From Planctomycetaceae bacterium (GTDB lineage Bacteria > Planctomycetota > Planctomycetia > Planctomycetales > Planctomycetaceae): a stretch of 32,892 nt of DNA. Numbering within the stretch: the first letter of the stretch is position 1; every line of letters starts with the position of its first letter. Of this stretch, positions 1 through 32,892 are shown piece after piece. The notes under the pieces were generated by a model. It ran no database searches. It was not told where the DNA came from and was given only the letters and a program-made list of their open reading frames with translations. Where the stretch lies: positions 1 through 32,892 of the forward strand of contig JABURQ010000022.1 of assembly GCA_014762625.1 (NCBI GenBank). The letters run 5' to 3'. Both the position numbers and the translations under genes were made by a program.

Positions 1-80
1 TTTTTTTTTTACTGATATGGCGACGACCGCTGTCTACACTGGATCTCTCGTCGGCAGCTTCAGTTGTGTATAAGAGCCAG
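1..80. other. Illumina Nextera adapter carried into the assembly (contig end artefact)
   Basis: Ten T's are followed by a 70-base stretch laid out exactly like a Nextera library end. Bases 11-39 align without gaps to the 29-base P5 flow-cell sequence with 6 mismatches. Bases 40-47 are an 8-base index slot (TGGATCTC). Bases 48-80 align without gaps to the 33-base Nextera Read-1/transposon mosaic-end adapter with 3 mismatches, ending in TGTATAAGAGCCAG where the adapter has TGTATAAGAGACAG. The adapter sequence is recalled from general knowledge. The order, exact lengths and lack of gaps make chance very unlikely. The scattered substitutions suggest low-quality bases at a read end. This is not genomic sequence. 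Confidence 0.93.
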
Positions 81-614
81 GTACAGGCGAATTGTTCCCG
101 CGAGATTGTGTTCTTTCATGTAAGTCGCCAGAGAGATGGCGGCGGATGTTGAGGCGACTCCAAACAAATGATGCCCGCAGGCGTGACCGTACTGGCAACC
201 CTCCTTCTTTTTCCGATAAGGGACAGCCTCTTGCGACAGTCCTGGAAGCGCATCGAATTCCGCCAGGATCGCGATGATCGGTCCGTCTGTACCCACCGTT
301 GCGGACGCGATAAAAGCGGTCGGAATGTCGGCGACCCCCGACTCAATCTCGAATCCGGCATCCGCCAGCATGTTCTGCAACAAGGAGGACGATTTCGTCT
401 CCTGGTATCCTGGCTCAGCGTAGTCCCAGATTTTTAACGCCGCCTCCCAGTCGGACTCCGAACGCTGGTTGACTGTCTCGATCAATAATTCTTGCGCGGG
501 AGAGAGTTTGGGGGGATCAGCATGGGCTGGTACGTTCGAGAGCAGCGACACCAGGAACACCACATTCCACTGCGCAGCGCGTTTCCAGACCGAATGTTCT
601 GCGAAGAACACCAT
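81..614 (-). CDS. M20-family (M20D/AbgB-like) amidohydrolase, exported, 3' truncated at contig end
   Basis: This is the N-terminal part of a zinc amidohydrolase of the M20 peptidase superfamily, the family of aminobenzoyl-glutamate hydrolase B and N-acyl-amino-acid hydrolases. About 178 genuine residues are present. A signal peptide covers roughly residues 1-32, with a hydrophobic stretch and an AHA-D cleavage-like site. The metal-site blocks AEFDALPG and GHACGHH, typical of M20D enzymes, follow near residues 118 and 144. The gene is cut at base 81, where the adapter begins, so the last six residues of the apparent open frame and its stop codon are adapter-derived. The catalytic Glu and the dimerisation domain are missing. 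The family call is solid; the substrate cannot be told. An exported location is inferred from the signal peptide. Confidence 0.85.
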
Positions 615-843
615 ATTTGAATCCGTTATCTGAATTGCGAAGTCCGGAGTTGGGAGAGACGCACCATCATGCCGGAGTCGGCGGTTTAAAATCTCTATGA
701 GACGAGACTCTCATCATGCACTCTTGAAATCCGAAAGACAATGGCGAATTCCTTCCTCTTTGACAGAACGCCTGTGGATCGGTTAAATAGCACCAGCAAT
801 AAATCTCTGCAGTTTTGAGGTCCGACAGGGAGGACGGGACAGG

Positions 844-2601
844 ATGCCACGCACTTGGCGCTACGAACGACACGATCAGGCCATAATTGGGGATCTTTGC
901 CGAGAAATGCGAGTTTCTCCGCTATTGGCGCAGGTACTCATTGCACGCGGCTATACGAATTCAGAAATCGCCAATAAGTTCATTCATTCCAAATTAACCG
1001 ATTTGCACGATCCCGAATTGTTGCCGGGAGTGAGTGAGGCGGCTGAACTGATCGTGCAGGCGCTGAGCGACGAGCGTCGGATCACAATTTACGGCGATTA
1101 TGATGTCGATGGAATGACCTCAACCAGCCTCCTGTGGCGATGTCTCGGGTTGGCAGGCGGCAACGTCGATTACTATATCCCGTCACGACTTGAAGAAGGG
1201 TACGGCCTGAACTGCGACGCGATCCGCGAACTGCACAAACAAGATCCGGATCGATTGTTGATCTCGGTAGATTGCGGAATTACCAGCGTCGAAGAAGCGG
1301 AACTCGCGAACGAATTGGGACTTGAGCTGATCGTCACCGATCACCATCAAATGATCGATCAATTACCTCCCGCCAAAGTCCTGGTCCACCCGCGACTTCC
1401 CGATAGCCGATACCCCTTCGGCGAATTGTGTGGAGCCGGAGTGAGTTTCAAACTGGCCTGGGCAATCTGCCAGCGATTGGGGGATGGGACCAAGGCTTCT
1501 CCCAAAATGCGTGAGTTCCTGAAAAGTGCGGTTTGTCTGGCGGCGATCGGCACGATTGCGGATGTGGTCCCTCTCATTGACGAAAATCGTGCAATTGTTC
1601 GTTACGGCCTCGCGGGGCTGAAGGAGCTCGCTTCGCCGGGACTCAAAGCCCTCATCAAGGTCTGCGGCATCGAAAACAATAAAAGTTACACAGCCTCCGA
1701 TGTCGGATACTCGATCGGCCCTCGTCTGAATGCCGCCGGTCGCCTGGGGCAAGCGCGACTAGCGGTCGAACTGTTGACGACTTCGGATGAGGAACGCGCG
1801 TCGCAGCTTGCCGACTATCTGGATCAATTAAATAAAAATCGGCGTACGGTCGAACGGAGAATCTTCAAACGCGCGAAAGAGATCGTCGAGGAACATCCGG
1901 AATGGGATTCTCACTCAGCGATCGTACTCGCGGATGAGGAATGGCATCCCGGCGTGATCGGAATCGTCGCCAATCGGGTTGCGGAACATTATCAAAAACC
2001 GACGTTTCTAATTGCGATGGATGGATCGACTCGCATCGGACAGGGGTCCGGTCGAACTTCGGGCCAGGTCGATTTGCATTCTGCCATGATGGCTTGTCAG
2101 GAGTTGCTGGAAGGGTGTGGCGGACATAAAGCGGCCGCGGGACTTCGCATTCATGCGGATCGTGTGGATGAATTCCGTGAGCGGTTCTCCTCTTATGTAG
2201 CCGATCATCACGAAGTCGATGAGTTGATCGAAGATTTGCAAATTGACGCGGAAGTCTTATTGTCGGATGTTACCTATCGTGCGATTCAGGAACTCAACAT
2301 GCTCGGTCCGTTCGGGCAGGAGAACTCCAGCCCTGTCTTTGCCTCCGGGCAGGTGGAACTCGCCAAACCGGCGGCCACTATGGGAGAAGGGGATCGCCAC
2401 TTGAACGTTCAATTCCGGCAAAACGGAACGCAATTACGGGCGATTGCTTTCGGTCGTGGAGAATGGGCCGAGGAACTGAATCAGCACGCGGGCCCGATCA
2501 TGATCAGCTTCGAGCCAATGATTAACTCGTTTCGTGGTCGGGAAAGTGTGGAATTGCGTCTCTTGGACTGGAAAGCGCACGAGCCGGCAGCGGCTCGATA
2601 A
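844..2601 (+). CDS. recJ: Single-stranded-DNA-specific 5'-3' exonuclease RecJ
   Basis: RecJ degrades single-stranded DNA 5' to 3' in recombinational repair (RecF pathway), mismatch repair and fork processing in the cytoplasm. The 585-residue length is normal for the family. The DHH phosphoesterase motifs are in order: DYDVDG at 85-90, VDCG at 142-145 and TDHH at 165-168. The DHHA1 motif GGHKAAAG is at 426-433, and a C-terminal OB-fold region follows. The start at 844 has purine-rich GGGAGG and ACAGG upstream and puts the conserved N-terminus at a normal distance from motif I. It stands alone on the plus strand and converges on the regulator at 2648 across a 46-base gap. No odd residues were noticed in the motifs checked. 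Confidence 0.97.
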   Translation: MPRTWRYERHDQAIIGDLCREMRVSPLLAQVLIARGYTNSEIANKFIHSKLTDLHDPELLPGVSEAAELIVQALSDERRITIYGDYDVDGMTSTSLLWRCLGLAGGNVDYYIPSRLEEGYGLNCDAIRELHKQDPDRLLISVDCGITSVEEAELANELGLELIVTDHHQMIDQLPPAKVLVHPRLPDSRYPFGELCGAGVSFKLAWAICQRLGDGTKASPKMREFLKSAVCLAAIGTIADVVPLIDENRAIVRYGLAGLKELASPGLKALIKVCGIENNKSYTASDVGYSIGPRLNAAGRLGQARLAVELLTTSDEERASQLADYLDQLNKNRRTVERRIFKRAKEIVEEHPEWDSHSAIVLADEEWHPGVIGIVANRVAEHYQKPTFLIAMDGSTRIGQGSGRTSGQVDLHSAMMACQELLEGCGGHKAAAGLRIHADRVDEFRERFSSYVADHHEVDELIEDLQIDAEVLLSDVTYRAIQELNMLGPFGQENSSPVFASGQVELAKPAATMGEGDRHLNVQFRQNGTQLRAIAFGRGEWAEELNQHAGPIMISFEPMINSFRGRESVELRLLDWKAHEPAAAR

Positions 2602-2647
2602 AGAATATTTCATTCAGCGGCTTTAAGCGATAAATGAGAACCCGTCA

Positions 2648-4048
2648 TCATTTGAAATTGTGCTCGAGTTCATAACGGATATTGTACTTTTTCATTTTCT
2701 TATACAAAGTCGTACGATTGATACCGAGAGCTTCGGCAGTTTTCTGGCGATTCCATCCATTCGCATCCAACGCTTCGATGATGAGGTGTCGTTCGGGATT
2801 TGCGAGTGCTTCCTTGAGCGAACAGTTTTCCAGATCTTCAGCAGACGGCGGACGGTAGGAGCGATTTTCGCGGATAGCCTCGGGGAGATCGGTAATTGTG
2901 ATCAATGACGAACGGGCGAGGACGACCGCTCGTTCGGTGATGTTCACTAACTCGCGAACATTTCCGGGCCACTCATACCGTTGCATGACGGAAAGCGCTT
3001 CCTCACTGATTCCTTCGACCTGTTTGTGATTTTTGTCATTAAATACTCGGATGTAATGATCCACCAGCAGCGGAATGTCTCCAGATCGCTCCCGGAGTGA
3101 AGGTTGGTCGATGGTGATCACGTTGATGCGGTCAAACAGATCCTGTCGGAATTCTCCCCGCTCCACCATCGCTTCGAGATCCTGGTTCGTGGCCAGAATC
3201 ATTCTTACATCCACATGATGAGACTGATTGCCTCCAACCGATTCGAACTCACGAGTCTGAAGGAGATGTAACAGTTTTGCCTGCAGGCTGGGGGAAGCAG
3301 CGCTGATTTCGTTCAGAAACAGTGTCCCGCCGTCAGCTCGCAGTAATTTACCCGGCATGTCGAATGGCGCACCGGAGGTTGAGTCGGTCTCAGAACCGAA
3401 CAAATCCGCTTCAAGGAGAGTTGCAGGTAAGGTTCCACAAGAGAGTTCAATGAAAGGTTTTTCTCGTCGATGGCTTAACTGATGAATCGCTCGGGCGGTC
3501 ATCGATTTGCCGGTACCGCTTTCTCCAGAGATCAGAATCGTGGTCCGCGTGTCCGCCACACTCTCGATCACAGCAAACATCTTTGTCATTCGATCATCGC
3601 TTCCGATGATCTTCGAGAGGCTTTTTTGTTTCCCGAGTTGGGCCCGGAGGGTTCGGTTTTCGTCCTCAATTTCTCGATGCTTGAGAGTCCGCTGGATGAC
3701 CAGCTCCAGCTCTTCATCCACAACCGGTTTCGTCAGATATTCGTGAGCTCCCTTTCGCATCGCCTCCACAGCCGCGTCGAATGTTCCATGACTGGTTAGT
3801 ATGATAACGGTGGTCTCGGGATGTTTTTTGACCGTCCATTCCACCAATTCCAGCCCGTCAGAAGTTCTGAGGGTGAGGTCCGTAATGACCAAATCAAAGG
3901 AGAATTTTGCATTCCGCTCGACGACATCTTGAGAATCGAGGGCGCAATCCACCCGGTGCCCTCGTTTTTTGAGAGATTCCGTAATCCCGAAACGTATCTT
4001 GTCTTCACCCGCGACGACCAGAATGGACGCTGTTCGAGTTGTGTGCAT
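2648..4048 (-). CDS. NtrC-like response regulator with AAA+ and Fis-type HTH domains; several key motifs altered
   Basis: The 466-residue protein has the NtrC layout: receiver (about 5-120), AAA+ (about 145-380) and a Fis-like helix-turn-helix (about 425-455). Retained features are the phospho-acceptor D57, T85 and K107 in the receiver, Walker A GESGTGKS (165-172), the FRQDLFDR arginine-finger region and WPGNVREL. Three altered sites stand out. The acidic pair after strand 1 (normally DD) is AG at 13-14. The sigma-54-contacting GAFTGA loop reads DSTSGA (212-217), with flanks aligning without gaps. The Walker B aspartate is Asn (GTLFLNEI, N236). Family knowledge says these residues serve Mg binding, sigma-54 contact and ATP hydrolysis. 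It may therefore not be a classical sigma-54 activator and could act as a repressor or ATP-locked regulator (inference). No partner kinase is adjacent. Confidence 0.9.
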   Translation of the reverse strand: MHTTRTASILVVAGEDKIRFGITESLKKRGHRVDCALDSQDVVERNAKFSFDLVITDLTLRTSDGLELVEWTVKKHPETTVIILTSHGTFDAAVEAMRKGAHEYLTKPVVDEELELVIQRTLKHREIEDENRTLRAQLGKQKSLSKIIGSDDRMTKMFAVIESVADTRTTILISGESGTGKSMTARAIHQLSHRREKPFIELSCGTLPATLLEADLFGSETDSTSGAPFDMPGKLLRADGGTLFLNEISAASPSLQAKLLHLLQTREFESVGGNQSHHVDVRMILATNQDLEAMVERGEFRQDLFDRINVITIDQPSLRERSGDIPLLVDHYIRVFNDKNHKQVEGISEEALSVMQRYEWPGNVRELVNITERAVVLARSSLITITDLPEAIRENRSYRPPSAEDLENCSLKEALANPERHLIIEALDANGWNRQKTAEALGINRTTLYKKMKKYNIRYELEHNFK

Positions 4049-4463
4049 TGTTCTCTCGCTGAATACCTCCGAGAATCATGGACGGAGGATGAGTAAAGCC
4101 GCTGGAAAACGCCTTGTTTTCGGCCAACGAGCAAACCTAGGTCACAAGTGACGGTCAGGCAACATGCGTTTTTTCGCCGATGATGCAATTTCTCATCATT
4201 CTTGTTATTGTCACAGATGTAACGGCTATATGGTGTAAGAGCTTACAAAGAATTCTCTCCTTTCGGGTGACTGCTCGACGCCGTAGTCTGCCGAAAAGTG
4301 TGGTCATAATGAGCGGATTATGGGGATCCGAGGGAACTTCTTTGTCGTTGTTTCTGGATCAGGCGCGGGAATTTGGCTCGCGAACTTGACCCCTTGCACA
4401 AGTCCGTTCACAATCCAGCTTCACGAAAATATCACACCAACGGACGCGCCGTAAAGTTACGAC
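4049..4463. other. Divergent intergenic region with short inverted repeats
   Basis: These 415 bases separate the regulator (minus) from the phosphoesterase (plus). I see no convincing gene. Short dyads are present: GTCACAAGTGAC at 4141-4152, ATGATG/CATCAT arms around 4178-4197, and TGTAAGAGCTTACA at 4234-4247. They could be operators, for example for autoregulation by the adjacent regulator, but each is short enough to arise by chance. No sigma-54 -24/-12 promoter (TGGCAC-N5-TTGC type) was found by eye. Confidence 0.5.
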
Positions 4464-5225
4464 GTGGCCAGGAGTAAAGCGGTCTTGCGAGCTCTGATCA
4501 GCGACATTCACGGCAATCTGGAAGCGTTGGAAGCCGTGTTGGCCGACATCAAGTCGAAAGATATTACTGAGGTTTATTGTCTCGGTGACATCATCGGCTA
4601 CGGTCCGAATCCGTGTGAATGTATCGACCTGGTGATGAAATGTACCGGATGTATCCTCGGGAATCACGATCAGGCGGCGTTGTTCGATCCTGAAGGATTT
4701 AATCCGGGGGCGGAACGGGCCATCTTCTGGACACGTAAAATGCTCGAACAGGGAGCCGGTCGCAGCAACGAAAAACGTTGGGAGTTTCTGGGAGAATTGA
4801 CGCGCGTCATTCGCGAAGGCGAATTCATGTTTGTGCATGGATCGGCCCGCAACCCGCTGAATGAGTATGTCTTTCCGGAAGACATTTATAATTCTCGTAA
4901 GATGGAAAAAATCTTTTCGCTCATCGAGAAATATTGCTTCCAGGGACACACTCACATCCCCGGAGTCTTTCGGGAGGATATGACGTTTCTGGCTCCCGAA
5001 GATATCGATTTCAAATACACGCTGACGGATCAAAAAGTCATGATCAACGTCGGCTCGGTCGGTCAACCTCGGAACGGCGACAGCCGCTCTTCCTATGTCA
5101 TCATTGATGGTGATGAAGTCCTGTTCCAGCGTGTTGATTACGACTTCGACAAGACCGCGACAAAAATCTACGACATCACCGACCTCGATAATTTCCTCGG
5201 AGATCGCCTGCGAGAAGGCCGCTGA
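4464..5225 (+). CDS. Calcineurin-like metallophosphoesterase (YfcE/DUF2437-type)
   Basis: A two-metal phosphoesterase of unknown substrate, 253 residues from the GTG at 4464. The metallophosphoesterase blocks are SDIHGN near residue 14, [10 protein letters not shown] near 40, GNHD near 67, VHGSA near 123 and GHTHIPG near 165, followed by a beta-strand-rich C-terminus with [12 protein letters not shown]. This is the usual set in predicted bacterial phosphodiesterases of the YfcE-like group. The start is uncertain. A TTG at 4485 gives the typical [11 protein letters not shown] beginning and has AGGAG at 4470-4474, ten bases upstream, so it may be the true start (246 residues). It lies about 100 bases before yidC on the same strand, so cotranscription is possible. 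Cytoplasmic location is inferred, since no signal peptide is seen. Confidence 0.87.
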
Positions 5226-5325
5226 TCATCGGGTTCTCATTGGGAGCCCCGGTAGATCTCGACGCACTCAATGTCTCGTCTCACGCCTCATTATCGGTAA
5301 CGAATATCACCGAACTGTTTGACTC

Positions 5326-7386
5326 ATGGAACAAAGACGATTTCTACTTTTTTTCGTTGCCTCAATGGCGATTGTCGTCATCTGGACGAGGTTTCTTTCT
5401 CCTCTCCTGATGCCGCTTCCACCTCAACCACCGGCACAAAAAAAAGAAGTCGCTGAGCAGCAGGAATCAATCGACGATCAGAATTCCGACCCCGTCGCCG
5501 CAGAGGACAAACTAGAGTCCGCCTCAAAATCCGAAAACGCGGACGGTGATATTCCTGAAGAAAACGAAGACAAGCCGGTCGCCTCTCAACCAGCAGAGTC
5601 TGCGGATAAATCGGACGATGAACCCGCCGTCGATCCGCAAAAAAACATTCCAACCAAAGAATCTGCTCCACCCCTGGTCAAAGACTGGGATCCTGACAAG
5701 ATCAAACACCGTAACATCAAGCTCGGTAGTCTCGATCCAGAGACGGGTTACTTCATGGAGGTGGAACTGACGAGCCTGGGAGCCGGCGTCCTCTCTCTGG
5801 AATTGAACGATCCCCGATATCGAAAACTCGACAAAACTGACGAACCGTTAGCTCTGGTCGAAGCGAATAACGATCTTCCGCCCACGTTCGGCACCGTTTT
5901 CTACGGCGAAGAACAGGACCTGAAAACCGTCGATGATGCGGACGGCCTGAGTGAATGGAGTATCGCCCAGGATGCCGAAGGAAACGAGCGGATTGTGTTG
6001 GATCCCAATCATGCAGGCATCAACCAGGAAGTGACCTTTCGAGCGGTCTTTTCCGAACTGGGGATCGAGGTCTTTAAAACCTATCGTCTCGTCCCCTCCG
6101 ATAAAACTGGAGACGAACTCGAAACGGCTCGGTTGACGAACCCGACCGGTTACGAGTTGATGCTCGAAATCGATATTCACAACCTGTCGGATGAGAATCA
6201 AACCGTCCTGTACGATCTCCAGGGACCGGTGGGAGTGCCGCTGGAAAACCGCGAAAATACACGCAAATTTCGCCAGGTTGCGGTGGGGTTCCTCAGAGAG
6301 GACGGTACTGTCAGCGATGAGATTCTGCGTGCAAAAGAGGTCGCCGACACGGTGGAGGAGGGAGAACCGGAGGTTTGGTTCGCCCCGATGCAATACATCG
6401 GAATCGATATTCAATATTTTGCGTCTCTCGTGATTCCCGGAGAGAGTGAAGTCTTCCCTTCCGCGATGCCGATGCTGGTGAGCCGAGAAAACGATGCAAA
6501 TCACAGCGATCTCTCGGTGGTTTTACAATCCAAAGAATTTGAATTGCTTCCCCAGGGAGAAGTGCTGACGGATGGCTCGCCGGGTGACAGTCTCGTGCAT
6601 CATGTGAAATTATTCGCCGGTCCTAAACGCGAAGTGTTGCTGGACGATTTTGGAGCGGGGTCGATTCTCGATTACGGCCGCTTGGGAGTCTTTGCCAGCT
6701 TCATGCTGAAAATCCTGAATTTCCTCCATTTCCTGGGGATTCCTTACGGTATCGCCATTATTATCTTGACGGTCATGGTGCGAGGTTGTCTGTATCCGCT
6801 CTCGCGGAAACAGGCGATCGGTGCCAAGAAAATGAAAGAGCTTCAGCCAAAGTTGAAAGAGATCAAGAAGAAGTACGCCAAGAACAAAGAGAAGCAGGCT
6901 CAGGCTCAAATGGAGTTGTTCCGCAAGCATAATTACAATCCGCTCGCGGGATGTTTCCCCCTTTTATTGCAGTTTCCGATCTTCATCAGCCTCTACACGG
7001 CGATCAGCTCTTCGGTCGATTTGCGGCTCGCGCCATTCTTGTGGATCAATAACCTGGCGGCTCCCGATGCTTTATTCCGATTGCCTTTTGAGTTGCCGTT
7101 CCTCGGGCAGAATTTCAACCTGCTCCCCATTTTGACCATCGGTCTGTTCATCGCGCAACAACAGCTCTTCATGCCGCCTCCGGAAACTGAAGAACAGGCG
7201 ATGCAATACAAAATGATGAAGTTCATGATGATCTTCATGGGGTTCATGTTCTATCGAGTCCCCGCCGGGCTCTGTCTCTACTTCATTACGTCGAGCCTCT
7301 GGGGCATGTCCGAGCGGAAACTACTCGATGTTGGAAAAACGAATACGACGAACTCCTCCCCGTCACCGCAACCCGGCAAAGCGTAA
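5326..7386 (+). CDS. yidC: Membrane protein insertase YidC/Oxa1
   Basis: YidC inserts and folds inner-membrane proteins, alone or with SecYEG. The 686-residue protein has an N-terminal membrane anchor (about 5-28). A long acidic, low-complexity linker (about 40-120, rich in E, D, S, K) follows, then a large periplasmic beta domain (about 125-440). The conserved C-terminal insertase core has several membrane segments from about residue 460. The core keeps the arginine of the hydrophilic groove (R486 in VMVRGCLYPLSRKQ), the charged KELQPKLKEIKKKYAKNK coiled-coil loop and NPLAGCFPLLLQFPIF. The linker is longer than in E. coli YidC. The gene sits 30 bases before mnmE, the pairing seen in many bacteria, although rpmH, rnpA and yidD are absent here. 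Confidence 0.97.
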   Translation: MEQRRFLLFFVASMAIVVIWTRFLSPLLMPLPPQPPAQKKEVAEQQESIDDQNSDPVAAEDKLESASKSENADGDIPEENEDKPVASQPAESADKSDDEPAVDPQKNIPTKESAPPLVKDWDPDKIKHRNIKLGSLDPETGYFMEVELTSLGAGVLSLELNDPRYRKLDKTDEPLALVEANNDLPPTFGTVFYGEEQDLKTVDDADGLSEWSIAQDAEGNERIVLDPNHAGINQEVTFRAVFSELGIEVFKTYRLVPSDKTGDELETARLTNPTGYELMLEIDIHNLSDENQTVLYDLQGPVGVPLENRENTRKFRQVAVGFLREDGTVSDEILRAKEVADTVEEGEPEVWFAPMQYIGIDIQYFASLVIPGESEVFPSAMPMLVSRENDANHSDLSVVLQSKEFELLPQGEVLTDGSPGDSLVHHVKLFAGPKREVLLDDFGAGSILDYGRLGVFASFMLKILNFLHFLGIPYGIAIIILTVMVRGCLYPLSRKQAIGAKKMKELQPKLKEIKKKYAKNKEKQAQAQMELFRKHNYNPLAGCFPLLLQFPIFISLYTAISSSVDLRLAPFLWINNLAAPDALFRLPFELPFLGQNFNLLPILTIGLFIAQQQLFMPPPETEEQAMQYKMMKFMMIFMGFMFYRVPAGLCLYFITSSLWGMSERKLLDVGKTNTTNSSPSPQPGKA

Positions 7387-7416
7387 CGACTCACTCCTCC
7401 CGAGGCAGGTCGGTGC

Positions 7417-8802
7417 ATGACTCTCTTCGATCTCGATGAAACGATTGCCGCCCCCGCTTCTCCGCCGGGAGCCTCACTTCGCGGCATGCTGAGAATCAGC
7501 GGTCCCGACGTACGCCGACAGTTATTAAGCGTCTTTCAGCCCGACGATCTGGACCACTGGAAGTCTGCCACACGACCGATGTTGCACCAGGGCAGGATTT
7601 CTCTGGCTGACGATTTGTCCTGTCCTGTCACCGTTGGATTATGGCCGACGTCGCGTAGCTATACTGGTCAACCGATGGCCGAAATTTATACTCTCGGTTC
7701 GCAACCGCTTCTCGAGCGTCTCCTGTCTGTGTTGAACGAACAGGGAATTCGTACCGCTCAAAAGGGAGAATTCACGCTGCGAGCGTTTCTCAATGGACGC
7801 ATCGATCTGGTGCAGGCGGAAGCTGTTTTGGGAGTGATCGATTCGGAATCCGAACGGGAGCTCCAGACAGCCCTCGACCAATTAGGCGGCGGCTTGTCAC
7901 ACCGCATGGCGGAGATTCGAGTTGACCTTTTGGAGTTGCTGGCCGATCTGGAGGCGGGGCTCGATTTTGTCGAGGAGGACATCGAATTTGTTCCTCATGA
8001 AAATGTCCTCCAGCGATTGAGAACCGCGTTAACGGCCCTGATGCAATTGCGCGAGCTTTCTCAACAGCGGCTTCGTTCGGAGACACGTCGCAAAGTCGTC
8101 CTGGCCGGTCTTCCTAACGCGGGGAAATCAACACTCCTGAATCGACTTGCCGATCAGGAAGTGGCGCTTGTTTCGGAGATCTCCGGCACGACCCGCGACT
8201 ATCTCGCCGTGGAATGTCAATTGGGAGGCCAACCGGTGCTTTTAGTTGATACCGCCGGCTGGGAACTCAACGACGACCCGATCATGAAGTCCGCACAATC
8301 GTTTCGTGAAGAACAGATCCGACAAGCCGATCTGGTAGTGTGGTGTACGCCGCATGCACTCTCCGAGTCTGAGCGACAAACAGACACAGAACAAGCTTCC
8401 TACTGCCGAGAGCAGTCGCGTCAGTTCCTTCATCTCGGAACGAAATCGGATCTCGAGTCTCCAGAGACAATACTTCCGAATGTCGATCTTTCTATCTCGA
8501 CGCTCGAGAAACAAGATGAAAGCCTCCACCGGCTCTTGAATCGAATGACGACGCTGCTCGATGACGAGTCGGCTGAGGAGGGGGGAATGATTGGCACCAC
8601 ATCGGCTCGATGTCGGGAAACTATACGTGATGCGGAAGCCGCTCTCCACAGAGCCCTCGAAGCGGCCGAAACCTCGGAGGGGGATGAGTTCATTGCCCTG
8701 GAACTGCGGGCGGCACTAGAGGGACTGGGGCAGGTGCTCGGTGTGATTCATACGGATGATTTGCTGGACCGTATTTTCAGCAAGTTCTGTATCGGGAAGT
8801 GA
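7417..8802 (+). CDS. mnmE: tRNA uridine-5-carboxymethylaminomethyl modification GTPase MnmE
   Basis: With MnmG (not in this window), MnmE modifies the wobble uridine of several tRNAs. The protein has 461 residues, a usual length. An N-terminal folate-binding domain contains FTLRAFLNGRIDLVQAEAV. The inserted G domain has GLPNAGKS (231-238), the GTTRD K-loop motif (257-261) and DTAG (278-281). The G4 motif reads TKSD instead of the usual NKxD, a minor deviation. The C-terminus ends in the catalytic CIGK (458-461), whose cysteine is essential in the family. It follows yidC by 30 bases and is probably cotranscribed. The next gene downstream is about 450 bases away. Confidence 0.96.
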   Translation: MTLFDLDETIAAPASPPGASLRGMLRISGPDVRRQLLSVFQPDDLDHWKSATRPMLHQGRISLADDLSCPVTVGLWPTSRSYTGQPMAEIYTLGSQPLLERLLSVLNEQGIRTAQKGEFTLRAFLNGRIDLVQAEAVLGVIDSESERELQTALDQLGGGLSHRMAEIRVDLLELLADLEAGLDFVEEDIEFVPHENVLQRLRTALTALMQLRELSQQRLRSETRRKVVLAGLPNAGKSTLLNRLADQEVALVSEISGTTRDYLAVECQLGGQPVLLVDTAGWELNDDPIMKSAQSFREEQIRQADLVVWCTPHALSESERQTDTEQASYCREQSRQFLHLGTKSDLESPETILPNVDLSISTLEKQDESLHRLLNRMTTLLDDESAEEGGMIGTTSARCRETIRDAEAALHRALEAAETSEGDEFIALELRAALEGLGQVLGVIHTDDLLDRIFSKFCIGK

Positions 8803-8936
8803 GCCTTCGGTCCGGCTGACCACGAGAAGCGGTTCAATACGGCTATTCACACCGACGACGAACTGAATTTTCGGAATTGTTGTCCGGTTTCAATTCTGTT
8901 TGCGGATCTCCTTAAGGACTCCAGCATTGGATCATA

Positions 8937-8942
8937 AAGGAG
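8937..8942 (+). promoter_or_regulatory. Shine-Dalgarno-like site for the Cys-rich small ORF
   Basis: AAGGAG-type sequence (within ATAAAGGAGAATC) ends about nine bases before the ATG at 8952. It is the main reason for taking that small ORF seriously. Confidence 0.4.
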
Positions 8943-8951
8943 AATCTGTCG

Positions 8952-9140
8952 ATGATCGTCGCAACACCCACCAGCAAACAGAAGCACGCTGGGAATACCT
9001 CCGATCGCTTCACCTGCAATTGCGTCTGTCCCTGTTGTAAGCAAAGGCGCTGCTCCGCGCCAGCGTCTCACCGGGAACTTCCGAAAAGCGACAAAGACCA
9101 TTGGCATCGCTGCGATTGCGGAGTTTGCCCTGTCTGGTAA
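8952..9140 (+). CDS. Possible cysteine-rich small protein (62 aa), unknown
   Basis: I do not recognise this ORF. It encodes 62 residues with nine cysteines. Six are packed in the block TCNCVCPCCKQRRC (residues 21-34) and three in HRCDCGVCPVW at the C-terminus (54, 56, 59). Histidines at 40, 50 and 52 add possible metal ligands. The spacing resembles a small zinc- or metal-binding protein, but no named family fits. The ATG has a good AAGGAG site nine bases upstream. It lies in a gap upstream of a DUF1559 gene, on the same strand. Against it, a longer frame is open on the opposite strand over the same bases, so the reading may be accidental. Confidence 0.35.
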   Translation: MIVATPTSKQKHAGNTSDRFTCNCVCPCCKQRRCSAPASHRELPKSDKDHWHRCDCGVCPVW

Positions 9141-9250
9141 AGAACTTCGAAAAAATGAGGCGATTATCTGATTGAGGTTGCAAAAAACGTTGATTTGTGG
9201 AATCATACTTAATGATTAGAGTATTCAAAATATATGGTTGGGTGTCCACA

Positions 9251-10315
9251 ATGAAACGGTTTCGCGGTTTCACGCTGATAGAACTCCTCGTCGTCATCGC
9301 CATCATTGCGGTGCTGGTTTCTTTGCTCCTTCCTGCCGTGCAGCAGGCTCGGGAAGCCGCTCGGCGATCACAGTGCAAAAACAATCTGAAGCAGATTGGG
9401 CTGGCGCTCCACAACTATCATGACACCCATTCCGCCTTCCCGGCTGGCTATTATTCCTGGCCAACCAGTAGCGGTTCCGCTCCGGCTTGGGCGGCAATGG
9501 ATCCCACGACATGGGATGCCGCTCCCGGTTGGGGGTGGGGCACAATGTTGCTTCCGTTTCTCGATCAGGGACCGCTTTACAATCAACTGGACGTCAATCG
9601 GGCCTGCTTCGATCCGTCTAATGCAACAAGCGTCGCCACCAAACTCCCGGTGTTCCTCTGTCCGACCGCCAGTGGCGGGGACGAACCTTTCCTGGCTCAG
9701 AATGATTCGGGCGCTCCGTTGGCCATCAACGGCGATCAGGTTCTCCTCGGGAGATCACATTATGTCGCCAGCCACGGACAGGAATCGTGTTGGGGAGAGT
9801 GCGGCTCCAGTACCACCGGAGAAATCTTCACGAATATCTATACCTCTGCCACGACCACAGTCACCATCAATGGTGATGCCTCGCGTGTGGCCGATGGGCC
9901 GTTCTTTCGCAACTCCCGGACGAAATTCCGCGACGTCACCGACGGAGTTTCCAACACCATCTTCATTGGAGAGCACTCCTCGAAACTTAGCGACAAAACC
10001 TGGGTCGGCGTGGTTCCGGGGGCATTTACTCATCCCCGGTTTTCCACGCCCGAAAATGGTCCCGATGCAGCCGCTACTTTGACACTGGTCCACGCTGGAC
10101 CTTCCGGCGGAGAACTCGACATCACGGGGTTCCCGATTATCCATCCGATCAATTTCCCCACGTTCCATGTCGGTCAGATGTACTCAGAGCATACCGGAGG
10201 CGGTCACGTTCTGCTGGGGGATGGCTCCGTCCGTTTTCTGTCCCAGAACATTGACCTGTTCCTGTTTGCCGAGCTCTCAAGTATGAATGAGGGGGAACCT
10301 GTCGGTGAATTCTGA
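9251..10315 (+). CDS. DUF1559 (SBP_bac_10) prepilin-like secreted protein
   Basis: Member of a family greatly expanded in planctomycetes; its role is unknown, presumably at the cell surface or in a pseudopilus-like structure. The N-terminus is a type IV prepilin signal, GFTLIELLVVIAIIAVL, with Gly-Phe processing site and Glu at +5. The family block LLPAVQQAREAARRSQCKNN and NLKQIGLALHNYHD follow. The C-terminus has the typical HTGGGHVLLGDGSVRFLSQNID. The ATG at 9251 (MKRFRGFTL) is preferred over a GTG at 9197 in the same frame because it gives the standard short basic leader; 354 residues. Its last 29 bases overlap the lipoprotein gene at 10287, suggesting translational coupling. Substrate and partners are unknown. 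Confidence 0.93.
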   Translation: MKRFRGFTLIELLVVIAIIAVLVSLLLPAVQQAREAARRSQCKNNLKQIGLALHNYHDTHSAFPAGYYSWPTSSGSAPAWAAMDPTTWDAAPGWGWGTMLLPFLDQGPLYNQLDVNRACFDPSNATSVATKLPVFLCPTASGGDEPFLAQNDSGAPLAINGDQVLLGRSHYVASHGQESCWGECGSSTTGEIFTNIYTSATTTVTINGDASRVADGPFFRNSRTKFRDVTDGVSNTIFIGEHSSKLSDKTWVGVVPGAFTHPRFSTPENGPDAAATLTLVHAGPSGGELDITGFPIIHPINFPTFHVGQMYSEHTGGGHVLLGDGSVRFLSQNIDLFLFAELSSMNEGEPVGEF

Positions 10316-10679
10316 ACGCGACTCCCACCTCTTCTCCCCTTGTATTCATCTCAGGATCGTGACCGTTTTCTTGTGTGGCTGCGTTCTGACGGGGTGTGGT
10401 TATCCGGACGTAAGCCCTCAGGCTTATTCGATTGCCAAATCCCTTTACTCGGCCACCAACCTGAAACAGACCGATCGACTGAATGCCATCGAATCTCTCA
10501 TTGAAGAATCGTTGAAGCAGGAGGAACTCAGCGATCGAGAAGCGGCCTATCTGAAAGAAATCATTGAGACGGCCCGCGCTGGGGACTGGGAAGACGCTCA
10601 ACAGGAAGTCCGCGAGTTGATGGAAGACCAGATCGGCTCTTCGCAAACTAAGTCACACTCTCACTCTCATTCAGAATGA
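10287..10679 (+). CDS. Small predicted lipoprotein, unknown function
   Basis: A 130-residue protein of no recognised family. The N-terminal region has a hydrophobic stretch ending in the lipobox-like LTGC (Cys about residue 37, VLTGCGYPDVSPQ), so lipid attachment and export are likely. The mature part is short, helical and charged (ESLIEESLKQEELSDREAAYLKEI in two pieces) and ends in a His/Ser-rich tail, SHSHSHSE, which could bind metal. The ATG at 10287 overlaps the preceding DUF1559 gene by 29 bases. An in-frame GTG at 10302 or 10359 is possible, but the latter leaves too short a signal. In planctomycetes DUF1559 genes are often followed by a small lipoprotein gene, so the two may work together. 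Confidence 0.75.
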   Translation: MRGNLSVNSERDSHLFSPCIHLRIVTVFLCGCVLTGCGYPDVSPQAYSIAKSLYSATNLKQTDRLNAIESLIEESLKQEELSDREAAYLKEIIETARAGDWEDAQQEVRELMEDQIGSSQTKSHSHSHSE

Positions 10680-11100
10680 GGCGTCGATCTTCCTGTGAAA
10701 CAAAGCATTACGTTCAAGTAAGCCTCGTATCTTGAGCGGGTTTGCTGCCGATAATTTATTGTCAGTGGACACAATAGATAAAAACAATTCTGTATAATCT
10801 CCTAAAATATACCAAAAGTTCTTGAACCTCGAATCAGTAATTCGGTATATCTACATTAAGTCACCTTGCCCGTGAATGCTGAGATTCATTAACTGCGATT
10901 CCGCAATTCAGCATTTCACTGTTTTCAAATGAGCGTTCCGCTTGGAAACAGTACTAAATTCCATCGGCGCATTTTGCGTTGATGGAAAGTACCTGTTTTC
11001 ATAAAGCGTTCCTGATGGAAGCAGTACTGTTTTCCTGTCGATGCATTTCGCATTGATGACAAATTTCTGTTTTCTTGTTTCTCTTCGAAGGGGGATGGTC
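10680..11100. promoter_or_regulatory. AT-rich intergenic region with candidate promoters upstream of the second DUF1559 gene
   Basis: The composition shifts to AT-rich. Two sigma-70-like elements are visible: a perfect TATAAT at 10793-10798 without a good -35, and TTGAAC (10822-10827) with TATATC (10846-10851), 18 bases apart. The spacer of the second contains the dyad CGAAT/ATTCG. A further imperfect hairpin spans about 10871-10919 (GAATGCTGA against TCAGCATTTC). The repeat array listed next fills the rest. No gene is seen here. Confidence 0.35.
10911..11077 (+). repeat. Degenerate tandem repeat upstream of DUF1559 gene
   Basis: Three diverged units start at 10911, 10969 and 11043, each opening with GCATTT(C/T). 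Units 2 and 3 share GCATTTxGCxTTGATG, then CTGTTTTC. Units 1 and 2 share CTGTTTTCA, AGCGTTCC, GGAA and CAGTACT. Unit 1 lacks about 16 bases present in unit 2. The array ends some 25 bases before the DUF1559 start codon at 11101, so it is probably in the 5' untranslated region. Confidence 0.55.
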
Positions 11101-12153
11101 ATGGGACGTTCACGCAGATTTGGATTTACGCTTATCGAATTGTTGGTGGTTATTGCCATCATTGCCGTTCTTGTTTCACTCTTGTTGCCAGCAGTTCAGC
11201 AAGCCCGAGAAGCTGCTCGGCGAAGTACCTGCAAAAATAACCTCAAACAAATGGGGTTGGCGCTTCACAATTATCACGACACGTTTTCTGTTTTGCCGCC
11301 TGCCTTGGTTCACTCCGGTCGTAACACCAACTCCAATCCGTCGATTGACAATCCTTACGGGTTAAACACGACCGGATGGATGCTACTTTTGCCGTACATG
11401 GATCAAGCGCCGCTCTACAATCAGCATAATTTTGCGCTCTCCGGCGGAAATTCGTATCCGAGAAACCCTGTTTTGGCGGGCACGGATCCGAATGCCAACA
11501 ACGCCACCATCTCTCAATCTGTTCCAGTGATGAACTGTCCGTCACACCCTGCTGCGGGAGTGAATAGCGTCAACTCCAGCAGTTGGTACTATCGCGATAA
11601 TCAACCACGTTCCAGCTATTTGTTCTGCACTGGTTACTTTGTCGACTACAACGATAACTATGGATATTACAAAGGGAACGCAAACCGGTATCGGCAGGGA
11701 GCATTTGGTAACGATGGTGCCGCCCGTTTTCGAGATATAACCGATGGCATGTCGAATACGACTCTCATTGGTGAAGCGTGGGGGGGGGAAGGATTCAAAT
11801 GTTCGAGTCACTACGGCCCCTGGGGACTTTCCGGAATTCACACGAGTGTCCACGGTCGAGTCGTTAGCGGTGCTTACGTTAATAATTACTCCGACGCTCA
11901 ATGGGCCAACTGGGGCCGCGACTGGAAGATCAACGCTGCATACCGTGCCTGGGACTCTGGTTACTGGTGCACGTCAGCACAAAATAGCCGGGGGGTCAAG
12001 CTCGCCTATGCCTGGGCGTTTAACAGTGGCCATACGGGCGGAGCACAATTTTTGATGGGAGATGGTTCTGTCAAGTTTCTCAGCGAGAATATGGATTATA
12101 AAACCTTCTGTCTTGCCAATTACGTGTCTGACAGTATTCCGATTGATCTATGA
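11101..12153 (+). CDS. DUF1559 (SBP_bac_10) prepilin-like secreted protein, second copy
   Basis: Second DUF1559 protein in the window, 350 residues. It has the prepilin leader MGRSRRFGFTLIELLVV with cleavage before Phe, the QQAREAARRSTCKNN and NLKQMGLALHNYHD blocks, and the C-terminal HTGGAQFLMGDGSVKFLSEN. The middle is Tyr/Asn/Trp-rich and diverges strongly from the copy at 9251, so this is family-level and not recent duplication. The ATG at 11101 is preferred, with GAAGGGGG upstream; an in-frame ATG at 11095 is also possible. A run of nine G's at about 11780-11788 lies inside the coding sequence (AWGGEG); the frame stays open through it. A strong terminator follows at 12218. Confidence 0.93.
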   Translation: MGRSRRFGFTLIELLVVIAIIAVLVSLLLPAVQQAREAARRSTCKNNLKQMGLALHNYHDTFSVLPPALVHSGRNTNSNPSIDNPYGLNTTGWMLLLPYMDQAPLYNQHNFALSGGNSYPRNPVLAGTDPNANNATISQSVPVMNCPSHPAAGVNSVNSSSWYYRDNQPRSSYLFCTGYFVDYNDNYGYYKGNANRYRQGAFGNDGAARFRDITDGMSNTTLIGEAWGGEGFKCSSHYGPWGLSGIHTSVHGRVVSGAYVNNYSDAQWANWGRDWKINAAYRAWDSGYWCTSAQNSRGVKLAYAWAFNSGHTGGAQFLMGDGSVKFLSENMDYKTFCLANYVSDSIPIDL

Positions 12154-12217
12154 TTGATGCTCAGTCTGCTTTGAAGGGAATCGCGTTTATCTCACGAATC
12201 CCGGACGAGAAATTCTT

Positions 12218-12258
12218 GCAGGCCGCTCTCCCTATTGGAGCGGCCTGCTTCTTCTCTT
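12218..12258 (+). terminator. Rho-independent terminator after second DUF1559 gene
   Basis: Perfect 11-base stem (GCAGGCCGCTC at 12218-12228 and GAGCGGCCTGC at 12238-12248) with a nine-base loop, followed by the T-rich TTCTTCTCTTTA. It separates the DUF1559 gene from the lipoprotein gene at 12312. Confidence 0.85.
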
Positions 12259-12311
12259 TATTTGTTTGAATACATTCTAGATTTGCTTATCTGCAATTGG
12301 AGCGACTATCC

Positions 12312-12791
12312 ATGACGATGATGAACCGCATGTTTTTCCTGACCCTATCCTGTCTTGTGGTGTGTATAGGATGTGGAAAAACCAGTGAAGAAGTGCAAAC
12401 GGTCGATGTTTCCGGTGTTGTCACCCTCGACGGAAAACCCGTCGAGGGAGCTGAAGTGAATTTTTTTTCGAAGGTCGGTAATTTTCTCGGGACCGGCGTG
12501 ACTGATCAAGATGGGAAATACACTCTCTATCAGGGAGCCGCCCTCGGTGAAAACCAAGTCTGGATTAGCAAAGACACCTCCAAATCGGATACCAATCCAG
12601 CCGGCATGGATCCGGCGGAAAATCCCGATGCGGATCCCTCTCAAATGGCAGCCGCTGCTGGAACGGAGGGAGATATTGAAGCGAAAGGGGAGCAAATCCC
12701 CGAAAAATTTAGCGATCCCGATAAAACAGTTTTAAAATTTAACGTCCAGGAAGGAGGAAGCAGCAACGCTGATTTTAAATTGACCGAGTAG
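12312..12791 (+). CDS. Lipoprotein with carboxypeptidase-regulatory/transthyretin-like domain
   Basis: A 159-residue predicted lipoprotein common in planctomycetes near DUF1559 genes. A hydrophobic signal ends in the lipobox VCIGC (Cys at about residue 21). The body carries VSGVVTLDGKPVEGAEVNF, the opening of a carboxypeptidase-regulatory-like beta domain, then GTGVTDQDGKYTL, the usual turn of that fold. A low-complexity region rich in D, P and A (about 95-125) follows. The C-terminus, ending FKLTE, completes the sandwich. The ATG at 12312 is chosen because GGAG lies nine bases upstream; a TTG at 12297 would lengthen the leader without benefit. An eight-T run occurs at about 12461. Substrate and partner are unknown; an outer or surface location is inferred. 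Confidence 0.85.
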   Translation: MTMMNRMFFLTLSCLVVCIGCGKTSEEVQTVDVSGVVTLDGKPVEGAEVNFFSKVGNFLGTGVTDQDGKYTLYQGAALGENQVWISKDTSKSDTNPAGMDPAENPDADPSQMAAAAGTEGDIEAKGEQIPEKFSDPDKTVLKFNVQEGGSSNADFKLTE

Positions 12792-12968
12792 AATGAATCT
12801 GTTCGAGGTACGGTTTCAAGACTGATCGTTTCGTTCCCGTTCTGATTGAAATTGGTGCGTATGAAACTGTCATGAGCCAGAATCTGCATTGTTGTTCCTC
12901 GGCAAAAGTCGTGAGGCTGTTGTCAGCTGCGCCGGGCTAATCAGGAAATATTCTCTCCGAGTTGCTTG

Positions 12969-14825
12969 ATGAACTCTCAACAGTATCGACTTTTGGCTCT
13001 TGTGATCGTGGGACCGGTGATCGTCGCTGGTCTCATGATCTGGCGTCACGATACGGACTCAAGTCAGCAGGATGAAACGACGCCGAGTTCGACGGTGCAG
13101 GAGTCGGTCTCCGAATCTCTGCCCCCCCTCGAGAAAGCTCAGACTCCATTTCTGAATATCCGGAACGAAACTGCATATCTCGGGAACCAGGGGTGTGTGG
13201 ACTGTCACGCAGAGCAATTCGAGTCTTATCAACTCACAGCCCACAGTCGATCCCTCCGCTCGACCATCGCTTCCGAAGAACCTCCGTCCGGCGAGTATTT
13301 ACATGAAGCCTCCGGGCGTTATTACGAAGTTTACCGTGAGGGGGACGAGCTTCGACACCGGGAATTCATCAGCGACTCTTCCGGCAATGAAGTGAATCTA
13401 AGCGATTACGCGGTCAACTACACGATGGGGTCGGGGCGTTTTTCGCTGTCCTATCTCATTGAGGAGGATCAGTTTTTATTCGAGTCCCCCGTGACCTGGT
13501 ATTCCGCACGGAAGGAATGGGCGATGTCCCCCGGCTTTGACCGACAATATCATCGCGGGTTTCAAAGACTGACGGGTGTGGGATGCGTGTACTGTCACGC
13601 GGGACGTGTCGTTGAAGAGTCCGGCAATTCGTTTCGTCCTCAATTATTGCACATGGCGATCGGATGTGAGAACTGCCACGGTCCCGGTTCGCTGCATGCT
13701 TCAGAACGTCTTGCCAAGTCAGAGAGTCAAACTGTTCCCGATTTGACCATTGTCAATCCGGTTCATCTGGACCGTGCTCTACAGGAAGCGGTTTGTGCGA
13801 ATTGTCACCTGCGGGGAGACGCAACGGTCTTGCGCCGTGGAATGGAGATGAACGATTACAGACCCGGTCTTCCGTTAAGTGAAGTGCGTATCGATTTCGG
13901 CTTGGAATCTCCCAAAGGAGAGATGGAAGTGGTCGGCCACGTCGAGCAGATGCGTCAAAGCCTGTGTTATTTGAACTCGGAATCGATGACCTGCACGACG
14001 TGCCACAATCCCCATTACCAGCCCGCCGAAGAGGAACGCCAGACTTATTTCCGTAACACTTGCCTCAAGTGCCACGAGGTTCAATCCTGTGGCCTGTCTG
14101 TCGCGGAACGACTTCAAAATCATCCTCAGGATAATTGTATTACGTGTCACATGCCGACTACCGACACCGATATCCCTCATTTTGCGTTCACGCATCATCG
14201 CATCGCAGTTCATCTGGAGAGTCCCGAAACTTCCTCAAAATCAGCTCCCGCATCCCTGGGGAAATTAGTTCCACTCACCGAAACAACCCATCTCTCGGAG
14301 ACGGAATTGAATCGTTTGACGGGGTTGGCATATCTCGAATACGCGGAGAAGAAGCCTCGCCATTACGGCGAATTTATGGAGCAGGCGCGAAGCCTGTTGG
14401 AACGGGGCGATGCGGATGGTGATGGTCTCGCGGCACTGGCTCGTATTTACTGGGAGAGAGAGCATCCCCGAGCAGCCGAGATCGCTCAAGCGGCTCTGAC
14501 GCACAAGGATATTTCCACCCGTTCCAAAGTGAATGCGTTGGTCGTTCTCGCCGACTTAAATCTCCGAGCGGGACGCGGTGACCTCGCATTTCCCTACTGC
14601 CGTCAACTTGTCGCGACTCGCAGACATACCGGCGATTGGGAAATGCTGGCGGCAGCATATGCACTTCGTGGCGAGATGGACGCCAGCAATTCCGCGCTGG
14701 AGACAGCGGTGAAAATCGCTCCGGATCGTCTCGATTTGCGGGAGCGGCTTGAGAGGATCTATCAACGAGCAGGGCAGGAGAAAAACGCTGCACGGCATCG
14801 GCAGGTGATTGACAGTCTGAAGTGA
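12969..14825 (+). CDS. Multiheme (seven CxxCH) cytochrome c with C-terminal TPR repeats
   Basis: A 619-residue exported electron-transfer protein. Residues 8-26 form a hydrophobic anchor or signal peptide. Seven c-type heme motifs are at C76 (CVDCH), C206 (CVYCH), C233 (CENCH), C276 (CANCH), C342 (CTTCH), C365 (CLKCH) and C390 (CITCH), resembling the cytochrome c554/NapC-related multiheme group. His residues such as HFAFTHHRI after heme 7 may be distal ligands. From about residue 430 the protein becomes a tetratricopeptide-like helical repeat region. The ATG at 12969 is chosen over a TTG at 12966. It is a single gene without visible quinol-oxidase or reductase partners. Biogenesis by a Ccm/Ccs system encoded elsewhere is assumed; the redox partner is unknown. 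Confidence 0.92.
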   Translation: MNSQQYRLLALVIVGPVIVAGLMIWRHDTDSSQQDETTPSSTVQESVSESLPPLEKAQTPFLNIRNETAYLGNQGCVDCHAEQFESYQLTAHSRSLRSTIASEEPPSGEYLHEASGRYYEVYREGDELRHREFISDSSGNEVNLSDYAVNYTMGSGRFSLSYLIEEDQFLFESPVTWYSARKEWAMSPGFDRQYHRGFQRLTGVGCVYCHAGRVVEESGNSFRPQLLHMAIGCENCHGPGSLHASERLAKSESQTVPDLTIVNPVHLDRALQEAVCANCHLRGDATVLRRGMEMNDYRPGLPLSEVRIDFGLESPKGEMEVVGHVEQMRQSLCYLNSESMTCTTCHNPHYQPAEEERQTYFRNTCLKCHEVQSCGLSVAERLQNHPQDNCITCHMPTTDTDIPHFAFTHHRIAVHLESPETSSKSAPASLGKLVPLTETTHLSETELNRLTGLAYLEYAEKKPRHYGEFMEQARSLLERGDADGDGLAALARIYWEREHPRAAEIAQAALTHKDISTRSKVNALVVLADLNLRAGRGDLAFPYCRQLVATRRHTGDWEMLAAAYALRGEMDASNSALETAVKIAPDRLDLRERLERIYQRAGQEKNAARHRQVIDSLK

Positions 14826-14845
14826 AAACGGACAATTTCCAATCC

Positions 14846-15316
14846 TCAAATCGTCTCGCCCACCATGACCGGTTCGCGGTTGTTGCGGGTCATCACTTCG
14901 TAGTAATGAGTGGACCGCTGGGTCAGGATATAGACGCGCGGCTGCTCTCGTCGATCGGCGAGTAAAATCCCTTTCAGTCCTTCACGAATCTGATACCACA
15001 CGCCGCGGTCGAACCCGAACGTCGCCGGGATAAAGACTTCCCGAGGCTCCCAATGCGACCACGCCCCGGATTCCAGGCTCTCTTGCGGACACCAGCCGGA
15101 AACAGGAACTCCCGCACGGCGGTCGCGATTCCCCCACGGCAGCATGACGAACTGGTTTTCATCCCACACCGGCAATAACGGCGTCCGTTCCGCGAGCAGA
15201 AAGCGATACTCGTCACCGCCGTCGTCTCCGCGACGAATGATTCGTTCCTGCAGCCGATATCGCTCGATGAGCGATTCGGGGATTTCGCATCTGGCTAAAC
15301 TGATTCCCTGACACAT
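14846..15316 (-). CDS. Divergent SRAP/HMCES (YedK)-like protein
   Basis: A 156-residue protein that I align by eye to SOS-response-associated peptidase (SRAP/HMCES/YedK) proteins, which crosslink to abasic sites in single-stranded DNA through Cys2. Matching features in order are MC at the N-terminus, PVWDENQFVMLPWGN (like the PV...MRWGL block), EVFIPATFGFDRGVW (like the RCLIPADGFYEW block) and a C-terminal EPVMVGE (like RMPVIL). The usual catalytic Glu of GFYEW and the His of IHDRMP are not evident, so activity may be altered. It starts 61 bases after the stop of the Y-family polymerase and is probably its operon partner, which fits a DNA-damage role. It may instead be an unrelated protein of similar pattern. 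Confidence 0.5.
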   Translation of the reverse strand: MCQGISLARCEIPESLIERYRLQERIIRRGDDGGDEYRFLLAERTPLLPVWDENQFVMLPWGNRDRRAGVPVSGWCPQESLESGAWSHWEPREVFIPATFGFDRGVWYQIREGLKGILLADRREQPRVYILTQRSTHYYEVMTRNNREPVMVGETI

Positions 15317-15343
15317 AATGTGGCTCTAAGTCTGACTTTCTTT

Positions 15344-15366
15344 CTTGGCGTCTTTGCGGCTTGGCG
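15344..15366. repeat. Short 8-base-period micro-repeat between polymerase and SRAP-like genes
   Basis: Three near-identical units of eight bases: TTGGCGTC, TTTGCGGC, TTGGCGCG. It fills much of the 61-base spacer of the two-gene operon. The pattern resembles dispersed GCAAAG/CTTTGCG-type repeats that I recall from several bacterial genomes, but genome-wide copy number cannot be judged here. Confidence 0.4.
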
Positions 15367-15377
15367 CGATTCCTGCC

Positions 15378-16643
15378 TCAAAAACACATCTTTCCCTGCA
15401 CGTCGCAGATGTCGTAATCGTTCGTTTCGTCGGCGTAGATTTCCGGCAGATGTAATGTCTCGCCGCTGCGAATCGCAAACCGCCCGATTTTCTGATTGAT
15501 CTGCTGCTTCAGATCGGCCACTTTGTCGAGGGGATGGTCGGTCAAGCGATCGCCGTTGCTCGCCACCCACGCCGTCTCGAATAAGGTTCGCTGGATCTCG
15601 TCGCGATAACTCAATTTCTGGGCGATCAGATGCATGTGCGAGATCGCTTTCCGCCGACTGTCAGAACGTTCGAGTAACTCCCGATACACCGCCGCCAGCA
15701 TCTTGAAGGAATTGGTCGGCTCCGCCAGAACCACCTGCCCGGCCCAGCCGTGATCGTTCACCCGCTCCAATGTCAGCACCAGATGCCGTGTGAAGACACC
15801 GTGATAATCGATCGCTTCGATCAAGCGTTCCACATTGCGAACGATCCAGGCCTGTTGTTCGACCGGGTCGGCGGTCTTCCCTCCCACGCTCCCGCCGCGC
15901 GAGATCGCTTTGTGGGGAGGGCGTTGGGTGACGATTTTCTGGACCGGTTCTCCCTGGAGTTCCCACCACAATCCTTCCCCCTTGATCGTGAGGAGCTTGC
16001 GGATGAACGTTGAATCCGCCCGAATGAATTCGAGGCAGTTATAAATTTTGTGGTCGGCCAGCTTCTGCGCCGACCGACGACCGATGCCGCATAATTCCTC
16101 CACAGGAGTCGATCGCAGGAACTCGCGATGTTCCCGTTCGGTGAGGTCGTGCAGAACGTGTACTCCAAACGGCTTGGACGAGTCGGAGCCGAGTTTTGCG
16201 AGCGTTCGCGTTTCGGCAATTCCGATACTGACCGGCACACCGACTTCCTCCAGCATCCGCTGTTGCAGTTGCTGCGTGGCGGCTTCCATGGACGTTCCGA
16301 AGACGCGGGGCAGTTGCGAGGCGTCGAAGAACATTTCATCGATGCTGTAATATTCGACGGTCGGGCTGACCTCGTGGAGCAGGTCGAGCATTTTTCGCGA
16401 CAGCACTTCGTACCAGCGAAAGTCCCGTTTCACGAAGACCGCCTCCGGGCAGATCCGGCGCGCATCCCAAATCGGGACACCGGTTTTCACGCCGGCCGCT
16501 TTCAATTCATAACTCTTCGCAATCACACACGCTCCCTGATTCCCCAGGACACCCACGGGGATCCCGCGCAGCGCGCGAAAGCGAACGCGTTCGGCGGAGA
16601 CGTAAAAGCAGTCCGAATCGAGATGACCAATCAGTTTTTTCAC
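15378..16643 (-). CDS. Y-family (UmuC/DinB-like) translesion DNA polymerase
   Basis: Translesion polymerase of 421 residues. The palm begins HLDSDCFYVSAERV, with the first metal-binding Asp (D9), and contains SIDEMFFD, the catalytic Asp-Glu pair. GACVIAKSYELKAAGVKTG matches the UmuC-type finger block. A helix-hairpin-helix segment, ELCGIGRRSAQKLADH, and a little-finger domain with SRGGSVGG follow. No obvious C-terminal beta-clamp motif is seen. The GTG at 16643 is preferred, with AAAGGA seven bases upstream; the ATG at 16664 would add a seven-residue tail before the core. No umuD-like gene adjoins. Instead a SRAP-like gene follows, so the pair may form a damage-tolerance operon (inference). 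I saw no convincing LexA box in the upstream region. Confidence 0.93.
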   Translation of the reverse strand: MKKLIGHLDSDCFYVSAERVRFRALRGIPVGVLGNQGACVIAKSYELKAAGVKTGVPIWDARRICPEAVFVKRDFRWYEVLSRKMLDLLHEVSPTVEYYSIDEMFFDASQLPRVFGTSMEAATQQLQQRMLEEVGVPVSIGIAETRTLAKLGSDSSKPFGVHVLHDLTEREHREFLRSTPVEELCGIGRRSAQKLADHKIYNCLEFIRADSTFIRKLLTIKGEGLWWELQGEPVQKIVTQRPPHKAISRGGSVGGKTADPVEQQAWIVRNVERLIEAIDYHGVFTRHLVLTLERVNDHGWAGQVVLAEPTNSFKMLAAVYRELLERSDSRRKAISHMHLIAQKLSYRDEIQRTLFETAWVASNGDRLTDHPLDKVADLKQQINQKIGRFAIRSGETLHLPEIYADETNDYDICDVQGKMCF

Positions 16644-16658
16644 GGCAGGTTCCTTTCC

Positions 16659-16780
16659 CGCCATTCACCATCTCTACATTATTTCGGAAATGAACGCTTG
16701 TCAACTCCAGTCTGTCAGGCTAAATTTTCGATATGAGTAAAAAGAGTCGGCCCCCGTCTTCGGACGCCATTCACCATCTC
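16659..16780. repeat. Two copies of a 16-base direct repeat, 106 bases apart
   Basis: CGCCATTCACCATCTC occurs at 16659-16674, in the leader of the polymerase gene, and again at 16765-16780, inside the loop of the DUF1501 terminator hairpin. The identity is exact across 16 bases. Confidence 0.8.
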
Positions 16781-16795
16781 CGGGGCCGGCTCTGT
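16741..16795 (-). terminator. Probable rho-independent terminator after the DUF1501 gene
   Basis: Read on the minus strand, AGAGCCGGCCCCG pairs with CGGGGGCCGACTCT (one G-U pair and one bulge) around a loop of about 26 bases, then TTTTTAC. It lies about 55 bases after the DUF1501 stop and before the polymerase gene, so it likely separates the two units. The large loop is unusual. Confidence 0.7.
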
Positions 16796-16848
16796 TTTAC
16801 CGCGGGCGAATACGCGAAGCGATGAGAGTCCTGCGGAAATTGCGAGAA

Positions 16849-18252
16849 TTATCCGAACAGCTCCATGATCGGTTGGCCGGTGGTGAGCGTGCGGGTGATG
16901 CCGCTGGCATCTTGCGGATTATTGATCGGAATATCGAGGGCGTGGTAGATCGTCGCTGCCAGTTCCTCAGGACGAACCGGCTTATCGGTCGGATATTCGC
17001 CGAGGCGATTCGTCTTGCCGTACACTTTGCCGCCTCCGATTCCCGCACCGGCAATAATCGACGAGAAGCATTTGGGCCAGTGCTGGCGTCCGGGAGGATC
17101 CTGTTTGAGGACGTATGGCGTTCGCCCGAATTCCCCCGTGACGACCACCAGAGTATTATCGAGCATGCCGCGATCTTTCAGGTCGGATAGTAGTGCCGAG
17201 ATCGCCTGATCGAGGCGAGGCAGGCAGAAGCCCATGCCGTACGAACCATTGCCGAAGGCGTTCCCCATCCCCATGTTCCCGCCGTGCATGTCCCAACTGC
17301 TGCTGGGCGGTCCTTGTTTGTCGTGATCGGCTTGTCCGGTCCAGCCGTTGACGGTTACGAATCGTACTCCCGATTCGACCATACGGCGAGCGAGCAGCAG
17401 ATTCTGTCCGAGCGGGTGCATGCCGTACCGCTGGCGGACTTTGTCCGGTTCCTGATCCATCTCAAAAGCCTTGCGGCCTTCGGTGCGGGTGAGGGCTTCG
17501 TAGGTTTTGGCCCGCATGTCCGACCAGTCTTTGACTTTCTGGTCGCGGTCGAGGTGCTTCGATTCGAGTCGACCGAGCAGCGATTTGCGGACTTCAAAGC
17601 GTTCTTCGTCGTAGGCGTCGTAGATCTGGGGCGGTTTGAAGTTTTCCATCGCGGGATGATTCGTGGCAGAGCCGATGAAGACCGGAGCGTACGCCGATCC
17701 CAGGTAACCGCCGATGCCGATGTTCGGAGCGCAGAAGACGGGAGGTCCGACGCACTTGATCAGCCAGGCATTGGAAACGAAGTTACGGGTACTCGGTTTG
17801 TGTTTGGCGACGAACGATCCGATGTAGGGATGCTCGTTGGGAACGCCCTGCTGAACTCGTTTTTCGGATTGCCCGCTGAGCAGGTTGTGCATCGCGTCGA
17901 AGTGGTTGCTGATGGCTCCCGGATGTGACATCGAATTGATCAGAGTGAAATGATCGGTCAGCTTGGCCAGTTCGGTATGCATCTCGTTAAGACGCATGCC
18001 GGGGACTTTGGTCTCAATGGGAGAATACGGCCCTCGATAATCGAGCGGGGCGTCGGGTTTCATGTCCCAGGTATCGACGTGACTCGGTCCACCACACAAC
18101 AGAACGAAAATGCACGACTTTTCGGCGGCGACCGCATTCCCTGAGTCATCAAGTTGATCGCTGCCCATCACCATGCCCGGCATGCCGAGGCTCATCGTTC
18201 CCAGTCCCCCCGCGATGAGAGCCTGCCGACGGTTCATTTCAAATTGATTCAT
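16849..18252 (-). CDS. DUF1501 protein, Tat-exported
   Basis: Member of the DUF1501 family, related to the alkaline-phosphatase/sulfatase fold and abundant in planctomycetes, where it usually pairs with DUF1549/DUF1553 cytochrome-like proteins. Here no such partner adjoins. From the ATG at 18252 the protein has 467 residues and opens MNQFEMNRRQALIAGGLGTM, a twin-arginine signal, so folded export is expected. Recognisable blocks are CGGPSHVDTWDMKPDAP, GRTP in VTGEFGRTPYV, and the C-terminal ATIYHALDIP segment. An upstream in-frame ATG at 18300 adds 16 unlikely residues. AAGGA lies about ten bases before 18252. The function is unknown; a hydrolase role is possible but not shown. Confidence 0.93.
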   Translation of the reverse strand: MNQFEMNRRQALIAGGLGTMSLGMPGMVMGSDQLDDSGNAVAAEKSCIFVLLCGGPSHVDTWDMKPDAPLDYRGPYSPIETKVPGMRLNEMHTELAKLTDHFTLINSMSHPGAISNHFDAMHNLLSGQSEKRVQQGVPNEHPYIGSFVAKHKPSTRNFVSNAWLIKCVGPPVFCAPNIGIGGYLGSAYAPVFIGSATNHPAMENFKPPQIYDAYDEERFEVRKSLLGRLESKHLDRDQKVKDWSDMRAKTYEALTRTEGRKAFEMDQEPDKVRQRYGMHPLGQNLLLARRMVESGVRFVTVNGWTGQADHDKQGPPSSSWDMHGGNMGMGNAFGNGSYGMGFCLPRLDQAISALLSDLKDRGMLDNTLVVVTGEFGRTPYVLKQDPPGRQHWPKCFSSIIAGAGIGGGKVYGKTNRLGEYPTDKPVRPEELAATIYHALDIPINNPQDASGITRTLTTGQPIMELFG

Positions 18253-18380
18253 CACAACCGGATCCTTCGCAGAACAAGCCGAGAAAAGCGGGACAGACAT
18301 ATCAAGCTTCGTCTATATTAACTTGGGGGGATGCGGCTGTCACGATGTTTTATCGGGTTATCGAGGCTGGTCCTCAGGAT

Positions 18381-20036
18381 TCAGTTCGTTTCGGACTCAA
18401 TTTCAACGACAGGCACGGCCCAATCAGGCTTGGGCCCTTGGGAGTCCAACCCCAGTCGCGGCAACGCCCAGGTGAACGTGATGACCGTGATCAGTACCAC
18501 TCCAATCAAATTGAGGACAAATCCGTGACGCGCCATCTCCTGAGTCCGGATGCGTCCCGAGCCAAAGACAATCGCATTGGGAGGGGTCGCGATCGGCAGC
18601 ATAAACGCGCAACTGGTGGAAAGGGTGGCGGGAATCATAATCAAACGGGGATCGATTTCGAGGTTGAGTGAAAGTCCCGCGAGCACGGGGAGCAAAGCGG
18701 AGATTGTAGCAACGTTCGTCGTAAACTCGGTTAGAAACGTCAACGTCAGACAGACTCCCGCCACAATCACCCATAGAGGTTGAGTCGCGAGCAGGTTCCC
18801 CGCCGCGTCACCGATCCATCCTGATAAGCCCGTTGATGTGAAGCCGTCCGCCAGGGCGAAACCGCCCCCGAAGAGCAGCAGAATCCCCCACGGCATTTTG
18901 TCGAGCGTCTCCCAATCCATCAGCGGAACGGTTTCGCGGGATTCACGAGAACCGGTGTGAACGGGAATTAAAAACATCACCAGACACATCGTCATTGCGA
19001 CGGTGGAGTCATTCATGTAGCCGAGAAATTGCTTGTAGACTTCGGGATCGTGCAGATCGCCGAGCGAAAGCCCCGTCAACAACCAGCGGGCGGCGAGATG
19101 TTTCCAGCCGGGGATTGTGAAACCGAGTCCAAAGTCGAGATCGCTGCGAAACATCCACAGGGCCGCTGTGAGCGTAAATAGCGCCAGCATCCATTTTTCC
19201 CCCTCCGAAGCGGGACCGAGTGCAGTGAGCCGATCGCGAAAGAAGTGTTTTTCAACCGGAGCGGTACGTTGAATCGGTCGGCACAGTTTCCACCAGGCAA
19301 TGAAGAAGAATGTCAGGCCGAGAGGGAGAAACGCGGTGATCCAGCCCCCCATCGAGATCTCGGGAGCATTGGGGAAATTCCGTCGGAAGATTTCGGCGAA
19401 AGCGACGTTGGTCGGTGTTCCGACAAGTGTCAGCATTCCCCCGATACTGGCCGAGTAGGCGATGCCCAGAAGGAGTGCCACTTCGAAGGACGAAAATTTC
19501 TCCGCATCCTCCTCACTCACTTCCCGCAATGAAGCCGTCAACGATAACGCAATCGGCAGCATTAGCAGTGTCGTGGCCGTATTACTGATCCACATCGAGA
19601 GAAAACCGGTCGCCAGCATGAATCCCAGCACCACTCGTTGCGGACTGCTGCCGACGCTGGTCAATATACGCAGGGCGATACGTCGATGGAGGCCCCAACG
19701 CTCGATACCGAGCGCAATCACGAATCCGCCGAAGTACAGGAACACGGTATGACTGATGTATGTCGCCGCGACGTCTTTCGCCGATAGAATGCCGAGAATC
19801 GGAAACAGCGCCAGCGGGATCAGGCTCGTCACGTAAATCGGCATCGCTGACGTGAGCCAGTAGGTCCCCATCAGAAAAGTAGTGGCCAGCAATCGTTGTC
19901 CGGCGGGAGAGAGACCGGAGGGAGTCGGCATCCACCAGAGGGCCAGAAACAGAAACATTCCGAGCCAGCGACCCCACCGCGCGACGCGCTGCGAGGTGTC
20001 GATAGCTGCGGTTGATTGATCGAGCGAGGGATTCAT
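18381..20036 (-). CDS. DASS (SLC13)-family sodium:dicarboxylate/sulfate-type symporter
   Basis: An inner-membrane secondary transporter of 551 residues with roughly a dozen hydrophobic segments. The paired SNT-type motifs of the divalent anion:Na+ symporter (CitMHS/SLC13) fold are present: WISNTATTLLMLP near residue 148, and TEFTTNVATISALLP near residue 440. Both belong to the re-entrant substrate/sodium sites. GYPTNV-like variation reads GTPTNVAFAE near residue 207. The protein probably takes up C4-dicarboxylates, tricarboxylates or inorganic anions; the sequence does not decide which. It is upstream of and co-oriented with the DUF1501 gene but 128 bases away, so cotranscription is uncertain. 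A short cytoplasmic N-terminus of about 25 residues precedes the first helix. Confidence 0.93.
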   Translation of the reverse strand: MNPSLDQSTAAIDTSQRVARWGRWLGMFLFLALWWMPTPSGLSPAGQRLLATTFLMGTYWLTSAMPIYVTSLIPLALFPILGILSAKDVAATYISHTVFLYFGGFVIALGIERWGLHRRIALRILTSVGSSPQRVVLGFMLATGFLSMWISNTATTLLMLPIALSLTASLREVSEEDAEKFSSFEVALLLGIAYSASIGGMLTLVGTPTNVAFAEIFRRNFPNAPEISMGGWITAFLPLGLTFFFIAWWKLCRPIQRTAPVEKHFFRDRLTALGPASEGEKWMLALFTLTAALWMFRSDLDFGLGFTIPGWKHLAARWLLTGLSLGDLHDPEVYKQFLGYMNDSTVAMTMCLVMFLIPVHTGSRESRETVPLMDWETLDKMPWGILLLFGGGFALADGFTSTGLSGWIGDAAGNLLATQPLWVIVAGVCLTLTFLTEFTTNVATISALLPVLAGLSLNLEIDPRLIMIPATLSTSCAFMLPIATPPNAIVFGSGRIRTQEMARHGFVLNLIGVVLITVITFTWALPRLGLDSQGPKPDWAVPVVEIESETN

Positions 20037-20268
20037 GGGCGTGTGGATGATGAAAGATCGCGGAACAGGAGCAGTTTATCGAACTCCCCGCAGGAACCCC
20101 AGTATGAAATCGCCGGGAGTCTGAAAGCGGTGCGGCTTCGAATGAGCGGATTCCGGGATTGGCAACTGGAACGGTCCCATCGCCCCAGTTATATTGGAGA
20201 CCGTTCGCAAGAGTGAACTGGAAAAAATCAACGACTATCGACTACTATGAAAAGCGAGAGAGTCCGCT

Positions 20269-21120
20269 ATGCAAGATTGGCCCATTGGAGTATTCGCCTC
20301 AATTGACGCTGGATTGGGAGTTCATCTGGATGTCGCTCAGGAGTTAAACATTCCCAGTGTTCAACTCCACGCGCCACACGGTGGTTCACGTACCGAAGAA
20401 AAGGCGAAGGAATTTTTGGGGAAATGTGCGGATGCCGGAATTACTGTGACGGCGGTCTTCGGAGGATTTGACGGCGAAAGTTACGCCGATATCCCCACCA
20501 CAGTCAAAACCGTCGGCCTGGTTCCCGAAGAAACGCGGGCCGCTCGCGTGCAGGAAATGAAAGAGATCTCCGATTTCGCTCGTCTGCTCGGATGTTCGAC
20601 CGTCGCGTTGCATATCGGGTTCGTTCCCGAAGATAAGGAGTCGGACAGTTACAAAGGATTGATTGAATGCACGCGCGATCTGCTTGATTACATAGCCGAG
20701 AACGATCAGCAGTTGAACCTCGAAACCGGGCAAGAGACCGCCGATCACTTGCTGGAATTCATCAGCGATGTTGACCGCGACAACCTGTTTATCAACTTCG
20801 ATCCCGCCAACATGATTCTCTACGGAACGGGCGACCCGATTGAAGCTTTGAAGAAAGTCGGTAAGTACGTTCGTAGCGTCCACTGCAAAGACGGCAAGTG
20901 GGCTCCTGAGGGAGAACGCGGAAAGTCCTGGGGGACGGAAGTGCCGCTGGGAGAGGGAGATGTCGGCATCGAGACTTATCTGACGACTCTCAAGGAGATC
21001 GGTTATCGCGGTCCCTTGACGATCGAACGCGAGATTCCCCAGGATCCGGAGCGACAGAAAGCGGACGTCGGTCAGGCCGTGCGATTATTGGAAGAAGTCC
21101 GGGCCAAAGTGCTCGGCTAA
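20269..21120 (+). CDS. Sugar phosphate isomerase/epimerase (xylose isomerase-like TIM barrel)
   Basis: A 283-residue AP-endonuclease-2/xylose-isomerase superfamily protein, widely used in planctomycetes for sugar and inositol metabolism. The expected metal ligands of the TIM barrel appear in order: LNLETGQE (Glu near 147), FDPANM (Asp near 182), RSVHCKDG (His near 206) and LTIERE (Glu near 251). The N-terminus IGVFASIDAGLGVHLD is typical of the family and no signal peptide is present, so it is cytoplasmic. The start ATG at 20269 follows a weak GAGAG site. The exact substrate is not deducible. It is divergent from the transporter at 18381 across about 230 bases with no clear dyad. Confidence 0.92.
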   Translation: MQDWPIGVFASIDAGLGVHLDVAQELNIPSVQLHAPHGGSRTEEKAKEFLGKCADAGITVTAVFGGFDGESYADIPTTVKTVGLVPEETRAARVQEMKEISDFARLLGCSTVALHIGFVPEDKESDSYKGLIECTRDLLDYIAENDQQLNLETGQETADHLLEFISDVDRDNLFINFDPANMILYGTGDPIEALKKVGKYVRSVHCKDGKWAPEGERGKSWGTEVPLGEGDVGIETYLTTLKEIGYRGPLTIEREIPQDPERQKADVGQAVRLLEEVRAKVLG

Positions 21121-21135
21121 CAAGCCCACAGGCTG

Positions 21136-21600
21136 TTAGTTGTCTTCCCGTTTGGGAGGACGACGAAGTTTTTTCTTCTGAGCATGTTCCGCCTTGGCCT
21201 TCAAACGTTTCCGTTCGGAGGCCTTGGTCGGTTTTGTCGGTTTACGGCGTTTGGGAGGACGAGCTACCGAACGAATCATCTTCTGCAGTTTCTGCAGAGC
21301 CACTTTTTTATTCAGATGCTGTTCCCGGTGAGTCTGGGACTCGACTAACAGGACACCGGCGGAAGAAATCTGATTGGCGTACTTTTCCATAAAACGGAGT
21401 TTCAGATTCCGACCTATCACATCCGATTCCGCCACATTCCAGAATAACTGGGCTTTGGAGTTGGTTTTGTTGACGTGTTGTCCCCCCGGCCCTGAACTTC
21501 GCGCAAACTGAAAGTCGAGTTCAGCCAGTGGGATTTTGATGGTCGATGTCACCTGGAGCTTATTGCGGTAAACCAGGTCGTCGGGGTGGGATGAAGCCAT
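21136..21600 (-). CDS. arfB: Alternative ribosome-rescue factor ArfB (peptidyl-tRNA hydrolase, YaeJ)
   Basis: ArfB rescues ribosomes stalled on non-stop mRNA by hydrolysing peptidyl-tRNA. From the ATG at 21600 the protein has 154 residues, as is normal. The catalytic domain holds the RSSGPGGQHVNKTNSKAQL block with GGQ at residues 39-41. The basic C-terminal tail (about 115-154, K/R-rich) matches the region that enters the empty mRNA channel. An in-frame ATG at 21636 would add 12 residues of unlikely sequence; the shorter start is chosen. It lies tail to tail with the sugar isomerase gene and diverges from the LarA-family gene over 71 bases. Length, GGQ context and basic tail together distinguish it from class I release factors. 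Confidence 0.95.
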   Translation of the reverse strand: MASSHPDDLVYRNKLQVTSTIKIPLAELDFQFARSSGPGGQHVNKTNSKAQLFWNVAESDVIGRNLKLRFMEKYANQISSAGVLLVESQTHREQHLNKKVALQKLQKMIRSVARPPKRRKPTKPTKASERKRLKAKAEHAQKKKLRRPPKREDN

Positions 21601-21671
21601 AATGGTTCCAAAAATAATACTGTGATGCTTATTCAATGTAACACGCTGTCAGTTCGGTCAAAGGGCACCCC

Positions 21672-22949
21672 ATGGATTTTCCCCAAATGTTGAAAGTTCG
21701 GCAGCGTTTCGAACGACCTGTCGTCGAAAACGTTGAAGAAACCGTCCTCTCCGAACTTCGTTCGCTGGCGCTGGATCAACACATTCAATCCGGAGATACG
21801 GTTGCGGTGACCGTCGGCAGTCGAGGAATTGCAAACATCTCCACCATCATCAAGACCACGATTGACTATCTCAAATCGCTTCAGGCCGTCCCTTTTATCG
21901 TCCCCGCGATGGGCAGCCACGGCGGCGGGACCGCAGAAGGGCAGCGGAAGATCGTTGAAGGTTACGGCTTGACGGAAGATTTTCTCGGTTGCGAAATACG
22001 TTCCGGGATGGAGACGGAGATCGTTGCGGAGACGCCGCATGGAATTCCCGTCCATTTCGATCGACACGCCTACTCCGCCGACCATGTGCTGGTCTGTAAT
22101 CGCATCAAAGCCCATACCCGTTTTATCGGCGACATCGAATCCGGATTGCACAAGATGATGCTGATCGGATTGGGTAAACACGCCGGGGCCAAAATCTATC
22201 ATCAGGCCATCTACAATTATTCGTTTGATGAAATCATTCGCGCCGTCGCTGAGAAGGTCCTCGAAAAATGTTCGGTGGTGGCAGGGCTGGCCATTGTCGA
22301 AAATGCGTACGATGAGACAGCGTTGATATCGGGAGTCAAACCCGAAGAGTTTTACGAAAAAGAATGCGAACTCTGCAAACAGTCCAAACTCTGGCTCCCT
22401 CGATTACCTTTTTCCGATGTGGACGTACTCGTGGTCGATCAAATCGGGAAGAACATCAGTGGAACCGGCATGGATACCAACATCATCGGTCGTAAGTACA
22501 ACGATCACGAGGCCCGGGAAGGAGACTCCGTCCGCGTGAATCGAATCTTCGTCCGTGGTCTGACTGAGGAAACGCACGGCAATGGGACCGGCATCGGTAT
22601 CGCCGAATTCACCAATCGTCGCACCATCGACCAACTCGATCAGCAGGCAACCGCCGTCAATTGCATCACCGGAGGACATCCCGAAGCGGCGATGTTACCC
22701 ATCGCTTTCGAATCGGATCGAGAAGTCCTCGCAGCCGCCTGCAGCACCGTGGGTTACAAGGAACCGGACGAAATCCGTTTGATGCAGATCACCGACACGC
22801 TGCATCTGGACGAATTGCTGGTGTCGGTTGCCTATCAGGACGAATTTGAAGGCCGCAGCGATCTGGAGCTTTTGAACGAGGCTCAAAACATGAAATTCGA
22901 TCAGAACGGGAATCTGATCGCTGTTACCGATCAGTTCGTTGAGTCGTGA
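21672..22949 (+). CDS. Lactate racemase (LarA/DUF2088) family protein, substrate unknown
   Basis: A 425-residue protein that I place in the LarA-like family of nickel-pincer racemases/epimerases. Visible pieces are a conserved glycine-rich segment, PAMGSHGGGTAEGQRKI, a His-rich block RIKAHTRFIGDIESGLHKM, and a C-terminal region with DQIGKNISGTGMDTN and NCITGGHPEAAMLP. In characterised LarA, His and Lys residues bind the pincer cofactor and act as general bases; the residues here look related, but the alignment is by eye. I see no larB, larC or larE homologue in the window, so cofactor supply would come from elsewhere. The start ATG at 21672 has AAAGGG about ten bases upstream. No partner gene points to a substrate. 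Confidence 0.7.
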   Translation: MDFPQMLKVRQRFERPVVENVEETVLSELRSLALDQHIQSGDTVAVTVGSRGIANISTIIKTTIDYLKSLQAVPFIVPAMGSHGGGTAEGQRKIVEGYGLTEDFLGCEIRSGMETEIVAETPHGIPVHFDRHAYSADHVLVCNRIKAHTRFIGDIESGLHKMMLIGLGKHAGAKIYHQAIYNYSFDEIIRAVAEKVLEKCSVVAGLAIVENAYDETALISGVKPEEFYEKECELCKQSKLWLPRLPFSDVDVLVVDQIGKNISGTGMDTNIIGRKYNDHEAREGDSVRVNRIFVRGLTEETHGNGTGIGIAEFTNRRTIDQLDQQATAVNCITGGHPEAAMLPIAFESDREVLAAACSTVGYKEPDEIRLMQITDTLHLDELLVSVAYQDEFEGRSDLELLNEAQNMKFDQNGNLIAVTDQFVES

Positions 22950-23060
22950 ATCAATGGCGGGAAGTCTCAGACGCTTAACTTCTGACGGACCGATTCCATC
23001 TCTTCCAGACGCGTCTTTTCTGTGACTTGCCGCAGAACCTTGTTACAGTAAAGAAAGAAC

Positions 23061-23074
23061 CCGGAAATTTCCGG
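23061..23074. promoter_or_regulatory. Perfect 14-base palindrome upstream of gmd
   Basis: CCGGAAATTTCCGG is an uninterrupted perfect palindrome 131 bases before the gmd start. It could be an operator or binding site. Nothing identifies the regulator. The rest of the 256-base gap (22950-23205) shows no gene. Confidence 0.35.
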
Positions 23075-23205
23075 AAAGCGCTATTTCTGGAGCATCGATC
23101 CGTGTAGCGGGAATTGATCAGAGATCCTATGATCCACAGGAACTTCCCTAAGCGATCGACTTACCAGGCGCGAAGAGTATTTTAAGACTGATTCAGGAAC
23201 GATTT

Positions 23206-24240
23206 ATGTCATCAACACGCAAAGCTCTCCTCACCGGAATCACCGGACAGGATGGATCCTACCTGACGGAGTTGCTGCTGGAAAAAGGGTACGAGGTGCA
23301 TGGAATCATCCGACGTTCCAGCACGTTCAATACTTCCCGGATCGACCATCTGTATCAGGATCCGCATGAAGAGGGAGTGCGAATGTTCCTGCATCATGGC
23401 GACCTCTCCGATAGCCAGGCGATTTCCAATATTGTCATGAAGGTCAAGCCGGATGAAGTTTACAACTTGGGAGCTCAAAGCCACGTTCGGGTCTCGTATG
23501 ACAACCCGCTTTATACGCTCGACGTGACCGGAAACGGTGCACTCCGTATTCTGGAAGCGGTTCGCATGCTCGCCAGCGAGAAGCCGGTGCGGGTTTATCA
23601 GGCCTCGTCGAGTGAGATGTTCGGGAAGGTTGACGAAACTCCGCAGACGGAGACCACTCCCTTTCGCCCTCGAAGCCCCTACGCGTGTGCCAAAGTTTAC
23701 GCGTATCACCAATGCGTCAACTATCGAGAAGCGTACGGCTTGTTTATCAGCAACGGGATTCTGTTCAATCACGAATCCCCGCGACGCGGCGAAACTTTCG
23801 TCACGCGCAAGATCACAAGAGCCGCCACCCGCATCAAATTGGGACTCCAGGACAAACTGTACCTCGGTAATCTCGATGCTAAACGGGACTGGGGACACGC
23901 CAGAGATTACGTCGAGGCGATGTGGTTGATGCTGCAAGCGGAAAAGCCCGACGATTACGTCATCGGAACCAATGAAACACATAGTATTCGCGAGTTCCTC
24001 GAACTCGCCTTCGGACAAATCGATCTTGACTGGAATAATTACGTCGAAATCGATCCTCGCTACTACCGTCCCGCGGAAGTCGATCTGCTGCAAGGAGATT
24101 ACAGCAAGGCGGAACGTGAACTCGGTTGGCATCCGCGCACCAGTTTCAAGGAACTGGTGGAACAGATGGTGGAGTCCGATCTCGATCTCGCCGAACGTGA
24201 GAAGCATGCGTCACTGATCGGCAAAGACCCGGTTGGATAA
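23206..24240 (+). CDS. gmd: GDP-mannose 4,6-dehydratase
   Basis: Converts GDP-mannose to GDP-4-keto-6-deoxymannose, the first step to GDP-fucose, GDP-rhamnose and related sugars for surface glycans. The 344-residue extended short-chain dehydrogenase has TGITGQDG (10-17) for NADP binding, the HHGDLSD block, and the catalytic YACAK (Tyr159, Lys163). [19 protein letters not shown] is nearly identical to the E. coli enzyme. The start ATG at 23206 is preceded by AGGAA. No GDP-fucose synthase (fcl) or glycosyltransferase lies nearby, so this copy is isolated from a polysaccharide cluster within the window. The final product cannot be told. Confidence 0.97.
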
Positions 24241-24567
24241 CGGTAGCCTCAGGTTCTGGAATACGTCTCTGAGACCGTGTTCAACCGGCAATTCAGAACC
24301 GCGCCTCCATGGGGCTTACGAGCATGCCATCCCCGAACTGGATACTCTTGGATATTTCGTAAAAATCACTCATCGAGATTTCCAGAAGCACCGTCGTTCA
24401 CTGAGTATTTCAGCAGGCAAAAAATGCGAAAAACCGCTCGATTCCGGCGATTCAGGCCGAACCCGCGAGAGTTTTTCAGAATCAGAATTTCTCAGTGTCC
24501 GGTCATCTTGCGTCGGACGGTGAAAGTCGTTATTACATCAATACATGTCACGCTTTAACAGCGTTTC
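24241..24567. other. Intergenic region between gmd and tRNA-Phe
   Basis: About 330 bases. I see no convincing gene or terminator; only short dyads such as GTCTCTGAGAC near 24265. A tRNA promoter presumably lies in the last 60 bases, but no clear -35/-10 pair stands out. Confidence 0.4.
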
Positions 24568-24640
24568 GGTCAGATAGCTCAGTTGGTAGAGCACTGCCCT
24601 GAAAAGGCAGGTGTCGCCGGTTCGAGTCCGGCTCTGACCA
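24568..24640 (+). tRNA. tRNA-Phe (GAA anticodon)
   Basis: A 73-base cloverleaf. The acceptor stem GGTCAGA pairs fully with TCTGACC. The D-arm has GCTCAGTTGGTAGAGC. The anticodon stem CTGCC/GGCAG encloses the loop CTGAAAA with GAA as anticodon. The T-arm is GCCGG-TTCGAGT-CCGGC. The discriminator is A. CCA is not encoded; the next bases are CTC. A terminator follows at 24656. Confidence 0.95.
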
Positions 24641-24655
24641 CTCCGCGATTCACTG

Positions 24656-24689
24656 AACCTCGGGAAACACAGTGTTTCTCGAGGTTTTT
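24656..24689 (+). terminator. Rho-independent terminator after tRNA-Phe
   Basis: A near-perfect inverted repeat, AACCTCGGGAAACAC (24656-24670) against GTGTTTCTCGAGGTT (24672-24686) with one G-U pair, then a run of T's. The stem begins 16 bases after the tRNA. Confidence 0.8.
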
Positions 24690-24757
24690 GTGTTTTTGGA
24701 GGCAAAATCCTCCGCCGGCGAAGGAAAATCACCGGCGGAAGATTCGATTCAGAAGAA

Positions 24758-25768
24758 TTAAGGCAGCGGCACGCGGACCAGTTTGATGATCCGACCCGAC
24801 ATGTTCCAGTCCTGCACGTAGAGATTGCCGTCGGCGTCCCAGTACGACCCGTGTGTCCCGCTGAAGATTCCCTCTTTCCACTGTTCCTGAGGGATCTTGA
24901 AGTTACGTCCCAGTTTCGGATCGGGATTGTTGCCGAGGACCGAAATGATCGTGTTGTCCTTGTTGAGGATCACGACACGACCGTGCAGATCGGGGACCGA
25001 GACGAAATCGCCCTGGATCGCGACGGACGTCGGCATACCGAGACCGGTCACCACTTCCTCAATGAAATTGCCGTCCAGATCGTAATGCAGCAGGCGACCT
25101 TTCGGTTGGTGATTGCGGTCGCAGATTAACAGACGCGGCGGTTCGTAGCGAGTGTCGAGCGTCATGCCGTGAGCCGTGTGAAACTCTTTCAGACCGTCAC
25201 CCTTTTTGCCGAAGTGCATCAGGTACTTGCCGTTCTTGTCGAACTTGAAGATCGTGTCGCTGCCGTATCCGTCCGACATGAAAATGTCGCCATTGGGAGC
25301 GACGGTGACGGCGGTCGGTCGAATTCGCTTGAGTTCCAACCCCGATTCCTCGGGAAAGCCGAGTTTCATCACGATATCGCCGGTGACGGCGTGAAATTTG
25401 ATGACTTCCGCGTGATTGTTGCGGGCGGCGTAGATGAACTCGTCCCCCTCTTCGTCGCGGATTTCGATGTCGTGCATCATGGCGTATTCATCGCCGAGGA
25501 ACTTGCGAACGAGCTTTCCGTCCGGCGAGAAAACGAACAGGCCGATGTTCGCACTCGTATAGATATTTCCCGCTTTATCGACCACGACTCCGCCGTGGGT
25601 CGCGCCGATAAGGCTTTTTCCGTCTTCCCCGAGTCCCCAGCCGGGAACGGTGTCGAAGGTCATCGCTCCCGAGCCCATACGGACCGGAGCGGTTTTTTCG
25701 GCGGCATGCGTCGAAGCGGAAAACTGACAGATCAAAATCACAATAGAGGTGACGGCAAGTCTCTTCAT
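24758..25768 (-). CDS. Secreted NHL-repeat six-bladed beta-propeller protein
   Basis: A 336-residue exported protein. The signal peptide is residues 1-22 (AVTSIVILICQFSASTHA, cleaved before AEK). The rest is NHL/SMP-30-like propeller blades, seen as repeated VDKAGNIYTSANIGLFVFSPDGK-type strands (cut here for length; one blade near 60, others near 140, 180 and 230) and ending with NLYVQDWNMSGRIIKLV. In planctomycetes such proteins resemble peptidylglycine alpha-amidating lyase-like propellers, but whether this one is an enzyme or a binding scaffold is not known. It diverges from the metallohydrolase at 25945 over 176 bases, so the two may share a regulatory region. The start ATG at 25768 has AGGA about eleven bases upstream. 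Confidence 0.85.
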   Translation of the reverse strand: MKRLAVTSIVILICQFSASTHAAEKTAPVRMGSGAMTFDTVPGWGLGEDGKSLIGATHGGVVVDKAGNIYTSANIGLFVFSPDGKLVRKFLGDEYAMMHDIEIRDEEGDEFIYAARNNHAEVIKFHAVTGDIVMKLGFPEESGLELKRIRPTAVTVAPNGDIFMSDGYGSDTIFKFDKNGKYLMHFGKKGDGLKEFHTAHGMTLDTRYEPPRLLICDRNHQPKGRLLHYDLDGNFIEEVVTGLGMPTSVAIQGDFVSVPDLHGRVVILNKDNTIISVLGNNPDPKLGRNFKIPQEQWKEGIFSGTHGSYWDADGNLYVQDWNMSGRIIKLVRVPLP

Positions 25769-25944
25769 CGGGGGAAGTCCTGAAAACGTGATGTGTGGGT
25801 GAGAAGTTTGTTTTCAGTATCCCGTCAGCCGGACGCCATTGCAACGGGCGTTTTGAGAATCCCGCTCAGACAAGTCCGCGATTTCCGTGCCCGGTTTCTC
25901 TATACTCATTTTCTCCACACATTCCAGATTTGAAAGACGCTTCC

Positions 25945-27594
25945 ATGTCGCGATTCGCTCTCGTCTGCTGCCTGATCCAGATGACAAGTTCCCTCTCGGC
26001 GACCGAGTTTCAAGGCGTCATCGACGATGCCGAGACAGGGAGACCGCTCGTGGCACGAGTCTATCTGATCGATGAAATGGGACAGGAATTGTTCGTCGAA
26101 TCGGCGGGCGAGAACGGCTCGGCCATCGTCTATCAGGAACAGTGGGTTCCCATGCCGGGGATTTCGGAAAAGCATACCACCGTGTCGGCTCATCCGTTTC
26201 GAGCCGACTTGAAGCCGGGGACGTATCGCTTGATTGTGGAGAAGGGGAAGGAATACTTTCCCGCCGAGATAATGCTGACGATTGAGGAGAAGCCCGTCGA
26301 GCAAACGATCCGGCTGAAACGCTGGATCAATCTCGCTGAACGAGGCTGGTATTGCGGCGAGACGCACATCCATCGACGGTTTGAAGAGTTGCCACTGCTG
26401 ATGCAGGCGGAGGGATTGAACGTCGGTTTTCCAGTCTCGTATTGGACCACCTCATCGGTCGAAGCACCGAGTCTTAATCCGGCGATCTTGCAGCGCGGGA
26501 ATCGTTCCCGTTTCGGACCTCGTCAAGATCACGGGGCCGAGCCGGTCTGGATCGATCGGGACCACGTCATCCTGCCTCGCAATACTGAGTACGAAATCTT
26601 CAACATCGGCGAGAAACGACACACGCAGGGAGCCATCTTCCTCCTCAATCATCAATCGGTCTTCACGGATAAGGCTCCCCCGATTGCCGACATCGCCCGG
26701 CAGGCCCACGAAGAAGGGGCTTTGCTCGATCTCGACAAGCATTCCTGGCCCTGGTCGATGATGCTGGTTCCCGTCGCGAAGATCGATCTTTTCGAGCTCT
26801 CCAACAATCACGTCTGGCGGACGAAGTTCGGTTTTAAGTCGCAGCAGATCATGCCCGCCGACTGGATGAACGTCGAAATGGAATCTCCCGGGCAGATGAC
26901 CGAATGGGGCTGGCTCAATTACGGCTGGGAAGTCTATTACACCTTACTCAATTGCGGATTTCACATCGCACCAACCGCGGGGACGGCGTCAGGCGTGCAT
27001 CCGGTCCCGCTTGGTTATAGCCGTGTCTATGTCCATACGGGAGAGCAGCTGTCAGTCGATTCCTTCATGGATGGTTTACAGCAGGGACGCAGTTTCGTCA
27101 CCACGGGACCGATGCTGTTTGTAACAGTGGAAAATACTCAATCAGGAACGGTGTTGAAGTCTGAAAAGCAGAAGAAACAGACATTCGAGATCGATGTTCA
27201 ATCTCTGTCGCAACGGCAATCCGTAACGATGCAAGTCATCGTCAATGGCCAAGTGGTGGAGACCATCGATCCCCATCCGATTCAGACTGACGACGGAGCG
27301 TGGAAGATCGACGCGACGACAACAGTGACGCTCGACGATTCCGGCTGGATCGCCGTCCGTTCGATTGGAAAACAGCCGGACGGTCGCAAACGCTTCGCCC
27401 ATACGGCTCCCTGGTATGTGGAAATGGCGGGACGCCCCGTCACGCCGAGGCAAGAACAAATCGAATGGCTGATCGAGTTGATGGAAGAGCAAATCGAACG
27501 CAACCGGGACGTGTTGAGCCCAGAGGCTTTGGCGGAATTCGAACAGGCGCTGAAGGCGTATCAGAAAATCCAGGAACGAGTTGTGGGAAAGTAG
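25945..27594 (+). CDS. CehA/McbA-type secreted metallohydrolase with regulatory-like N-domain
   Basis: A predicted exported hydrolase of the CehA/McbA (PHP-related) family, 549 residues from the ATG at 25945. The N-terminus MSRFALVCCLIQMTSSLSA is a signal peptide. The segment FQGVIDDAETGRPLVARVYL forms a carboxypeptidase-regulatory-like domain (about 20-125). The catalytic region holds the metal-binding YCGETHIHRR near residue 137, HSWPWSMMLVP near 268 and the late NCGFHIAPTAGTASGVHP near 340, which fit the dispersed His/Asp ligands of PHP enzymes. CehA and McbA act on carbaryl-type esters, but the substrate of this group is unknown. A longer in-frame start at 25795 gives no signal and is rejected. 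It shares the upstream region with the NHL protein. Confidence 0.85.
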   Translation: MSRFALVCCLIQMTSSLSATEFQGVIDDAETGRPLVARVYLIDEMGQELFVESAGENGSAIVYQEQWVPMPGISEKHTTVSAHPFRADLKPGTYRLIVEKGKEYFPAEIMLTIEEKPVEQTIRLKRWINLAERGWYCGETHIHRRFEELPLLMQAEGLNVGFPVSYWTTSSVEAPSLNPAILQRGNRSRFGPRQDHGAEPVWIDRDHVILPRNTEYEIFNIGEKRHTQGAIFLLNHQSVFTDKAPPIADIARQAHEEGALLDLDKHSWPWSMMLVPVAKIDLFELSNNHVWRTKFGFKSQQIMPADWMNVEMESPGQMTEWGWLNYGWEVYYTLLNCGFHIAPTAGTASGVHPVPLGYSRVYVHTGEQLSVDSFMDGLQQGRSFVTTGPMLFVTVENTQSGTVLKSEKQKKQTFEIDVQSLSQRQSVTMQVIVNGQVVETIDPHPIQTDDGAWKIDATTTVTLDDSGWIAVRSIGKQPDGRKRFAHTAPWYVEMAGRPVTPRQEQIEWLIELMEEQIERNRDVLSPEALAEFEQALKAYQKIQERVVGK

Positions 27595-27790
27595 ATTTCT
27601 CGCGCTCATTATTTGTTTTCCCTGTTTGCCAAACCTTCGGCTGTTTTCGTCGTAAGTCCTTAAAGTTTGGAAGATGGGCTTTTTGCAAAACCTCAACTTC
27701 ACAAGTTCTCATCTTCGAACGAAACCCGAGGGTTTTGATCGGTTTTCACTCCCCTACGGACGAAATGTGTTTTCCGCTGCTGTTTGAGTA

Positions 27791-27844
27791 TTTGTTCTTG
27801 GTCTTTTGTGCTTCGTCTTTCGTTTGCCAAGCACCAAGAACAAA
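27791..27844. repeat. Perfect 12-base inverted repeat with 30-base loop
   Basis: TTTGTTCTTGGT at 27791-27802 pairs exactly with ACCAAGAACAAA at 27833-27844, followed by more A's. It could be a terminator for the minus strand (unknown operon ending at 28168), though it is some 320 bases away. The loop has GTGCTT/AAGCAC inner arms overlapping the stem. Confidence 0.6.
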
Positions 27845-27899
27845 AAACAGAGCACTAAAATCTGAAAACCAAATTGTCAAAGATCGCGTTTATTGAGCC

Positions 27900-27956
27900 G
27901 CTCGCGCGAGCGAGCCGGGCCATTGGAATCACATTTAGCCCGGTGTTCTTAAGAAC
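27900..27956. repeat. Cluster of three perfect short palindromes
   Basis: GCTCGCGCGAGC at 27900-27911 and GTTCTTAAGAAC at 27945-27956 are perfect 12-base palindromes. Between them CCGGGC (27915-27920) pairs with GCCCGG (27938-27943) around an 17-base loop. The arrangement may be a REP-like extragenic element; copy number elsewhere cannot be seen from this window. Confidence 0.5.
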
Positions 27957-28167
27957 GCGACTGATTGCGAGAGATTCGAACGGGTCTCAAGAAGCCGCCG
28001 TCACGTCAACGCAGGACGCCGCTCTCTCACGAACTTCAAACGCTAACTCTGGTACATATGCAATGACAAGAGCAGAATCGGCAAGGGACGAACCATCGAC
28101 CAACAGAAGTTGTTCAGTGACAAAGAACAAGGAGAGAGGTGAGGACTCGCTCTACGGTTGAGTTGAC

Positions 28168-28572
28168 TCACAACTGATCCTGCCACTCATAGGTTGTTCC
28201 ATCGACCACGATGCGAGCTTGCATGACATCAAACAGTTGCTGGCCGATTCGGATTTGAAAACGTCCTGGCAAGAGTGTCGGGGCGTGGAACTCGACTGTC
28301 ATTCCGGTGATTGGGATGTCTGCAGACCGAAGTTCAACGGTCTGAGATTTGCTTACTTCCAAATCGATAGAAAACTCAGGTGACACGAGATGCCGGTCCG
28401 GTTGGATGAACTGTATCCTGCAATGTTCACCCTCGGGAATCACTCTCAATTGGAATGGCTCGCCCTGAATCGAATTGATCGCGAATTTACCGATCAATAC
28501 GCAACCCGCGAAACATGCGAGACCAATCAATGTCTGTCTGGCGATTTTTTTCCAAGTCAGAAATCGTGACAT
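28168..28572 (-). CDS. Unknown membrane-anchored small protein (134 aa)
   Basis: I do not recognise this protein. From the ATG at 28572 it has 134 residues: a basic start (MSRFLTWKKIARQ), one hydrophobic segment (about 13-33, LIGLACFAGCVLIGKFAI) that is a signal anchor, then a soluble domain rich in beta-type residues, with repeated alternation such as VELRSADIPITGMTVEF. It ends with DGTTYEWQDQL. It is likely anchored in the inner membrane with the rest outside. It is last of three minus-strand genes (29641, 29143, 28572), 58 bases after the second. The longer frame up to 28812 overlaps the previous gene and has unlikely composition, so it is rejected. Confidence 0.7.
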   Translation of the reverse strand: MSRFLTWKKIARQTLIGLACFAGCVLIGKFAINSIQGEPFQLRVIPEGEHCRIQFIQPDRHLVSPEFSIDLEVSKSQTVELRSADIPITGMTVEFHAPTLLPGRFQIRIGQQLFDVMQARIVVDGTTYEWQDQL

Positions 28573-28630
28573 GGTATGGATTCCCAAAATATCTTCGGGT
28601 CTGGAGATTCCAATACCTCCCTCTTCATTC

Positions 28631-29143
28631 TCACCGCATGTCCCAGAATTCCCGCCGCCCCCGTTCCCATTCAGCAAAGTTCTCTGGTGTGATGCCCAGC
28701 AATGACGCTGCCTCTGACTGGTAACTCTCCGGAAAGACACTCTCGCAATAGAACAACACTTCGTCGCTGGTATAGGGGTGCTGGAGGTCATGATCGGCCA
28801 GAACGAGCTCACGATCCCGATGTTCCGGAAGATTGGCTTTCCAGAGATTATAGGTGTAAAGAAAACGAATCACGACGGCGATGGCAATCTGCTCGATTTG
28901 ATGCTCGGTAATGTCTGTCTGGATGGGGGAAGTCACTCGATTGTCGTTAAAAAATGCAACAGTGAAGTCAATGGCACGATTCAAGATGGGTCCGAGTTTT
29001 TCGGGTGACTGCTTCTCGAAGAGGACTTCTTTGTCTCCCACGACAAGACGCGTCGCCGAACCTTCTTCGATGAGCTTCGCATCATGCCTGGCGAGATAGT
29101 CGATGTTGGAGTTCGTCATTTGGAGAAATGCCTGGCAGGTCAT
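28631..29143 (-). CDS. Unknown conserved-looking protein (170 aa)
   Basis: Not recognised. 170 residues, soluble, without signal peptide. The sequence is helix-prone, with a core HQIEQIAIAVVIRFLYTYNLWK and an acidic tail region containing AASLLGITPENFAEWERGR. It starts nine bases after the stop of the preceding gene (29153), which points to coupled translation; an in-frame ATG at 29119 (MTNSNIDYL) is an alternative. It sits between the 162-residue gene and the membrane-anchored one in what looks like a three-gene operon. No catalytic motif is visible. Immunity or anti-toxin-like roles are conceivable for such small proteins but nothing here shows it. Confidence 0.7.
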   Translation of the reverse strand: MTCQAFLQMTNSNIDYLARHDAKLIEEGSATRLVVGDKEVLFEKQSPEKLGPILNRAIDFTVAFFNDNRVTSPIQTDITEHQIEQIAIAVVIRFLYTYNLWKANLPEHRDRELVLADHDLQHPYTSDEVLFYCESVFPESYQSEAASLLGITPENFAEWERGRREFWDMR

Positions 29144-29152
29144 ACCGCCATG

Positions 29153-29641
29153 TTAAAAGGAAATCCCGGTCACGTCCTCAATGTACTTCCCGTCCGCCCC
29201 CACATCCACGATGCGTATTTCGCCGTTGATAAAGTAGATCATCTGCGGGAACTTTCCGCACGTTTCGTACATGGTCCCCGCAAAACGATTGCCGTCGCTG
29301 TAGCGTGCCAGAAATGAGAGAAACGCCATTCCTTGATGATACCAGTCGTCATCCAGAATGATGTTCCAGAAGGTCAGATGGTAGGTGTGGTATTCGACCG
29401 TGCCATCGAAACTAGAGGCGTCGTGACAACGCCCAAAATCGTAAACCGGCCTGGCATTGAAATGGGTGAAACGGATCAGGCAGGGGATTTGGTTTCCCGC
29501 GTAACCCCAATCGGGGATCGCCGGGAACTCGATTTCTTCAGGATTGGTGGTCGTCGCGAGTTTCGTGAAAGCCTCGACCCATTCCGCGGGCAGGTCCATT
29601 CTCAGTTTGGTATAGATCGAGACGGCGTAGTGGGAACTCAT
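29153..29641 (-). CDS. Unknown protein (162 aa), first gene of the three-gene operon
   Basis: Not recognised. 162 residues, cytoplasmic in appearance. Features are an aromatic, His/Tyr/Phe-rich middle (FDGTVEYHTYHLTFWNIIL, DDDWYHQGMAFLSFLARY), a Cys in GRCHDASS and one in ETCGKFPQ, and a C-terminal beta segment INGEIRIVDVGADGKYIEDV. It leads a minus-strand operon with the genes ending at 28631 and 28168. Upstream (29642-29747) is a short gap, then the tRNA-His terminator. Compact size and aromatic character recall immunity-type proteins, but I see no toxin or secretion gene nearby, so this is speculation. Confidence 0.75.
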   Translation of the reverse strand: MSSHYAVSIYTKLRMDLPAEWVEAFTKLATTTNPEEIEFPAIPDWGYAGNQIPCLIRFTHFNARPVYDFGRCHDASSFDGTVEYHTYHLTFWNIILDDDWYHQGMAFLSFLARYSDGNRFAGTMYETCGKFPQMIYFINGEIRIVDVGADGKYIEDVTGISF

Positions 29642-29747
29642 GGGACGAAGCGATCTTCACTGTTAGTGGGCTTTCGAGCCCTGAATATACCACTCTGCTG
29701 ACCCGTACGGTAGAACTCCCTTTCGATTGCTTCCTAGGCCACGCGCA

Positions 29748-29780
29748 CAAAAAAACCTCACCCGAAACAGGTGAGGTTTT
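29748..29780 (-). terminator. Rho-independent terminator after tRNA-His
   Basis: Stem AACCTCACC (29754-29762) pairs with GGTGAGGTT (29770-29778) with a seven-base loop. Read on the minus strand the stem is followed by a run of seven T's. It begins eight bases after the tRNA-His 3' end. Confidence 0.9.
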
Positions 29781-29787
29781 CAAACAG

Positions 29788-29862
29788 GGTGACCAAGGGG
29801 ACTTGAACCCCCGACCTCCGGAACCACAATCCGGCGCTCTAACCAACTGAGCTATGGCCACC
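29788..29862 (-). tRNA. tRNA-His (GTG anticodon), with G-1
   Basis: Minus-strand cloverleaf. Acceptor GTGGCCA pairs with TGGTCAC (one G-U). The anticodon stem CCGGA/TCCGG holds the loop TTGTGGT, so anticodon GTG. The T-arm has TTCAAGT. The base before the acceptor is G and the discriminator is C, which form the G-1:C73 pair diagnostic of bacterial tRNA-His. CCA is not encoded. Confidence 0.95.
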
Positions 29863-30016
29863 ACGTGACGCGAGTTCTGCTCGCAGAAGACTATCTTAAT
29901 CTCACCCGAAATTCCGTTCAAGCGAGTGGAGCAAATGTCAGATCGGCTTGCATCCGCCGGAAGTTCGCCGAAAATGACACGATCGATCGAAATCCCCGGA
30001 AAATCGCTCCGAATCT

Positions 30017-30712
30017 ATGCATGACCCCGAATATCTGAATTTCCTCCAGCAATTTCTGACACCGGAACGCCGATCCCGGTTCGATGAAGTTCTCGATTTT
30101 CGGACCCGACATCTCACGGTCGTGCTGGAAAGTCTGCATCAGTCCAATAACGCTTCCGCGTGTTTGCGAAGTTGCGACGCATTCGGCATCCAGGATGTCC
30201 ATGTGATCGCCAACCGCAACGACTACAAAATTAACGAAGAGATCGATATGGGGGCGTCGTACTGGCTGACGATGCACAAGTATCCGCCCGGGAGCGAATC
30301 GACCCGGTCCTGCCTATTGTCACTGAAAGATCAGGGGTATCGCATTGTGGCGACATCGCTCAGTCACGATGCCGCGACGCCGGAATCGTTATCCCTCGGT
30401 CAACCGGTCGCGATCGTGATGGGGGAAGAGCGACCCGGCGTGAGCGAAACTGTTTTGGACATGGCTGACGAGTTTCTGCAGATTCCGATGTGCGGATTTG
30501 TGCAGAGTCTCAATGTCTCGGTCGCGACAGCGATCCTCCTGCAGAGGTTGAGCGAGCGTCTCAGGAGCGAGCGGGACGATTGGGGGCTATCCGCCGAAGA
30601 AAAACAGATCATTCTGGACGACTGGATTGCAAAATCGGTCAAAAGACAGCATCCGAAAGTCGTGCAAACCTATTTGAAATCTCGTTCGTCACGCCAAAAA
30701 GGAGTTTCTTAG
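30017..30712 (+). CDS. trmH: tRNA (guanosine-18-2'-O)-methyltransferase TrmH
   Basis: SPOUT-class enzyme that methylates G18 in the tRNA D-loop with SAM. The protein has 231 residues. The N-terminal block RHLTVVLESLHQSNNASACLRSCDAFG is characteristic of TrmH and differs from the longer RlmB. The SAM-binding trefoil-knot motifs are VAIVMGEERPGVS (about 130-142) and IPMCGFVQSLNVSVA (about 155-169). The C-terminal extension with WIAKSVKRQHPKVV is TrmH-type and probably binds tRNA. It is cytoplasmic. It lies about 150 bases from the divergent tRNA-His gene. No ribosome site stands out upstream of the ATG at 30017. Confidence 0.93.
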   Translation: MHDPEYLNFLQQFLTPERRSRFDEVLDFRTRHLTVVLESLHQSNNASACLRSCDAFGIQDVHVIANRNDYKINEEIDMGASYWLTMHKYPPGSESTRSCLLSLKDQGYRIVATSLSHDAATPESLSLGQPVAIVMGEERPGVSETVLDMADEFLQIPMCGFVQSLNVSVATAILLQRLSERLRSERDDWGLSAEEKQIILDDWIAKSVKRQHPKVVQTYLKSRSSRQKGVS

Positions 30713-30784
30713 CGAGAAAGGGCGGGTATTCCTGCCTTCTGGGGGGCTTTGGATCTTGGTGTGTGTGGCTATTTGTAAACATGA

Positions 30785-30841
30785 TGTTGACGTTTGCCAA
30801 CATAACAGGTCCCTATCTGCAACATAATAGGTCTATCTATG
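30785..30841. repeat. 22-base tandem repeat with CAACATAA half-sites
   Basis: Two adjacent 22-base units (30798-30819 and 30820-30841) agree at 17 of 22 positions, both starting CAACATAA and containing AGGTC. An inverted copy, ATGTTG at 30785-30790, faces the first unit across eight bases. These are in the 290-base gap before the small gene at 31003, which holds no other gene. Confidence 0.5.
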
Positions 30842-30990
30842 TAAGTTGGTGAGTTCCCCCTTGATTCAATCGACGTAAAAGTTTTCGATACATGAATAGA
30901 GAACTTCAGGAAAGTCAACAACTCTGTTGGTTTTCAAATCGCCGTTCGGCGAAATGTTCTCGCCTCATCAATTGATGCCCAATCAGTTGA

Positions 30991-30996
30991 AAGGAG
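30991..30996 (+). promoter_or_regulatory. Shine-Dalgarno site of the small gene at 31003
   Basis: AAGGAG six bases before the ATG at 31003, strongly supporting translation of the short ORF. Confidence 0.75.
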
Positions 30997-31002
30997 TTAC
31001 AG

Positions 31003-31230
31003 ATGCAAAACAAAAAGATGAAGGTTAGTCTCGACCAGTTCGTTAAATTTCTGAAACATCACGTCAATCAACAGCAAGCTGAGAAGGACAGCGACGATTC
31101 AGAATCTGTCCTCGATGATTCAGATGATGATTACGTCGTCGATTTCGGGAGCGGTCCGAAACTTGAGACCTCTCCCACCAGCAGCCTCATCAGAAGTTGG
31201 CAGGATTTATGTGGGGGGGCTGACGACTAA
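31003..31230 (+). CDS. Small acidic protein, unknown (75 aa)
   Basis: Not recognised. 75 residues with a basic N-terminal helix (MQNKKMKVSLDQFVKFLKHHV), a strongly acidic middle (DSDDSESVLDDSDDDYVVD, about 30-48) and a C-terminal SSLIRSWQDLCGGADD. There is no signal peptide or membrane segment. The ribosome site AAGGAG is optimal, so expression is likely. It is followed by another small gene at 31339 on the same strand. The bipartite charge suggests a nucleic-acid or protein-binding adaptor, or a ribosomally made peptide precursor, but neither is supported by a motif. No modifying enzyme adjoins. Confidence 0.7.
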   Translation: MQNKKMKVSLDQFVKFLKHHVNQQQAEKDSDDSESVLDDSDDDYVVDFGSGPKLETSPTSSLIRSWQDLCGGADD

Positions 31231-31325
31231 CGTCCCCCCGTTATCAATAAATTTTAACCCTCAATCTCATTAGATTCATTGGAACGGGTGAGGAGTGTTA
31301 GGGCCCCGTTTAAGCACATTCGTAA

Positions 31326-31333
31326 TAAGGAGG
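31326..31333 (+). promoter_or_regulatory. Near-consensus Shine-Dalgarno (TAAGGAGG) for 31339
   Basis: TAAGGAGG five bases before the ATG at 31339. It is an almost complete match to the 16S anti-SD complement, stronger than most genes in this window. Confidence 0.85.
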
Positions 31334-31338
31334 CTACC

Positions 31339-31560
31339 ATGTCTTCCGAAATTCATCTGAACATGGATTTTCGATTGAATGAGACGACGATTATGGCTTC
31401 GTTCGCGACAGCAGAACGGTTGCGTCAGGAACTCGGCGACGGACAATTCGATGTCCTCGACAGTGAAACGCACTCGGACGATGTCGTGAGCGTCCCGCCG
31501 GAGTTGTACGACGCGTTCGCGTACTACCTCGATCACCGCGAGCAGTTCACCCGTTCGTAA
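31339..31560 (+). CDS. Small protein, unknown (73 aa)
   Basis: Not recognised. From the ATG at 31339 the protein has 73 residues, acidic overall, without Cys, signal or membrane segment. The pattern is a short beta-like opening (SEIHLNMDFRLNETTIMASF), a helix (ATAERLRQELGDGQF) and a C-terminal helix (PPELYDAFAYYLDHREQFTR). The ATG at 31339 is selected over an in-frame upstream start at 31279 because of the TAAGGAGG five bases before it. It stands alone, about 110 bases after the acidic small gene, and converges on the sulfatase across 218 bases. Strong translation signals imply it is made in quantity. Confidence 0.75.
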   Translation: MSSEIHLNMDFRLNETTIMASFATAERLRQELGDGQFDVLDSETHSDDVVSVPPELYDAFAYYLDHREQFTRS

Positions 31561-31778
31561 ACTCTCTCATTCCACGCCGAACCCCAATCGGGGTCTTTGG
31601 CCCGGTCGGGGGCTTCACCGATTCTGATTTCAGATCGATGAAGCTCACGGCACCGCTCTCCCTGTCGCTTTTACGATGCGAAACAGTTGCCCGCCCCGAG
31701 TGAAGATGACGCGATCCTGTTGATCGCGTTCCCTCAAAAATCAGCGTTCCGTTCTTGACCAGTAAATTCTGAAATACT

Positions 31779-32892
31779 TCACAGCTCCGGCGTTGGCCAG
31801 TCGGGGATGCCGACGGCTTCCTTCTGCTTGTAGAAGTGGACGTGAAACGGACGGGTCGGCGACATTTCCGCGTCTTCGTTGACCATCATCGGCAACGTCT
31901 TCTGCCACCATTGCTCGTAGAAAGACCGCATTTTGGCAGCGACTTCGCCGTGCTGTTCGATGACGTTGGTCGTCTGTCCCGGATCGGCTTCCATGTCGTA
32001 AAGCGTTTCCGGGCCGACGAGGCGGTACTTCTGATTGCGGATCGCCATCCGCTGCCACTGGAACTTGTTGGGATCGGCCCCGGTCGGCCAGCGGCAGACG
32101 TGAGTGACTAGGTAACGATCGTCCCATTTTGCTTTCGGGTTATTGATCAACGGTAACAGGCTGCGACCTTCGACCTGAGCTGCGGGGATTTTCGCTCCCG
32201 CCAGGTCGGCGAGCGTCGGCAGGATGTCGATGTGGGCCGCGATGCGGTCGATTTCGACGTTCCGGTCGATGTGCCCGTCCCAGCGAACATAGAAGGGGAC
32301 GCGGACACCCCCTTCATCGGGGCTCCCTTTCATCCCCTTCATGCCGGCGTTAAAGCAGGTATAGTCGGACTCTCCGAGCTTCTTACCCGCTCGTCCGGCT
32401 CCGCCTCCGGTGGTGCCGTTATCCGACATGAAAATGATGACGGTATTCTCCATCAGACCCCAGTTGTCGAGATTGGTCAGCAATTGACCGACGTTCTCGT
32501 CGATGTTCTCGACCATGCCGTAAAAACCGGCGTGTTTTTCTTCCATTCCCATGTCGAGGAAGCGTTTCTTGTTCTTTTCGGGAGCGAGAAATGGACCGTG
32601 AGGAGCGTTGGTAGTGATGTAGGCGAAGAATGGCTTGTCGTTTTCTTTGACGTCTTTGATCCAGCCTTGCGCGGCGGTGAAAAAGACATCGGTGCAGAAT
32701 CCTTCCGTCTGCATGAAGACGCCGTTATTGCGGACGATCGGATCGAAGTAACTGTTATTGGGGGCGTCGGCGCAACTGCAATCGTATTTCTGTCCGATGC
32801 CGCCCGCTCGGGGGATCACGGATGGGACGAAGCCACGAAGGGGAGGTTGATAGGAGGCTGCGTCACAGAGAGCCAACTTACGGAAAAACCAC
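31779..32892 (-). CDS. Arylsulfatase A-type sulfatase, 5' truncated at contig end
   Basis: C-terminal two thirds of a formylglycine-dependent sulfatase, the enzyme family that removes sulfate from polysaccharides and is expanded in planctomycetes. About 371 codons are present. Recognised blocks are SYFDP and GFCTDVFF, PFFAYITTNAPHGPF near 90, VIIFMSDNGTTGGG near 150 (late metal-site motif), DEGGVRVPFYVRWDGH near 190 and HIDILPTLADLAG near 216. The catalytic CxPSR segment and the signal peptide lie beyond the window. The first bases of the fragment (32870-32892) read FFRKLALCD where homologues have FGKWHLGD, suggesting sequencing errors at the contig end. Substrate cannot be told. A cell-surface or periplasmic location is expected for the family. 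Confidence 0.93.
   Translation of the reverse strand, partial: WFFRKLALCDAASYQPPLRGFVPSVIPRAGGIGQKYDCSCADAPNNSYFDPIVRNNGVFMQTEGFCTDVFFTAAQGWIKDVKENDKPFFAYITTNAPHGPFLAPEKNKKRFLDMGMEEKHAGFYGMVENIDENVGQLLTNLDNWGLMENTVIIFMSDNGTTGGGAGRAGKKLGESDYTCFNAGMKGMKGSPDEGGVRVPFYVRWDGHIDRNVEIDRIAAHIDILPTLADLAGAKIPAAQVEGRSLLPLINNPKAKWDDRYLVTHVCRWPTGADPNKFQWQRMAIRNQKYRLVGPETLYDMEADPGQTTNVIEQHGEVAAKMRSFYEQWWQKTLPMMVNEDAEMSPTRPFHVHFYKQKEAVGIPDWPTPEL

Follow-up and report, generated by a model that had tools for sequence, protein, structure and literature searches.

A planctomycete NtrC-type regulator that has lost its sigma-54 activation motifs in one species while keeping a conserved DNA-binding domain

The window analysed here is a stretch of 32,892 nucleotides (contig JABURQ010000022.1) from a Planctomycetaceae bacterium, and it encodes an NtrC-type response regulator that we read, with a probability of roughly 0.55, as a former sigma-54 activator that has become a passive DNA-binding regulator in this one species. 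The residue losses, the open reading frame, the orthology and synteny of the gene and a pattern of selection that is split by domain are observed directly.

Results

Three motifs are altered in an otherwise complete regulator

The protein has the receiver, AAA+ sigma-54 and Fis HTH architecture of a group 1 sigma-54 enhancer-binding protein (bEBP), and every domain scores above its Pfam cut-off. It falls below every curated cut-off of the named NCBIfam equivalogs AtoC, NtrC, NtrX, the PrsR-type PEP_resp_reg and ZraR, the best scores being those for AtoC (408.8 against a cut-off of 714) and PEP_resp_reg (358.6 against 502.6). The gene and its features are as follows.

2648..4048, reverse strand: NtrC-type response regulator ORF of 466 aa (receiver, AAA+, lid, Fis HTH)
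Residues 9-117: receiver (Pfam)
Residues 147-313: Sigma54_activat (Pfam, 194 bits against a cut-off of 20.2)
Residues 319-402: AAA lid (Pfam)
2684..2800, reverse strand: Fis-type HTH, residues 417-455 (Pfam), with no near-invariant residue changed and the lowest dN/dS among the gene's domains on the window branch
4004..4012, reverse strand: AGE in place of the receiver's acidic triad, residues 13-15
3878..3880, reverse strand: Asp57, the phospho-acceptor position, kept
3503..3526, reverse strand: Walker A GESGTGKS, intact
3368..3385, reverse strand: DSTSGA in the place of GAFTGA in the L1 loop, residues 222-227
3308..3313, reverse strand: Walker B N246-E247 in place of D-E (LNEI for LDEI), the Asn246 codon AAC lying at 3311-3313
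3128..3148, reverse strand: R301 and R307 of the arginine-finger region, kept, with Y306 changed to D

A sequence-only reading of this DNA had reported DSTSGA for GAFTGA and GTLFLNEI for the Walker B GTLFLDEI, next to a preserved Walker A, arginine-finger region and Fis-type HTH, and the ORF confirms each of these points. The flanks of both altered motifs align without gaps, as that reading had also said, both against A. aeolicus NtrC1 and against the orthologues described below; its residue numbers (D212-A217 and N236) were 10 too low. The loss of the receiver's acidic residues (DDD to AGE) is a third change that it had not mentioned. Within the loop, Gly222 is replaced by Asp and is accompanied by F224T and T225S, while S214A, E215D and H219S flank it. 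T85 and K107 of the receiver are kept, which leaves the phospho-receiver set with Asp57, Thr85 and Lys107 in place and the acidic pair gone, and R365 is intact. The activator features thus comprise a Walker A, a Walker B that reads NE and not DE, and no GAFTGA L1 motif; like the GAFTGA-less bEBP homologues, the protein lacks the motif and retains its AAA+ domain and HTH. Pfam still assigns the label "Sigma-54 interaction domain" to this AAA+ domain, so that domain-based annotation would miss the loss.

An AlphaFold model of the protein (32 aligned sequences; mean pLDDT 77.8, pTM 0.50) has secondary structure in all domains, with residues 226-228 below a pLDDT of 50. Structure comparison places the AAA+ part of the model close to the ZraR, FlrC and LuxO domains, with TM(target) up to 0.93-0.94. 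Among long structural matches, those to NtrX, NtrC1, LuxO and VpsR rank best, with a TM of about 0.5-0.6, perhaps owing to a differing domain arrangement.

The losses are confined to one orthologue in the family

At E<=1e-110 the window protein has a match in 143 of the 170 family genomes (122 of the 130 good ones), one per genome, and 135 orthologues from those 143 genomes, the window's included, were aligned in a census that left aside partial matches such as those in G057, G062, G069, G078, G085, G109, G111 and G116. The family orthologues share 48-65% identity with the window protein (56% for the relative L066) and have the same domains and HTH. Their loop reads GAFTGA in 87 cases, GSFTGA in 44, GAFTSA in three and DSTSGA only in the window protein; with DSTSGA in one orthologue out of 135, chance need not be considered. 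At Walker B, 133 rows read DE and the window protein NE, with one further row frameshifted, and the receiver triad is DDD in 122, EDD in seven, DHD in two, DPD in one, gapped in two and AGE in the window protein. All 135 keep the Walker A Lys as well as R301, R307 and R365. The changes are found in a single species: neither these 135 orthologues from 170 family genomes nor a further homologue search, from which records near the window's genome may be missing, gave a closer relative that shares them.

The sequence-only reading had taken the changes to mark a subfamily. Such a GAFTGA-less subfamily that includes the window gene is ruled out, because the other 134 orthologues, unlike the window protein, keep G[AS]FTGA or GAFTSA, and 133 of them keep the Walker B Asp-Glu. 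Homologues with an intact loop and Asp had been expected to signal an isolated mutation or a sequencing error; such homologues abound, and what they reveal in the window protein is not one mutation and hardly a sequencing error, as 18 near-invariant residues differ, in two domains and in an open frame. The idea that the protein no longer remodels sigma-54 holoenzyme and may still bind ATP and DNA is not borne out for a subfamily and has sequence support for this one protein, where it agrees with the retained Walker A, arginine fingers, sensor II and conserved HTH. A sequencing or assembly artefact is hardly credible: the assembly is a draft of 208 contigs, but the 18 substitutions are dispersed, structured by domain and set in an open frame, the genome is 99.99% complete and the neighbouring genes are normally conserved.

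A different kind of receiver change was seen in all three genus-g53 genomes of the set (G150, G151 and G152), whose orthologues have Glu at the position of Asp57, a disturbed acidic pair (DHD or DPD), and an intact GSFTGA and Walker B; they are possibly a constitutively 'on' version of the regulator.

What is known of the altered motifs, cited here and below from extracts of the respective papers, bears on whether the protein is still a sigma-54 activator, merely one with an unusual loop. This we regard as very improbable. In its favour, rpoN is present, the minor L1 variant GAFTSA occurs in 3/135 orthologues, and PspF E108Q, altered in the Walker B Glu and left with <1% ATPase, remains able to activate on pre-melted DNA (PMC4132715), so that remodelling may survive a change in Walker B by itself. 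The E108Q variant nevertheless did so only with an intact GAFTGA (PMC4132715), GAFTGA contacts sigma-54 and substitutions of its central Phe or Thr are reported to abolish activity in most cases (PMC3162934), and here F224T, T225S and Gly222 to Asp coincide with loss of the Walker B Asp, a residue required for hydrolysis and not for binding (PMC10274813).

Intact, stop-broken and motif-altered copies occur in one genus

Two congeners, G001 and G002, are available for comparison with the window genome (G000), and in both the order recJ / regulator / phosphoesterase is preserved.

844..2601, forward strand: recJ, convergent with the regulator gene and syntenic across the three congeners; it serves as a dN/dS control
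4464..5225, forward strand: metallophosphoesterase-like gene, next to the regulator gene and divergent from it in each of the three congeners; also a dN/dS control

The orthologue of G002 is intact. That of G001 (G001:C192:4334-5722, L011) carries an in-frame TGA and TAA as well as G178V in Walker A and G233E, and would by its sequence be either a recent pseudogene or an assembly error. Given an intact and a stop-broken orthologue side by side, the activator function seems dispensable or changing in this genus. Loss of rpoN as the cause was rejected, since rpoN is found in 156/170 family genomes, all three congeners among these, with a Sigma54_DBD match in each of G000, G001 and G002. An intact replacement copy was likewise sought in the window genome and none was found, the other AAA+ matches being paralogues of <=42% identity.

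Sequence change and selection are split between the domains

We defined near-invariant columns as those with >=98% agreement among reference orthologues, a set that leaves out G000, G001, G063 and G046, and obtained 136 of them. The window protein breaks 18, of which 16 are not common to the congeners; D62T and T182S are the breaks that the window shares with both. They fall in the receiver (6/23) and the AAA core (12/71), and the lid (0/23) and HTH (0/19) have none, so that the contrast of receiver plus AAA core with lid plus HTH (18/94 vs 0/42) gives a Fisher p=0.0016, or p=0.0028 with the 16 unshared breaks alone. For comparison, G001 has six breaks (one of them a stop), G002 four, and the 131 reference orthologues a maximum of five and a median of 0. 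Compared with 71 orthologues from other genera (G063 left out, and G001 also left out for the invariant columns), sequence identity follows the same division: it is 0.42 for the window receiver against 0.60 in the congeners, 0.65 against 0.74-0.75 for the AAA core, 0.52 against 0.55 for the lid, and 0.768 for the HTH, against 0.766 among those orthologues themselves and 0.73-0.75 in the congeners. The linker (residues 121-146), which was outside the codon model below, stands at 0.40 against 0.50-0.51.

Selection was estimated with our own MG94-type codon model on six taxa, with shared neutral branch lengths and a dN/dS for each domain and branch class. With synonymous sites near saturation (2.5-3.9 neutral substitutions per codon on the window branch and on the other longer branches) and shared branch lengths not fully converged (about 10 likelihood units gained in the last round), dN/dS on the window branch against the background was 0.26/0.08 for the receiver (p=1e-7), 0.165/0.043 for the AAA core (p=1e-9), 0.17/0.16 for the lid (p=0.86) and 0.018/0.098 for the HTH, which is lower (p=0.025). 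Measured against the congeners' stem branch the rises are weaker for the receiver (p=0.008) and AAA core (p=0.0024), the lid does not differ (p=0.12) and the HTH is not significantly lower (p=0.29). The window-branch values of all four domains are far below 1. No rise was seen in the control genes, with 0.015 vs 0.083 for the phosphoesterase, 0.13 vs 0.22 for yidC, 0.18 vs 0.21 for mnmE and 0.041 vs 0.039 for recJ, the last compared with the stem since its three taxa allow no background estimate.

Uniform decay, with the same neutral fraction in the four domains, was rejected in favour of domain-specific rates (2dlnL 29.7, 3 df, p=1.6e-6), a result that was nearly unchanged when branch lengths were scaled by 0.6. 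If the neutral fraction is fitted to the receiver and AAA core, the HTH would need an omega of 0.23 in place of the 0.018 found (p=1.6e-7). These results speak against the possibility that the gene is an early pseudogene, in which case the regulator would be dispensable in the genus and decaying, and the conservation of its HTH would reflect selection before the loss. The two nonsense codons of the G001 orthologue together with its G178V and G233E, the 8/130 good family genomes without a match at E<=1e-110 (some of which may be assembly gaps) and the damage to the window's own operator (see below) are in keeping with decay. Besides the rejection of a uniform rate and the HTH omega, it has to contend with 466 codons that are fully open, a promoter layout that is kept, and a lid and HTH that are not relaxed, and we consider it unlikely. 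From the conserved HTH we argue that DNA occupancy is what selection still maintains.

A candidate operator points to an ancestral sigma-54 activator

Upstream statistics cover the 132 of 135 orthologues with >=250 bases in front of the gene; in a direct DNA alignment of these regions distant genera matched poorly, and it gave no more than a lead. The palindrome GTTG-N8-CAAC precedes the gene in 59/132 of these regions (shuffles, mean 0.5-0.8), in 11/132 as two copies 33-34 bp apart, and we infer that it is bound by the regulator. A sigma70-like -35/-10 pair is found in 38/132 regions (shuffles 0.45), its -35 coinciding with the operator in 23/132 (shuffles 0); an overlap of operator and sigma70 -35 resembles NtrC autorepression. 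The window gene retains traces of the same arrangement.

4147..4164, reverse strand: operator remnant of GTTG-N8-CAAC, the left half kept and the right half GTCAC instead of GCAAC
4134..4162, reverse strand: sigma70-like promoter TTGCCT - 17 - TAGGTT, overlapping the operator remnant, a layout that some of the orthologues share

The -10 TAGGTT is also found in other genomes and is therefore not a defect. Autoregulation is at least damaged, since the window's own operator lacks one half-site.

Genome-wide, the tandem operator occurs in 46/170 genomes compared with 17/170 for a reversed control, 11 of the matches lying at the regulator's own promoter; two tandem matches in G104 were discarded as simple repeats at contig ends. 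In seven genomes of genus g10 tandem operators stand before one same gene, and at 5/7 of these loci a -24/-12-like box, whose frequency has no chance control, lies about 160-210 bp from them. The gene itself, as represented by L300, is without a Pfam match. At other loci the tandem site stands before a sugar transferase gene (L302) or is flanked by Wzz-like and UDP-sugar dehydrogenase genes (L304). Three of the 10 proteins considered near such sites are polysaccharide-like (one by a Wzz match below cut-off) and the others are unrelated or unmatched, which makes polysaccharide genes only a lead as targets of the regulator. Because tandem operators accompany -24/-12-like boxes in g10 and rpoN is present across most of the family, the orthologues look like true sigma-54 activators, and the ancestor, judged by these sites, resembles a classical, self-repressing sigma-54 activator.

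Within the genus of the window species the picture is sparser. Its three genomes have no match to the tandem operator and none to the Gimesia-like target protein, in a search that had no positive control. Operator-like palindromes are in about 3-fold excess over the control (12/4 in G000, 21/6 in G001 and 16/6 in G002), and 37/48 single operators examined, the window site at 30785 left out, fall inside ORFs of >=80 aa. Sigma-54-like boxes counted on both strands are not in excess over a reversed control (16 vs 25 in G000, 20 vs 21 in G002), and of 36 box loci 30 were examined from 400 bases upstream to 60 downstream: none of the 30 had an operator with <2 mismatches and seven had one or more with two, so that the boxes carry no information on targets. 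One candidate target is common to the three congeners, with its site directly before the start codon, perfect in the window species and with one mismatch in the others; as a single case it is weak. A second apparent shared target (L356/L367/L369) was rejected, the small downstream gene being present in L367 and L369 and not in L356, with sites that do not align.

Comparison with other regulators without GAFTGA

NtrC proteins without GAFTGA are known from Caulobacter and the Rhodobacterales, and loops are defective in TyrR, DhaR, HupR and VpsR (extracts of PMC10274813, PMC12421884 and PMC3162934). Caulobacter crescentus NtrC is like the window protein in being NtrC-type and lacking GAFTGA; it has kept DNA binding and acts at sigma70 promoters as both activator and repressor (PMC10274813, PMC12421884). 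Its loop bears an 8-residue deletion, whereas that of the window protein is a substituted DSTSGA; ammonium use requires its Walker A/B residues, whereas the window protein has no Walker B Asp; and its Asp56 is needed for full glnBA activation, whereas the window protein is without the receiver acidic pair (PMC10274813, PMC12421884).

The window protein might likewise be a functional regulator of the sigma70 type, activating sigma70 promoters or both activating and repressing them, possibly by binding ATP without hydrolysing it. GAFTGA-less NtrC proteins at sigma70 promoters provide the precedent, as does V. cholerae VspR, which reportedly works without ATP or phosphorylation (PMC10274813), and the kept Walker A and arginine fingers and the operators that coincide with a sigma70-like -35 upstream of orthologues would suit such a role. 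Against this, the NtrC proteins of Caulobacter and R. capsulatus require their phospho-acceptor Asp (PMC10274813), whose acidic pair is gone here, and an activated promoter was not identified; we hold this option to be distinctly improbable.

R. capsulatus NtrC and HupR, E. coli TyrR and DhaR and V. cholerae VpsR and VspR are established lineages with other inputs. They are bEBP homologues with a defective or missing GAFTGA and roles that do not involve sigma-54, and as far as the extracts of PMC3162934 and PMC10274813 describe them, none combines loss of the loop with loss of the Walker B Asp and of the receiver acidic pair. A literature search on loss of GAFTGA in planctomycete NtrC found no report of this case; PMC12316311 does join Planctomycetes, NtrC and GAFTGA, filtering for the motif, and in the extracted text the loss is not described.

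The window genome has another NtrC-type regulator without GAFTGA, C174 (L030 681-2027, reverse strand; G000:C174:684-2027, reverse strand), with a match at E<=1e-120 in 145/170 family genomes. In a sample of 55 members from 55 of those 145 genomes (orthologues L385-L393 and L398-L442), GAFTGA is kept in 0/55, three members reading GAFxGA with the Thr changed to Pro or Ala. Loop length is variable, and the mean identity within the loop is 0.18, against 0.69-0.70 in its flanks and 0.86 at the HTH end. Walker B is DE in 50/55; three members have the Asp replaced by N, A or S, and the other two read DD. Walker A and the receiver are kept. Two C174 homologues in other families of the class (L394 and L395) keep GAFTGA. 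At 19/35 loci with flanks, the C174-group regulator is adjoined by a homologue of the histidine kinase that partners it in the window species. C174 and the window gene are thus both NtrC-type and GAFTGA-less, and differ in that the C174 loss is widespread, its Walker B is mostly DE and a histidine kinase is adjacent; on sequence grounds the C174 group is a GAFTGA-less group of the kind that the sequence-only reading had imagined, formed by a different gene from the window's. A third NtrC-like group (L037, G002:C85; L038, G001:C221) has neither GAFTGA nor the Walker B Asp-Glu, reading GSLFLIEA, and its copy in G000 (G000:C154:48358-49293) carries a TAG.

Discussion

The loss of activity, the retained DNA binding and the passive role of the window protein are what its sequence suggests. 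In the receiver, loss of the Mg/phosphate chemistry would remove phospho-control; in the AAA+ domain, Mg-dependent ATP hydrolysis would be lost; and in the L1 loop the contact with sigma-54 would be missing. The protein probably still folds, may bind nucleotide, and would retain binding to its DNA site, represented in orthologues by the GTTG-N8-CAAC palindrome. It could then act passively by occupying sites at or near promoters, through repression or competition with another regulator, and not through opening of sigma-54 promoters. A stronger version, which we put forward tentatively and at somewhat less than even odds, is that the sequence records the nearly complete conversion, in one species, of an activator into a signal-blind, hydrolysis-dead DNA-binding regulator with an HTH held at least as tightly as in the relatives that still work. 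Besides activation, the ancestral protein may have had a job that did not involve sigma-54, in operator occupancy, as the overlap with a sigma70 promoter at its own gene in relatives might indicate, and this job would be the sole survivor.

NtrC homologues without GAFTGA were already known, and those described in the papers cited here are finished products. Here, intact, stop-broken and motif-dead orthologues stand in one genus in the same gene order, which makes it testable whether a separate DNA-binding function is freed or exposed once the activator function is lost. Since the window genome also has a regulator from a widespread GAFTGA-less group, the family offers both the process and its end state.
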